From: Candidatus Binataceae bacterium
GTDB lineage: Bacteria > Desulfobacterota > Binatia > Binatales > Binataceae
NCBI GenBank assembly: GCA_030038355.1
Contig: JASHPB010000071.1
Location: 1 to 64,000 of the forward strand
DNA length: 64,000 nucleotides
Direction of reading: 5' to 3'
Part shown: positions 1 through 64,000 of the stretch, one piece after another
How positions within the stretch are numbered: the first letter of the stretch is position 1
How the letters are laid out: every line of letters starts with the position of its first letter
Program-made: the position numbers and the translations under genes
Notes under the pieces: generated by a model
What the model was told of the DNA's origin: nothing
Databases searched by the model: none
Seen by the model: the letters and a program-made list of their open reading frames with translations, nothing else

Positions 1-328
1 GGAACCACTGGATCAGGACGACCATCCACCACGGATCACCCTCGGCCGGTTTCGCCGCGATCTTTACGTTTTTGTCGCGGAGTATCTTGACGAGATCGGG
101 ATCGTTGAGCGCGTAAACCTTGAAGTGCTCGCCCGAGGTGTAATCGCCCTTGATCAGGTTGCCCTGGATTGTGACCGAACCGACCTTGCCGTCCTGAACA
201 TCGTTGAGGAACTGGGAGAAGATTATCTCAGGTTCGCGAGGCTGCTGTCGGCTGAAGATATTGAACAGCAGCAGGAACATCAGGCCCAGCACTAGCCATA
301 ACGCAATACTGCGGGAAAACTGGTTCAT
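1..328 (-). CDS. ftsH: ATP-dependent zinc metalloprotease FtsH, N-terminal part (truncated by window edge)
   Basis: Reverse-strand reading from the ATG at 328 gives MNQFSRSIALWLVLGLMFLLLFNIFSRQQPREPEIIFSQFLNDVQDGKVGSVTIQGNLIKGDY..., typical of the FtsH N-terminal TM and periplasmic region; lies next to tilS as in many genomes. Confidence 0.88.
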   Translation of the reverse strand, partial: MNQFSRSIALWLVLGLMFLLLFNIFSRQQPREPEIIFSQFLNDVQDGKVGSVTIQGNLIKGDYTSGEHFKVYALNDPDLVKILRDKNVKIAAKPAEGDPWWMVVLIQWF

Positions 329-377
329 CCCATCTAAAAGGTACCACGCACGTTAAACGGCGCGCAACGCGAAAAGC

Positions 378-1805
378 CTAATCCTCAAGCATTTCCCTTG
401 CTTTCAATCTAATCACGGACTCGGTGGCCGGCGTAACGAGCCCGACCCGCGCGCGGACCACACCTGGAACCCAGGCAATCTCGTCACCGAGCACGACGAT
501 CGGCCAGCCGGAGCGTTTCGCGCGCGGGAACTTCCGGTCGATGAAGCCTTCCTTGACCTTGCGATGCCCCTCGAATCCGAGCGGCGCGACGCGGTCGCCA
601 TCGCGGAAGCTTCGCGCAACCAGACCGCCGCCGAGCGGTGCGGCATCGAATACCGCCTCATCGAGCGACGCGGGCATCGCGACCGCATCGGCAGCCCTGC
701 GCGAGGCGCTAATCACGAGGCCGGCAGCGTCGATTAATGTGTCCCCGTCGAGTCTTAGAGCGATCGAGTACACATCTGTTCGACGCGAACTTCGGCGCAC
801 AAGTTTCAGTGCCGAGTATTCGCGCTCGGCGCGCCAGCCAGCGGGGAGATCGATTGCCGCGCTGGGACCGCCCTCGAGCGCGAGCTCGCGAAGCGCAGCG
901 ACGTGGCAACGTTCGATTCGTCGTAGGCCGCCCGCTGTTCGCGCGATAAATCCTCGTAGAACGGGATCAATTAGCCCTTCGGGAACGCTCGCGAGGCACG
1001 ACGCGTCGAGCACTCCCGGCGCAAGCGCCAACGCGTCGAGTTCGCGCTCGGCGAGCGCCGTGACGAGACCATCGAGCGCACGCATCTCGCCGCCCAACTC
1101 CGCAAGACGCCGCGCGATTCCGGGCCGGTACTCACGATCGAGCATTGGCATCAGCTCGTGACGGATACGATTTCGCAGAATCGATCGCGACGCGTTGCTC
1201 GAATCTTCGACGAATTCGAGGCCCCGCTCGCGGATATAATTGACGATTTCCGCGCGTGGCACCGTAAGCATAGGGCGGATGATTCTGCCTGGCCCGCGCT
1301 TGGTCATTGCAGCAAGTCCGGCCGCGCCCGCACCGCGGAGCATTCGCATCAGCACGGTTTCCGCCTGGTCATCGGCGTGATGTGCCAGCGCGATCAGATT
1401 TGCTCCGTATTCGTCTGCGGTGCGCTCGAGAAACGCGCGGCGAGCCTCGCGGGCACGCTCTTCGAGGTTGCCTGAGGTCACCTCAAGACCGTGGGCTTGG
1501 TCGACGATCAATTCGACGTTGAGGCGATGGCAAAGGGCGCGGACGAAAGCCTCGTCACGATCGGCCTCGGCGCTCCGAATCCGATGGTTCAAATGAGCGC
1601 CAGCGAGCCTGAAGGCAAAATGAGGCCGAAGTTCAAGCAATACATGCAGAAGTGCGACCGAGTCGGCACCGCCCGAGAGCCCGAGTAGAATCGATGAATC
1701 AGCGCCGACGCCATCACCCGCGAAGGCAGCCGATACTGCCCGGACAAGCCGATTCGGCCCACGAGACATGGCAGAGAGGCTAACGCCCGACAAGCGATCG
1801 GGCAA
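378..1805 (-). CDS. tilS: tRNA(Ile)-lysidine synthase TilS
   Basis: 475 aa ORF with the SGGADSVALLHVL PP-loop motif, HHADDQAETVLMRMLRGAG and a C-terminal TilS-like domain; next to ftsH. Confidence 0.93.
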   Translation of the reverse strand: MPDRLSGVSLSAMSRGPNRLVRAVSAAFAGDGVGADSSILLGLSGGADSVALLHVLLELRPHFAFRLAGAHLNHRIRSAEADRDEAFVRALCHRLNVELIVDQAHGLEVTSGNLEERAREARRAFLERTADEYGANLIALAHHADDQAETVLMRMLRGAGAAGLAAMTKRGPGRIIRPMLTVPRAEIVNYIRERGLEFVEDSSNASRSILRNRIRHELMPMLDREYRPGIARRLAELGGEMRALDGLVTALAERELDALALAPGVLDASCLASVPEGLIDPVLRGFIARTAGGLRRIERCHVAALRELALEGGPSAAIDLPAGWRAEREYSALKLVRRSSRRTDVYSIALRLDGDTLIDAAGLVISASRRAADAVAMPASLDEAVFDAAPLGGGLVARSFRDGDRVAPLGFEGHRKVKEGFIDRKFPRAKRSGWPIVVLGDEIAWVPGVVRARVGLVTPATESVIRLKAREMLED

Positions 1806-1823
1806 CGAGCCAACAACGCACAG

Positions 1824-2120
1824 TTAACGGCGCTCGCGGTCGAGCAGATGCAGAATCACGCCGATTCCGGGCAGGTTGACCTCGAGTTCCTCGGCCAACG
1901 TGCGGATGACGCGGATTCGCTCGAGCGCATTGCGATCGTAGAGCGGTTCGCTCCGGCCGCCGACTTCATCAATCCGCGTAGGCGCGATCAGGTCCTCATG
2001 CTCCCAGACCGCGAGCTGGCGTTCGCTCGCGCCCGTCACGCTACACAGCACGGTGCGGCTGTAGAGGACGGTCTCGCCACGGGGGGTGCGCCGCCTGACA
2101 CTTGATGTGCGCCGTGCCAT
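1824..2120 (-). CDS. MerR-family / CbpM-like chaperone-modulator regulator
   Basis: 98 aa; LAVWEHEDLIAPTRIDEVGGRSEPLYDRNALERIRVIRTLAEELEVNLPGIGVILHLLD resembles a MerR/HspR/CbpM fold; immediately downstream of a dnaJ-like gene. Confidence 0.75.
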   Translation of the reverse strand: MARRTSSVRRRTPRGETVLYSRTVLCSVTGASERQLAVWEHEDLIAPTRIDEVGGRSEPLYDRNALERIRVIRTLAEELEVNLPGIGVILHLLDRERR

Positions 2121-2124
2121 CGCG

Positions 2125-3216
2125 TCAGCTCCTCAGCAAGTCCGCTCGCGGGTCTGGCACATTGCGTGACTTGAGCCGCTCGGCGAGCTGCTCCATAAGA
2201 CCACGCTCCTCAGCAGTCAGATCCATAGGCGCGAGCACTTTGAGCTCGTAGAGGAGATCGCCCGCCAGCTCCTTGCCGCGCGCGGGCAGGCCCTTGCCGC
2301 GAAGCCGCATGACGCGCCCCGTCTGGCTGCCCGGCGGAATCTTGAGCGCGACTTTTCCGTCGACGGTTGGTGCGGTGACCTCGGCACCGAGCGCCGCCTC
2401 GTAGTCCCACACTGGCAGCGCGCACCTGATATCGCGCCCGGCCATCGTAAAGAACTGATGCGGCTCGACTCTCACCGTGAGGAGCAGGTCGCCGTTCAAA
2501 TCGCGCTTCGGCCCGTGGCCGCCCTGCCCCTTGAGTCTCAACTGAGTGCCGTCGCCGGAGCCGGCCGGAATCGTTATCTCCAAGGTCCGATGCGCCGGGA
2601 TTACGCCGCGGCCGCCGCAAGTCGGGCAAGGCGCGGCAGAACGGATCACGCGGGCTTTGCCCTGCTTTTCCTCGCGCCCGATCATGCCACTGCCGCCGCA
2701 CTGCGGACAGTCATCTTCTGCCGTCAGACCCAGCCGACGCTTGGTGCCATGAACGGCCTCGGCGAGCGTGACCGCAACCTCGGCGCGAAGGTCCGGTGCG
2801 CGCATCGCTTCGCCGTTGAAATCGAATCCGGAGAATCCGCGGCCGCCGCGCGTGCGAAAGCCTCCGCCGCCACCGCCGAAGAACTGCGAGAAGAAGTCGC
2901 TGAAGTCTTCGCCCTCGAACCCGTGCGCGCCCGCTCCCTGAGCCGCGGCCTCGCGCGCATAGCGACGGCGCATCTCGTCTTCGCTGGCGCCGCGCTCCCA
3001 ATCGGCGCCGAGCTCATCGTACTTCTTGCGCTTGGCGGGATCGGAAAGGACCTGGTAGGCCTCGTTGATCTCCTTGAATTTCTGCTCGGCGGTTTTGTCT
3101 CCTGGATTTACATCCGGATGATGCTTACGAGCGAGCTTGCGGAAGGCGCTCTTGATATCGGCCTCGGAAGCGGTGCGTTCGACGCCGAGTGTTTTGTAGT
3201 AGTCGCGAAATTCCAT
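2125..3216 (-). CDS. DnaJ/CbpA-type J-domain co-chaperone
   Basis: J domain with HPD ([29 protein letters not shown]), G/F-rich linker, two CxxCxGxG motifs ([16 protein letters not shown]) and a DnaJ C-terminal domain. Confidence 0.92.
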
Positions 3217-3296
3217 CGAGTGGTCCAGCTATCCAAGATGCGCACGAAACGAAAGAAGGCAAGCCATCGAAAGCTCGCGGCACACGGCGTTCATGT

Positions 3297-3485
3297 TCAC
3301 GGATGGCGCGAGGGCAGTTCCTCGTCGCTCCGCGGCGATTCGATCAACTCCTTCAGCCGCGCTTCCATCTCGCGCAGTTCCGCTTCCAGAGCCGACTGGC
3401 GGCGCCATACGAACAGCACGTAGAGAAAGATCACGACGAAAATCGCCGCGTACGCCGCGACCAGAAAGGTGAAATGATCCATCAC
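3297..3485 (-). CDS. ccmD: CcmD-like small heme-exporter protein
   Basis: 62 aa single-TM protein (FLVAAYAAIFVVIFLYVLFVWRRQSALEAELREMEARLKEL) overlapping the ccmC stop; position and topology match CcmD. Confidence 0.75.
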   Translation of the reverse strand: MMDHFTFLVAAYAAIFVVIFLYVLFVWRRQSALEAELREMEARLKELIESPRSDEELPSRHP

Positions 3486-4189
3486 CTGTCTCCGGCGCGC
3501 ATCTCGGCGAGCGCGATCTCCTGCCCCATCCTGTGGAGCCGCGTGCGCGCGCGAAGCTGTGCGAAGCGGAGCGTCAGCAGCCAGACGAAAAAGATCGTGA
3601 ACGCTGCGAGCGAGACCAGCAGTGCCACGACCATGCGCGGATCCTCGAGGCCGTGCTCACCGGTTTTCGTGATCAACACAGCGGGATGTATCGTGCGCCA
3701 AAGCCGCACGGAAACGATCACGACCGGCACGTCGAGCGCCGCCACGATTCCAACCACCGCGGCGAAGCGCGCCACTTGCGGCGAATCGTCGGCGCTTGAG
3801 CGCAGAAGCAGGTAGCCGCCGTACATCAGCCACAGGATAAAAGTTGTGGTCAGGCGCGAATCCCAAGTCCACCACACGCCCCAAATCGGCTTGGCCCAGA
3901 GCGAGCCTGTAAGGAGGACGAGCGTGCAGAAGACCATCCCGATTTCGGCCGCCGCGTAGCCCAGATCGTCCCACATCCTCTCTCCAAGCCAGAGATAGAG
4001 GATCCCCGCCAGCGCGACGATTCCGAACGCGGCGAATGCGACCCACGCGCACGGCACATGAAAGTAGAAAATCCGCTGCGCGATTCCCTGCTCGGCTTCG
4101 GTCGGCACCCAGTCGAAGACCATGAAGATGGCAACGAACATCAGCGCGAGACTCAGGTAGCCGAGCCCTTTGCGCACCATCGAACTCAT
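3482..4189 (-). CDS. ccmC: Heme ABC transporter permease CcmC
   Basis: 235 aa; WxWD heme-handling motif region (GVWWTWDSRLTTTFILWLMYGGYLLLR), YFHVPCAWVAF; inside the ccm cluster. Confidence 0.92.
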   Translation of the reverse strand: MSSMVRKGLGYLSLALMFVAIFMVFDWVPTEAEQGIAQRIFYFHVPCAWVAFAAFGIVALAGILYLWLGERMWDDLGYAAAEIGMVFCTLVLLTGSLWAKPIWGVWWTWDSRLTTTFILWLMYGGYLLLRSSADDSPQVARFAAVVGIVAALDVPVVIVSVRLWRTIHPAVLITKTGEHGLEDPRMVVALLVSLAAFTIFFVWLLTLRFAQLRARTRLHRMGQEIALAEMRAGDR

Positions 4190-4198
4190 ACGCGGCCC

Positions 4199-4870
4199 TC
4201 AATCCTCGCGCACGACGTACTCGAACAAGAGATAGCCGGCGGTTACGAACAGGACATCAAATGCTATCAGAATCTTGAGCCACTCGGCGATTGCGCTCTC
4301 CGGCGTGCCGCCCAATGCGGAGGCCGACGCTTTGACGCCGGCGATCAACGCGGGCACGAATATCGGCACGGCGAGAATCGGCAGCAGCAGGTCGCCCATC
4401 CGCGTGCGATTCGAGATCGCGGCGAGCAACGTCGCGAGCGCGGCGAAGCCCAGCGTGCCGAGCGCGAGAATCGGTGCGAGGCGGATCAGCGTGATATCGA
4501 AATTGAGATTGAAGAATAGCACCATCAGGATGACGGAGCCGATCTCGGCAATCGCCATAAAGATAAACGCGGCCGCGAGTTTCGCAGCATAGAGCGTCGA
4601 GGGTTCGATCGGACTGAGCAGCAGGCCGCGGATGCAGTTGTTGTCGCGCTCGGCAAGGAGCGCGCGCGTCGCGCCGAGCATCCCGGAGAAAACCAGGGCT
4701 ACCCAAAGCGCGCCGGCCGCGGATTCCGCACCGCGCGCCCGCGACGCATCCAGCGCAAATACCATAACAACGAGGATCAGAAGCGAGATCGCGAGCAGCG
4801 CAACGGTACTCTCACCGCTTCTAAGCTCGAGCCGCAGGTCCTTGCGCAAGATTGCCGCAAACGCTGCCAT
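4199..4870 (-). CDS. ccmB: Heme exporter permease CcmB
   Basis: 223 aa, ILRKDLRLELRSGESTVALLAISLLILVVM... multi-TM; adjacent to ccmA and ccmC. Confidence 0.9.
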   Translation of the reverse strand: MAAFAAILRKDLRLELRSGESTVALLAISLLILVVMVFALDASRARGAESAAGALWVALVFSGMLGATRALLAERDNNCIRGLLLSPIEPSTLYAAKLAAAFIFMAIAEIGSVILMVLFFNLNFDITLIRLAPILALGTLGFAALATLLAAISNRTRMGDLLLPILAVPIFVPALIAGVKASASALGGTPESAIAEWLKILIAFDVLFVTAGYLLFEYVVRED

Positions 4871-4875
4871 CGTCG

Positions 4876-5586
4876 TTACCGTCCAAGCAAAGAGCGCAGG
4901 CGGGCGATCCGGCCGGCGTCGGCGCTGTCGCGGGTCGGCGGGCGGCGGGTCAGTGTCGCACGCGCGAGATCGAAAACCTCGAATTCCAAATCTTGGACTT
5001 CGGGCACGACGTGTGCACTCGCGACCAGCGACGCACCACGCGCCACGGCCTCGCGAATCAGGGACATGATGATCTGGACCGCTTCACTATCGAGCGACGC
5101 GAAGGGCTCGTCGAGCAGGAGTAGCCCAGGATCGGCGATCATCGCTCGCGCGGCCGCGAGCCGCTGCTCCATCCCGCGCGAAAGGGCGCGCACGCGGCGC
5201 TCAGCAAAGCGCTCGAGGCCGACACGCTCGAGCCAACGCGCGGCGCTCCCACGGGGATCGGATATCGCGTACAGCTCGGCGCAGAACTCGAGATTCTCGC
5301 GCGCGGTAAGGTTCGGATAGAGGTAGCTCTGATGCGCCAGCATCCCGATTCGCCGCCGGTAGCGAGGGCCCAGGCGGCGGCTGTCGAGTCCGAAGATTAG
5401 AGCCCGGCCGGCAGTCGGCGCGGAAAGCCCGGCGAGGATTCTTAGGAGAGTCGATTTTCCGGCGCCATTGGCGCCCACGATAAAGATTGCGCGGCCCGGC
5501 AAGAGGCGCAGATCCAGGTCGCGCAAAACGTGATGCTGTCCGTAGGTCTTGCCCAGTTCATGGGTCTCGACGACCGGCGCCGCCAT
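4876..5586 (-). CDS. ccmA: Heme exporter ATP-binding protein CcmA
   Basis: 236 aa ABC ATPase: GANGAGKSTLLRILAGL Walker A, LSRGMEQRLAAARAMIADPGLLLLDEPFASLD signature/Walker B; in the ccm cluster. Confidence 0.92.
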   Translation of the reverse strand: MAAPVVETHELGKTYGQHHVLRDLDLRLLPGRAIFIVGANGAGKSTLLRILAGLSAPTAGRALIFGLDSRRLGPRYRRRIGMLAHQSYLYPNLTARENLEFCAELYAISDPRGSAARWLERVGLERFAERRVRALSRGMEQRLAAARAMIADPGLLLLDEPFASLDSEAVQIIMSLIREAVARGASLVASAHVVPEVQDLEFEVFDLARATLTRRPPTRDSADAGRIARLRSLLGR

Positions 5587-6090
5587 CTACTCGTTCCAAT
5601 TGGTGGCGCGCGGCGTGGATTTGAGCGCCGCGCCGCACTCGGCACAAAAGCGTGCGTCCCTCAGCGCGCGAGTGCCGCACTGCGGGCAGAACACGATATT
5701 GGGCGGGCGTGTCTCCGCTCGCAGCACGAGGACCTGTTGCTGCTCGGCGGGTCGCTTAATCGCTCCAGCAGCGGGTGCTGGCGCAATCGAGAGCGACGAT
5801 TTTCTAAGCTCGTCGCGAAGTTGATCTGTTTCCTGCATCGCCTTGAGGGCCCGGTTTTCAAGCGCGGTCTTCAGCGAGTCGTAATCGGCGTCGGATAGCT
5901 TGCCCATTTCGCGATCGAACTCAAGTTCGCGAAGTCCTTGCACCGCAAGCCCCCGCTCGTGCGCCAGCCGCTCGAGCCCCGCCTCGCCTTGGCTCTTTGC
6001 GCGGCGGCGGCCCAGACCACTCGCAAGAGGAGCCGCGACGAATAGCCCGACGCCCGCGACAATCAGCGCGGCCGCGATCATCACGGCCAT
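5587..6090 (-). CDS. CcmI-like membrane protein with C-terminal zinc ribbon
   Basis: 167 aa: N-terminal TM, ERGLAVQGLRELEFDREMGKLSDADYDSLKTALENRA (CcmI-like), C-terminal FCPQCGTRALRDARFCAECGAAL zinc ribbon. Confidence 0.7.
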   Translation of the reverse strand: MAVMIAAALIVAGVGLFVAAPLASGLGRRRAKSQGEAGLERLAHERGLAVQGLRELEFDREMGKLSDADYDSLKTALENRALKAMQETDQLRDELRKSSLSIAPAPAAGAIKRPAEQQQVLVLRAETRPPNIVFCPQCGTRALRDARFCAECGAALKSTPRATNWNE

Positions 6091-6093
6091 GGC

Positions 6094-6537
6094 TCAGCGG
6101 TTCTCCTTCAATTCGTTCTCGAGTCGGCGGCGGAGATCGGAGTCGAACGCGGACGGCTCGGATGCTGCCGGAGATTTTCCAGCCGGCAGAGGTCCATTGC
6201 GCCAGCGCGTGAAAGCCAGCGCGATAAATCCACCGCCGAGCAGGATCGCAGCGAACGGCATCGTCCACGCAAGCAGGTTGAATCCCTCGGTGGTCGGCGC
6301 TGAAAGAATCTTCTCGCCGAACTTGTGCCGATAATACGCAAGGATCTGCTCGCGCGTTTCGCCGTGCGAGATCATCGCTTCGATCTCGCCACGAAGCGGC
6401 ACGGAAAAGCTGCACGACGGATGGTTGCAGTTGGCAACGGTGAGGCCGCATCCGCATTGGCAGGTGAGGCCCTGGCTCACCTGGCTGACGGTGGGGCGCG
6501 CCGCGGCGAACGCTCGTGGAGCGGCCGCGAGCAGCAT
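6094..6537 (-). CDS. ccmH: Cytochrome c-type biogenesis protein CcmH (CcmL-type)
   Basis: Contains the LTCQCGCG CxxC motif followed by NHPSCSFSVPLRGEIEAMISHGETREQILAYYRHKFGEKIL and a C-terminal TM. The ORF-track start at 6729 runs through a palindromic repeat, so the ATG at 6537 (MLLAAAPRAFAAARPTVSQ) is preferred. Confidence 0.88.
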   Translation of the reverse strand: MLLAAAPRAFAAARPTVSQVSQGLTCQCGCGLTVANCNHPSCSFSVPLRGEIEAMISHGETREQILAYYRHKFGEKILSAPTTEGFNLLAWTMPFAAILLGGGFIALAFTRWRNGPLPAGKSPAASEPSAFDSDLRRRLENELKENR

Positions 6538-6569
6538 GACAAGCGTAATTGAAGCCGCCGTAATTCTGA

Positions 6570-6681
6570 CTTCCCTTCCCGATGCGGGAAGGGGTTGGGG
6601 GCTAGGTCGATTGTTTGACGCTAAAGAACGGATCACGGAATCCAACCTGACCCTCTTTCCCATCCCTCCAGGGAAGGGAAG
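6570..6681. repeat. 112-bp intergenic palindromic repeat (family A, copy 1)
   Basis: Ends are perfect 11-bp inverted repeats CTTCCCTTCCC ... GGGAAGGGAAG; internal motifs shared with 38277-38366 (GGGAAGGG...GACCCT...CTCTTTCCC...CCAGGGAA). Confidence 0.75.
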
Positions 6682-6781
6682 TTTGGCAATCCACCGCTGG
6701 TGACTATTTCGCAGATTCAATTCACGCACTCACGGAATGACGCCAAAAGACAGCCACAAAGAGATCGCGGTGCGATCACGG

Positions 6782-8800
6782 CTAGCGGCCTCCGCCGGAC
6801 GCCGCCTCGCCAGCGTATTCCTCAGCACGGCTCCTTCCTATCGCGACGGCGATTGCGGCGCGCTCGCGCACGTTAGGCCACATCACGACGACCGTGCCCA
6901 TCGCCATCAGCAAACCTCCCGCCCAGAGCCAGAAAACCAGCGGCGTGAGAAAAACCTCGAACGTGGCACGATTGCCGTTGTCGTCGAGACCGGCCAGCAC
7001 GACGTAAAGGTCAGCAAACGGCGTCGAGCGGATCGCGACTGCCGTCGCGGGCTGCTGCTGGCGCTTGTAGAAGAGCTTTGCCGGGTTTATCACGGTGACT
7101 TCGCGGCCATCGTGCATCATGGCGAGACGGGCTGTCGCTTGCTCGAGATGTGCGTTCTCGTGCTGATCGAGGCCGAGATACTTGAGCGAGAACGAACCGA
7201 TCGTGAAGCTCTCGCCGATCGCTACGCTCTTCTTCACTTCCACCTTGAAGAACGACGACCCGATGATGCCGACGAACGCGGCCAGCACACCAATATGGAT
7301 GATGTATCCGCCATAGCGGCGGTTGTTCTTCGCAACGAGATTTACGAGGGCGCGCGCGGGCGGCTCCGAGACCATGTGACGGCGTGCGCTCACGCCGCGG
7401 CGAAACTCCACGATTATCGTGCCGAGCACGAACGCGGCCAGTGAAAATCCGGTCGCCGCGTACCATTCGTGGATACCGGACAGAATCGCAACGAGACCCG
7501 CGCTGACGCCGAGTATCACCGGCGCGGCGAAACTTCGAAGGAGGCGATCAGCGGTCGTGCGGCGCCAGGCAATCAGGGGTCCTACGCCCATCAGGAAGAT
7601 CAGCGCGAGTGCGAGCGGACCGTTGACGCGATTGAAGAACGGCGGGCCGACGGTGATCTTGACGCCGCGCACCCATTCAGAAAGCACCGGGAAGATAGTT
7701 CCCCAGAAGACCGCGAAAGCGATCCCGACCAGCACGAGATTGTTAAAGAGGAACGCCGCTTCGCGCGACAGATACGATTCGAACTCTGCGGGGCTTCTCA
7801 GATCAGGCGAGCGCCAGATAAGGAGCGCGGTATAGCACGTAACGATCGCGATCAGGAACGCAAGAAAATACGGTCCGAGGCCCGATTGCGTGAACGAATG
7901 CACCGAGGAGATCACGCCGCTGCGCGTGATGAAGGTGCCGAACAGCGTGAGTGAGAACGCAAGCCCGATCAGCGCGAGGTTCCAAACCTTCAGCATGTCC
8001 TTGCGTTCCTGGATCATGACGGAGTGCAGGTAGGCCGTCATCACGAGCCACGGCATGAAAGCGGCGTTCTCGACTGGGTCCCAGGCCCAGTAGCCGCCCC
8101 ACCCCAACACCTCATACGCCCAGCGCGCGCCGAACATGTTGCCGAGCGTGAGGAAGAACCACGAGAAGATCGCCCAGCGCCGCGTCGAGCGAATCCACGA
8201 GTCATCTAGCTTGGCGGTGATAAGAGCCGCCGCGCCGAACGCGAATGGAATCGTCGAGCTAACATAGCCCGTGTAGAGCGACGGTGGATGTATCGCCATC
8301 CAGTAGTTTTGTAGCAGTGGGTTGAGATCGCTGCCTTCGATCGGCACCGGTGAGATTAGATCGAACGGCCGCGTGATGAAGTTCAGCATGAAGAGGAAGA
8401 AGATCGCGACGCCCGCCATCACAGCGAGCGCGTATGGCGCCGTGTCAGGATTGCGGCGGCGATTCTGGAACGCCGCGATCGAGGTGAAAATCGAGAGCAG
8501 CCATGTCCAGAAGAGCAGCGAGCCCTGCTGTCCACCCCAGAGCGATGTGAACTTGTACACGGTGGGGAGCGTGGTGCTCGAATAGGACGCGACGTATTCC
8601 AGCGTGAAGTCGCTCCGGAGCAATCCGTTCCAGAGCGCGATGACCGCGATCGTCACCATCGCGCACATTGCCCAGAGCGCATGGCGTCCGCTCAGAATGA
8701 AATCGCCGCGACCGCGGCGGGCGCCGTAAACGTTGGCGAAGATCGAATAGACCGCGAGGATGAGAGCGACCAGGAGGCAGAGTTTGCCTAGATCGGGCAT
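6782..8800 (-). CDS. ccmF: Heme lyase subunit CcmF
   Basis: 672 aa polytopic protein with the WGGYWAWDPVENAAFMPWLV tryptophan-rich WWD motif and many TM segments; in the ccm cluster. Confidence 0.95.
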   Translation of the reverse strand: MPDLGKLCLLVALILAVYSIFANVYGARRGRGDFILSGRHALWAMCAMVTIAVIALWNGLLRSDFTLEYVASYSSTTLPTVYKFTSLWGGQQGSLLFWTWLLSIFTSIAAFQNRRRNPDTAPYALAVMAGVAIFFLFMLNFITRPFDLISPVPIEGSDLNPLLQNYWMAIHPPSLYTGYVSSTIPFAFGAAALITAKLDDSWIRSTRRWAIFSWFFLTLGNMFGARWAYEVLGWGGYWAWDPVENAAFMPWLVMTAYLHSVMIQERKDMLKVWNLALIGLAFSLTLFGTFITRSGVISSVHSFTQSGLGPYFLAFLIAIVTCYTALLIWRSPDLRSPAEFESYLSREAAFLFNNLVLVGIAFAVFWGTIFPVLSEWVRGVKITVGPPFFNRVNGPLALALIFLMGVGPLIAWRRTTADRLLRSFAAPVILGVSAGLVAILSGIHEWYAATGFSLAAFVLGTIIVEFRRGVSARRHMVSEPPARALVNLVAKNNRRYGGYIIHIGVLAAFVGIIGSSFFKVEVKKSVAIGESFTIGSFSLKYLGLDQHENAHLEQATARLAMMHDGREVTVINPAKLFYKRQQQPATAVAIRSTPFADLYVVLAGLDDNGNRATFEVFLTPLVFWLWAGGLLMAMGTVVVMWPNVRERAAIAVAIGRSRAEEYAGEAASGGGR

Positions 8801-8807
8801 CGGCAGG

Positions 8808-9293
8808 CTATTTCGCTCCAGCAGGGCGGTACTTGGACGGACAGCTCGTCATCACCTGCGTCGCCGCGATCGTGCCGTCGGGTTCGAGCTTGCCCTCGAC
8901 GATCACGTCGCGGTTGGGCGCAAACATATCTGGCTTTGGTTCGCCCTGGCTTACGATGCTGAAGCTCGGGGCCTCATCTACGGCAACCGGCTTGATGGAA
9001 TCATTTGCGGCAGTGGAATTCGCCGCGGGCGGGATCGGATAAATCGCGAACCTAAGCGTAAGTGTCGAAGGGTCCCACGCGATCGTACCAGGCTTGACGC
9101 GCCCGGCGATTCTGAGCGACTGGCCGCGTAGCTCGGTTGCGCGAGCACTCACCTCGGGCACGGTCAGGTAGTACTCCGAGGTCGAACGAATGGAAGAAAT
9201 GATGAGATAGGCGATCGCGACAACGATCAGCCCGGAGCCGATCAGAAAGCGCGGCTTTATCCGCCTGCCCAATTTACTCAAGCCTCGATCCAT
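8808..9293 (-). CDS. ccmE: Heme chaperone CcmE
   Basis: 161 aa; N-terminal TM, LRGQSLRIAGRVKPGTI and VIVEGKLEPDGTIAATQVMTSCPSKY (CcmE family; C-terminal SCPSKY). Confidence 0.9.
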   Translation of the reverse strand: MDRGLSKLGRRIKPRFLIGSGLIVVAIAYLIISSIRSTSEYYLTVPEVSARATELRGQSLRIAGRVKPGTIAWDPSTLTLRFAIYPIPPAANSTAANDSIKPVAVDEAPSFSIVSQGEPKPDMFAPNRDVIVEGKLEPDGTIAATQVMTSCPSKYRPAGAK

Positions 9294-9400
9294 GCCCGAT
9301 GCCGCCGCCTAATCACGAAAGTTCGCGCCTGGCGAACGCCCTCGATTCTCGCAGGCAGCACGCATACAGACAACATTGCAGATGAACCTTCTAGGCAGCT

Positions 9401-10228
9401 CTAATCGTCCATCGCGGATGCGTCCGCGTCCTTGGGGCCGACCGCGACGCCACGTTTCGATGCGCGGATAAAGTCGATCATCTCGCGCACTTCGGTGCTA
9501 AGATCGCCGGTCGCGAGCATCCGTTCGACCGCGAGCTTCAAGTTCTGCCGTTTCCCGAAAAGAGCGCTGAACGCATCGCGGAGCACGCGAACCTGCGAGG
9601 CGTTGAATCCCGCACGGCGGAGCCCGATTACGTTGATCGCGCGAAGCGTGTGGGTCCCGTCCATTACGCAGAAGGGCGGAACATCGCGGCTCGTGCGACT
9701 AAGACCGCGCATCATCGCGAGCCGCCCGATGCGCGTGTACTGATGCACGACGCAATTGCCCGAGACCAGGGCGCGGTCGCCGACCTCGACCCACCCCGCG
9801 AGCAGCGCACCGCCCGCGATGAGCGTCGAGTTGCCGACGCGGCAGTCGTGCGCAACGTGCGAATTCTGCATGAAGAAATTGTCATCGCCGATAATCGTGA
9901 TCTCGCCGCGCTCGCTGCCGCGATGCACCGTCACCTGCTCGCGGAAGACGTTGCGATTGCCGATTCGCACGGCGCGCGATGCCCCGCTGTACGTGAGATC
10001 CTGTGGCTCGTTGCCAATAACGACTCCCGGATGCAATACGTTGCCCTCGCCGAGCCCGGTGTCGCCGAGGATAGTGACGTGAGAGATGAGTTTCGTGCGC
10101 GCGCCGAGGTGAATTCGCCCCTCGAGCATGCAGAATGGTCCGATCTCGACGCCTGGCGCCAGTTCAACGCTTGGGCTGATCACCGACGACGGATGGATTC
10201 GCGGCGGACCCGGACTCTCGGACGTCAT
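9401..10228 (-). CDS. lpxA: Acyl-[ACP]-UDP-N-acetylglucosamine O-acyltransferase LpxA
   Basis: 275 aa hexapeptide-repeat protein: IHPSSVISPSVELAPGVEIGPFCMLEGRIHLGARTKLISHVTILGDT..., FREQVTVHRG, FFMQNSHVAHDCRVG. Confidence 0.93.
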   Translation of the reverse strand: MTSESPGPPRIHPSSVISPSVELAPGVEIGPFCMLEGRIHLGARTKLISHVTILGDTGLGEGNVLHPGVVIGNEPQDLTYSGASRAVRIGNRNVFREQVTVHRGSERGEITIIGDDNFFMQNSHVAHDCRVGNSTLIAGGALLAGWVEVGDRALVSGNCVVHQYTRIGRLAMMRGLSRTSRDVPPFCVMDGTHTLRAINVIGLRRAGFNASQVRVLRDAFSALFGKRQNLKLAVERMLATGDLSTEVREMIDFIRASKRGVAVGPKDADASAMDD

Positions 10229-10423
10229 TCAGTGCAGAATCCTGTCCTTCTTGCGGTCGTCGGGATGCTCGTTGAGCGGGTCAGCCGGAGCTCCGCCAGG
10301 GACGCGATACTCCTCCGCCGCCCAGGTTCCGAGGTCAACCATGCGGCATCGCTCGGAGCAAAACGGGCGAAATCGATTCTGCGGCGACGCGTCGACGGGT
10401 TTGCGGCAAGTCGGACATCGCAT
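10229..10423 (-). CDS. yacG: DNA gyrase inhibitor YacG (zinc-binding)
   Basis: 64 aa; MRCPTCRKPVDASPQNRFRPFCSERCRMVDLGTWAAEEYRVPG is the YacG CPxC...CSxRC signature. Confidence 0.9.
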   Translation of the reverse strand: MRCPTCRKPVDASPQNRFRPFCSERCRMVDLGTWAAEEYRVPGGAPADPLNEHPDDRKKDRILH

Positions 10424-10485
10424 GCCATGATTCTATCCGCTCGGCCGCGGGGCAAGCCATACTCTCCCGTGGCGCTGAGCGCGAG

Positions 10486-10806
10486 CTACATCTGCTGGCG
10501 CGAGATGAAGACGGCGCCCTTGTTGCCGATATGCACGCAGTTGATATCGTCGCGGTTGAACTGGGGCGTGCAAAGCGGAGTGTCGATTGCGGGACACTTG
10601 TAAAGGTTAGCCTCGATCACCTCGCACTTCGAGAGATCGAAGTTCGCCTGCGTAGTTGGCGAGCCGGTAGTGGGCTGCGGCGGTGGTGGTGTCGCGGTTG
10701 AGCATCCCGCGAGCGCCAGCATCGCCAGAGCACCCGCCATCGCCATCAGCTTCATTCTCGATACCGTCATCTTGGTCATCCTCCCAGTGCGACCCTTTGG
10801 CGCCAT
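10486..10806 (-). CDS. Small putative lipoprotein
   Basis: Signal peptide with lipobox (AMLALAGCS) and Cys-containing mature part FDLSKCEVIEANLYKCPAIDTPLCTPQFNRDDINCVHIGNKGAVFIS. Confidence 0.65.
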   Translation of the reverse strand: MAPKGRTGRMTKMTVSRMKLMAMAGALAMLALAGCSTATPPPPQPTTGSPTTQANFDLSKCEVIEANLYKCPAIDTPLCTPQFNRDDINCVHIGNKGAVFISRQQM

Positions 10807-10938
10807 TACGCCACGGCTCGCTCATCGAACAATTTGTATAGCGCCCGGACCGGCGCTTGGCTATCGACGGACTGCGCACCGGTATTGCCTAGCCTCGTTA
10901 CAATGGGAACACTTCGATCCTGGAGGAACTTCAGCGCA

Positions 10939-11622
10939 ATGCGCCGCGCCGACCGCCTGTTCGAGATCATCCAGCGACTTCGCAGGCGGGGCGTGGTGAC
11001 GGCTCGCACGCTCGCGGAACAGCTCAAGGTCAGCGAGCGCACCATCTATCGCGACATCAGCGACCTCATCGAAAGCAAGGTCCCTATCGAGGGTGCAGCC
11101 GGAATCGGCTACTCGCTGCGCAAGGGCTACGACCTGCCACCATTGATGTTCAGCGAAAGCGAGCTTGAGGCGCTCGTGTTCGGCGCGCGGATGGTGCAGA
11201 ACTGGAGCGATGCGGCGCTAGGCCAGGCTGCAGACGCGGCGATCTCCAAGATCGAGACTGTCTTGCCGGCGCATCTCCAGAGAATCGTTGAGGACCGGTC
11301 GCTGTGGGCGCCATCGGACATACGGCGCCTGCCGCTCACCTTCGATCTCGGCGCGCTGCGCGGCGCGATTCGCTCGAGTCACAAGATTCGTTTTCATTAT
11401 GTCGATGACAAAGGCGCCGAGACTCATCGCAAGGTGCGGCCGCTGAGCCTCTGGTTCTATCCGCCGATCTGGATCGCGGTGTCGTGGTGCGAGCTACGCA
11501 ACGACTTTCGTTTTTTTCGCGCCGACCGGATGAGAGAGGTCGAGTTCCTCGACGAATCGTTCGCGCCCGAGCCGGCAAAGTCAGCTGAGGCGCTCTTCGG
11601 GCGGCTGATGAGCCGCTCCTGA
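10939..11622 (+). CDS. YafY-family HTH/WYL-domain transcriptional regulator
   Basis: ATG at 10939: MRRADRLFEIIQRLRRRGVVTARTLAEQLKVSERTIYRDISDLIESKVPIEGAAGIGYSLRKGYDLPPLMF; WYL-like C-terminal domain. Confidence 0.9.
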   Translation: MRRADRLFEIIQRLRRRGVVTARTLAEQLKVSERTIYRDISDLIESKVPIEGAAGIGYSLRKGYDLPPLMFSESELEALVFGARMVQNWSDAALGQAADAAISKIETVLPAHLQRIVEDRSLWAPSDIRRLPLTFDLGALRGAIRSSHKIRFHYVDDKGAETHRKVRPLSLWFYPPIWIAVSWCELRNDFRFFRADRMREVEFLDESFAPEPAKSAEALFGRLMSRS

Positions 11623-11682
11623 ACATCGCTCCTGATCCCACGCTGTCAGGATCTTCGATTGCCAGATTATTACAGAGATTTC

Positions 11683-11704
11683 TGCTGACAGACGGTTGTC
11701 AGCA
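11683..11704. promoter_or_regulatory. Perfect palindrome (putative operator)
   Basis: TGCTGACA-GACGGT-TGTCAGCA, 8-bp arms, in the gap between the YafY regulator and the cupin gene; an additional GCTGTCAG half-like site at about 11642. Confidence 0.5.
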
Positions 11705-11794
11705 TCGACCCGCCGCTCAACCCGCTCGCGATGCTATCGTCTCGCCATCAATAACGACGCCGCTCCCGCGGCAATTCGGCAAAGGAGAGGGAAT

Positions 11795-12181
11795 ATGAGC
11801 ACCGAGGTTATGGAGCGCACGCCGATTCGCGATCGAGTAGTCGTGCTGGTGTCGGCCGAAGAGTCATACGGCGAGCTGTTCCGCTGCGAATATATCGCGC
11901 TCGAAGTCTCGCCCGTTCCGCGCGATCATATCCACACGCATCAGGAGGAACGCCTCGATGTCGTGGAAGGCACGGTGCGATGCAGGGTCTCGGGCATCGT
12001 GCATCGGCTCACGGCCGGGCAAACGATGGTCATTCCGGCGGGCACGCCGCACGCGGTTTGGAATGACGATCCGCGCGGCTCGCGCTCGATTTCAGAATAC
12101 CGGCCGGCGATGAATGCCGAGGCGATGTTCCGCGAATTCATCATCGATCGCGGGACGGCTCGGGCGCGCCGCGCGCGTTGA
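11795..12181 (+). CDS. Cupin-domain protein
   Basis: ATG at 11795 preceded by AAAGGAGAGG; cupin motif region PRDHIHTHQEERLDVVEGTVRCRVSGIVHRLTAGQTMVIPAGTPHAVWNDD. Confidence 0.85.
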   Translation: MSTEVMERTPIRDRVVVLVSAEESYGELFRCEYIALEVSPVPRDHIHTHQEERLDVVEGTVRCRVSGIVHRLTAGQTMVIPAGTPHAVWNDDPRGSRSISEYRPAMNAEAMFREFIIDRGTARARRAR

Positions 12182-12909
12182 AATACGAGGATATTGAGCT
12201 GATAACGCTCGGCGTTTTTGGCCCCGCGTTCGGCCTTCCCGATCCGAGTCCGTTCGTGGCGAAGATAGAGGTGCAGCTCAAGATGGCGGGAACTCCGTAT
12301 TGCAAGCAAAGCAGCGCGCCGATGAACGGACCCTAGGGCAAGCTGCCGTATATCGCCGATGGCGGCAAACTCATCGGCGATTCAACTTTCATAGGCGAGC
12401 ACCTTGCCGCGCACCACAGCCTCAACCTCGACAGCGAACTTACTGGTGAACAGCGCGCTCAATCTTGGGCCATCGAGCCGATGCTGGAAGATCATCTCTA
12501 CTGGGCGATAGTGCACATGCGATGGATGATCGACGAAAACTTCGCGCAGGGCCCGTGTCACTTTTTCGACGGCGCGCAGAGCCCGCGCGTGAGGAGGCTT
12601 GCAAGCAAGGCCGCGAACGCGTTCGCGCGGTGCTCCATGGGCAGGGACTCGGGCGGCATTCGGCAGACGAGGTCGCCAATCTCGGGGGCCGATCACCTTC
12701 CGCCTTGGCGGTGCTGCTTGGCGATCGCGAATACCTGATGGGCTCGCGGCTCTGCGCGACGGACGCCACCGCGTTCGGCATGGTGGCCGGCGCGCTCGCG
12801 CCAATTTTTCGATTCGCCGCTCACGCGTTCGGCACGCGCAGAAAAACCTCGTCGCGTACTGCGGTCGGATGATGTCGCGATTCTATCCGCAGCACGCCTG
12901 GAATTCGCG

Positions 12910-12913
<4 letters not shown>
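12178..12913 (+). pseudogene. Glutathione S-transferase-family pseudogene
   Basis: TTG at 12178 overlaps the cupin stop; SPFVAKIEVQLKMAGTPYCKQSSAPMNGP*GKLPYIADGGKLIGDSTFIGEHL has an in-frame TAG (12334-12336); the GST C-terminal part continues only by frame changes (GLGRHSADEVANLGGRSPSALAVLLGDREYLMGS...ATAFGMVAG, then QKNLVAYCGRMMSRFYPQ). Confidence 0.85.
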
Positions 12914-15114
<2,201 letters not shown>

Positions 15115-16020
15115 GCTGGACAGGTTGGTAACGCGGCACTGCAAAAAAGCCGCGCCCTTCTGCAGGGTCTGTCACGAGGAGTCTAGACGATGTGAAGGTT
15201 GGGCGCGAATCGCGGCACGCGCGATTTACTACGCCTGCCGTGCTCGATAGCCAAGTGGTGACGCGCCTTGCCTCGAGCACGGTCTTTTGCGGAGCGAAAT
15301 GCCGAATCGATTGCGTCGTAGTCTGCCCGCCAGGCATTTCCTTCGCGGCAAAATAACCCCGCTGCGCCAAGCGCTCCGACGTCCTCGTGAACGCGCCGCT
15401 AGTCGCGCCCGAGTTCGATCGAAAGTGCCCGGATACTCGAAGCCGGTCTGCGATGAACGTGTTTCAGTTATTCCCAGCGTTTCGGAGCTAATGCCGATAG
15501 CAGGCCTTCGATGCTCTCGAACGACAGATGACGCTCGCCGAGCCTGTGCCCTTTTCTCCAATCGATGCCACCCTGGTGATAAGCCGCCGTCCCGTTTCCT
15601 GAGGGTGTCAGCGATGTCGATCTCAAGTTTTTGATTGGTGTATTTCATGACGATTGCCTCTGCCGCAGCGTCGCCACGTCTGCTAGGAAGTCATCGACCA
15701 GCCGTTCGAGGTTGAAAAACGATATGGCTGCTCGCCTTCCGTCGTTCGTTGCCGTATGCGACCATGCGTTCACCTTCTTTTTCCATAATGCAATTAATGC
15801 CTCAAATTGTGCCGGCTCCCACGAACTGGCGCTGAACCACATAAGTTTCGATTTCGACTATTGCTCGGTCGTCGAAATAGCGCTTGTCGTAGTCGCCGGT
15901 TCGCCTCTTCTCATTCGCGCCCTCGGGAAACGACAAGCTGACTTTAGGTGGCGAATCTGAGGCCTGCAGTGACATATGTCATCGTATGCCATAGCAGTCC
16001 GGGCACGGGAGATTTGAATC

Positions 16021-17259
16021 ATGGCAAGTGCAGAGCGGCCGACTCCGGCGGCGCCGTTCGACCCAATGATGGGACGGCTCGAACTGATCGAGCCCGGCAT
16101 CGCAATGTTTCACGGCTTCGCTAACGTCGCGTTCGCGTACGGCCGCGGCGAGATGCTCGCGGTGGACACCAGCTCGCGCACGATGGGCGCGATGGCGGTC
16201 AAAGCTATCCGCGAAATAACCGACGAGCCGTTCGCGTTTCTGATCTACACTCATGGCCACGGCGATCACGCGTTTGGCACCGACGCGTTCCTCGAGGACG
16301 CCTTGTCGCACGGCTTCCGCCGTCCGAAAATCTGGGCGCATGAGGACGTGAGCGGCCGCTTTCATCGCTACGCGATGACACGCGGTTGGCAGTCGCACAT
16401 CAACCAGCTTCAGTTCGGCGCACGTGCGCCAGTCGACGGAATCTTCGACGAAAAATCGTTCCGCTATGCCGACCTCGCGTACCGCGACTACCAGACGCTC
16501 GAGCTAGTGGGCGAAGCCGTCGAGCTGCATCACGCGCGCGGCGAAACCGACGATGCCACCTGGGTCTGGATGCCAACGCGGCGGACCGCGATGGTCGGTG
16601 ACCTGATCGTTTCGTCGATGCCGAACACCGGCAACCCGAATAAGGTGCAACGCTTCACGCTCGGATGGGCTGAGGCCCTGGAAGCGATCGCGCGCAAGAA
16701 GCCGCGCTACGTGCTTCCCGGGCATGGCCCCGCATATCGCGGCGAGGACGCGTGCCAGGAGCTTCTTCTCGAGACGGCGCGCGCGCTCAGGTTCATCCAC
16801 GATGAAGTGGTGCGACGCCTCAACGCCGGCCAGTGGCCGGTCGAAATCGTCGAGGCGAATATCGAACTGCCCGCCGATCTTGCGGCGCAGCCGTTTCTTG
16901 CACCGATCTACGGATGCGTTCCATTCGTCGTGCGCGATGTCATCCGCTACTACGCGGGATGGTGGTCAGGGGAGCCGTCCGCGATGTTTCCCGCAACGCG
17001 TCGCGATCGCGCGGCGGACGTCATCGCCTTGTGCGGGCGCGATGCAGTCCTCGCGCGGGCGCGAGCGCTCCGCGATGAAGGCGAATTGCAGCGTGCGCTC
17101 GCGCTGGCTGAGACGGAGCTGAATGCCGACGTTAGCGATCGCGAGGCGATGGATCTCAACGCCGACATTTTGGAGAAGCTCGCGGCGCGCGAGCGCTCGT
17201 TTATCGCGCGCAACTTCTTCTCGGGCGCAGCGCGCGCACTTCGTGAAGGTCTGAAGTGA
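16021..17259 (+). CDS. MBL-fold metallo-hydrolase, alkyl sulfatase-like
   Basis: 412 aa; THGHGDHAFG metal-binding motif, VELHHARGETDDATWVW, VLPGHGP; C-terminal alkylsulfatase dimerisation-like domain. Confidence 0.88.
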   Translation: MASAERPTPAAPFDPMMGRLELIEPGIAMFHGFANVAFAYGRGEMLAVDTSSRTMGAMAVKAIREITDEPFAFLIYTHGHGDHAFGTDAFLEDALSHGFRRPKIWAHEDVSGRFHRYAMTRGWQSHINQLQFGARAPVDGIFDEKSFRYADLAYRDYQTLELVGEAVELHHARGETDDATWVWMPTRRTAMVGDLIVSSMPNTGNPNKVQRFTLGWAEALEAIARKKPRYVLPGHGPAYRGEDACQELLLETARALRFIHDEVVRRLNAGQWPVEIVEANIELPADLAAQPFLAPIYGCVPFVVRDVIRYYAGWWSGEPSAMFPATRRDRAADVIALCGRDAVLARARALRDEGELQRALALAETELNADVSDREAMDLNADILEKLAARERSFIARNFFSGAARALREGLK

Positions 17260-17286
17260 TCGCCCGATATCGCGACTCTCTTCGAG

Positions 17287-17327
17287 TCATTCCGAGCCAA
17301 AGGCGCCAGCAAGGCGAGGAGGAATGA
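17287..17327. repeat. Short palindromic repeat (family B, short copy)
   Basis: TCATTCCGAGC...GCGAGGAGGAATGA with central GGCGCC; same style of ends as the repeat at 35397-35536. Confidence 0.45.
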
Positions 17328-17382
17328 TCGCGGGGCGATATTCTGCGGCGCGCGGGGCTTTTGCGGCTCCTATTCAATTGCG

Positions 17383-17702
17383 GTGTCGACCGCAGCGGCC
17401 TTGTAGCAGCTTCACTCACCAGTGCCTCAGATTCCTCGCAGCATAGGCAGTCCCTTCGACGACCGCTTTGGGGAGTCTCGCCCACGGTGTTCACGCCCTT
17501 ACTTGTTGATGCCGGAACCGCGTCTTGCGACCCGTCCCACGATCCCGTTCGAGTCACCGCTCAACACCGGGCGAGGGCCTCTTAGATTCGAGCACTTCGC
17601 CTCATGGCCGCTGACGCGCACCTCTCCCCGAACTGGTCGCTCAACCTCTATCCCGCTAGATACTGCTGAGTGAAGGTCAGACAAGGCCGCTGCCGCCAAC
17701 AC
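17383..17702. mobile_element. 320-bp element with about 40-bp terminal inverted repeats (MITE-like or IS-derived)
   Basis: Left end GTGTCGACCGCAGCGGCCTTGTAGCAGCTTCACTCACCAG and right end (reverse complement) GTGTTGGCGGCAGCGGCCTTGTCTGACCTTCACTCAGCAG match at 32 of 40 positions by eye; flanked by direct TGCG on both sides; no convincing ORF inside. Confidence 0.6.
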
Positions 17703-17754
17703 TGCGGACGTAGTGCGCAACGAAATGCTCACGTGCCACCCAGAGCAGTATCAA

Positions 17755-18333
17755 TTATGGTTTCGCTGGACGTTGTGATGGATCCTTTTTCTTGCGCGGC
17801 GAGCGCTTGCGCGGCATCGCCGGCTTGAGCGCACCGTCAACGACGCCCCCCTGCAACGCGACGACGGTGATGGGAGGCCGCGGCTTTCGAATCGACGCAA
17901 CGACGTCGGCCAGCTCGATCGCGGGATTGCTGCGCGCACCGGCACTATCGATTTCGATCTCGCGCCCGATATCACTCAGCGAAATCAAGCCCGCAAGCTT
18001 GCCCGCCTCGTCAACCACGGGCAGCCGATGGACTTTCGCCTCGCGCATCAGCTTGAGCGCGAATGAAACCGAGTCATCCGGCCCGCACGTGACCACCTTC
18101 TTGCTCATTACTGGTTCGATCGCGATATCGAACAGCGGCCGACCCTGCGTGTAAGTTGCCATCGCGAGGTCGCGATCGGTGACAACGCCTACCACGCGCG
18201 TTTCTTCATCAACGATCGGAACGCACCCGCAGTCGTTCTCCCACATGATCTGCGCCGCGTCATTGATCGAACCCGCAATCGGGCACGACTTGACCGCAGC
18301 CGTCATTACTTCTGAAACCTTGCTCTGATTCAC
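17755..18333 (-). CDS. CBS-domain protein
   Basis: 192 aa with two CBS motifs: VSEVMTAAVKSCPIAGSINDAAQIMWENDCGCVPIVDEETRVVGVVTDRDLAMA and VMSKKVVTCGPDDSVSFALKLMREAKVHRLPVVDEAGKLAGLISLSDI; basic C-terminal tail. Confidence 0.92.
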   Translation of the reverse strand: MNQSKVSEVMTAAVKSCPIAGSINDAAQIMWENDCGCVPIVDEETRVVGVVTDRDLAMATYTQGRPLFDIAIEPVMSKKVVTCGPDDSVSFALKLMREAKVHRLPVVDEAGKLAGLISLSDIGREIEIDSAGARSNPAIELADVVASIRKPRPPITVVALQGGVVDGALKPAMPRKRSPRKKKDPSQRPAKP

Positions 18334-18379
18334 GTCTCGTCCTCCTCATCGGAAAGGGCGGCCGACGCTGGTAAGCGAA

Positions 18380-18841
18380 TCACCAGGTCGTGAAGGGCCG
18401 CCGGGAAAGATTCGAATTGTAGTAGCGCGGATCGTCGGTCACTTCGCGGCCGATCCAGTCGGGCAACTCGACGGCTTCATCTTCGGAGGCCAGCTCGACC
18501 TCGGCCACGACGAGTCCTTCGTTGGCGCCAGCGAAGCGATCAACTTCGAACACATGTTTGCCGACTGCAATGCGATAGCGCGTTTTTTCGATCGGTGTCT
18601 GTTCGGACAGCGCGAGTATCTGCTCAGCGTCGGCGAGCGGGATTTCATACTCGAACTCGTCTCGTGTCGCGCCTTGGGTCGCTCCCTTGATCGTTATGAA
18701 TCCGCGATCGCCGTAGCATCGCACCCGCACCGAGTGCTTTGGCCCGGACGAAATATATCCCTGCTTGATTGTAGTTCCCGGCGCGTTGTTCAAGAAGTTA
18801 CAGGATTTGACGAGGAATTTGCGCTCGATTTCCTTCGGCAT
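18380..18841 (-). CDS. CYTH-domain protein (inorganic triphosphatase-like)
   Basis: 153 aa beginning MPKEIERKFLVKS (ExExK motif); SVRVRCYGDRGFITIKG, FEYEIPLADAEQIL, VDRFAGANEGLVVAEVELASEDE. Confidence 0.9.
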   Translation of the reverse strand: MPKEIERKFLVKSCNFLNNAPGTTIKQGYISSGPKHSVRVRCYGDRGFITIKGATQGATRDEFEYEIPLADAEQILALSEQTPIEKTRYRIAVGKHVFEVDRFAGANEGLVVAEVELASEDEAVELPDWIGREVTDDPRYYNSNLSRRPFTTW

Positions 18842-18965
18842 TTGTCAACGCGCGCGAGGCTGATTCTGCCGCGCACACATAGTTTACGTTCTTCGCTCGA
18901 AATGCCAAAGCCGGACGAGTCTGACTGCGGAGTTGAGTCCGCCGTTGATAGGGAAACCTGAACAA

Positions 18966-19913
18966 TCACACGGCGGAAGCCGCGTCGGCCCATTTTGGCG
19001 TGATGCCGATTCTCCGCGCCGCGTCGAGGACGCGGCAGGCCTCGCCGAGGTCGGTGAAGGCGACGCCTCGAACCGGCATCACGGCGAGATTCACCGGGCA
19101 CGACGCGAGAACATCGTAGGCAAAGCTCCTGATGGGAGCGGCGTCGTACAATCGCTCGACGGCCTCGCGCTCGGCTGCAGTACCTAGCAGATGGCGCGCG
19201 GCGGCGAAGTCGAGGTAGAGCTCCGGCTCCGCCATCATGATGAGCGCGAGTAGAGTCGAGAGACGTGCGATAATAACGCAGCTATTCCATAAGCTGCCGC
19301 GACGCATCAAATCGATTGCAGCTTCGTGGCCCGGCGCCGCGACGAAATTGCGCACCGAGCTAATCGCGAAACTCCCGGAGATCATCGCCGGACCCGGCTC
19401 GATCCAGCCGTAAGATGTTTCCGGCGCAAGCGCCGCCATTCCAAGCATTACGGTGAGTTCCGGGCGCCTTGCGACGATCTCGAAAGCGGCGCCGACGTGG
19501 CGCATGAACTCACGCTCGTTGCTGAGGAAATGATCCGATGGCATTACGGCGATACTCGCGTCCTGGCCGTCGGCCGCGAGTCGGAGCAGTGCGTACAGCA
19601 GGGCCGGCGCGGTCCCGCGATTAGACGGCTGAATCACGAGATTGCGAGCGGGCACGTCGCATACCAATGGGGTGTAAAATTCCTCGTGCTTGCGCGACAC
19701 CACGAGCATCGTGTCGTCGGTGGAGATCGCGAGCCGCGCGCGCCGGCGTGTGTCGGTGAGCAGCGCCTCGGAGCCGAGCAGCGCGCAGAACTGCTTTGGA
19801 ACGTCGGTGCCGGTGATTGCGCGAGTGAGCGGCGCGAGGCGAGTGCCGTCGCCACCCGCCATAATCACGGCGCATCGCCGATCACGGAGGGATCCTTTGT
19901 TCTGAACAATCAT
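18966..19913 (-). CDS. Mannose-1-phosphate guanylyltransferase-like sugar nucleotidyltransferase
   Basis: 315 aa; AVIMAGGDGTRLAPLTRAITGTDVPKQFCALLGSEALLTDTRRRA, IMPSDHF-type motif (VMPSDHFLSNEREFMRHV). Confidence 0.85.
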   Translation of the reverse strand: MIVQNKGSLRDRRCAVIMAGGDGTRLAPLTRAITGTDVPKQFCALLGSEALLTDTRRRARLAISTDDTMLVVSRKHEEFYTPLVCDVPARNLVIQPSNRGTAPALLYALLRLAADGQDASIAVMPSDHFLSNEREFMRHVGAAFEIVARRPELTVMLGMAALAPETSYGWIEPGPAMISGSFAISSVRNFVAAPGHEAAIDLMRRGSLWNSCVIIARLSTLLALIMMAEPELYLDFAAARHLLGTAAEREAVERLYDAAPIRSFAYDVLASCPVNLAVMPVRGVAFTDLGEACRVLDAARRIGITPKWADAASAV

Positions 19914-19985
19914 CGGTCAACCTCCAACCTCGGGCGCGACCGACTCGGCGCCGATGGGCGCCGCGTGAAAGCCGGCTCGCCCCGC

Positions 19986-20501
19986 TTATCCCACCCTCAC
20001 CTGACCGACACCCTGGAATGCCGCCGCGCGTCGGGCGCGCTTGCGAGCCGAACGTCCGGCGCGGACAACCTGGCGACGGCCCACCGATCGGAGTTGCTTC
20101 GTGGGCAGATCGCGCGGACCAATCAACTTCAATTGCCGGCGGAGCGTGCTCGGCTCGATACTGAGAACATCGCAGACCGCCTCGAACGAGAACGGATGAC
20201 GCGAGCCTTCGCGCGCCTCGAACCAGGCCGATACTTCCTCGAACTGCTCGCGGTCGGATCGCCGCGTTGATTGAACATTCTTGACGTAGCAGCGGATCGC
20301 GTCTTCGAGGACCGCAAAAACGAGGCGGGTTTCGCCGTCGAGTGAACCCTTGCGCCGCGTCAGATCGTAGAACTGCACGGGAACGAGGAAATCCGGCTCG
20401 AAGCGCGAGTTCAGCCAAGGGTCAGGTTGTGTCACCTCCTGCATGACGAGGCCACCGGAAGAGAAACCGCTACTGAATTTTTCTGCTCCCACAAAGTCCA
20501 T
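19986..20501 (-). CDS. Hypothetical protein with possible C-terminal HTH
   Basis: 171 aa ORF; LVFAVLEDAIRCYVKNVQ...RHPFSFEAVCDVLSIEPSTLRRQLKLIGP suggests an HTH; plausible RBS GAGGAG upstream. Confidence 0.6.
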   Translation of the reverse strand: MDFVGAEKFSSGFSSGGLVMQEVTQPDPWLNSRFEPDFLVPVQFYDLTRRKGSLDGETRLVFAVLEDAIRCYVKNVQSTRRSDREQFEEVSAWFEAREGSRHPFSFEAVCDVLSIEPSTLRRQLKLIGPRDLPTKQLRSVGRRQVVRAGRSARKRARRAAAFQGVGQVRVG

Positions 20502-21064
20502 TTATGTTAGGTCTCCTCTGCTGCTTCCTTTCACCAACATCCTGCAGGTCTCTAAAAGACCTTCGAGCGCCAAAGCATCGCTTGTGCCAAGGTGCAGGGT
20601 CTTGGCTAATAGGAGCCAAGGCTAAGGAATAAGCCGCAATTTTCCTGCCGACTTTTGAATCGACTTCATCCAGGATCGAAGATTCCACGAATAGAAAATA
20701 GGCAGGTGCCGCCAAAGACGGCGCTCGCAATCGACGAGCCGATGGCGGCCATCTCATCGCAAGGGGTTTGCGACGGTCAACATGATAAGTGGTCGACATC
20801 GGTATCCGAATTGAACCGCGAAGCAGACGCAGAGAGACACGATAAGGAATACCAATACGGCATTTTGCCTAGGCATAAGAAATGGCTGACCCGCCTAATC
20901 TATTGAAATCAAAGGAAAATTAGCGGCCGACCTGATGGCTTGTGACTTGCTGTCTTCGGCTGTCTTCAATCGAGCGAGGAGCGAACGGCGCTGCTCGCTG
21001 GATAATCAGTCAAATGACTCAGTCGCCGAATGATTATATTTCAACCCGGTCGTCGAGGACCGCA

Positions 21065-21290
21065 ATGACCAGCACGCTTTCAATTGATTCCCACCGCCTG
21101 CGGCTCAACCAGACAACCGCGCGGCAGATCAGGCGTAAGGCGGCCGGTCTGGACAACTACTTCGACTGCGTCACCCGATGTGAAGCGACGTTTCAGGGTT
21201 CTGCCCAACGAGCAGATGGTCATCCGCAATGAAGGCTCTTTCAAGCTCGACGCGGCGATTCACGATGCCTTCGACGCCGCGGGGCGATAA
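21065..21290 (+). pseudogene. Remnant of a ribosome hibernation-promoting factor (HPF/RaiA-like)
   Basis: First frame: HRLRLNQTTARQIRRKAAGLDNYFDCVTRCEATFQG; continues in another frame as LPNEQMVIRNEGSFKLDAAIHDAFDAAGR, matching HPF N- and C-terminal halves with internal loss and a frameshift. Confidence 0.6.
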
Positions 21291-21410
21291 CTTAAGAGGC
21301 GATAATTTAAGAGATGATGCGCGCGTTTTGCGCGATACAGCGAAAGCTGAGTAGTGAGGCGGGCTCACTTCGCCTCCAAACCGGTTGACCCGGAAGGATA
21401 GAGAGAGAAA

Positions 21411-22010
21411 GTGATTCAAACAGTTGAAACTCGACACGAGAGCAACCGCGAGCGGACGCTTCGTGCCTTGCTGACCCATCAGCGCGACGAAATTCTGGCG
21501 CGGCTGACAGATTCCCGCGACTCCAACGCCGATATGCAAGGGCCGAGCGGCGATGAGATGGACGTAGCTCGTTCATTGGCGGAGGCCGAAACTCGGGGCT
21601 TTCTGCTCGATCGCGAGGAATCGAAATTGCGCGCCATTGACGCGGCAATCGCAAGGCTCGAGCGCGGAGACTACGGTATCTGCGCTAACTGCGGCGAGGA
21701 AATCCCGCTGATCCGGCTGAAGGCCGTCCCCTTCGCGACTTATTGCGTCGATTGCCAGCATGAGCGGGCTCAGATGGTGGGCCTGCGGACCGCGCCGACA
21801 ACGCCAAGCTTGGGCAAGGAATTTGTCGAGACGGATGATTCCAACGCTCGGGCCAAGGATGCCAAGGCGCAGCTGGGCGATGACGATGACTCCAGCTCGA
21901 TCCTGTCGGATAGTCCCTTCGGTCCTGATGAGGACGAGCTCGAGCTTCAACAAGAGCCTCGTCGAAAGCGGGGGCGTCCGCGTAAGAATCCAGTGGCGGT
22001 GGCCCGCTAG
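21411..22010 (+). CDS. TraR/DksA-family C4 zinc-finger protein with C-terminal AT-hook-like tail
   Basis: GTG start at 21411; coiled-coil region, GDYGICANCGEEIPLIRLKAVPFATYCVDCQ zinc finger; acidic linker then RRKRGRPRKNPVAVAR. Confidence 0.88.
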   Translation: MIQTVETRHESNRERTLRALLTHQRDEILARLTDSRDSNADMQGPSGDEMDVARSLAEAETRGFLLDREESKLRAIDAAIARLERGDYGICANCGEEIPLIRLKAVPFATYCVDCQHERAQMVGLRTAPTTPSLGKEFVETDDSNARAKDAKAQLGDDDDSSSILSDSPFGPDEDELELQQEPRRKRGRPRKNPVAVAR

Positions 22011-22287
22011 ACCTTGTACGACGGCGGGGATCGTCCACGGCCGTCGCCAATTCCCGACCATGTCGCATCCGATGCTCCGGATCGATGCACCAGCGTCCGG
22101 TTTCGGGGCGAATCGACGATAACGTGACGCCTCTTTTGCTCCCGAATCAGTCTGAATTGTTCTGGAAATCTCCTCTAGTTTAGACCACGCCTAACAGCTC
22201 ACGGCATAGCGATTGCTGCCCGATCGGTCGTCGTCGCTCCGCGTTGGCTAAGACGCATTGGGTAAGGTCGGCGGAAAGGGGTGGTGA

Positions 22288-22880
22288 ATGGATCTGCTGC
22301 TAGTGGAAGACCATCCTACCGAGTCGTCTGTTGATGGATGATCGACTGCGCCGGGCCTTCTTCCCCAAGGCGCAGATAGATAGCGATCGCCCAGACGCTC
22401 ATCAGCTCGCCGATGTGCTTGCGCGAAGATGACTGTCAAGTGATCGTCACCGACTACTGGCTCGGACGGAGCGACGGCCTGTCCGTCCTCCAGCACGTCA
22501 AGGAGCGATGGCGCCGAGGACGCGTAATCGTCCCAACGTACTACGGCCGTGAGGTCGTGGCAGAAGCCTTCAAATTGGCCTCTATTATTACCTGCTCAGC
22601 CCGAGGGTTTCGACAACCTGGTGGATGTCGTTCGGCTTTCGAAAGGCAAGGCGCGCGAGGATCGCAACGAACTTGGCGACGCTCTGATTCAGTGCTTGCC
22701 TGAGGCGGTATTGCGCGTCGATTCAGAGGGCAGAAATCTCGACCTCGAATGCAGCCGGCGAGCGCCTCCATGGTTAGCCGAGCCAGTCCGTGCTCGGGTA
22801 CGCCGTCGAGATCCTGCTGCCACCCTCAGCCGCCACGATATCTTGCGCCGTCACGAATTGGCTCACCGCGGCTAGCCCGT
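22288..22880 (+). pseudogene. Decayed response-regulator receiver (plus PAS) gene
   Basis: MDLLLVEDHPTESS then, across frames, DDCQVIVTDYWLGRSDGLSVLQHVKERWRRGRVIVPTYYGREVVAEAFKLA, EGFDNLVDVVR and LPEAVLRVDSEGR, interrupted by stops and frameshifts. Confidence 0.65.
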
Positions 22881-23357
22881 ATCAAACTTCGCAACGATGC
22901 TACTCAAGGCGGACAGTTCGCCTGCCAAGTTTACGATGACGATAGTCCCAGTACTGAGCGGTCGCGGACCGCCTAGCGTGATTCAGAAGCAGGCCGCTGA
23001 CCAGTTTGTAGCAGCGCCTTGATGAAGACCGGCGGGCGCTTGCTCAAAACTTGCCCGCTATTGCTGGTTGTTGCTGGCCGAGAGCCATCTAACGCGCGCC
23101 GGCTGTTACACCATTCCACTGTTACACGCATTCCACGGTGCATGGGGCTATTCAGCTTCATCTCGCTGCGCCGAGATCGCACGGTTCCCTTGGAATAGAC
23201 CTTAGATCACGCCTCGCTAATTCCCCGCTTCGACCAACTCCCCGAACCAGAAGCCCGGGCGCTAGCAGTCAGGGCCACGCTATGCCTATCCTCTTTTGGC
23301 GCGGGCCGAAGAGGCCACGTAGCCGACGTACTGTTCGCCGGCAGGCGCCCGCACGGC

Positions 23358-24689
23358 GTGAAAACAGGCTTTCTCACTCATACCGGACGACCGCATCCCG
23401 CGCGCCTCGCGATTCGATACGCGTTGGCGGGTATCGTTTGGATCGCGGTCTCCGAGTATCTGCTGGCGGCGCTGCCGATCCATTCGCTGCTGCTGAACCG
23501 GTTCCTATTCGTCAGCGTCACGACCGTTCTGCTTTTCATCGTCGCGAGCCGCTACGCCCACACTCTGCAATTCTCGATCACCGTGCGAGACGAGGCGCTC
23601 GCTCGGGCGCACGGCTACTTTGATTCTGCGGTCGAAGGAATTGTCACCGCGGATTGCGAAGGTCTGATTCGACAGATGAATCCGCGCGCCCAAGAGATGT
23701 TCGGCTATCACGAGGTCGAGTTGCTCGGTCATCCAATCGAGGTGCTCATTCCCACGCGCTATCGCAAGGAACATCCGGCGCTCAGGAAGGCGTTCCATCG
23801 CGAAGGACGTTGGCGAGCGACGGGAGTCGGGCGCGAGATCATCGCGATTCGCAAGGACGGCAGCGAATTCCCTGCCGAAATCACAATCAATCACGTGCCG
23901 ACGCATCACGGCGACCTTGCGATCGCGTTCGTAAGCGATATCAGCGAGCGGCGTGCGATGGAGCGCGAGGCCCGCCGCAGTGAAACCCTCAACGCGCTCG
24001 GCGCGGTTGCAACTGGAATCGCTCACGAGCTGAACAATCCGCTTGCGGTTATCGCCTCGCGCATCGAGGTGATGCTGATGCCCGGGCAGGAACTCCCACC
24101 CGAGCTCCGGCAGGATCTGATGGTTTTACAGCGCAATGTCGAACGCGCGAGCCGCATCTCGCAAAATCTATTGTCGCTGGCACGCCAGCGGCCGGGCGTG
24201 CGGCAGCCGCTCGACATCAACAAGGCCATCGAAGAGGCGCTGCTCCTTGTCCGAAGCGACTCGCGCGGCACGAGGCTGACTTTCGATCTCGATCTCGATA
24301 GCATACTGCCGCCGGTGATCGCGGATCCGACTAGTCTCGAGCAGGTGCTGATTAACCTTGTGTCGAACGCGCGCGATGCGGGTGCGACTCACCTCGCGAT
24401 TCAAACCGCGACCGACTCGGCCCGACTGTCCAACATCAGGATCAGTATCAGCGACGATGGCGAAGGGATCGCGCCGGCCGCGCTCGAACGGCTGTTTCAG
24501 CCGTTTTTCACTACCAAGCCCAAGGGGACGGGACTCGGGCTATGGCTCAGCCGCCGCATGGTCCAGGATCATGGCGGCAGCATGGAAGTGAAATCGGAAG
24601 TCGGTAAAGGAACGACTTTTACAATCCTGCTCCCGGTACGCGAGGCGGCCCCAGCCCTTATTGAAGGCCACATGCATGCCGCAAAATGA
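23358..24689 (+). CDS. Membrane PAS-domain sensor histidine kinase
   Basis: 443 aa: N-terminal TM segments, PAS (YFDSAVEGIVTADCEGLIRQMNPRAQEMFGYHEVELLGHPIEVLIPTRYR), H-box GIAHELNNPLAVI, N-box NLVSNARDAG, KGTGLGLWLSRRMVQDHGG. Confidence 0.92.
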   Translation: MKTGFLTHTGRPHPARLAIRYALAGIVWIAVSEYLLAALPIHSLLLNRFLFVSVTTVLLFIVASRYAHTLQFSITVRDEALARAHGYFDSAVEGIVTADCEGLIRQMNPRAQEMFGYHEVELLGHPIEVLIPTRYRKEHPALRKAFHREGRWRATGVGREIIAIRKDGSEFPAEITINHVPTHHGDLAIAFVSDISERRAMEREARRSETLNALGAVATGIAHELNNPLAVIASRIEVMLMPGQELPPELRQDLMVLQRNVERASRISQNLLSLARQRPGVRQPLDINKAIEEALLLVRSDSRGTRLTFDLDLDSILPPVIADPTSLEQVLINLVSNARDAGATHLAIQTATDSARLSNIRISISDDGEGIAPAALERLFQPFFTTKPKGTGLGLWLSRRMVQDHGGSMEVKSEVGKGTTFTILLPVREAAPALIEGHMHAAK

Positions 24690-25083
24690 GCGCGACGGTG
24701 AGGCGCCGTCGCGCCGCGTTCGTATTCTGCTCGTCGACGATGAACGCGATCTGGTCGATGCGTACACTCGTTTGCTGGCGCGTGCCGGCTACGATTGCCT
24801 GGGCGCTTTCGACCCCGACCAGGCAATCGCCAGAATCGACGCCGAGCTCTTCGACCTGATGATCACGGACCTGAGCCTGCCGCGCCGCAGCGGCCTGGAA
24901 ATCATTCGTCGCGCGCGAAGCGGAGCCCGTCCGGTTCCGGTTATCGTGATGACCGGGCACAACACACCCGACCTCAACGCCGCTGCGCGCGAGGCGGGCG
25001 CCGACACCTGCCTGCTGAAGCCGGTTTCGATAAGGGAGCTGACTTTAGTGATTCGCGAAACCCTCGCCCGCCATGCGAAATAG
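24676..25083 (+). CDS. Receiver-only response regulator (CheY-like)
   Basis: VRILLVDDERDLVDAYTRLLARAGYDC...LMITDLSLPRRSGLEIIRRAR...VIVMTGHN...LLKPVSIREL; no output domain; ATG at 24676 overlaps the end of the kinase gene. Confidence 0.9.
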   Translation: MPQNERDGEAPSRRVRILLVDDERDLVDAYTRLLARAGYDCLGAFDPDQAIARIDAELFDLMITDLSLPRRSGLEIIRRARSGARPVPVIVMTGHNTPDLNAAAREAGADTCLLKPVSIRELTLVIRETLARHAK

Positions 25084-25199
25084 CCGCGCGCGTAGGGCGA
25101 CGGTGAGAAACTGCACGGCCATCGCGGGCGCTCTTCAAAGCGTCCTCGGGCGGCGGGGCTCCGGGATGGAGCGGCCACATGTCGTTTCGAGGCCTCACT

Positions 25200-25870
25200 G
25201 CCCAAGGGAGAGCGATCCAGAGGGGCGGGCGTCGGGGTTGACCGCGGCGAGCATCGCTTCGACGGCGTCGCGGAGGAGCGCATCGATCCACTCGAACCCG
25301 GCGCCTCGGAGGTCTGGACGCATCCCGACACCGGCATTCGATCTCCAACCTGACGTGGATTTGGCGGGCCCAAGCGCTTCGTATGATCGTAGCCGACAAT
25401 CTCGTTCGCCCGCGTCCAGAAGCGCAGCCAGTTTTCCTGGCTTTAGCGCGGCGTCAGCCGCGATTTCCGGCGGCGAAATTCACGCAAGAACAGCTCCTCC
25501 GCGCAAGTGGACTCGACCAGCAGGAACACTCCGCCCCGACGAAGCATGCTGAACCCGTCGATCAGCTCAGCAAAGTCGGGGTGTATCGAACCAATGGAAT
25601 GGGTTCGCGTCACGACCATGTCATAGTCATCGCGCAGGCCGCTCGGCCAATCGGAGTTCTAGCGGTCGGACACGAAATTCCCCGCCAAGACGCCGCCCTC
25701 GCGCTGATTCACTTTCCTGCAAATCGAGATGCGGAACAAATCGCGATCGACGCAATCGATTTTTGAGACTTCGGATGGCGGGCATGAATTGATCGGCCAG
25801 CATCGCCGGGACCGAAGCACAAGTCGAGAACCGGAAGAGCTACATTGGCGGGAAAGGGCAGCGCGGCGGC
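25200..25870 (-). pseudogene. Decayed SAM-dependent methyltransferase gene
   Basis: Reverse-strand pieces in different frames: VLDLCFGPGDAG; SKIDCVDRDLFRISICRKVNQREGGVLAGNFVSDR; DDYDMVVTRTHSIGSIHPDFAELIDGFSMLRRGGVFLLVESTCAEELFLREF; AMLAAVNPDARPSGSLSLGQ*. Confidence 0.6.
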
Positions 25871-26129
25871 CGTCAAGTGGAGAGCGCAGCGCTGCTCGGG
25901 GCGCCCTGCTCCGCTTGCCACAGGTCCAGCGGTTCATCGAGATGCTTATCAGTGAGCTTCTGCTCGATCTGACTCTGCATGAGTGCCATCGAAACGCCCT
26001 TTCCTGCGTGTTGGTCTCGCTGCTATCAGGCGCGGCGATCTCCCTTACTTATGAACGGCGCGGCGAATCTGAAGTTACGAAATAGATGGCGCGAAGCATC
26101 GTCTTGTAGAGCCTCGCGCGGGGCCTTGG

Positions 26130-27434
26130 TTACTCCGACGGCAGCCAGTTTGGAGGCCAGACGCGCTCGGGAAATGGCACCAGCGAGAGCGGAATGATGC
26201 CTCTCTCCTTGGGATTCCACTTGCTCGCCCGCACGAACGCCGCGCTCTCCTCAAGTTGCACCAATTCGAGCGGAGTGAAGCTGCCCGGCGATTCTGTGGT
26301 GTGTGCTTTCACCTTCGCGAGATTTTGCCTAGCAGCGTCGATGCCCTGCGCCGCCGCCTTCTGAAACTGCTCCCGCGCAATTTTGATGCGCTCTTCGTCG
26401 CTGCCGTTCGGCAGCAGCGCCGGGCATCCGTGCTTGAAACAGAACGCGCCGAGGTTGAGCTGCGCATCGGCCAGGCCCTGCGCCGCAGCGTACGAATAGA
26501 GCGCCGCCGCGCTCGAAGCATCCTGCTGGGGCAGCCCCCATCCATGCTCAGACATCAGGCCGAGATTGAATTGCGATGCGGGATTACCCTCGTAGGCAGC
26601 CGCGCAGAACCACGGGGCCGCGGCGGCGAGATCCTTGGGGACGTTCGGCGCGCCCAGCGCAAACACGTAGCCGTAGTCCGCCGCCGCGTTCGGATCGCCG
26701 ACTGCGGCGGTCGCTTTAAGCTTCTCGCGCGCTTCGGCGTCACCTTGCTGAATCCTGTCGAGTAAGTCGTTCGCCGCCTGCCATTGCATCGGACGAGTCG
26801 ATTCCGGCGAGCCCCACGCATAGACGACATAGCCGCCGGGAATCGAGACTTCGTTGCCCGGCGTGAGGAGCCATTGCGTCACGGGCACAACGCCGCACAA
26901 CTTCACCGCCGTGAGCGTACCTCCCAACGCTAGGCCCTTCATGCCGCGCGAGCGCATCGCGGCGACCGCATCTGGAAAGTCGAGAAAGTCGGCTGGAATC
27001 GGCACGGTACCCCAGCTTACCGATCCCGCGGCTTGATCGCTCTCAGGTCCGACGCCCTCAGTGACCGTGTATCCGGTCAAATCGCTCGGCGAGACGAACT
27101 CCATCGTGGTTTGCCACGGGCCTGAAGTGCTTTCGACTTCGAGCGAGACCATTATTGCGTCTGGATGCCACTTGCGCGCATTTTTGATCGCGGCCGCGGC
27201 AATCTTCGGCAGACGGTACGGACCTTCACTTGACTGATTTTTCTCTCCCGCTGCTCTCTCGCCGCCCGCGCGTCGGCATCCGACGGTGGTGATGAGGGTG
27301 ACAACGGCGAGGAGGCTTGCACACACCCCTCTGGTCGCGCGATGAAATCGCGGCCCTGATTGTTGCGGCTGGCTCAAGGTCGATCTCACAGACATCAAGC
27401 GCGACCACGACGAACGACGCGAGCTTATCGCCAA
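26130..27434 (-). CDS. Sel1-repeat putative lipoprotein
   Basis: 434 aa; hydrophobic signal region with VGCRRA; C-terminal Sel1-like repeats (AAADYGYVFALGAPNVPKDLAAAAPWFCAAAYEGNPASQFNLGLMSEHGWGLPQQDASSAAALYSYAAAQGLADAQLNLGAF). Confidence 0.82.
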   Translation of the reverse strand: MAISSRRSSWSRLMSVRSTLSQPQQSGPRFHRATRGVCASLLAVVTLITTVGCRRAGGERAAGEKNQSSEGPYRLPKIAAAAIKNARKWHPDAIMVSLEVESTSGPWQTTMEFVSPSDLTGYTVTEGVGPESDQAAGSVSWGTVPIPADFLDFPDAVAAMRSRGMKGLALGGTLTAVKLCGVVPVTQWLLTPGNEVSIPGGYVVYAWGSPESTRPMQWQAANDLLDRIQQGDAEAREKLKATAAVGDPNAAADYGYVFALGAPNVPKDLAAAAPWFCAAAYEGNPASQFNLGLMSEHGWGLPQQDASSAAALYSYAAAQGLADAQLNLGAFCFKHGCPALLPNGSDEERIKIAREQFQKAAAQGIDAARQNLAKVKAHTTESPGSFTPLELVQLEESAAFVRASKWNPKERGIIPLSLVPFPERVWPPNWLPSE

Positions 27435-27561
27435 CGATTTGACAACGAAAGTGAATCGTTGGCGACTGCCGCGGCGTCATTCACATGGCGGTTACGACGA
27501 AATTACGCGACCCTCAATTTCGCGTTCGGCTTGACTTTGCCTGCTTGGTAGACTTGCCGCG

Positions 27562-29847
27562 ATGGCGAGAGCGCCACATGGAAATCTGACCAAAACGGCG
27601 ACGCCCTGGATTGCTTACGGCGCGATGCTGCTCGCCGTGATCGGCGCCTACGAGTGGCTCAGGAGCTTCGGAGAGCGCCTGATAGCGCCTGCGCCGCGCT
27701 CCGCGGAAGTGTTCGGCGGCGCCTTGGTGCACGGCCAGATCAACGAGCTGCTGCACGTGCTGCTCGCCCTCGTGTTGGTGATCGCGACGGCGCGTGCGCT
27801 CGGCACCTTGTTCAAGCTGATTCATCAACCGCCGGTGGTCGGCGAAATAATCGCCGGAATCCTGCTCGGCCCATCGTTGTTTGGCCGCGTCGCCCCGAGC
27901 GTGTCTGCCTACTTGCTGCCGCAGGGAATCGGCCCCTTTCTTAACATCCTCGCGCAGATCGGCGTCGTTCTTTACATGTTCCTCGTCGGCTTGGAGCTCG
28001 ACCCCTCGCTGATGCGCAAGCGTGGTCACTCGACGATCGCGATCTCGCACGCGAGCATAGTCGCGCCCTTCCTGCTCGGCGGAATCCTCGCCCTCTTTCT
28101 TTATCCACGGCTCTCATCGAGCGACGTTCCTTTCACCGTATTCGCCCTGTTTCTCGGCGTCTCGATGTCGGTGACGGCCTTTCCGGTGCTCGCGCGGATA
28201 CTCACCGATCGCAATATTCATCGGAGCCGCATGGGCGCTATCGCGCTTACCTGTGCGGCGGTTGACGACGTCACTGCGTGGTGCCTGCTGGCGTTCGTGG
28301 TCGGAGTAGCCGAGTCACGCACCACGGGCGCGCTGACCACGGTGGTGCTCGCGCTCAGCTATATCGCGATCATGGCATTCGTCGTGCGGCCCGCGATGAT
28401 GCGGATGTCGCTGGTTTACGGCAATCGCGGGCGGCTCACGCAGGGCGTGATGGCGACGATTTTCGTCACCCTTCTTCTGTCGTCGTTTGCGACCGAGTTT
28501 ATCGGAATCCACGCCGTGTTCGGCGCGTTCGCCCTGGGAGCGATCATCCCGCACGACAGCGGCCTCGCCCGCGATCTCACCGATCGGCTCGAAGACGTCG
28601 TGATCGTTCTCCTGCTGCCCGCGTTCTTCGCCTTCACCGGACTGCGCACGCAGATTGGGCTAGTGAGCGGCTACGAGGCGTGGATGATCTGCGCGCTGAT
28701 CACTCTGGTCGCGTCGTTCGGCAAATTCGGCGGAAGCCTCGTCGCGGCGCGGCTCACGGGCCTCGGATGGCGCGATTCGTCGGCGCTTGGCGTGCTGATG
28801 AACACGCGCGGCCTGATGGAACTGATCGTGCTGAATATCGGACTCGAGCTGCGCGTGATTTCGCCCGAGCTGTTCGCGATGCTCGTGCTGATGGCGCTGG
28901 TCACGACCTTTGCGACCACGCCCATCCTGCATCTGATCGTGCGCGGCGCACGCGCGGACGAGGAGCCCGCCTTCCAGCAAGCTGCGCGGCCCACGCTGGT
29001 CGGCGCGGAGCGGCGCGCAGTGCTCGTCCCCGTATCGAATCCCGAGGGCGTGCCGGACCTGGTCGAGCTAGCGCTCGCCGCGACGCCGCACGATGCGCCC
29101 CCGCCGCGGGTGCTGGCTCTCGTGCGGATTCCGGTCGGCGGAGTGCGGACGGGACTGCGCGAGGCCGAGCAGCGTGTGCCGCCGCGCTCGCCCGCTCTTT
29201 CCGCCGCGCTTGACTTGGTGTGGGCGAAAGGCGCGGTGATTACACCGCAGGCGGTTTGGAGTCATGACCCAGCCGCCGACATTATAAGCGCAGCATCCGA
29301 ACCGACGATTAGCTGGGTGCTGCTCGGATCACATCGATCGGCGTTCGGTTCCGACTTCAAGGGTGGCGTGGTGCGCGAGGTTCTCGATCGCGCGCTGAAG
29401 CTGCCAGTTAATGTTGCGATCGTCGTGCACGGCTCGGACCGTCCGTACGAGAGTGTGTTCGCCGTAGTCGACAACAGTCCGAGCGGGCGCGCGGTGCTCG
29501 AGCTCGCGACGCGCGTGGCGGACCGGCGCCGGTGCAGTCTTCAGGTGCTGCTCGCGCCGAGCCGCGGCAGCGAAGCCGAGCCGGCCTTGCTCGAGATGAT
29601 CCGCGAAGCGGCGCGCGGAGTCGCGCGCAAGCTGCAGGTCGAGGTCCTGAGCGAGATCAGCCCTGAGGAAATCGTCCGTCAAGCGCCCGCGGGCCTGGTA
29701 ATCGTCGGCGCGCGGCTCGCGGATCGAATCGATCTCGCGCCAGAGTCGATCATCGACGATCTACGCACGCTGGTCGTCGTTCAAGGCCGGCAGGTCGAAG
29801 CGATTGAGGCCGCAGCTCCGGTGCCCGAGCGTCTAGCCCATTCGTAG
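27562..29847 (+). CDS. CPA2-type cation:proton antiporter with C-terminal USP-like region
   Basis: 761 aa; Na+/H+ exchanger fold (HQPPVVGEIIAGILLGPSLFG, CAAVDDVTAWCLLAFV, GFGAFALGAIIPHD-like); soluble C-terminal about 280 aa resembling universal stress protein domains. Confidence 0.88.
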   Translation: MARAPHGNLTKTATPWIAYGAMLLAVIGAYEWLRSFGERLIAPAPRSAEVFGGALVHGQINELLHVLLALVLVIATARALGTLFKLIHQPPVVGEIIAGILLGPSLFGRVAPSVSAYLLPQGIGPFLNILAQIGVVLYMFLVGLELDPSLMRKRGHSTIAISHASIVAPFLLGGILALFLYPRLSSSDVPFTVFALFLGVSMSVTAFPVLARILTDRNIHRSRMGAIALTCAAVDDVTAWCLLAFVVGVAESRTTGALTTVVLALSYIAIMAFVVRPAMMRMSLVYGNRGRLTQGVMATIFVTLLLSSFATEFIGIHAVFGAFALGAIIPHDSGLARDLTDRLEDVVIVLLLPAFFAFTGLRTQIGLVSGYEAWMICALITLVASFGKFGGSLVAARLTGLGWRDSSALGVLMNTRGLMELIVLNIGLELRVISPELFAMLVLMALVTTFATTPILHLIVRGARADEEPAFQQAARPTLVGAERRAVLVPVSNPEGVPDLVELALAATPHDAPPPRVLALVRIPVGGVRTGLREAEQRVPPRSPALSAALDLVWAKGAVITPQAVWSHDPAADIISAASEPTISWVLLGSHRSAFGSDFKGGVVREVLDRALKLPVNVAIVVHGSDRPYESVFAVVDNSPSGRAVLELATRVADRRRCSLQVLLAPSRGSEAEPALLEMIREAARGVARKLQVEVLSEISPEEIVRQAPAGLVIVGARLADRIDLAPESIIDDLRTLVVVQGRQVEAIEAAAPVPERLAHS

Positions 29848-29861
29848 GTCGGCGCGCCGTG

Positions 29862-30554
29862 CTACTCGCTCCAAATCAGATCATAGACAAATCCACTCAC
29901 ACCACCGCCAAGTATCGGCGCAATCCAGAAAAGCCATAGCTGGGCGAGCGCCCATCCGCCGACGTACAGCGCAGGACCCGTGCTGCGCGCGGGGTTAACC
30001 GAGGTGTTGTCGATCGGGATGCAGATCAGGTGAATGAGGGTCAGCACGAGGCCGATCGGAATCGGCGCGAAGCCGATCGCGACGCGCTTGTCGGTCGAGC
30101 CGAGAATCACGAGGATGAACATGAACGTGAGCACGAACTCCGCGATGAACGCCGACGCCAGCGAATATCCGCCCGGCGAGTGCGCGCCGAAGCCGTTGGC
30201 GGCGAAGCCGTGGCTGAGATCGAAGCCCGGGCCGCCGCTCGCGATAAGGTAGAGAATGGTTGAGGCAATTATCGCTCCGATGACCTGCGCGACGATGTAG
30301 GGAACTACTTCGGATCCGGGGAAACGTTTTCCGGTCCATAGCCCGATCGTCACGGCGGGATTGATGTGGCAGCCGGAAATATTGCCGATCGCAAACGCCA
30401 TCGTGAGCAGCGTGAGACCGAAGGCGAAGGCGACCCCGAGAAAGCCGATGCCGAGCTTCGGAAATCCGGCCGAGATAACTGCAGCTCCGCATCCTCCGAA
30501 GACCAGCCAGAACGTGCCGAACAACTCCGCAGTTGCGCGCTTTGCAAGGCTCAT
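29862..30554 (-). CDS. aqpZ: Aquaporin Z (MIP family)
   Basis: 230 aa; two NPA motifs ([28 protein letters not shown]). Confidence 0.93.
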
Positions 30555-30646
30555 AACTGTCCTCCCGTCGGGGTTAAGCCGCGCGACGGTCGACCAATCC
30601 GCCTCGCGGACAGCCGCAGATTCGAACTCAGCTGAGTGCCTTTACA

Positions 30647-31252
30647 TCAGGCACCGGGTTTCTTCACAGCCTCCACATCGATCGAAATCTTCACCTCGTC
30701 GCCGACCAGCACGCCCCCTGACTCCATCGTCTTGTTCCAGGTAAGCCCGAAGTCCTTGCGGCTGATCGTCGTAGTCGCGGAAGCGCCGGCGCGCATGTTG
30801 CCCATCGGGTCTTTAACCGGCGGCGTCGGCCCGTCTATCTCGAGCACGACTTCTTTCGTTACGCCATGCAGCGTAAGCTCGCCGGTCACTTTCCATTTGC
30901 CGGGTCCATCAGCTTCGACCTTCTTCGACTTGAAAGTGATCGTCGGATACTTGGCGACGTCGAGGAAATCGGCACTCTTAAGGTGAGCATCACGTTTGGC
31001 GACCCGCGTGTCGACCGAAGCCGCATCGATCGTCGCGTCAATGACAGCTGAGGTCGGGTTGTTACCGTCAGTCGTGACCGTGCCGGAAGTTTTCTCGAAC
31101 TGCCCCTTGACGTTCGAGATCATCATGTGGCGCACGGTGAATTCGACGCTGGTGTGCGCGGGATCGATTTGCCAGGTGTCGGCGCGAGCGGCGAGCGGCG
31201 CGGTCGCGAGCAGCAGCATTATCAGTGCGAGGCGGGCAATCCAGGTCTTCAT
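30647..31252 (-). CDS. YceI-family periplasmic protein
   Basis: Signal peptide MKTWIARLALIMLLLATAPLAARA then DTWQIDPAHTSVEFTVRHMMISNVKGQFEKTSGTV..., typical YceI; upstream ORF-track extension is doubtful. Confidence 0.92.
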   Translation of the reverse strand: MKTWIARLALIMLLLATAPLAARADTWQIDPAHTSVEFTVRHMMISNVKGQFEKTSGTVTTDGNNPTSAVIDATIDAASVDTRVAKRDAHLKSADFLDVAKYPTITFKSKKVEADGPGKWKVTGELTLHGVTKEVVLEIDGPTPPVKDPMGNMRAGASATTTISRKDFGLTWNKTMESGGVLVGDEVKISIDVEAVKKPGA

Positions 31253-31363
31253 GCAATCTCCTTCCGAGTGAGGCCGTTGAACAATCGAAATCGTCTGATT
31301 GCCAAGCCTGCCCGATCGCGCAGGCTCGACACAACATCTCAAATCGACTTCTGCGTGATGAGT

Positions 31364-31747
31364 TCAGCGGCCATGCGCACCGAGCCATCGACGACGATCG
31401 GCGATGATCGGGCGGCGGCTCTTCAGCAGCGCGTACGCGTCGTCTAGCGACATGCCGCGCCGCGTCTTCAGGAACCACGCGATCACGAGAGGCGCCCGTT
31501 CGCATCCCTCTTCGCAATGGACGAGCACGCGGCGCCCGAGGTTTAACGTGTGGTCGATTAGCGCGGCGGTGCTATCGAGGGTCGCGATGCCGTTCAGGAG
31601 AATCGGCATGTGGATCGCATCGGGCGGCTCGCCCTCTGGAACGTCCGGCAGCACGCTGATAATCGCACCTTCGAAGCGCTGCGCATCCTGTAAATCGCCG
31701 ACAAACAGGCCGGGGATGATTTCGCTCTCGCGCCAGCTCTCAGCCAA
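31364..31747 (-). CDS. Dual-specificity protein phosphatase family protein
   Basis: 127 aa with the VLVHCEEGCERAP catalytic loop (HCxxGxxR-type). Confidence 0.82.
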   Translation of the reverse strand: MAESWRESEIIPGLFVGDLQDAQRFEGAIISVLPDVPEGEPPDAIHMPILLNGIATLDSTAALIDHTLNLGRRVLVHCEEGCERAPLVIAWFLKTRRGMSLDDAYALLKSRRPIIADRRRWLGAHGR

Positions 31748-31798
31748 ACCTGGAACTCCGATTTCGATAACGCGCCGTCGCGGCGAGCACGCGGTCGG

Positions 31799-31954
31799 TC
31801 AGCTGGTCCGGTTCGACGGGAACAGGTCGTCGATCCATTCTTCGGCGTCCGCCTCGCGCGCGAAATCCGCCTCCTGCTTCTTGCCTTTCCAGAAGACCTC
31901 GAAGCGGCCGGTCTCGGGGTTCAACTTGATCTCGTAGCCCTGGTATTCGCTCAT
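31799..31954 (-). CDS. 51-aa hypothetical protein
   Basis: MSEYQGYEIKLNPETGRFEVFWKGKKQEADFAREADAEEWIDDLFPSNRTS*; protein-like composition, downstream reading into the phosphatase; not in the ORF track because of the size cut-off. Confidence 0.6.
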   Translation of the reverse strand: MSEYQGYEIKLNPETGRFEVFWKGKKQEADFAREADAEEWIDDLFPSNRTS

Positions 31955-32530
31955 GGCATCTTACCCTCCACGGCTTTGCGAAGCGCGCGCGGAGCGCGCG
32001 AATAGTCATAGGCCGCGGCGCGGAATGAGGGAAGTATCTCGTGACGCTCACAGGCGCGCTCAGGCGGTCGGCGTCTCGCTCAGCGCACGGCGAAACGCTC
32101 GACACTCGCCCTCGACCTCGGCTGCAATCGCGCAAGCGTCGGCGAGTCGCGCCGGCGGCGCCTGGAGCTGCCCGCATTGTTCGCCGAGCCATTGCGCGCC
32201 GAACCGCTTGGCGCTCGCCGCCGAGCGAATGCGCGGCGCGTGCAACGAGCCCGAGCTCACGGTGCGCGAGCGACTCATGATGACGGCGAGCCGCTGGTCG
32301 ATTTCGCCGCGGAATATCGTGAGCATTTGGAGCGTCGGCAATGGCGCGCGTAGCGGGGGCAGACGGCGATCCCGTCAAACCCGTAGATACCCGCACACTC
32401 CGCGGCGTGATCGCCGGCTACATCGCAGAACGAGGACGCACTTGATCGGCAGTGGCTAGGCCGCAAAAAACTGCGGGCGAGGTGCGCACGAGATTGTTGA
32501 ACGGGCGTCCTGCCGAAGCATCAACAAGAA

Positions 32531-33001
32531 TCAGTGCGCAGGCGCCGGCTTGAGCTCCGCCGCCCACTGCGTGATGAGCCGCTTCTGGTCGTCCGTCAGC
32601 TTCGCCGAGTGATGAAAACGCAGGTAGTCGGCTGGCGGCATCGAGCCGTCGTTCACCGATTTGGCGATTTCCGCGGCGAGCGCGCTCTGGTGCGCCGAGT
32701 CATAGCGGAACCATTCGGACATATCGAGCGCACGGCGCGCTTTTACCTCGCCGAACAGGAACGAGGGCGCCAACCTTGCCTCGACCGAGCCGCTGCCCTT
32801 GTTCGCATGGCAATCGAAACAGGAGTTCACGAAAATCGGACCGACCTGCGGTTGCGCTTCGATCGAATCGGGCGGCGGCTGAGGCGGCGGAGGCATCACC
32901 AATCCGTAATTCTGCTGATTGCGGGGTGGCGCTCCGAGCATGCGCGAGCATCCCGGTAGAGTGACGATGCCCACGATCGACGCGGCTATTCCGATCCGCA
33001 T
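32531..33001 (-). CDS. Heme-binding-domain (cytochrome c-like) lipoprotein
   Basis: From ATG at 33001: MRIGIAASIVGIVTLPGCSRML...; SCFDCHAN heme motif and SMPPADYLRFHHSAKLTDDQKRLITQW; the longer ORF start is not supported. Confidence 0.8.
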   Translation of the reverse strand: MRIGIAASIVGIVTLPGCSRMLGAPPRNQQNYGLVMPPPPQPPPDSIEAQPQVGPIFVNSCFDCHANKGSGSVEARLAPSFLFGEVKARRALDMSEWFRYDSAHQSALAAEIAKSVNDGSMPPADYLRFHHSAKLTDDQKRLITQWAAELKPAPAH

Positions 33002-33109
33002 CAAAATGCGATCTATTCTGACTATCACTTTGATGGATTCGACCCGACCTCGGGTTTTCTGGCAGATGAAGACAAGACGCGATATTCCAGCTCGCAAGAG
33101 GATACCAAT

Positions 33110-34036
33110 ATGAAGCTCGTCACGTACACATTCAGAGGTTCGACCCGGCTCGGCGCGATGCGCTCCGATGCGGAAGTGATCGATCTGGCACGCGCCGGCG
33201 AGCTGGCCGGCGTCCGGATTCCCGACGACATGATGAAGCTGCTCGCCGAAGGTGAACCCGGCATGCAGGCGGCGTGGCGCGCATTCAACGCCGCCGACGA
33301 CTTCGCCAAAAGCCATCGCGACCAGGTAATCGCCCTCGGCCTGCTCTTCGGCGTAAGCGAACCTGGCTTCCGTCTCGAAGCGCCCGTGATGCGGCCCGGC
33401 AAGGTACTCGCGATCGGACTCAACTATCGCGATCACGCGACCGAAGCCGGCATGGAGATACCCAAGCGTCCAGTCGTCTTCACCAAGGTGCCAACCTGCA
33501 TTACCGGTCCCGGGATGCCGATTCATCGCCCGCGCGTCAGCACCTCGGTCGATTGGGAAGCCGAGCTATGCGCCGTGATCGGCAGGCGGGCGCGCCACGT
33601 CAAAGCCGCCGATGCGCTCAACTTCGTCGCCGGTCTCAGCAACGGCAACGACGTATCGGTTCGCGATTGGCAGTTCCACTCCGGCACCTGGATGATGGGC
33701 AAGGGTTTCGACACCCACGGCCCCCTCGGGCCGTGGCTCGTCACGCTCGACGAAGTCGGAGATGCGGCGAATCTTGAAATCAAGACGCTGGTCAACGGTG
33801 TGCTCAAGCAAAAGTCGAATACCGGCCAGCTCATCTTCAACATTCCCGCGATTATCGAATATGTGACCGCGGCGTTTACGCTCGAACCGGGCGACGTGAT
33901 CTTCACCGGCACTCCCGCTGGCGTGGGCGCATCGCGCAAGCCCCAGGAATGGCTAAAGGCGGGCGACGTGGTACGGGTCGAGATCAGCAGGCTGGGCGTG
34001 CTCGAAAATCCGGTGATCGACGAGCCCGAGGCGTAG
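33110..34036 (+). CDS. Fumarylacetoacetate hydrolase family protein
   Basis: 308 aa; GLNYRDHATEAGMEIPKRPVVFTKVPTCITGPGMPI, VDWEAELCAVIGRRARHV, GDVIFTGTPAGVG. Confidence 0.93.
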   Translation: MKLVTYTFRGSTRLGAMRSDAEVIDLARAGELAGVRIPDDMMKLLAEGEPGMQAAWRAFNAADDFAKSHRDQVIALGLLFGVSEPGFRLEAPVMRPGKVLAIGLNYRDHATEAGMEIPKRPVVFTKVPTCITGPGMPIHRPRVSTSVDWEAELCAVIGRRARHVKAADALNFVAGLSNGNDVSVRDWQFHSGTWMMGKGFDTHGPLGPWLVTLDEVGDAANLEIKTLVNGVLKQKSNTGQLIFNIPAIIEYVTAAFTLEPGDVIFTGTPAGVGASRKPQEWLKAGDVVRVEISRLGVLENPVIDEPEA

Positions 34037-34165
34037 GGCCGCACGCGACCAGAGTGTTCTTGGGCTGTCGCTTCGCGATTTGACGGAACATCATGCAAAC
34101 GGCTAGACCGATCAGAGGAATATCGGCGTCCGCTCCCGCTATCTTGCGCTCAAGGAGGATCGACA

Positions 34166-34873
34166 ATGCCCAAGCCTAATGCGCTGCATCATCTCGCAAT
34201 CTCGACCGCCGACATCAAGGCGCAGATTGAATTTTTCACCGACGTCCTCGGCATGGAGCTGGTCGCGCTCTACTGGATGCACGGCGTGAGGGGCGCATGG
34301 CACGGTTTCCTGAAGCTGGGAGATACATGCTCGGTCGCCTTCGTTCAGATGGACAAGATCAAAGATATCGAGCCTGCGTGGGGCGTCTCCCATGCCGGCA
34401 ATCCCGGCCTGCCCTCGGCTGCTGGCACGATGCAGCACGTCGCATTCAACGTCGAGACCGAGGCCGAGCTGCTGGCGATGCGCGATCGGATCCGTTCGCG
34501 CGGCATCAACGTCTTCGGACCGCTCGACCATGGCTTCTGCAAGTCAATCTATTTCGCGGGCCTCGAGGGACTCTGCCTCGAGATCGCAACTTCGAGCGAG
34601 GCAATCGATGCACGGGCGTGGATCGATCCCGAGGTCGTCAAGCTCGCTGGAATCTCAGCCGAGGAACTTCGCCGCTTCACCTCACCGGCGTCTTACGAGG
34701 GCAAGGGCGGCGCCGTCGCACAGCCGCCGATCGATCCGGCGAAGCCGCACATGCGCTACCCCGACCCGGAGCAGTATCGGAAGCTAATGACGACGCCCGA
34801 CGAGGAGATCACACGCCGGATGAGCGAGCCGACGCCGCCGGTGATAGTGCCCAAAGCCGACAAGGCGGCGTAG
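34166..34873 (+). CDS. VOC-family (glyoxalase/dioxygenase-fold) protein
   Basis: 235 aa; LHHLAISTADIKAQIEFFTDVLGMELVALYW, MQHVAFNVETEAELLAMRDRIRSRGINVFGPLDH, YFAGLEGLCLEIAT. Confidence 0.88.
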   Translation: MPKPNALHHLAISTADIKAQIEFFTDVLGMELVALYWMHGVRGAWHGFLKLGDTCSVAFVQMDKIKDIEPAWGVSHAGNPGLPSAAGTMQHVAFNVETEAELLAMRDRIRSRGINVFGPLDHGFCKSIYFAGLEGLCLEIATSSEAIDARAWIDPEVVKLAGISAEELRRFTSPASYEGKGGAVAQPPIDPAKPHMRYPDPEQYRKLMTTPDEEITRRMSEPTPPVIVPKADKAA

Positions 34874-35005
34874 TCGCTCCATCTTCGCTGCGCTCTAGGC
34901 GGTCTGATGGCCACGCCGAGCATCGCGAATGGACCTTTGCTTGAGACCACTCTTGCGCCTAGCTTCGCTCGCAACCCTGCCGCTTGAAGGAGCGAGGTAC
35001 CTCGG

Positions 35006-35386
35006 ATGAGTGACAGGACCATTCCTCCCGAGCAGGTGATGGCATCATTGTTTCGCGGGCTCGGCCGACGCGAGCAGATGGCGTTGATGTCGAAGCTCGA
35101 GATCGCCGGCGGCGCCGTGTATCGCGCGCTCGCCGCCGGCGAATCCAACGCGCTCGCGCGCGAGAAACTCCTGAAAGCGGCCGAGGATGAAGAACGGAAC
35201 GGCGGTCTGCTCAAGCTCATGACAACGCCAAAGGACAAGTGCGAGAGGTGCGACGCCGCACTCGCCGATTCAGCAGCCGGCCACGCTTGCTCGTTCCAGT
35301 GCACGTTCTGCGAGCCGTGCGCCGCCTCGATGAACCACGTATGCCCGAACTGCTCCGGCACACTGAGCCCCCGCGCGGCCGCCTAG
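35006..35386 (+). CDS. DUF1272-like Cys-rich domain protein with helical N-terminal domain
   Basis: C-terminal CERCDAALADSAAGHACSFQCTFCEPCAASMNHVCPNCSGTL zinc-binding pattern; N-terminal ESNALAREKLLKAAEDEERN helical region. Confidence 0.75.
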   Translation: MSDRTIPPEQVMASLFRGLGRREQMALMSKLEIAGGAVYRALAAGESNALAREKLLKAAEDEERNGGLLKLMTTPKDKCERCDAALADSAAGHACSFQCTFCEPCAASMNHVCPNCSGTLSPRAAA

Positions 35387-35396
35387 CTGTCCTGTT

Positions 35397-35536
35397 TGTC
35401 ATGCTGAACGGAGCAAATCTGCGAGCGGAGTGAAGAATCTCGGCGATCGCGTCCGGGGCGGCGTCAATCGCGGTGAAGCTAGGGCCGAAGTTGATCGGGG
35501 ATCCTTCAACTCGCGCGGCGCTCGCTCGGGATGACA
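35397..35536. repeat. Intergenic palindromic repeat (family B, long copy)
   Basis: Ends TGTCATGCTGA ... CTCGGGATGACA are inverted; internal GTGAAGAATCTCG and GGATCCTTC motifs; related short or degraded copies at 17287-17327 and 39781-39828. Confidence 0.6.
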
Positions 35537-35714
35537 GCGGGCGAGCATTTCTTGCGAACACCCTTCCCGGCTTTTAAATTGGCCCGTAGGAGTGCCGGCC
35601 GGCGTGGCGGCGGGCGGCCCGCCCGCTTTGTCTCGCGCAGTCACTACACTCCGCCTATCTGATCAGACCGCCAAATCGTGTAATAAAAATCTCCGTTCAA
35701 TTGTCGGAGACCAC

Positions 35715-36944
35715 ATGGCAGTCCTCGCGATCTTTGTGTCGCTGTTCTTCCTCTTCAGCCTCTTCTCGGGGCTGCTGAATCGCACGATCTTCACCGCACC
35801 GATCGTCTTCACGATCGCCGGGATGCTGATGTTCCCGGTGATGCCCGCGATTCTGAAAGCCGGATTCAACGCGAACGTCATGCTCGGGCTCGCTGAGATC
35901 GGCCTCGTATTGCTGCTCTTCACCGATGCGAGCCAGGCCAATCTCACGACGCTGCGCGGCATCGGAAGCCTGCCCGCGCGCCTCTTGAGCGTTGGCATGC
36001 TGCTCACGATCGCACTCGGCGCCGTCGCGGCGCTGTTGGTTTTTCCGAAGCTATCGATCTGGGAGGCGGGTATCCTGGGCGCGATCCTCGCTCCCACCGA
36101 CGCCGGCCTCGGACAAGTGATCGTGAAGAGCCCGCGCGTTCCGGAGCGCGTGCGCGAGGCGCTCAACCTCGAAGCCGGCCTCAACGACGGCCTTTCGGTC
36201 CCGTTTCTCCTGTTCTTCATGGCGATCGCGGCAGCGAAAATCGAAGGCGGCCCGATGGCATTGTCGCAGTTTATCTACGATCAACTTGGCCTCGGCGCGC
36301 TCGTCGGAATTGCGATTGGTCTCAGCGGCGGCTGGCTGATGAACTTTGCCAGTAAAAGGAAATGGGTCGCCGAATCATTTCAGCAGATCGGGCTGGCGGC
36401 GCTGCCGTTGCTCTGCCTGGCATTCAGCGAAGAGCTCGACGCGAGCATGTTCATCGCGGCCTTCGTCGCGGGGCTTGCAGTGCAGTTCATGCTGAGAGAC
36501 GAAGCTCGGCACAGCGTCGAGTTCGGCGGTCAGTGGGGCGATGTCGCGAACCTCGCCGTTTTCTTTCTGTTCGGGATGATTGTCGTGCGCCATTGGCCGC
36601 AGTTCCATTCGAGCTTGTGGTTGTACGCGATTTTGAGCCTCACCGTCGTGCGGATGGTGCCGGTGGCGATCGCGTTGATCGACGCCGGGATCGATCGCGC
36701 CGCAACGGTCTTCATGGGATGGTTTGGCCCGCGCGGCCTCGCGTCTATCGTTCTCGGTCTGGTTTACTTCAAGCAGGAACTGAACTTGCCGGGCGAGGAC
36801 ACGATCCGGCTCGCGGTGATGGTCACGGTCTTGCTCAGCATCTTTGCGCATGGCCTGAGCGCCCGCGCCGGTATCAGCCTTTATGAGAACCGCGTCTCGC
36901 CCCTAAAGCCGAATCGCCAAGCAGCCGGGGAGTCGATCAGCTAG
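35715..36944 (+). CDS. CPA1-type cation:proton antiporter
   Basis: MAVLAIFVSLFFLFSLFSGLLNRTIFTAPIVFTIAGML, ILAPTDAGLGQVIV, NLEAGLNDGLSVPFLLFFMAI, GWFGPRGLASIVLGLV; ATG at 35715. Confidence 0.9.
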   Translation: MAVLAIFVSLFFLFSLFSGLLNRTIFTAPIVFTIAGMLMFPVMPAILKAGFNANVMLGLAEIGLVLLLFTDASQANLTTLRGIGSLPARLLSVGMLLTIALGAVAALLVFPKLSIWEAGILGAILAPTDAGLGQVIVKSPRVPERVREALNLEAGLNDGLSVPFLLFFMAIAAAKIEGGPMALSQFIYDQLGLGALVGIAIGLSGGWLMNFASKRKWVAESFQQIGLAALPLLCLAFSEELDASMFIAAFVAGLAVQFMLRDEARHSVEFGGQWGDVANLAVFFLFGMIVVRHWPQFHSSLWLYAILSLTVVRMVPVAIALIDAGIDRAATVFMGWFGPRGLASIVLGLVYFKQELNLPGEDTIRLAVMVTVLLSIFAHGLSARAGISLYENRVSPLKPNRQAAGESIS

Positions 36945-37066
36945 GTTACCGACATAGGCGACTATTGGTGCGTGCCTGTGGACCGGCAAGCAATTCCGGG
37001 CGATAATCCGCGATCGGATGCGAACGCACGCCGCGCGCACGCCGACCATTCAAGGAGCATTCATCG

Positions 37067-38254
37067 ATGTCCGACCTCGAAGCTTTCCGCAAAGAGACCC
37101 GCGCGTGGCTCGAAGCCAATTGCCCGCCCGAGATGCGTAAGCCCTCGCGCGGTGAAGAAGACACCTGCTGGGGCGGACGCAAATGGAAATTCCAGTCCGA
37201 CGCGCAGCGCCTCTGGATGCAAAGGATGGGCGAGCGCGGCTGGACGGTGCCTGAATGGCCGCGCGAATACGGCGGCGGCGGGCTCTCGCGCGACGAAGCC
37301 AAAATACTCCGCGAGGAAATGCGCAAGCTCGGATGCCGTTCTCCTCTCGACAGCTTCGGTATCTGGATGCTCGGCCCTGCCCTGCTGAAATACGGTCACG
37401 AGGAGCAAAAGCGCGAGCATCTGCCGAAAATCGCGCGTGGCGAAATCCGCTGGTGCCAGGGCTACTCCGAGCCGGGCTCCGGCTCCGATCTCGCCTCGCT
37501 TCAGACGCGAGCCGAGGATAAGGGCGATCACTACATCGTCAACGGCTCGAAAATTTGGACTTCGTACGCCGACAAGGCCGATTGGATTTTCTGCCTCGTC
37601 CGCACCGATCCCAAGGCGCCGAAGCATGAAGGAATCAGCTTTGTACTGTTCGACATGGAAAGCCCGGGGGTCTCAACCGCGCCGATCACGCTGATCTCGG
37701 GCAGCTCGCCGTTCTGCCAAACGTTTTTCGAAGATGTGCTCGTGCCGAAGTCCAACCTCGTCGGCTCGCTCAACAAGGGATGGGACGTCGCGAAGTTCCT
37801 GCTCACGCACGAGCGCGACATGATCGGCGGGATGGGCACCAACAGTGGTGGCGAGAGTCGCTCGCTTGGCCAGATCGCGACCGAGTCGGTCGGACTCGAT
37901 AACGGCGTGCTCGCGGATACCAATCTGCGCGGACAGATCGCGGCGCTCGAAATCGACGCGTGGGCCTTTCGGCTCACGATGGATCGCGTCGGCGACCTGG
38001 TGAAGACCGGCAAAATCAATCCCGCCGCGTCGTCGTTGTTGAAGTATTACGGCACCGAGCTGAACAAGCGCCGGATGGAATTGGTGATGGCGGCCGGCGG
38101 CTTCGACGCACTCGAGTGGGACGGTGAACACTCGCACGAGGGGCGGAATGCTCGCGCGTGGCTCCGCTCAAAGGCGAACTCGATCGAAGGCGGCACGAGC
38201 GAAGTGCAGCTCAACATCATCGCCAAGCGCCTGCTGAACCTCCCCGGCGTGTAA
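37067..38254 (+). CDS. Acyl-CoA dehydrogenase
   Basis: 395 aa; RWCQGYSEPGSGSDLASLQTRAEDKGDHYIVNGSKIWTSYA and GGTSEVQLNIIAKRLLNLP. Confidence 0.95.
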   Translation: MSDLEAFRKETRAWLEANCPPEMRKPSRGEEDTCWGGRKWKFQSDAQRLWMQRMGERGWTVPEWPREYGGGGLSRDEAKILREEMRKLGCRSPLDSFGIWMLGPALLKYGHEEQKREHLPKIARGEIRWCQGYSEPGSGSDLASLQTRAEDKGDHYIVNGSKIWTSYADKADWIFCLVRTDPKAPKHEGISFVLFDMESPGVSTAPITLISGSSPFCQTFFEDVLVPKSNLVGSLNKGWDVAKFLLTHERDMIGGMGTNSGGESRSLGQIATESVGLDNGVLADTNLRGQIAALEIDAWAFRLTMDRVGDLVKTGKINPAASSLLKYYGTELNKRRMELVMAAGGFDALEWDGEHSHEGRNARAWLRSKANSIEGGTSEVQLNIIAKRLLNLPGV

Positions 38255-38276
38255 GCGAATGACGATTCCAGTTCAC

Positions 38277-38366
38277 ATCCCGTCGCGGGAAGGGCTTAGG
38301 TTGATGCTTCGATCTTCGCAAAAAGACCCTACCCTAAGCCTCTTTCCCTTACCCCAGGGAAAGGAT
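38277..38366. repeat. Intergenic palindromic repeat (family A, copy 2)
   Basis: GGGAAGGGCTTAGG...CCCTAAGCCTCTTTCCCTTACCCCAGGGAAAGGAT; shares motifs with 6570-6681; lies between two acyl-CoA dehydrogenase genes. Confidence 0.7.
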
Positions 38367-38449
38367 GTTTGTCGCTACGAACACTTGAAAGAAGGGTTTG
38401 TGATTGCATAGGAAATTGCAAAGGAACAATTCGGCAAGAACAATAAGAA

Positions 38450-39589
38450 ATGGCACTGGTACTCACCGACGAACAAACGATGCTCCGCGACACCACGCGG
38501 AGCTTTCTCGGCAAGAACGCGCCGATCTCGCATCTCCGGCAATTGCGCGACAGCCGCGATCCCATAGGCTTTTCGCAGCCGCTCTGGAAGGAATTTGCCG
38601 ACAACGGATGGGCCGGGATTCTCGTGCCCGAAAATCATGGCGGCCTTGGCCTCGGCTACGTCGAAGCGGGCGTCGTGATGGAAGAACTTGGGCATACGCT
38701 CACGCCCTCGCCATTCTTCGCCAGTGCCGTGGTGGCTGCGACGGCGATTTCGCGCGCCGGCAGCGACGCGCAGAAAAGCGCGTATCTCCGGAAAATCGCG
38801 GCGGGCGACCTTATCGCGACGCTCGCGATCGATGAATCGCCAAAGCATCGCCCGGCCAACAGCGCGATGAGCGCCAAGCGCAGCGCAGGGGGATTCATCT
38901 TAGAGGGTTCAAAAAGCTACGTCGTCGATGGCCACGTCGCGGACCTGTTCGTCGTCGCGGGGCGCACAGCCGGCTCAGCCAGCGATACCAAGGGCATCAC
39001 GCTCTTTCTCGTCGATTCGAAGGCCAAGGGAGTTCGCGCCGAACGCACGAGCACGGTTGATAGTCACAACGCGGCGCGGATCGCATTCGACAAAACTCCG
39101 GTCGCCGCGGACCACGTGCTCGGTGAAATCGACAACGGATGGAAGCCGCTCGACGGCACGCTGAACGCCGGACGCGCTGCGCTCGCCTCCGAGATGCTCG
39201 GCGCGGGCGACGAGGCTTTCGGCCGCACCGTCAACTATCTGAAGGAGCGCAAGCAGTTCGGGAAGCTGATCGGCGAGTTCCAAGCGCTGCAGCATCGAGC
39301 GGCGGCTCTCTATTGTGAACTCGAAGTCACGCGCTCGGCGGTGCTCAAAGCGCTGCAAACGCTGGATGAGTCCTTCGACGGCGCGGGACCGATTGTAGCG
39401 GTCGCGAAGGCCAAGGCGGGCCAGAGCGCGACGCTCGCGGCGCAGGAAGGAATCCAGATGCACGGCGGCATCGGCATGACCGACGAATTCGACATCGGAT
39501 TTTTCCTAAAGCGCGTGCGCGTATGCCAGGAGCTGTTCGGCGACGCCAATTTCCAGGCTGACCGAATCGCCCGGCTCAGCCGCTACTGA
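38450..39589 (+). CDS. Acyl-CoA dehydrogenase
   Basis: 379 aa; ALVLTDEQTMLRDTTRSFL, GFTRTVNYLKERKQFGKLIGEFQALQH-like region, GIQMHGGIGMTDEFDIGFFLKR. Confidence 0.94.
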   Translation: MALVLTDEQTMLRDTTRSFLGKNAPISHLRQLRDSRDPIGFSQPLWKEFADNGWAGILVPENHGGLGLGYVEAGVVMEELGHTLTPSPFFASAVVAATAISRAGSDAQKSAYLRKIAAGDLIATLAIDESPKHRPANSAMSAKRSAGGFILEGSKSYVVDGHVADLFVVAGRTAGSASDTKGITLFLVDSKAKGVRAERTSTVDSHNAARIAFDKTPVAADHVLGEIDNGWKPLDGTLNAGRAALASEMLGAGDEAFGRTVNYLKERKQFGKLIGEFQALQHRAAALYCELEVTRSAVLKALQTLDESFDGAGPIVAVAKAKAGQSATLAAQEGIQMHGGIGMTDEFDIGFFLKRVRVCQELFGDANFQADRIARLSRY

Positions 39590-39918
39590 CTGGTCGAAAG
39601 AGTCGGTAAGCAAAGCGAGCGAAAAAGGCGCGAAACCTCGATTTGATCATTCCGACCGTTGCGCGAGCAATGACCTGATGGAGTCGCCGGCCGTCCGTCA
39701 ACTGTAGCCCAGGCTGCCGCAGTCGCGGGAACTGATCCTCACGATGCATCAGCCGTTCCTTGCCTTGAAGGCGGGTGGATAAGAACCTTCGACTTGGCTC
39801 GCAAGCTGGCTTCGCCCGGGATAACAGCTTTTCCGATTTCTTGGTGCCTCGGCATGACTCAGGGTAGTGGCACAACCTCGAGGCATCTCGAAGCATGCAA
39901 GCAAATGGACGAGCGCGG

Positions 39919-40548
39919 TTACTCGGCGCCCTTCGGCGGATGATGACGGCGCCAGCGCGCGAACCATCCGTGATGCTTCTGCGGCGGTTGCCCTGTCTCC
40001 GGAGCCGCAGCCCCCGGTCCCTGTTGCTGACCATTGAAGCGCGCGCGTGCCTCTTGGCGCTCCTCCGGCGTCATCTGCTGCCATCGATGATAATTCTGGA
40101 GCATGCGCTCACGCTGCTCAGGCGGCAGTTGCTGAAAGTGCTGATAGCGGCGGATCAGCTGCTGCTGCCGCTCGGGCGGCAGCGTTCGAAAATGATTGTA
40201 GGCCTGTCGTAGCTGCTGGCGCTGACCCTCCGGGAGCTTGCGCCATTGGCGCATCCCCTCGAGCACGCGCTGGCGTTCCTCGGGTGGGAGGCTTCGGAAC
40301 TGCTGGTAGGTGCGCTGCGCGCTCATCCGCTCGTCGGGCGACATCGCCTGCCACTGCCGATAGTTGTCGAGCACGCGCTCACGCTGATTTGGCGTGAGCC
40401 GCGCCCACTGCTCGGGATAGCGGTTGGCGAATGACTGTTCGAGCGCGCTTGGCGATTCGCCGAGTGCCTGCGCGCGTGCGATGCTGATCATGGGAAAAAT
40501 CATCAGCGCGGCGAGCAGGAGGATCGCCATGCGGCGGCGGAGGTTCAT
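39919..40548 (-). CDS. Secreted DUF3106-type repeat protein
   Basis: Signal peptide then seven 18-aa repeats QWxxLxPxxRxRxLxxYR; C-terminal GQQQGPGAAAPETGQPPQKHHGWFARWRRHHPP. Confidence 0.82.
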   Translation of the reverse strand: MNLRRRMAILLLAALMIFPMISIARAQALGESPSALEQSFANRYPEQWARLTPNQRERVLDNYRQWQAMSPDERMSAQRTYQQFRSLPPEERQRVLEGMRQWRKLPEGQRQQLRQAYNHFRTLPPERQQQLIRRYQHFQQLPPEQRERMLQNYHRWQQMTPEERQEARARFNGQQQGPGAAAPETGQPPQKHHGWFARWRRHHPPKGAE

Positions 40549-40889
40549 TCGACTGGACCTCCATCGTCCTGCTGCCGATACTCTTCCTCGTGCGGGGGCG
40601 CGACTGCCTGATTCGCCGGACCGGGCGGAGGAGGATAGGCGACCGGGGCATTTTGTCCGCCGCCGAGCAGACCCATCGAGCTCAAGGTGCGGATGCGGTC
40701 CATCATCGATTCGCCCTGCTCCTGACCACCGGCATTTTCGCCATTCGAATTGTCAGAGCGGAACAAGTCGAGATTTAGCAGCATCTGCGGGTCGGGCGGC
40801 GGCTCCTTTGCTCGGGCAAATCGAACTCGGGTGAAAACCAGCGCTGCCGCCATAGTCAGAATCACCACGAGTTTACGAAGACTTCTCAT
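40545..40889 (-). CDS. Hypothetical secreted protein of the sigma-factor cluster
   Basis: 114 aa with N-terminal hydrophobic signal (KLVVILTMAAALVFTRVRFARA); 4-bp overlap with the DUF3106 gene. Confidence 0.65.
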   Translation of the reverse strand: MRSLRKLVVILTMAAALVFTRVRFARAKEPPPDPQMLLNLDLFRSDNSNGENAGGQEQGESMMDRIRTLSSMGLLGGGQNAPVAYPPPPGPANQAVAPPHEEEYRQQDDGGPVE

Positions 40890-41394
40890 TGTCCTGCTGC
40901 GATGCCGGCGGCACCTGATCGAGCCGCTCGATCACATCATAGTTCTCCAGCAGGTCCAGATGCTCGACAACGTTGTAGTTTTTCAGCAAGCCGAGGTCAG
41001 CGTCTTTCATCTCCGTCGCCATCGCCATCTGATCGAGCGGCGGCGCCGACAACGGCGGCGGGCGATGAATTGAAACAACGATCAGCAGCGCCGCGACCGC
41101 TGCGCCGAGACCGCCGAGCGCCGTCAGCGCGAAGCCGGAGCGCCACCATGGCGCGCGGGCTTCCTGGTGGGCGGCGAGCTTGCGGCGCAGCTCGTATCGA
41201 TAAGCGGTCCAATCCGGCTCCGGGGCTTCATCCACGAACTGCGCGACTTTGCGCAGCACGCCGAGTGAGGATTCGGCAACCGCGCGGCACTCGGCGCATC
41301 CCGCCAGATGCTGCTCGACGCGGGCGCGCTCTTCGATCCCGAGTTCGCCCCGCGCGTAAGGAATCAGCGCGGCTTCTGGATGCTTCGTGGCCAT
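40873..41394 (-). CDS. Anti-sigma factor with zinc-finger (ZAS-like) domain and TM segment
   Basis: From ATG at 41394: MATKHPEAALIPYARGELGIEERARVEQHLAGCAECRAVAESS (HxxxCxxC) and one TM (GFALTALGGLGAAVAALLIVVS). Confidence 0.85.
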   Translation of the reverse strand: MATKHPEAALIPYARGELGIEERARVEQHLAGCAECRAVAESSLGVLRKVAQFVDEAPEPDWTAYRYELRRKLAAHQEARAPWWRSGFALTALGGLGAAVAALLIVVSIHRPPPLSAPPLDQMAMATEMKDADLGLLKNYNVVEHLDLLENYDVIERLDQVPPASQQDNEKSS

Positions 41395-41396
41395 CG

Positions 41397-42017
41397 TCAA
41401 ACGTCTTTCAGCGTCTTCTTCAACTCCGCGACTGCGCGATGCACATGGACGCGCGCCGTGCTCTCCGAGCATCCGAGCACGGTAGCGATCTCCCGGCTGC
41501 TGAGGCCCTCTGCCTGCATGATGACGGCTGAGCGCTGATGCGGCGACAGACGATCGAGAGCGGTGCGAAGTTGCCCGGCGCTCTCGCCGCGAATCGCCTG
41601 CAAATCAGGCCCAGCCTCTTCGGCCGGAGGCTCGATTCCGCGCGCATCGGGATCGTCGCCCGGGCCGGCGATCGGCAGCATCCGCTTCCACCACTTGGAG
41701 CGCCGCTGCTGGTCGATACAGAGGTTGACGAGAATGCGATGAAACCAGGTCGAAAAGCTCGAGCGTCCATCGAACTTGCCGGCAGATTCGAAAAGCCGGA
41801 TGAAGGCATCCTGCGACAGGTCATGGGCGTCAGCCTCGTTGCCCAGAATCGAGCGGGCCAGCCGAAAAGCGCGGCTTTGGTAGCGCTCGACCAGCAGCTG
41901 GAACGCCTGCGAGTCGTGACCCGCGACTTTCCTGCACAATTCTTCATCGCTTAGCTCGGGCGGCATTGCTTCAGCACTGGCGGACCCGACTCGTTCTATC
42001 ACGAGGGCAAGTGTCAC
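41397..42017 (-). CDS. ECF-type RNA polymerase sigma factor
   Basis: 206 aa; region 2 FRLARSILGNEADAHDLSQDAFIRLFESAGKFDGRSSFSTWFHRILVNLCIDQQRR and region 4 LDRLSPHQRSAVIMQAEGLSSREIATVLGCSESTARVHVHRAVAELKK. Confidence 0.93.
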   Translation of the reverse strand: MTLALVIERVGSASAEAMPPELSDEELCRKVAGHDSQAFQLLVERYQSRAFRLARSILGNEADAHDLSQDAFIRLFESAGKFDGRSSFSTWFHRILVNLCIDQQRRSKWWKRMLPIAGPGDDPDARGIEPPAEEAGPDLQAIRGESAGQLRTALDRLSPHQRSAVIMQAEGLSSREIATVLGCSESTARVHVHRAVAELKKTLKDV

Positions 42018-42154
42018 GTTTCGAGCGCGATGCTGATGCTACTACCGCTGTGCGATAGGACGCAGCAGCCACGTAAAACGTTTACGTCGCCGGGAGATTT
42101 TTGCGGCCGTAAACGAATCGCTGGCGGCATCCGTCGAAGGCAAGGAAGCGAGGA

Positions 42155-42484
42155 GTGACGACGATGCCAAACGAGAATCCGAGCCCCAAGCCCGACCGAA
42201 GATGGATTTTTGCCGCCGTAATCATGGGCGTGGCGGCTGGATTCGCACTGGCGATCGTCGCCCAATCGCGGATCGCTCTCGAGCGGTTCGACGTGGACTG
42301 CGTTGATTCGTTCAGCCACCTCGCGCGCCATCATGCGGGTATGCTCGCGATCACGGTGAGCTCAGGCGGCGCAGGCTTCTGGTCTGGCGCGTACCGGCTC
42401 GGCGGCGGCGTTTATCGTCTGGCACAGGGCACGCGCTACGCGATGATCGCAAAGGGCTACCTCGCCCGGCGATTCAGCGCCTGA
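42155..42484 (+). CDS. Hypothetical small membrane protein
   Basis: 109 aa ORF with a TM (IFAAVIMGVAAGFALAIVAQ); start uncertain. Confidence 0.45.
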   Translation: MTTMPNENPSPKPDRRWIFAAVIMGVAAGFALAIVAQSRIALERFDVDCVDSFSHLARHHAGMLAITVSSGGAGFWSGAYRLGGGVYRLAQGTRYAMIAKGYLARRFSA

Positions 42485-42602
42485 ATCTCACCACTTGCAA
42501 TCCGCTACATTTTGAGGCGTCTTCCGCGCAGCCTTCCTCCTGCGTTGTGAGCCGGGTTCGCTCACGCGATGATTGTGCTCCAATCCTCGCTGGAGGAGCG
42601 CA

Positions 42603-42905
42603 GTGGCTAATACACCATCCGTAGATTGCAAGCAGGACGCCGGAGTCCTCACCCCGATCATCAATCGCAACCGCTGCGAGGGCAAAGAAGATTGCGTGCG
42701 CGTCTGCCCGTACAACGTTTTCGAAATAGGTACGCTCTCGATCGAACAGCGCCGCGCCTTGCCACTCGGTTCCCGAATCAAGGCTTGGGCGCATCGAAAT
42801 CGCCAGGCCTTCGCGATCCGAGCTGATGACTGTCATGCGTGCGGACTCTGCGTCGCCGCGTGCCCGGAGCAGGCGATAACACTGCGGCGAGTTAACGCTC
42901 CATAG
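42603..42905 (+). CDS. Ferredoxin-like 4Fe-4S protein
   Basis: GTG at 42603 after GGAGG; NRCEGKEDCVRVCPYNVFEIG and DDCHACGLCVAACPEQAITL cluster motifs. Confidence 0.85.
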   Translation: MANTPSVDCKQDAGVLTPIINRNRCEGKEDCVRVCPYNVFEIGTLSIEQRRALPLGSRIKAWAHRNRQAFAIRADDCHACGLCVAACPEQAITLRRVNAP

Positions 42906-43189
42906 CTTGAGTCCGAGCCCGTTCGAAGACAATCAACGGTCCATATCGCGAGGGTTCACGGCAAGGGACGAATGATAGCGCGAAAGATTTTACGCTTTGG
43001 ATGATTTAAAGAATCATTTTCATAGATTCATTCTCATCTCAGCCCATGCTTCATCCGTGCGCCGTCCCCACTTCTAGGCCTGATACCGATTCTTGGACTT
43101 GCCACCGCAGCATTCCCTCGAAGCGATCCATGCATCCGCTATCCGACCGGCCGCGTCGGCACACAGCCCGAGGAGCTGTTCAGCGTCAA

Positions 43190-43463
43190 CGGTGTTTCTT
43201 AACGTGACGCTCTCATATGCGACCGGCACCGACGCGAACGGTAACACCACGTATTGCTACGTCCTGCCCGACAGTAACCAGTCGCCCACTGTGCGCATTA
43301 GTTCGGGCGACACTCTGGACTGACGTTCACCAACGATCCCCCCGCGCCCCCCAGTTCCGACGCGATGGCGATGCAGATGGCGTCGTCGCCGAGCGACGTT
43401 TGCGGCATGGCCACGATGGACAGTTCATCGACGAACGTTCATTTCCACGGCACCAACACGCCG
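43190..43463 (+). pseudogene. Multicopper oxidase fragment
   Basis: LNVTLSYATGTDANGNTTYCYVLPDSNQSPTVRISSGDTL, then after a frameshift LTFTNDPPAPPSSDAMAMQMASSPSDVCGMATMDSSSTNVHFHGTNTP (HFHG copper-ligand motif); nothing further downstream. Confidence 0.6.
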
Positions 43464-43564
43464 CGGCATCGAATCGCACAGAGTGACGGTTGAAACGGTT
43501 GAAAATGAATGCGCTGCCGGAATTCTCGGGCGCGCCGCATCGTCACCGTGATCTTCTCATCGGC

Positions 43565-43704
43565 GAGCGTCACACCTTGGATACATTCCCATCAGCATCT
43601 CGGTGATCCCGAGCAATCCCATGCCCGTTCTTCACGCCGATCCCCGACTACTTGGCGCCGCCGAACGGAAGATTCGGCGCGATCGCGAGATGCTGATTCA
43701 CCAT
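43565..43704 (-). pseudogene. Diverged copy of the aldehyde dehydrogenase 3' end
   Basis: Reverse reading VNQHLAIAPNLPFGGAK*SGIGVKNG(fs)LLGITEM parallels VNQHLAIAPNLPFGGAKWSGIGVENGPWGLLGFTEI at the end of the gene at 44192-45598; TGG to TAG stop plus frameshift. Confidence 0.75.
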
Positions 43705-44125
43705 CGAGTCGTCTTTATCAAGTAACTCTTGGTTATTGTATCCACTATTCGGCGAGACACATTCTCGTTTGTAGGCAGCAACTGATGAATGCCGAGGGTG
43801 GGGGTGAAGACTCGGCCCGGAGGTTTGATAAACCTTCTGCGGCGACTGTCTGAAATTGATCGCCAGAATCCGTAATCATTCCGCTAAACGCAAGAACTGT
43901 TTCCGTCTGCGAGCATCGAAAGTACCCGTGGTCCCCTGGAAGCAGGTCGAGACATCCTCTGTGCCACCACTCATCCCATTCTCAACCGCCCGCATGTCCT
44001 CTGCGTTCAACTCAAAAATCACAAGCTTTCAGTTGGTGTCTGCAGCGGTCCTTACTCGCCAGTCGCTTTGAAGACAGCCCGCGCAGGTCTAAGAAGAGCC
44101 TCTCAGTTCGAAGCTACCGAGGCGT

Positions 44126-44163
44126 GAGAATGCGGCGCCGGAAATCTCCGGCGCCGCATTCTC
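44126..44163. terminator. Perfect 17-bp stem-loop downstream of the aldehyde dehydrogenase gene
   Basis: GAGAATGCGGCGCCGGA-AATC-TCCGGCGCCGCATTCTC; no clear T-tract on either side. Confidence 0.55.
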
Positions 44164-44191
44164 GTTACAAATTTACTCTCGGTCGAGAGCG

Positions 44192-45598
44192 TCAGACTTT
44201 CGACACGTTGACCACCTGGATCTCAGTGAAGCCAAGCAGACCCCACGGGCCGTTTTCAACGCCGATTCCCGACCATTTGGCGCCGCCAAAAGGAAGATTG
44301 GGCGCGATCGCGAGATGCTGGTTGACCCAGGCCGAGCCGCACTCGAGCTGCGCGGCGACTTCCGCAGCCTGCTCGGGGTTCTTCGACCAAACTGAGCCGC
44401 TGAGACCGTAGTGCGTGGCGTTGGCGCGGCGCACGGCATCGTCGACGTCCTCGTACGGGATCACCGGCAGCGCCGGGCCGAACTGCTCCTCATCGACGAG
44501 GCGCACGCCGTCGGAAATCCCGCCGATGATCGTGGGCTCGAAAAAGTATCCTTCGCTTCCCATGCGATGCCCGCCAGACACGATCTTCGCGCCGTGCTTC
44601 TTGGCATCCTCGACCAGCTCCGTAACGCGCTCGAACTGCGGCTTGTTATTGATCGGGCCGAGCTGAGTGCCGGCGTCGAGACCGTTGCCGACCTTCACGC
44701 CCTTGGCGAGTTCGCCAAGTTTCTCGAGCATCGGCGAGTACATCTTCTCCGGCACGTACACGCGCTTGATGGCGCTGCAGATCTGGCCTGAGTTTTCGAA
44801 GGCGCCCCAGAAGATTTTCGGCGCCACGCTATCGAGGTCAACGTCGTTGAGAACGATCGCGGCGTCGTTGCCGCCGAGCTCTAGCGTAAAGCGCTTCAAA
44901 TCGGGCGCGGCCGCCGCGGCGACCTTCTTGCCGGTCTCGATCGATCCCGTGAAGGAGAGCTTACGCGGTATCGGATGCGAGGTCATCCAAGCGCCGAGTT
45001 CGTCGCCGCCCGAGACCACGTTGATAACCCCCGGCGGGACCAGGTCTCGCACGGTTTCACCCAGCATCAGCGTGCTGATCGGAGTGAAGGGCGACGGCTT
45101 GATCACGACTGTGTTGCCTGCCAGCAGCGCGGGCGCGATTTTCCACATCGCGAGCATCATCGGATAGTTCCAGGGCGTAATGGCGGCGACGACGCCGAGG
45201 GGCTTGCGGCGAATCTCGACGCGCGCCTGGTCGGTGTTCTGGATCACTTCGACTGGAAGTTCGAGGCTCGAGGTGTACTGCGCCCACATCGCGGCGCCGA
45301 AGATTTCTCCCGTCGCCTTGTCCAGGGGCTTGCCTTGCTCTTGTGTGAGCGTGCGGGCGAGACCCTCGGGCGGCTGCTGAAGCGCGGCTGCGATCTCACC
45401 GAGAACTTTGCGGCGCGCGCCAATATCGCGGCTCCAGGCGGGATAGGCGCGTTGCGCCGATTCCATCGCCTGATCCAGTTCAGCGCGCGTGCAATCGGGA
45501 ACCTGGGCGAAGACCTTTCCCGTCGCTGGGTTGATCACGCCGGTTGTCTTCGTACCTTTTACGGACTTTCCATCGATCAACATCGTGTATTCAGGCAT
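44192..45598 (-). CDS. Aldehyde dehydrogenase family protein
   Basis: From ATG at 45598: MPEYTMLIDGKSVKGTKTTGVINPATGKVFAQVPDC; GVVAAITPWNYPMMLAMWKIAPALLAGNTVVIKPSPFTP, TLELGGNDAAIVLNDVDLD, NSGQICSAIKRVYV. Confidence 0.95.
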   Translation of the reverse strand: MPEYTMLIDGKSVKGTKTTGVINPATGKVFAQVPDCTRAELDQAMESAQRAYPAWSRDIGARRKVLGEIAAALQQPPEGLARTLTQEQGKPLDKATGEIFGAAMWAQYTSSLELPVEVIQNTDQARVEIRRKPLGVVAAITPWNYPMMLAMWKIAPALLAGNTVVIKPSPFTPISTLMLGETVRDLVPPGVINVVSGGDELGAWMTSHPIPRKLSFTGSIETGKKVAAAAAPDLKRFTLELGGNDAAIVLNDVDLDSVAPKIFWGAFENSGQICSAIKRVYVPEKMYSPMLEKLGELAKGVKVGNGLDAGTQLGPINNKPQFERVTELVEDAKKHGAKIVSGGHRMGSEGYFFEPTIIGGISDGVRLVDEEQFGPALPVIPYEDVDDAVRRANATHYGLSGSVWSKNPEQAAEVAAQLECGSAWVNQHLAIAPNLPFGGAKWSGIGVENGPWGLLGFTEIQVVNVSKV

Positions 45599-45834
45599 TT
45601 CGATGCTCCTGTGGGGTATTCGACGCTTCGCGAACACGCTCGGACAAACCGGGCCAACAGTCAAGTGCAACCTCGAAGATTAAAGTCTTTTGAGTTTGTG
45701 CGACACAAAATCGCTTTTCAATCCGGTTACATCAACCCAGTTCAGACATACGTCGCTCTGAAAATCGTCGGAACGCGGCGGAATTATGGCTGGCACCATC
45801 GATGCCCATACAGGTGTACCAGAGGCGCAGATCG

Positions 45835-46257
45835 ATGTGGACCAGGATTAGTCCGATCTTGACAACGATGTTGTTCGTCGGAGCCATTTTCGCATTCTCG
45901 GCCTGCGTTGATTACGGTCCCGGATACGGTTACGGACCCGGCCCGGGCCACGCGCCGGCTCCGGTTTACGCCGAGGGCTACGGACGTTCAGTAGGCGTCG
46001 GCGATTACGATGAGCATCACGCCTGGCACGATCGCGATTGGTGGGTTAGCCACGACCGCGGTTGGGTGGAATCGCATCATTATGGCTCGAGCATCACGAC
46101 CAAGACGATCATGATCATCATTGAAGAAGGGCCGCGTCGGTACCGTCAGTTAATCGGAATTGGCAGCGCGGCCTGGCGCGCGGGCCTTCATAAGCTGCGA
46201 AGTTTCGCGCGCCGCGGCGTCACCAAAAAACAAGTTCCACAGAACACCAGACCCTAG
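45835..46257 (+). CDS. Hypothetical Gly/Tyr/His-rich small lipoprotein
   Basis: MWTRISPILTTMLFVGAIFAFSACVDYGPGYGYGPGPGHAPAPVYAEGYGRSVGVGDYDEHHAWHDRDWWVSHDRGW; lipobox-like FSAC; the C-terminal part overlaps the opposite-strand gene and may be frameshifted. Confidence 0.45.
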   Translation: MWTRISPILTTMLFVGAIFAFSACVDYGPGYGYGPGPGHAPAPVYAEGYGRSVGVGDYDEHHAWHDRDWWVSHDRGWVESHHYGSSITTKTIMIIIEEGPRRYRQLIGIGSAAWRAGLHKLRSFARRGVTKKQVPQNTRP

Positions 46258-46716
46258 ATGTTCTGCGATCTCGGCGAGGATGAAGTAGATCGCGAATACC
46301 GCCGACACGCCAAGGATCACAGCAAGCAACCGCGGCGAACCGCCGTGCACCAGGTCGGGCAGAATTGAATCCGCCATCGTTGGATGACGAGCCGAGTCCA
46401 GCGCCAGCTCGAGCATCCGCAAAAGAACAACGCACAGCGCATACACTGCCGTCTTCGCGATCACGGGCACGATCCGCGGATAGCGGCGAAAGCTTCGCGC
46501 AACGCGCGTGTTATCGAGAATGAGGACGACCTTCGCTGCTATCAGCGCGCCAACCAGGGCGCGCGACAGCGCGGGAATCTGAATCGAGTACTGCGCCAGC
46601 GACAGCTTCACGATCATCAGGACGATTACGAAGCCGACGAAGAAGAAGCAGGCTATTGGCACCGCCTCAGAGAACTCGCGGGCAAGCCAGGTGACAACAC
46701 GTTTCATCCTATCCAT
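46150..46716 (-). CDS. Hypothetical multi-TM membrane protein
   Basis: 188 aa with several hydrophobic helices (VPIACFFFVGFVIVLMIVKL, LLAVILGVSAVFAIYFILAEIAEHL). Confidence 0.65.
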   Translation of the reverse strand: MDRMKRVVTWLAREFSEAVPIACFFFVGFVIVLMIVKLSLAQYSIQIPALSRALVGALIAAKVVLILDNTRVARSFRRYPRIVPVIAKTAVYALCVVLLRMLELALDSARHPTMADSILPDLVHGGSPRLLAVILGVSAVFAIYFILAEIAEHLGSGVLWNLFFGDAAARETSQLMKARAPGRAANSD

Positions 46717-46783
46717 GGGTGGCAGCGCAATTTGACGATCTTACTCAGATCTCACCCAAAGACCATTGATGCCGCATAATGCG

Positions 46784-49700
46784 TCAGTCGACGGGCGTGG
46801 CCGATCGAACGGGCTCCAAACCTGCCGCGGCTTTACGCGAGCGAGCCGGTTCGCGCTGAACCGCGATATAGAAAATCGGAACAAACGGGATCGCAAGCAG
46901 GGTCGTTGCGAGCATCCCTCCGAACACCACCGTGCCCAGCGACTGCTGGCTGGCTGAGCCGGCGCCGGTCGCCGTTAGGAGCGGCACCACACCGAGAATG
47001 AACGCGGTCGAGGTCATCAAGATCGGCCGGAAGCGACGGCGTGCGGCCTCGATCGCAGCCTCTTTGACCGGCATGCCTCCCTCCTTCAACTCACGCGCGA
47101 ATTCGACGATCAGGATTGCGTTCTTGGCGGCCAAGGCGATCATCAGCACGAGGCCGATCTGCGTGTAGAGATCGATCGGGAATTTGCGAATGAAAAGCGC
47201 GACGATGATGCCGACTAACGCCATCGGCACCGTTAGGATCACCGCGGCCGGATCGGTCCAGCTCTCGTACTGCGCGGCCAGCACCAGGAACACCAGCGTG
47301 ATCGAAAGCGCGAAGATGAAGTAGGCTTGATTACCGATCAACTTCTCCTGGTAGGAGAGCCCTGTCCATTCGTAATCCATGGTCCGCGGGAGTGTCTGCT
47401 CGGCGAATCCTTCCATCATGCTCAGCGCCTGGCCCGAACTGTAGGTCGGCATCGGGATTCCGGTGATCGTCGCGGCGGGATAGAGGTTGTAGCGCGTAAC
47501 CAGCTCAGAACCGAGTACCCGGCGGACATCGAGCAAGGCGCCGAGCGGAACCATCTGCTGATTGTGATTGGTGACATATAACTGGCCGATATCGTCGAGC
47601 CGTGTGCGGTAGTCGGCGCCCGCTTGCAACCGCACCTGGAAACTCTGATTGAACTTGTTGAACTGATTCACATAGCTCGAGCCGAGATAGGCCTGAAGCG
47701 ACTTGAATATATCGTTGATAGTTACTCCGAGTGAACGCGCCATCGAGCGATCGATATCCAAAAAGATCTGCGGACTGCTCGCGTTGAACGTCGTGAATCC
47801 CATGCGCAGGAAGCCGGGGTCGCCGTGCGCCAGGGCAAGGACCTGCTTCACGGCTTTCTGCAGCTCGCCGAGGCCATCACCGCCGCGATCCTCGACCATC
47901 ATCTGAAACCCGAAAGCGTTGCCGAGACCCGGGATCGGCGACGGCGGCAGCACGCCGATCACCGCGGAACGAATCGCGCGGAACTTCTGTTGCAACTCAG
48001 CGATGATCCTTTCCTGCGTGAAGCCGGGCGCACGCTTATCCCAGTCCTGGTAGATCGCGAAAATCGTGATCACGTTCGAAAGCTTGGCGGAATCGAGCGC
48101 CGAGTAGCCACCGATCGTGACCCATCCTTTGATGCCCTCAGACTTGTCGAGGATCGAACCGATCCTGCTCGATACTTCTTTGACCCGCGGCTGCGCCGCG
48201 CCTGCCGGCAGTTGCGCGACGACGATACAGTAGCCCTGGTCCTCGAGCGGCATGAGCGCTGTTGGATAAATCGTAAAGACCGCGGCGGCTGCTCCAACGA
48301 TCGCGAAAAAGAGAATAATCATCGCCCGCGGATGATTGGTCATGCGTCTGACGATCCCGATGTATTTCTCTTCGACCGCCGCGTAGCCGCGATTGAATCC
48401 ACGATAGAACCAGTTGATTTTCTTGTCCTTGGGAATGGGCCGCAGATAGAGCGCGCATTGCGTGGGCTTGAGCGTGAGCGCGTTCAGCGCGCTGATCATC
48501 GCGGTAGCGGCAATCACGAGCGCAAATTGCCGGAACATCTGGCCGGTGATTCCGGGCAGAAACGAAGCGGGGAGAAAAACCGAGGTCAGCACGAGCGTGA
48601 TCCCGAGCACCGGCCCGGTAAGCTCACCCATCGCCTTGATCGCCGCGTCCTTGGGTGAGAGTCCCCCTTCTATGTAATGCGAAGAGTTTTCGACGATTAC
48701 TATTGCGTCGTCGACCACAATTCCGATCGCGAGAATCAGCGCGAACAGCGTCATGAGATTGACGGTGAAACCGAGCAAAGCCATGGCGGCGAACGCGCCG
48801 ATAATAGTGACCGGCACGGTGGTCGCAGGCACCAGCATCGCGCGGAAGTTCTGCAGAAATAGAATAATAACAATGAGAACAAGTACTCCGGCCTCGATCA
48901 GCGTTTGATATACGGCGCCAATCGACTGATTAATGAACTCAGTAGTGTCGTAGAGCGAAGTATATTTGAGAGCGTGCGGAAAGGATTTGCTCATCTGCGC
49001 CATCAGCGTGCGCGTCTCGGCGGCGACCTCGAGCGCATTTGCACCGGGCAGCGCGAAAATAGCAATGTGTGCAGTCTTCTTGCCGCTCAGACCCGAAAAG
49101 ATCGTGTACACCTGTTGGCTCAGCTCGATTCGGGCGACATCCTTGAGCCGTACCAGCGACGCGGTTTCATTCGCATACGGAGTTTGTCCCACTTGCGCGG
49201 CAAGACTCGTCGGCGGTTCGCTCTTTACGATTATGTCTTCAAACTCGGAGACTTTTGAGAGCCTGCCAAGTGTGTTCACCGTGAACTGAAAGATCTGATC
49301 GGAAGGCGCCGGAGCACCGCCAATCTGGCCGGCCGCAACTTGTATATTCTGCCGCTGCACGGCGAGTTGAACGTCGAGCGCAGTGAGGCCGTAGGCCTTG
49401 AGCTTCTGCGGATCGAGCCAAACGCGCATACTATATGGACCGGCGCCGAAGACTGTAACTTGGGCGACTCCCGGCAGACGCGCGATCGGATCTTCGAGAT
49501 TGATTAGTGCATAGTTACTGAGAAACGCCTCATCGAACTGATTATTGTCCGAATATAAACTCTCGATCAGAAGTATATTGGTGCTGACCTTCTTAACGTT
49601 CACGCCCTGTGCGCGGACGCTTTCGGGTAACTGCGGCATCGCCGTGTTGACGGCATTCTGCACCAGTGCCAGTGCGGCATTGAGATCGGTGCCGATCGAA

Positions 49701-49981
49701 AATGTAACGGTCAGCGTGTAGCTTCCGTCGCTGCCGCTGGTTGACTGCATGTAGATCGAGTTCTCGACGCCATTGACCGCCTGCTCGATCGGTATGCCGA
49801 CGGTGTTCGCCACGATTACCGCGCTCGCACCAAAATACGACGTGGTCACCTGGATCGTCGGTGGAACTATCATCGGGTATTGCGCGATTGGCAGATTGTA
49901 GAGGCAGATGGCGCCAAGGATAATCGTGACAATCGCGATTACATTCGCGAAAATCGGCCGTTCGATGAAGAACTTTGACAT
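46784..49981 (-). CDS. RND (HAE-1) multidrug efflux permease, copy 2
   Basis: 1065 aa AcrB-like; MSKFFIERPIFANVIAIVTIILG, ALILAIGIVVDDAIVIVEN, LMIALAAKNAILIVEFARE. Confidence 0.96.
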   Translation of the reverse strand: MSKFFIERPIFANVIAIVTIILGAICLYNLPIAQYPMIVPPTIQVTTSYFGASAVIVANTVGIPIEQAVNGVENSIYMQSTSGSDGSYTLTVTFSIGTDLNAALALVQNAVNTAMPQLPESVRAQGVNVKKVSTNILLIESLYSDNNQFDEAFLSNYALINLEDPIARLPGVAQVTVFGAGPYSMRVWLDPQKLKAYGLTALDVQLAVQRQNIQVAAGQIGGAPAPSDQIFQFTVNTLGRLSKVSEFEDIIVKSEPPTSLAAQVGQTPYANETASLVRLKDVARIELSQQVYTIFSGLSGKKTAHIAIFALPGANALEVAAETRTLMAQMSKSFPHALKYTSLYDTTEFINQSIGAVYQTLIEAGVLVLIVIILFLQNFRAMLVPATTVPVTIIGAFAAMALLGFTVNLMTLFALILAIGIVVDDAIVIVENSSHYIEGGLSPKDAAIKAMGELTGPVLGITLVLTSVFLPASFLPGITGQMFRQFALVIAATAMISALNALTLKPTQCALYLRPIPKDKKINWFYRGFNRGYAAVEEKYIGIVRRMTNHPRAMIILFFAIVGAAAAVFTIYPTALMPLEDQGYCIVVAQLPAGAAQPRVKEVSSRIGSILDKSEGIKGWVTIGGYSALDSAKLSNVITIFAIYQDWDKRAPGFTQERIIAELQQKFRAIRSAVIGVLPPSPIPGLGNAFGFQMMVEDRGGDGLGELQKAVKQVLALAHGDPGFLRMGFTTFNASSPQIFLDIDRSMARSLGVTINDIFKSLQAYLGSSYVNQFNKFNQSFQVRLQAGADYRTRLDDIGQLYVTNHNQQMVPLGALLDVRRVLGSELVTRYNLYPAATITGIPMPTYSSGQALSMMEGFAEQTLPRTMDYEWTGLSYQEKLIGNQAYFIFALSITLVFLVLAAQYESWTDPAAVILTVPMALVGIIVALFIRKFPIDLYTQIGLVLMIALAAKNAILIVEFARELKEGGMPVKEAAIEAARRRFRPILMTSTAFILGVVPLLTATGAGSASQQSLGTVVFGGMLATTLLAIPFVPIFYIAVQREPARSRKAAAGLEPVRSATPVD

Positions 49982-50002
49982 GCCGTCTCGCGCCGCCCTT
50001 AT

Positions 50003-53000
50003 TCAGTCAACTGCGCTGCGGCTGGCCTGAGCGGTGGTTGGCGCCTTTGCGGTTGCAGCAGAGGCTTGCGCGGTTTCGACTTTCCCAAACCATCGCTCGC
50101 TGACCCGGTCCATGACGATGTAGAAGACCGGCACGAATGGAATCGCCAGGAGGGTCGACGCAAGCATTCCACCGAAGACCACCGTTCCTAGAGATTGCTG
50201 GCTCGCCGCGCCCGCTCCTGAAGCCGTCAGCAGTGGCACCACACCGAAGATAAATGCGATCGAGGTCATCATGATCGGACGGAAGCGGCGATGCGCCGCC
50301 TCGACGGCGGCATCAACCGCCGACATCCCTTCAGCCTTGAGCTCGCGCGCAAATTCGACGACCAGGATCGCGTTCTTGGCAGCGAGCGCGATCATGAGGA
50401 CAAGGCCGATTTGAGTATAAAGGTCGGTGGCAAAACGGCGCACCAATAGGGCAGTGATTATTCCGACCAGCGCCATCGGCACGGTGAGTATTACCGCCGC
50501 GGGATCGGTCCAGCTTTCGTACTGTGCGGCAAGCACGAGAAACACCAGCGTGATCGACAGCGCGAAAATGAAATACGACTGATTCCCCGTAAGCCGCTCC
50601 TGGTACGCGAGACCCGTCCAGTCAAAACTCATTCCGAGCGGCAGGTTTTCAGTTGCCAGTTTCTGCATGAAGTCCAGCGCCTGGCCTGAGCTGTATCCGG
50701 GCGCCGCCGAACCGACGATTGGCGCGGCGGGGTACAGGTTGTAGCGGGTGAGAAGCTCAGAACCGAGTACGCGATGAACGTCGAGCAGTGCTCCGAGCGG
50801 CACCATCAGACCGCTGCGGTTACTCACATAGAGATTGCTGATATCCTCGAGTCTGCGTCGATAGTCAGCTTCCGCCTGCAGACGCACCTGGAAAGCCTGG
50901 TTAAACTTGTTGAACTGATTGATGTACGTCGAGCCGAGATAAGTCTGCAGCGTGGTGAATACATCGTTGATAGTCACTCCGAGCGATTCCGCCATCGTTC
51001 GGTTGATATCAAGTTCGAGTTGCGGACTGTTGGCGCTGAAAGTCGTTGTGACGCCGCGAAGTCCCGCTTCGTGGTCGGCCTGTATGATTAGCTGCTGAAC
51101 GGCGGCTTGCAGAGCGCGCAAGCCGCGGCTGCTTCGATCCTCGACAATCATCTCGAAGCCGCCGGCTTGACCCAAACCTGGAATCGGCGGCGGAATTTCT
51201 ACGGTGAAACTAGCCTTGTGCAGCGAGCTCAAGCGCTCACGTAAATCGGTGACGATATCCGCTTGAGTGATTCCGCCGGGACGCTTGTCCCAGTCGTCGT
51301 ACATCACATACTCAGTTACTACGTTCGACAGATTCGCCGAGTCGAGAATTGAGTATCCGCCGCTGGTTATCCATCCTTTAATGCCGGGCGCTTGCTTCAA
51401 TACTCCATCGATATTCGCGGCAAGCTCGCGCACGCGTGGCTGCGAAGCCCCTGGTGGCAGACGCGCGACAACTAGACAGTAGCCCTGGTCCTCGGTCGGC
51501 AGGAATGCCGTCGGATGGCGCGCAAACATTATTGCGGCAAAGCCGACGATTACGAAAAATACGCACACCATCTGGCCCGTCCGATGGGCCATGTGTTTGA
51601 CTACCGCTACATACTGCGACTCGATTGTTCCGTATACTTCGTTGAAACCGCGATAGAACCAGTTAACCTTCCGGTCTTTGGGCCGAGGCTTCAGGTAGAG
51701 GGCGCACTGAGTAGGGCTTAAGGTCAGCGCTCCGAGCGCACTTATTATTGCGGTCGCCGCGATTACCAGCGCGAATTGCCGAAACATCTGACCGGTGATG
51801 CCAGGAAGAAACGACGCAGGCAGGAACACCGAGGTCAGTACCAGGGTGATTCCGAAGATAGGGCCCGTCAGCTCGCCCATCGCCTTGATCGCCGCGTCCT
51901 TCGGCGTGAGCCCTTCTTCGACGTAGTGCGAGGTGTTCTCGACAATCACGATCGCGTCGTCGACGACAATTCCGATCGCGAGAATCAAGGCGAACAAGGT
52001 CATCAGGTTGACCGTGAAGCCGAGCACCGCCATCGCGGCAAAGGCGCCAATGATAGTGACGGGAACGGTGGTCGCCGGCACGAGCATCGCGCGAAAGTTC
52101 TGCAGGAACAGGATGATGACGATGAGAACCAGGATGCCCGCCTCGATGAGCGCCGAATAAACGCCGCCGATCGAATCGCGGATGAACGCAGATGTATCGA
52201 GCAGCGCTGTATACTTGAGGCCCTGCGGGAATTTGCGGCTCATCTGCGCCATCAGGTCGTTGACTTCCTCCGCTACCTTGAGCGCGTTGGCGCCGGGCAA
52301 AGTATAGACGTTCAGCTGCGCCGCTTGCTTGCCACTCAGCCCCGAGAAAGTCGAAAACGCTTCCTGGCTCAACTCGACTTTAGCGACGTCTCTCACGCGC
52401 ACTATCGAAGCGGCGTTTTGGAGGTCAGCGGTCGTCTCAGTTTCGGTCGCGAGGGACGCCGGCGGGCGCACCTTGACGATGATGTTCTCGAATTCCTTGA
52501 CGCTGGAGAGACGTCCCACGGTGTTGACCGTAAATTGGAAGATCTGGTTCGTGGCGACAGGCGGACCGCCGAGCTGGCCGGCCGCAACCTGTACATTCTG
52601 GTTCTCAATCGCTTTCTGCACCTCAAGAACAGTCAGGCCGTAGGCCTTCAGCTTCAGCGGGTCGAGCCAGATCCGCATGCTGTACGGTCCCGCGCCCAGG
52701 ACTTGCACCTGTCCGACGCCCGGTAGCCGCGCGATCGGACTCTGCAAGTTGATAATGGCGTAATTACTCAGAAAGGTTTCATCGTAGCGATTATCATCGG
52801 AATAGAGACTGCCAATGAGTAATACATTGGTACTAACTTTTTGTACGCTAACGCCTTGCGTCTGGACGGCCTCGGGAAGCTGCGAGAGCGCGCCATTGAC
52901 TGCATTCTGTACCAGCGCGATCGCGGAATTGAGATCGGTGCCGACTGCGAAGGTTACGGTCAGCGTGTAGGTGCCATCGCTGCCACTGGTAGATTGCATG

Positions 53001-53230
53001 TAGATCGAACCCTCGACGCCGTTGACGCCCTGTTCGATCGGGATTCCGACGGTGGCGGCAACCACTTCGGCGCTCGCGCCCGGATAGTTGGTGCTCACCT
53101 GGATCGTCGGTGGCACGATCTGCGGGTACTGCGAGATCGGCAACGTGTAGAGGCATACGGCGCCGAGCAGAATCGTGACGATCGCTATCACGTTCGCGAG
53201 AATCGGCCGCTCGATGAAAAAACGTGACAC
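50003..53230 (-). CDS. RND (HAE-1) multidrug efflux permease, copy 1
   Basis: 1075 aa AcrB-like; MSRFFIERPILANVIAIVTILLG, ALILAIGIVVDDAIVIVENTSHYVEEG, LMIALAAKNAILVVEFARE. Confidence 0.96.
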   Translation of the reverse strand: MSRFFIERPILANVIAIVTILLGAVCLYTLPISQYPQIVPPTIQVSTNYPGASAEVVAATVGIPIEQGVNGVEGSIYMQSTSGSDGTYTLTVTFAVGTDLNSAIALVQNAVNGALSQLPEAVQTQGVSVQKVSTNVLLIGSLYSDDNRYDETFLSNYAIINLQSPIARLPGVGQVQVLGAGPYSMRIWLDPLKLKAYGLTVLEVQKAIENQNVQVAAGQLGGPPVATNQIFQFTVNTVGRLSSVKEFENIIVKVRPPASLATETETTADLQNAASIVRVRDVAKVELSQEAFSTFSGLSGKQAAQLNVYTLPGANALKVAEEVNDLMAQMSRKFPQGLKYTALLDTSAFIRDSIGGVYSALIEAGILVLIVIILFLQNFRAMLVPATTVPVTIIGAFAAMAVLGFTVNLMTLFALILAIGIVVDDAIVIVENTSHYVEEGLTPKDAAIKAMGELTGPIFGITLVLTSVFLPASFLPGITGQMFRQFALVIAATAIISALGALTLSPTQCALYLKPRPKDRKVNWFYRGFNEVYGTIESQYVAVVKHMAHRTGQMVCVFFVIVGFAAIMFARHPTAFLPTEDQGYCLVVARLPPGASQPRVRELAANIDGVLKQAPGIKGWITSGGYSILDSANLSNVVTEYVMYDDWDKRPGGITQADIVTDLRERLSSLHKASFTVEIPPPIPGLGQAGGFEMIVEDRSSRGLRALQAAVQQLIIQADHEAGLRGVTTTFSANSPQLELDINRTMAESLGVTINDVFTTLQTYLGSTYINQFNKFNQAFQVRLQAEADYRRRLEDISNLYVSNRSGLMVPLGALLDVHRVLGSELLTRYNLYPAAPIVGSAAPGYSSGQALDFMQKLATENLPLGMSFDWTGLAYQERLTGNQSYFIFALSITLVFLVLAAQYESWTDPAAVILTVPMALVGIITALLVRRFATDLYTQIGLVLMIALAAKNAILVVEFARELKAEGMSAVDAAVEAAHRRFRPIMMTSIAFIFGVVPLLTASGAGAASQQSLGTVVFGGMLASTLLAIPFVPVFYIVMDRVSERWFGKVETAQASAATAKAPTTAQASRSAVD

Positions 53231-53243
53231 CTGGAACTACCGT

Positions 53244-54422
53244 CTAGCTGCTCGATGCCGAGGCGGCGGATTTGTTCTCGAGTTGCGGGCTGACTTCGCG
53301 CCCCGGTATCGCCTGCAGCAATCCTTCAACCACGACGCGATCCTGTGCCGAGAGCCCATCGTCGATGACCAGCCTGTCACCGACCTGCGCGCCGGTCTTG
53401 ACGCTGCGGCGCTGAACGATGTTCCTGTCGTCGACCACGAGGACGTACTCGCCTTGCTGATCGAAACTGACCGCATCTCCAGGAATGAGTAGCGCCTCTT
53501 TATGCTGCTGCGCCGGAACGCGCACGCGAACGAATAGTCCCGGCAGGATCGTGAGATCATCGTTGGGAAAAATCGCGCGCAGCTGGAGAGTGCCGGTGGT
53601 CGGAGCGACGCTAATCGAAGCGAAATCTACCCGGCCCTGATGCGGGTAGCCCTGCTCGTTCAGCAGGCCGAAGTACGCCGGTATCAGGCGATTCTGAAAG
53701 CTCGGCGTTTCCTTCGCCTGGACACGCGCGCGAATTCTCAGCAGGTCCCGTTCAGATATAGTGAAGTACACATAGAGCGGGTCGATACGATCGATTTCCG
53801 CGAGTGTCGTTTGCTGACCCATCGCGCCGACCAGGTTGCCCGGATCGACGAGATGCCGCCCGATGCGCCCATCGAACGGTGCGCGAATGGTAGTGTAGTC
53901 GAGATTGAGCTGGGCCAGCACGACCTGCGCCTCGGCGCTCTTCAACGCGGCCTCGGAAGACTCATTCTCGTAACGCCAGTGATCGACTTCAGTCTGGGTG
54001 GCGGCATCCTGCGCCAGCAGACGCGTGTAGCGCGCGAGCTCGGTGGTCGAATGCCACACTGCGGCCTTTTGGGCTGCGACTTGAGCCTTGGCCTGCTGGA
54101 GCTGCGCCTGGTACTGATCCTGCTGAATCGTGAAAAGAAGTTGACCCTTCTTGACGGGCCGGCCGTCGACGAAATGAATTTTCTCCAGGTAGCCTTCAAC
54201 GCGTGCGACAAGTGAAACCGAATCGGTAGAAACCGTATTTCCGGTAAACTCGAGATAGTCAGTTACCGACTGTATATCCGGATTGGCTACGGTCACCTCG
54301 GGTGGGACAGACTCGGCAATGTTCTTGCTCTTGCATCCTGTCGCGCAGAGGAATGCCACTGCGACCGCAATCAAGAGCGGGAACTCAGCAAAGACTGAAT
54401 ATTGTTTCCTTCGCACCATCAA
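53244..54422 (-). CDS. RND efflux periplasmic adaptor (membrane fusion protein)
   Basis: 392 aa; lipobox CATGCKS, DYLEFTGNTVSTDSVSLVARVEGYLEKIHFVDGRPVKKGQLLFTIQ, TTIRAPFDGRIGRHLVDPGNLVG. Confidence 0.94.
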   Translation of the reverse strand: MMVRRKQYSVFAEFPLLIAVAVAFLCATGCKSKNIAESVPPEVTVANPDIQSVTDYLEFTGNTVSTDSVSLVARVEGYLEKIHFVDGRPVKKGQLLFTIQQDQYQAQLQQAKAQVAAQKAAVWHSTTELARYTRLLAQDAATQTEVDHWRYENESSEAALKSAEAQVVLAQLNLDYTTIRAPFDGRIGRHLVDPGNLVGAMGQQTTLAEIDRIDPLYVYFTISERDLLRIRARVQAKETPSFQNRLIPAYFGLLNEQGYPHQGRVDFASISVAPTTGTLQLRAIFPNDDLTILPGLFVRVRVPAQQHKEALLIPGDAVSFDQQGEYVLVVDDRNIVQRRSVKTGAQVGDRLVIDDGLSAQDRVVVEGLLQAIPGREVSPQLENKSAASASSS

Positions 54423-54460
54423 TCTTCCGACCTAGTAAGGGTTGCATGAGACTATCTCGG

Positions 54461-56077
54461 TCACCACTCCGGCGGTTTTACCGGGAAACCCTCGTCGCGC
54501 GGCGAAGGCAGTCCGGGCACCTGCGGTTGCAGCAAATCAGGCGTAAGAATCCTGCCCCAGTTGGTCCGATTGGCCATCTCACGCTGCGTGTCGAGCGGCA
54601 CGAAATCGTGGCCCTCGCGGATCTGCCATCCCCCACCCATGGCGCGATAGGTCGCGATCAGGCCAAGGGGAACGTCTCCGGTCGCGATTGCAAGACTGTT
54701 CTGCGCCGCGAGCAGATTCTGCTCGGCTTGAAGCACGGTGGTGAAGTCGGCGGTGCCTTCCTTGTATTGAATCGTCGCGATCTTGAGCGCGCCTTCCGCG
54801 GCCTCGACGGCTTCTTTCAGATACACAACCGCAGCCTTCGAATCGATGAAGGTTGAGAGTCCATTCTCCACTTCCTGTTGCGCCTTCAGCACGGAGTTCT
54901 GATAGTTGATTAGCAGCTCCTGGAACTTCGCATCCTGGAAGCGCACGTTGTTAGTAATCTGTCCGTAGTTGAAAAGATTCCATTGCACGCCGGGCCCAAC
55001 TGAAAATGCCAGACTACTGGCGTTGAACAGACTATCCATTCCGTTACGGCCGATGTTCGACGCTACCGTGTTCACGTTGCCGAGCAGCGTGAACGCAGGA
55101 AGCAGGTCCGCTTTCGCAAAGCCGATTTGCGCGCATTGCGCTGCCGCCTGGAGCTCAGCCTGTCGGATATCGGGGCGCCGGCGGAGCAGGTCTGCGGGAA
55201 TTCCAATCGTCACTCGCACGGGCGCGGTAGGTATCTCCGACGATTTCCCGAGCAGCGCATCAACCTGCCCGGGCGGGAGGCCGAGCAGAACGGCGAGAGC
55301 ATTCTTCTGTTCATTCAGCTGGATTGTGAACTGCGGAACCGTGGCTTCGGTCTCGCCCAGGACGGTCTCTGCCTGGTCAACATCGCGGCCCGTGACGACG
55401 CCGTTTTCGTGGCGCGCATTGACGATCTTGAGGATACCGGCCTGGCGCTCGACGTTGTCGCGCGCGATCTCGAGCTGGGTCTGGAGCGTGCGAATCTGCA
55501 CGTAGGTGCTGGCGACGTCGCCGGTGAGAGTCACCAGCACGTCGTCATAGCCGGCCACCGATGCCAGGTAAGCATCGTCGGCGGATTCGATACCGCGCCG
55601 CAGCTTGCCCCATACGTCGAGTTCCCATGCAGCCTGCGCACCGAACGAGTCGGACCAGAAAGTGTTGCTGATCAGATTGTATGGGACCGAAACCGGTATT
55701 CGGTTATAGCTGAGCGACGCGTTGACCAACTGTTGTTGCGGGAAAAACTCGCCGATCGCGATACCTAGTTGCGCGCGCGCTTCGAGCACGCGGACTCCGG
55801 CCGTTCTTAGTGTAAGGTTCTGCTGATAGGCGAGGTCGATCAGGTGAGTGAGCACCGGGTCGTTGAACGAGGCCCACCAATTCCGGTAGTCCCCATCACC
55901 TTGCGCTATCGAAGTATCTCTGGCCTCGATCCATTTCTGAGCGACGGGAGCCGGAGGACGCTTGAAATCGGGGCCGATCATGCAGCCGACGAGCAGCACC
56001 GGTATAGACAAAAGCGCCAGAATCTGATGTCGCCAGACCTGGCGAGCTTGTTCTGAAAAGTTACCTATCGGGCGCAA
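54461..56077 (-). CDS. NodT/OprM-type outer-membrane efflux lipoprotein
   Basis: 538 aa; lipobox VGCMIGPDFKRP, AAWELDVWGKLRRGIESADDAYLASVAGYDDVLVTLTGDVASTYVQIRTLQ. Confidence 0.94.
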   Translation of the reverse strand: MRPIGNFSEQARQVWRHQILALLSIPVLLVGCMIGPDFKRPPAPVAQKWIEARDTSIAQGDGDYRNWWASFNDPVLTHLIDLAYQQNLTLRTAGVRVLEARAQLGIAIGEFFPQQQLVNASLSYNRIPVSVPYNLISNTFWSDSFGAQAAWELDVWGKLRRGIESADDAYLASVAGYDDVLVTLTGDVASTYVQIRTLQTQLEIARDNVERQAGILKIVNARHENGVVTGRDVDQAETVLGETEATVPQFTIQLNEQKNALAVLLGLPPGQVDALLGKSSEIPTAPVRVTIGIPADLLRRRPDIRQAELQAAAQCAQIGFAKADLLPAFTLLGNVNTVASNIGRNGMDSLFNASSLAFSVGPGVQWNLFNYGQITNNVRFQDAKFQELLINYQNSVLKAQQEVENGLSTFIDSKAAVVYLKEAVEAAEGALKIATIQYKEGTADFTTVLQAEQNLLAAQNSLAIATGDVPLGLIATYRAMGGGWQIREGHDFVPLDTQREMANRTNWGRILTPDLLQPQVPGLPSPRDEGFPVKPPEW

Positions 56078-56101
56078 CGACTCGATCCGGCGCGCGGCTC
56101 T

Positions 56102-56629
56102 TTAGAAGATCGACCCCGGAACCACGCGCATGAAGTTAACCGGCTGAAGCCTGGAATCCGACGATACTACTCTGAGCGCGCGCTGCTCCTCTGCTTCACT
56201 GGTTACCTGACCCGAGAGAAAAACCTGATTGCCGATTACCTTGGCTTGCAGGCCGGTGAACCCATTCAGCGACAGTGTGTCATTGATTCGCTCTTCTTCC
56301 TCGCTCCAATCTCCTGTCGAAGTGCGCAACGTGTTAACCACTTGCCGAACGCCGGGCACAGCGCCGGCGACACGCTCGGCAAGCTCGCGATCTTTCTTGT
56401 CGAACACCGTGCCGTAGAGAACGATCGTTCCAACCGATGCTGCGTAGCACTTCGCTCCGTTCAGATTGTCATTCTGCGCCAGTGCGGCCCGCACTCGACT
56501 CATCAGCCGTGCAGAGCTATCAGCTCGCGCGGGCGTCGCCATCGCCGCTCCGCAAATCGCGATCAACAGAAGCGCCAGCCGGCGCGCCCTAACCCCCACT
56601 TGCACTCGTTCGGTCATCTGCACTCCCAT
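56102..56629 (-). CDS. BON-domain periplasmic protein
   Basis: 175 aa with signal peptide; GTIVLYGTVFDKKDRELAERVAGAVPGVRQVVNTL and QAKVIGNQVFLSGQVTSEAEEQRALRVV. Confidence 0.82.
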   Translation of the reverse strand: MGVQMTERVQVGVRARRLALLLIAICGAAMATPARADSSARLMSRVRAALAQNDNLNGAKCYAASVGTIVLYGTVFDKKDRELAERVAGAVPGVRQVVNTLRTSTGDWSEEEERINDTLSLNGFTGLQAKVIGNQVFLSGQVTSEAEEQRALRVVSSDSRLQPVNFMRVVPGSIF

Positions 56630-56647
56630 CCCGCGGTCGCTAACCGC

Positions 56648-57442
56648 TCAGGATTGCGGGCTCACGGCGGCTGTAGGAAGGGAAGCTGCGGCGGGCGCCG
56701 CGGTTCCCGATTTGAAAGACACGAGCCGCTCAGAGGTCGTGCCGGCCCACAGGTTCATCGCGCTTTCCGCGTCACCCCATTGCCATTGCGCCGCGGATTT
56801 CAACGACGTTCCGCCCTCGCGTTGATCGATCGCGGCCGCGAGCAACTGGCCGGTTTGTGAGTCAGTGATCTTTCCCGCCGCCTCCGCCGAGCCGACGAAC
56901 GCGTAGCTGCCGGTGGCCATCGATTGCAGCGCGTTGACCAGCCGGAGTTGCGGCACCACCAGGGAGACCGATCGCATGACCGGCGTGGCCGCCTCGGCGT
57001 TGATCAGCGCGACCTGCAGGACCATCACGCCCGGTCCGCCCTGATCGACCAAGGTAAAGTTCTTCTGCAAGTCAGTTTTTAGCTGATTGTAGAAATACGA
57101 CGTCAGCATGTGCTGATCAGCGGGCGAGACACTCGAGTTCTCGGCGTCCCAGAACTCGACTGGCTCGAGCATCACCTTATCGTACTGGTTCCACTGCACG
57201 TTCGGATTGACGTAGACCAGCGCGGCTTGACCTTCCTGTCCCGGCTTGAGCAACGAATAATCGTTGCCGAGGAAGCCGGTCGCGGCTGGGACGACCGTAC
57301 TCTGCCCCTCCATGCGCTGGACTAGATTGGGTGAGGGTTTGGATGTCTCAGAACATCCGGGGATGAGGCCAGCCGCCGTCACCGCGACCACCGCGATCAG
57401 CCCAAAGCCGATCGACGAGCGCCGACCTCTTTTACCGCCCAT
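56648..57442 (-). CDS. DUF3313-like lipoprotein
   Basis: 264 aa; lipobox LIPGCSE, YDKVMLEPVEFWDAENSSVSPADQHMLTSYFYNQLKTDLQKNFTLVDQGGPGVMVLQVALINAEAA. Confidence 0.78.
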   Translation of the reverse strand: MGGKRGRRSSIGFGLIAVVAVTAAGLIPGCSETSKPSPNLVQRMEGQSTVVPAATGFLGNDYSLLKPGQEGQAALVYVNPNVQWNQYDKVMLEPVEFWDAENSSVSPADQHMLTSYFYNQLKTDLQKNFTLVDQGGPGVMVLQVALINAEAATPVMRSVSLVVPQLRLVNALQSMATGSYAFVGSAEAAGKITDSQTGQLLAAAIDQREGGTSLKSAAQWQWGDAESAMNLWAGTTSERLVSFKSGTAAPAAASLPTAAVSPQS

Positions 57443-57542
57443 TTTCGATGCCCCTCTCTGGCTGCGACCGTCAGGATCACCTTCTGCTTATCGCATCGCA
57501 CTCTAGTCAATTTTTCCTACACCGGAAACAGCGGGGGGTGTG

Positions 57543-57572
57543 TTCTGAGGCATTAATTCGTTAACCTCAGAA
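57543..57572. promoter_or_regulatory. Inverted repeat in the divergent efflux-operon / aceE intergenic region
   Basis: TTCTGAGG-CATTAATTCGTTAA-CCTCAGAA: perfect 8-bp outer arms with inner TTAA-TTCG-TTAA. Confidence 0.5.
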
Positions 57573-57646
57573 TCAGGGCGAATCATTACCTCATCGCCGG
57601 CCCAGAGCCGGCAACGAAACCATAAATTTCGACGGACCGGACTCTG

Positions 57647-60304
57647 ATGGAACCGATTAAAGATGTTGACCCGGAGGAGACTACCGAGTGGCTGGATGCG
57701 CTGGAGGCACTGATTGATGCCGAAGGGATCGATCGCGCCCATTTTCTGCTTGAGAATCTGATTTCGCGAGCCCGCTCGCGCGGGACCTTCCTTCCCTACA
57801 ACGCCAACACTCCATACCTAAACACGATCCCCGTTTCGCAACAGCCGCGCTATCCCGGCGACCGCGAAATCGAGCGCCGCATCAACGCCGCCATCCGCTG
57901 GAATGCGCTCGCGATGGTAGTGCGCGCCAACCAGGAATCGTCCGAGCTAGGCGGGCATATCGCGACCTTTCAGTCGGCGGCCACTCTTTACGATGTGGGA
58001 TTCAGCCACTTCTGGCGCGCGCCCTCGGCTGAGCACGGCGGCGATCTGATCTATTTCCAGGGACATTCGTCGCCGGGCATCTATGCGCGTGCGTTCGTCG
58101 AAGGACGCATCAGCGAAGAGCAGCTGCTTCACTTCCGGCGCGAGGTCGACGGCACAGGCCTGTCCTCATATCCGCATCCATGGCTGATGCCCGAGTTCTG
58201 GCAGTTCCCTACGGTCTCGATGGGCCTCGGCCCGATCATGGCCATCTACCAGGCGCGCTTCATGAAGTATCTCGAGGGGCGCGGGCTCGCGACGATGGGT
58301 GACCGCCACGTCTGGGCGTTCGTCGGAGACGGCGAGATGGACGAGCCCGAATCGCTCGGCGCGATCTCGCTCGCCGCGCGCGAGAAACTCGACAACCTGA
58401 TCTTTGTCGTCAACTGCAACCTGCAGCGGCTCGATGGACCGGTGCGTGGCAACGGCAAGATCATTCAGGAGCTCGAGGCGGACTTCCGCGGCGTCGGCTG
58501 GAACGTGATCAAGGTGCTGTGGGGCAGCAACTGGGACGCGCTGCTCGATCGCGACAAGCTCGGCGTGCTGCGCAAGCGCATGGAAGAAGCCGTGGACGGC
58601 GAGTACCAGGCATTCAAGGCGCGCGACGGCGCATACGTGCGCAAGGAATTCTTCGCCAAGTATCCGGAGCTGCTCGAGATGGTGTCTGGCATGACCGACG
58701 AAGAGGTCTGGCAGCTCCGCCGCGGCGGTCACGATCCGATCAAGGTTTACGCCGCATACCACGCCGCCGTGAATCATCGCGAGCAGCCCACCGTGATCCT
58801 TGCCAAGACGATCAAGGGTTATGGCATGGGCGCGGCCGGCGAAGGCATGAACATCACCCATCAGCAGAAGAAGATGGGGCTTGAGGAGCTCAAGGCGTTT
58901 CGCGACCGCTTCAAGATTCCCGTCTCCGACGACGAAATCGGCGAGGTACCGCTCTATCGTCTCGCCGAGAACGGCGTTGAGCTGAAGTACCTGCGCGAGC
59001 GGCGCGCCGCCCTCGACGGCCATCTGCCGCAGCGGCGGCGCAAATCCGTAGCGCTTGAGATTCCTCCCCTCTCCGCATTCGAGCTGCAACTGAAGGGCAG
59101 CGAGGATCGAGAAAACTCGACCACGATGGCTTTCGTGCGCATCCTCGCCGAGTTGCTACGCCACAAGACGATTGGCGCGCGTATCGTGCCGATCGTGCCC
59201 GACGAGTCGCGCACCTTCGGCATGGAAGGGATGTTCCGTCAACTCGGAATCTTTTCGCAGGTCGGACAACTCTACAAACCGGAGGATGCGGGCCAGCTCA
59301 TGTTCTATCGCGAGCATCAGCACGGCCAGATCCTGCAGGAAGGAATCTGCGAGGCCGGCGCGATGTCATCGTGGATCGCCGCGGCGGCCTCCTACAGCAC
59401 TCACGACCTGCCAATGATCCCGTTTTACATCTTCTATTCGATGTTCGGGTTTCAGCGTGTTGGCGACCTTGCCTGGGCCGCTGGCGATTCACGATGCCGC
59501 GGGTTCCTGCTCGGCGGAACCTCGGGACGCACTACACTCAACGGCGAGGGTCTGCAGCACGCCGACGGTCACAGCCACGTGCTCTCGTCCGTTATTCCGA
59601 ACTGCCTCTCGTATGATCCGACGTTTGGCTACGAAGTTGCCGTGATAATCCACGACGGTCTCCGAAAAATGATCGCCGAGCAGCAGGACGTTTTTTATTA
59701 CATCACGCTGATGAACGAGAACTATCAGCACCCGCCGATGCCGAAGGGCGCCGAAGCGAGCATTCTCAAAGGGATGTACCTCTTCCGCGACGGCCGCAAC
59801 GGCAAGGCGCCGCGCGTGCAACTACTCGGTTCGGGAACGATTCTGCGCGAAGTGATCGCGGCGGCGGATCTCCTGCACGACGACTTCGGCGTCGCCGCCG
59901 ATATCTGGAGTGTGCCGAGCTTCACCGAGCTGCGGCGCGAGGGAATCGAGGTCGAGCGCTGGAACACGCTACATCCGAGCGCCAAGCAACGCCGCAGTTA
60001 TGTCGAGACCTGCCTTGCCGAGCGGCCTGGCCCGGTCGTTGCCTCGACTGATTACATCCGCACTTTCCCCGATCAGATCCGGCCCTTCGTCCCGCGCCGC
60101 TATCGAGTGCTCGGCACCGATGGCTTTGGCCGGAGCGATTATCGCGCGCGACTTCGCAACTTCTTCGAAGTCGATCGCTATTACGTCGCCGTGGCGGCGC
60201 TCAAGGCGCTCGCGGATGACGAGCAGCTTCCGATCTCCAAGGTCGACGCCGCCATCAAGAAGTACCACATCGATACTGAGAAACCGATGCCGACGACTGT
60301 ATGA
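57647..60304 (+). CDS. aceE: Pyruvate dehydrogenase E1 component, homodimeric
   Basis: 885 aa; WLDALEALIDAEGIDRAHFLLENLISRARSRG, GDGEMDEPESLGAISLAAREKLDNLIFVVNCNLQRLDGPVRGNGKIIQELEADFRGVGWNVIKV. Confidence 0.97.
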   Translation: MEPIKDVDPEETTEWLDALEALIDAEGIDRAHFLLENLISRARSRGTFLPYNANTPYLNTIPVSQQPRYPGDREIERRINAAIRWNALAMVVRANQESSELGGHIATFQSAATLYDVGFSHFWRAPSAEHGGDLIYFQGHSSPGIYARAFVEGRISEEQLLHFRREVDGTGLSSYPHPWLMPEFWQFPTVSMGLGPIMAIYQARFMKYLEGRGLATMGDRHVWAFVGDGEMDEPESLGAISLAAREKLDNLIFVVNCNLQRLDGPVRGNGKIIQELEADFRGVGWNVIKVLWGSNWDALLDRDKLGVLRKRMEEAVDGEYQAFKARDGAYVRKEFFAKYPELLEMVSGMTDEEVWQLRRGGHDPIKVYAAYHAAVNHREQPTVILAKTIKGYGMGAAGEGMNITHQQKKMGLEELKAFRDRFKIPVSDDEIGEVPLYRLAENGVELKYLRERRAALDGHLPQRRRKSVALEIPPLSAFELQLKGSEDRENSTTMAFVRILAELLRHKTIGARIVPIVPDESRTFGMEGMFRQLGIFSQVGQLYKPEDAGQLMFYREHQHGQILQEGICEAGAMSSWIAAAASYSTHDLPMIPFYIFYSMFGFQRVGDLAWAAGDSRCRGFLLGGTSGRTTLNGEGLQHADGHSHVLSSVIPNCLSYDPTFGYEVAVIIHDGLRKMIAEQQDVFYYITLMNENYQHPPMPKGAEASILKGMYLFRDGRNGKAPRVQLLGSGTILREVIAAADLLHDDFGVAADIWSVPSFTELRREGIEVERWNTLHPSAKQRRSYVETCLAERPGPVVASTDYIRTFPDQIRPFVPRRYRVLGTDGFGRSDYRARLRNFFEVDRYYVAVAALKALADDEQLPISKVDAAIKKYHIDTEKPMPTTV

Positions 60305-61680
60305 GCAAGCTCATAAACATCACCCTTCCCGATATCGGCGACTTCCACGACGTCGAAGTCGTAGAAGTGATGGTCAAGCCGGGCGACAAGATCCGCGTGG
60401 ACGATTCGCTGATCACGATCGAATCCGACAAAGCCTCGATGGAAGTGCCATCGACCGCGGACGGCGTGATCAAGGAGCTCAAGGTCAAAGTCGGCGACAA
60501 GGTCTCCGAAGGATCCGCAATAGTCGTGGTCGAGGCGGCCGAAGGCGCGGGCACGCCCGAAGAAGTCGCCGCCAAGCCGCCATCGGTAGCTCCAGTTCCG
60601 GCGCGTGTACCGGCTCCCGCTCCGGCACCGGCATCGTCTCGCCCGGCACGGGCTCCTGCAGCCGCCGCACCGGCGCCTGCGCCGTCACAGGCGCGCGCTG
60701 AATCTGCGGCTGCACCTTCCAGCGCCAAAGTGATCCCGATTCAATCCGCGCCGCAGCCAAGCGAGCCGCCAATCGTCCGCCCGCACGCAAGTCCCGCGGT
60801 GCGCAAGTTCGCGCGCGAACTTGGCGTCGATCTTGCGCAGATTCACGGCACGGGCTTGAGCGGCCGAATCTTCCGCAGCGACGTCGAGCAATTCGTGAAG
60901 GCCGCGATGAAGACGCCGCGCGTCGAGCAGCATCCCGCTGCACCCGGGCTCGACTTGATTGCGTGGCCGAAAGTCGATTTCACCCGTTTCGGCGAGATCG
61001 AAACCCGACCCTTGAACCGCATTCGCCGCCTGTCCAAAACGAATCTCGCGCGCAACTGGGTGATGATTCCGCACGTCACGCAGTTCGACGAGGCCGATGT
61101 CACCGAACTCGAAGCTTTTCGCCACGAGATCAACGCGAAAGCACCCAACAACGGCGTACGCCTCACGCTCCTCGCGTTCGTGCTCAAGGCCCTGGTGCCG
61201 GCGCTGAAGGAATTTCCGGAGTTCAATTCGTCGCTCGAGGGCGACAATCTGATCTTAAAGAAATACTTTCATTTTGCGTTTGCTGCCGACACACCCGAGG
61301 GTCTACTCGTGCCGGTTATTCACGATGTCGACAAGAAAGGCGTGCTTGAGATTGCCGCCGAGACTGCGGCTCTGGCCGCCAGAGCGCGCGAGGGGAAGTT
61401 GCGGCCGGCGGATATCCAGGGTGGATGCATCACGGTGTCGAGCCTCGGTGGAATCGGCGGAACTGCCTTTACCCCAATTATCAACGCGCCGGAAGTCGCG
61501 GTGCTCGGCGTATCGCGCGTCGCGCACAAACCAGTATGGCGGGACGGCGCCTTCGTGCCGCGCCTAATGCTGCCGCTGTCGCTCTCCTACGATCATCGCG
61601 TGATCGACGGCGCCCTCGCCGCCCGCTTCAGCACGTATTTCGGCACGCTGCTCGGAGATATGCGCCGCGCGCTGCTCTGA
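60301..61680 (+). CDS. aceF: Dihydrolipoamide acetyltransferase (PDH E2)
   Basis: 459 aa; lipoyl domain IESDKASMEVPS, Ala/Pro-rich linker, peripheral-subunit-binding domain, catalytic LSLSYDHRVIDGALAARF; 4-bp overlap with aceE. Confidence 0.96.
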   Translation: MSKLINITLPDIGDFHDVEVVEVMVKPGDKIRVDDSLITIESDKASMEVPSTADGVIKELKVKVGDKVSEGSAIVVVEAAEGAGTPEEVAAKPPSVAPVPARVPAPAPAPASSRPARAPAAAAPAPAPSQARAESAAAPSSAKVIPIQSAPQPSEPPIVRPHASPAVRKFARELGVDLAQIHGTGLSGRIFRSDVEQFVKAAMKTPRVEQHPAAPGLDLIAWPKVDFTRFGEIETRPLNRIRRLSKTNLARNWVMIPHVTQFDEADVTELEAFRHEINAKAPNNGVRLTLLAFVLKALVPALKEFPEFNSSLEGDNLILKKYFHFAFAADTPEGLLVPVIHDVDKKGVLEIAAETAALAARAREGKLRPADIQGGCITVSSLGGIGGTAFTPIINAPEVAVLGVSRVAHKPVWRDGAFVPRLMLPLSLSYDHRVIDGALAARFSTYFGTLLGDMRRALL

Positions 61681-61783
61681 GCGCCGGTTGATTTGTGCGC
61701 CCGCATTTCAGATAACAAACCCGTCGGCGCCGACTGCGCGGTGGCGCATAATTCGTGAAAAGCGAAAATCGAGGTCGAGGAAC

Positions 61784-62932
61784 ATGGGTGTACTTTCGGG
61801 CTATCGCATCATCGAGTTGGCTGGGATCGGGCCGGGTCCAATGTGCGCGATGCTGTTGTCGGACATGGGCGCCGAGGTGGCGCGAATCGATCGCCTTGCT
61901 GACGCAGGCCTCGGCATCTCAGCGGAAACCAAGTTCAACTTCCTGAATCGCGGCCGCCGCTCGATCGCGCTCGATCTGAAACAGCCTGAGGCAATCGAGA
62001 CTCTGCTCAAGATGGTCGAGCGCGCTGATGCTCTTATCGAGGGCTTTCGTCCCGGCGTCACCGAGCGGCTTGGCCTCGGTCCGGACGTATGCTTGAAGCA
62101 CAACCCACGCCTCGTTTACGGGCGCATGACCGGATGGGGCCAGGAAGGTCCGCTCGCGCAGGCTGCGGGCCACGATATCAACTACATCGCGCTTTCGGGC
62201 GCGCTCGGATCGATCGGCCGCCGCGGTGAAGCCCCGGTGCCGCCGCTCAACCTCGTGGGCGATTTCGGCGGTGGTGCGCTATTCCTCGCACTCGGCGTCG
62301 TTGCGGGACTGCTCGAAGCGCAGAAGTCCGGCAAGGGACAAGTAGTCGATGCGGCCATGGTCGATGGCGCAGCTTCGCTGATGACTGCGATCTACGGGAT
62401 TCGCGCCGCCGGCATCTGGAGCGATAAGCGCGGCGATAATATCCTCGATACCGGTGCGCACTACTACGACGTCTACGAGACCAAAGACGGCGAGTACATT
62501 TCGATCGGGTCGATCGAACCGAAGTTCTACGAAGAGCTGCTTGTGCTGTCCGGTCTCAAGAACGAAGAACTGCCGCGCCAGAACGATCGCGCCAAGTGGC
62601 CCGCGATGAAGGAGCGGGTGCGCGCGCTGTTCAAAACGAAGACCCGCGACCAGTGGTGCAAGATCATGGAGGGCAGCGACGTATGCTTCGCCCCCGTGCT
62701 CAGCATGGACGAGGCGCCGGAGCATCCGCATAATCGCCATCGCGGAACCTTCGTCGAAAGCGGCGGTGTCCGCCAGCCGGGACCCGCGCCTCGCTTCAGC
62801 CGCACTCCGAGCGAGATTCAGCGGCCGCCCGCACGCCCGGGCGAGCATACGGAAGAAGCGCTCAGCGATTGGGGCTTTAGTGCCAATGATCTGGCGCGGC
62901 TCCGCGAATGCGGCGCAATCGCTCGCAAGTGA
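61784..62932 (+). CDS. CaiB/BaiF CoA-transferase family protein (alpha-methylacyl-CoA racemase-like)
   Basis: From ATG at 61784: MGVLSGYRIIELAGIGPGPMCAMLLSDMGAEVARIDR, FLNRGRRSIALDLKQPEAIETLLKMVERADALIEGFRPGVTERLGLGPDV. Confidence 0.95.
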   Translation: MGVLSGYRIIELAGIGPGPMCAMLLSDMGAEVARIDRLADAGLGISAETKFNFLNRGRRSIALDLKQPEAIETLLKMVERADALIEGFRPGVTERLGLGPDVCLKHNPRLVYGRMTGWGQEGPLAQAAGHDINYIALSGALGSIGRRGEAPVPPLNLVGDFGGGALFLALGVVAGLLEAQKSGKGQVVDAAMVDGAASLMTAIYGIRAAGIWSDKRGDNILDTGAHYYDVYETKDGEYISIGSIEPKFYEELLVLSGLKNEELPRQNDRAKWPAMKERVRALFKTKTRDQWCKIMEGSDVCFAPVLSMDEAPEHPHNRHRGTFVESGGVRQPGPAPRFSRTPSEIQRPPARPGEHTEEALSDWGFSANDLARLRECGAIARK

Positions 62933-63086
62933 GCTAGCTTCTTTCGCCTTCGTTAGCAGTTCGAATTCTTCTCGCGCACATTCGCGTATAAACGCATGCT
63001 ATCTTTGCGCGCGCGAATTAGCGCCACTCTGCGGCTTCGCTATCCTCAGACTCGGAGCCGTGTTGTGCTTCGGCTCAGGCACTAAA

Positions 63087-63731
63087 ATGCAACTTCGGCT
63101 GAGGTTCTCATTCATGAGACTGCTAGTGGTTTTAATCTCCTCGCTCGGACTCGCCGGATGCGCGGCGCTTGCAGCCGGCGGCGGCGCCGCGCCTACCTCT
63201 GCTTCCGATGCCGAGACCGCAGCGTCCACGGTTTCAGCGATGCCGAAGCCTTCGGCTTTTGACTACGTCGCCAAATCGGAAACCGAGGTCAAGTTCGTAA
63301 ACCCCGCTTCATTGCTGACGAACAGCTCGCGCATCGATGCCAAAGTGATTGAGGAACAATGCCGGTTCCACAGCGCAGATCCGCTGTTTTTCATACCCAA
63401 TGCCAAATCCGAGGGCGCGTGGACTTTTGCCGGCCGCATGAACGAGGACGGAACCTTCCAGGCCCTCGATTACCAGAGCATCTTTTCTCTCGGTATTGGA
63501 GAGGGCGCGCAACAAGTCGGCACCTGGCCGATCAAGATGGTGCCGCTCAGTGACTTTCCCGACGAGTATCTCCAGGATCGGATGGCGGTTGTGGCGACAG
63601 ACAAAATCGATGGCGCCTATCAACATGACCTAACCGCTCGCTATATCGCCAACTCCCAGCGTCTGGAGCAGCGCGTCGCCGAGCTCGAGCAGGCTTACAA
63701 TCCGCAAGAGGAGTGCGTGGGGCGCAAATAG
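63087..63731 (+). CDS. Hypothetical lipoprotein
   Basis: FMRLLVVLISSLGLAGCAALAAGGG lipobox; protein-like sequence to VAELEQAYNPQEECVGRK; alternative ATG at 63114. Confidence 0.72.
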   Translation: MQLRLRFSFMRLLVVLISSLGLAGCAALAAGGGAAPTSASDAETAASTVSAMPKPSAFDYVAKSETEVKFVNPASLLTNSSRIDAKVIEEQCRFHSADPLFFIPNAKSEGAWTFAGRMNEDGTFQALDYQSIFSLGIGEGAQQVGTWPIKMVPLSDFPDEYLQDRMAVVATDKIDGAYQHDLTARYIANSQRLEQRVAELEQAYNPQEECVGRK

Positions 63732-63746
63732 CTAGGAACGAGGTGA

Positions 63747-64000
63747 TCAGAAGTAGATCGGATCGACGTAGAGGCCGCGCTCGGTCGCGGCGGACGGGGC
63801 CGCGAGCCCGGGCGTCCACATGTTGTACTCCTCGACCTCGTCGGCGAGCGATCTGATCAAATCGACACCGGCGGAAGCAGGAGAACTGAATATCGAGAGT
63901 GCGTCGATCCCCCGATCGCGCAGCGCTGCGCAAGCGCTTTTCAGCAGGTTCACAAATTCGTCTTCACCGCCGGAAGCAAACGCGTAGTCGAGGACGACGC
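63747..64000 (-). CDS. C-terminal part of a protein running off the window (GNAT-like, uncertain)
   Basis: Open reading to the window edge: VVLDYAFASGGEDEFVNLLKSACAALRDRGIDALSIFSSPASAGVDLIRSLADEVEEYNMWTPGLAAPSAATERGLYVDPIYF*. Confidence 0.6.
   Translation of the reverse strand, partial: VVLDYAFASGGEDEFVNLLKSACAALRDRGIDALSIFSSPASAGVDLIRSLADEVEEYNMWTPGLAAPSAATERGLYVDPIYF

Follow-up and report, generated by a model that had tools for sequence, protein, structure and literature searches.

The closest described systems belong to two groups of small dispersed repeats. Bacterial MITEs are non-coding units of about 100–200 bp, mostly intergenic and containing stem-loops (review, PMC2229807), and REPs are inverted palindromes whose spread has been proposed to proceed via RAYT transposases (PMC2817692). 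The locus considered here lies in a Candidatus Binataceae contig, of which a stretch of 64,000 nucleotides (the window, whose numbering is used below) was analysed; the genome it belongs to, G000, comprises 5.05 Mb in 349 contigs and is about 93% complete. The original prediction placed at 17383–17702 a 320-bp non-autonomous element, MITE-like or the shell of an IS, with 40-bp terminal inverted repeats and a 4-bp target duplication, or alternatively a long structured RNA. The feature is real and the idea is partly right, but the unit is wrong; the region is very likely a mosaic of dispersed palindromic intergenic repeats, resembling BIME/REP doublets or decayed MITEs, situated between convergent genes, and the family that builds it, designated repeat B, is itself new but of an ordinary known type.

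The whole mosaic occupies the intergenic region 17260–17754 (about 490–495 bp) between the convergent stops at 17259 (+) and 17755 (−). The gene on the left (16021–17259, +) encodes an MBL-fold protein with an alkyl sulfatase dimerisation domain (Pfam PF00753, PF14863) and is 91% identical in a same-genus relative, the metagenome assembly G001; the convergent gene on the right (17755–18333, −) encodes a CBS-domain protein (Pfam PF00571, E 3.4e-30) and is 87–88% identical and found in the same place in the relative. The pairing of the 40-bp ends was confirmed exactly: positions 17383–17422 and the reverse complement of 17663–17702 are identical at 32 of 40 positions, with TGCG outside both ends, and extension gave arms of 44 nt at 17380–17423 and 17662–17705 (35/44, 80%). 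When the whole 64 kb was scanned for antidiagonals reaching 32/40 or more over spans of up to 320 bp, only this pair came up; in 12 sequences resampled from the window with a first-order Markov model, the best inverted match was 25–28, so the observed value outdoes all 12. It was also correct that no transposase ORF fits inside: the span is non-coding, and its 83-aa frame has no Pfam match. A decayed gene was rejected, since neither Pfam searches of the open frames nor a six-frame reading by eye gave anything; no tRNA was found inside the span, and plasmid and phage records gave no match to the region at distant settings.

In each arm, the outer 25 nt form the core of repeat B, a dispersed intergenic repeat, and a search with the arm's first 25 nt at a permissive limit found many matching places in G000 and G001. 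When up to two mismatches are allowed, the arm core GGTGTCGRCCGCAGCGGCC occurs 16 times in G000, 15 times in G001 and at background level in the other genomes of the family, while its reversed control gave no site in G000 or G001. A 95-position profile, R1, was built from 23 trimmed copies of repeat B, leaving out those of the window; at E ≤ 0.01 it detects 31 copies in G000, the best at E 8e-27, and 23 in G001, the best at E 8e-29. The family is directly observed to be multi-copy in both, whereas 31 other genomes gave only background, every match having E ≥ 4e-4. The 3′ module follows 25 of the 33 other cores, and on the upstream side there are two alternative modules, one found at 7 and the other at 9 of these cores; in the consensus, the core and the 3′ module each form a hairpin. 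Open frames over the B cores are short: their median length is 151 codons, compared with 194 for frames nearby and 413 for those of the window, although these lengths are limited by the shortness of the loci. Repeat B is a genus-specific repeat of about 95–230 bp with modules at both ends.

At the present locus, the upstream module (GTCATTCCGAGC...GGCGAGGAGGAAT) lies at 17286–17336 (+) and is of the type found before 7 of the 33 other cores; nhmmer, with a profile that included its own copy, matched 17283–17405 (E 1.4e-16). The first copy of repeat B follows at 17337–17428 (+), where R1, built without this copy, gave 29.3 bits (E 1.2e-7 in the window, 9.7e-6 in the genome); it begins 46 nt outside the left arm (17383–17422), which it contains. 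The alignment of 31 copies places a 23-nt segment with CTTCACTCACCAGT at 17404–17426 (+), where it separates the B core from the beginning of the 3′ module, and a truncated start of that module, TCAGATTCCTCGC, at 17427–17439 (+), is present in identical letters in another B copy, L126. The second copy, inverted and more decayed, lies at 17674–17747 (−), holds most of the right arm (17663–17702) and extends about 45 nt beyond it; nhmmer with a profile including its own copy matched 17773–17679 (E 8.7e-10), but the right arm alone scores only 14.0 bits with R1 (E 0.0082 in the window), which is a weak point of reading the arms as a pair of B copies.

Both arms thus run outward as repeat B, the left to about 17337 (17283 with the upstream module) and the right to 17747, and the B copies read side by side (..CGGCATGC..CACCATTGCGGTGTCGGCCGCAGCGGCCTTAGATTCCTCGCGCAGCGCTCGGAATGAC) cross the proposed border at 17383. 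Since the R1 matches cover 17337–17428 (+) and 17747–17674 (−), each proposed end falls within a repeat that extends about 45 nt farther out, and the claim that 17383 and 17702 are the ends of an element does not hold. The four bases before GTGTCGG in the 33 other cores are CGCG in 10, TGCG in 5 and CGCA in 2; TGCG accordingly belongs to the core of the repeat, and this explains why a target seemed to be duplicated: the TGCG on both flanks stands as a sequence feature but not as a duplicated target. The 'terminal inverted repeats' are very likely two opposite-facing copies of repeat B about 240 bp apart, interior sequence included, and not transposon ends.

These observations bear directly on the discrete non-autonomous element of about 320 bp (a MITE or IS shell with 40-bp TIRs and a 4-bp TSD), a reading that is already largely refuted and must be considered highly improbable. 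The inverted ends and the TGCG flanks are real, the spacer is shorter in the relative and the interior has a diverged counterpart elsewhere, but homology to other B copies crosses both borders, the TGCG belongs to the repeat, the 44-nt arm occurs at a single locus, and the interior copy has no such arm on its right, with 63 nt on its left before the contig ends. The arms lie within a longer repeat and not at the true ends of an element, the 320 bp do not form a multi-copy unit (repeat B alone does), and the searches turned up no complete IS with such ends, the composite arm being present at one locus among 33 genomes; given the completeness of about 93%, such an IS could lie in the missing part. 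What survives of the MITE-like or IS-shell proposal is that the sequence is non-coding and repeat-derived, is missing at the site in the relative and has multi-copy ends, whereas the discrete 320-bp unit, its TIRs and its TSD do not. Repeat B itself resembles MITE-like repeats such as Correia/NEMIS, ERIC, RUP and YPAL (PMC2229807) in being non-coding and intergenic, of the 100–200 bp order, with stem-loops and partly matching ends; it differs in having no TA ends, no A+T richness and no demonstrated TSD or parent IS, and its copies have diverged and are built of modules. What looks like a transposon with inverted ends can arise by accident, where two dispersed repeats come to face each other.

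What is peculiar to this locus is the composite arm and the sequence that it encloses. As a unit, the 320 bp occur once in G000, where only parts recur, and a search of 148 genomes of the class did not find the unit, only one further short match. A 35-nt match in G026 (89%, E 1.5e-4) was set aside as probable chance; it lies in what we take to be the end of an apparent PhzF-type gene, a name read from the letters. The composite 44-nt arm was found only at this locus among 33 genomes. The B core followed by CTTCACTCA occurs twice in the 33 genomes with no mismatches, both times here; the other five matches have three mismatches, and the control count was similar. The inner match of the arms, CTTCACTCA(C/G)CAGT, agrees in register at 14 of 19 positions, a value reached by 12 of 200,000 random 19-mer pairs, and the partner of the 23-nt segment 17404–17426 is found only in the right arm. 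The fact that CTTCACTCA(C/G)CAGT is missing from other B copies indicates that the likeness of the two arms goes beyond their both belonging to repeat B. Perhaps this additional match originated from an inverted duplication or from template-switch repair after the copies had landed, and would not be a remnant of an ancestral TIR.

The interior sequence D (17446–17632, +), which contains an internal inverted repeat (17477–17491 / 17563–17575), is 74% identical over about 136 columns (E 1.6e-15) to a diverged copy at the end of contig C145 of G000; the search match covers C145:63–195, and the copy is placed at C145:64–238 (L004:64–238). A sequence model of D, R2, has two matches in G000, in the window and on C145, and none in G001; the C145 copy lacks a B arm on the right side, and on the left side the contig ends after just 63 nt. 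Partial matches to the interior in L120 and L121 were set aside as short, coding-looking sequence. Farther along the same C145 locus, the stretch L004:329–420, in the first part of an OmpA-like lipoprotein gene, has 82–85% matches on C97 of G000 and C502 of G001 that are probably related genes.

Structure predictions allow the alternative of a long structured non-coding RNA to be assessed, and it is extremely unlikely. The whole 320 nt fold at z −4.3 (+) and −3.9 (−), but this low folding energy is due to the arms; the interior, on both strands and in both copies, has z −0.5 to 0.6, no better than shuffles. Two Rfam searches of the region gave no match, the unit is absent from the 148 genomes of the class, and neither an intrinsic terminator nor a promoter-like site was found in the spacer; the pairing in the interior alignment, which consists of only two sequences, was chosen by the program. 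The structured-RNA alternative is thus unsupported.

Inverted pairs of repeat B are directly observed on contigs C117, C135 and C83 of G000 and C86 and C367 of G001, those on C135, C83, C86 and C367 being four sites besides this locus, and their spacing varies; no convincing direct pair was seen among the copies compared. At locus L129, an inverted pair is formed by the upstream (left) module, with about 250 bp between its members. With its 31 and 23 copies in the two genomes, repeat B combines the dispersed, intergenic and palindromic nature of REPs and BIMEs with their alternating, inverted arrangement of units; it resembles them as well in being lineage-specific and in forming inverted pairs and modular mosaics. 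It differs from them in its number of copies (tens, compared with the usual more than 100), in the size of the unit (95–230 bp, compared with 20–40 bp) and in that the cognate RAYT transposase (PF01797) is found in neither genome.

A REPIN-like composite, in which two inverted B repeats captured D and moved together as a pair, is very unlikely. Inverted B pairs exist at four other sites, RAYT-linked REPs are known to occur as inverted pairs (PMC2817692) and a further copy of D exists in the genome; the spacing of the pairs is not constant, however, the C145 copy of D lacks a right-hand B arm, and no PF01797 transposase was found in G000 or G001. The Y1/REP (RAYT) transposase PF01797 was accordingly rejected as the mobiliser of repeat B, being absent from both genomes, while control genomes gave matches; the mobiliser has therefore either escaped identification, been lost, or is encoded in sequence that the assembly lacks. 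In the preferred mosaic of dispersed repeats, the B copies would have spread by non-autonomous transposition, with the enzyme supplied otherwise. No function would be required, and a weak effect on the 3′ ends of the mRNAs from the two convergent genes may exist. It seems unlikely that repeat B is a new genus-specific mobile palindromic family in Binataceae that spreads as inverted pairs, can capture the DNA between them and uses an enzyme other than Y1/RAYT; should complete genomes confirm that it spreads without a RAYT, a search for the enzyme that moves it would be worthwhile.

Several further palindromes were noted among the B-containing loci. In L113 (G000:C83:4500-5900), at about 612–723, two B cores stand head to head with a near-zero interior and make one long palindrome, and in L130 (G001:C86:6400-7900), an imperfect palindrome of about 200 nt (667–869) is formed by two adjoining inverted B copies. 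Palindromes of 75–90 nt were found beside B copies at L106:502–585, L125:494–581 and L138:487–561, those in L125 and L138 being of the GGCGGGCGTCCCCGCCCGC type; these probably represent another repeat family of the genus.

Comparison with the same-genus relative directly reveals a presence/absence difference. On contig C383 of G001, the gene order is kept, but the spacer is 113 nt long, compared with about 490–495 nt, and the alignment ends a few bases from both genes. The spacers themselves do not align and so provide no base-level empty site; insertion here and deletion there cannot be distinguished by sequence alone, and a single relative cannot polarise the change. A second B site (G000 C221:18566–18660) is absent in G001, where the corresponding stretch measures 146 nt, compared with 622 nt (C221/C203), while another B copy is common to an orthologous site in both genomes (L116/L125). 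With one copy shared and two sites differing, the family appears to be old enough for partial sharing and to have been gained or lost at sites since. Repeat B represents a new palindromic repeat family for a genus of Candidatus Binataceae and could act as a lineage marker.

Two observations on individual loci may be added. A tandem array of 72-bp units in L140 (G001:C400:5900-7900, about 780–1220) resembles a Gly/Ala-rich coding repeat and was rejected as a relative of repeat B, since it looks coding and unrelated. The loci L110 and L112 (G000:C252 and C310) contain two 1.1-kb stretches that are 96% identical, one of them at a contig end, which points to a recent duplication or to mixed strains.
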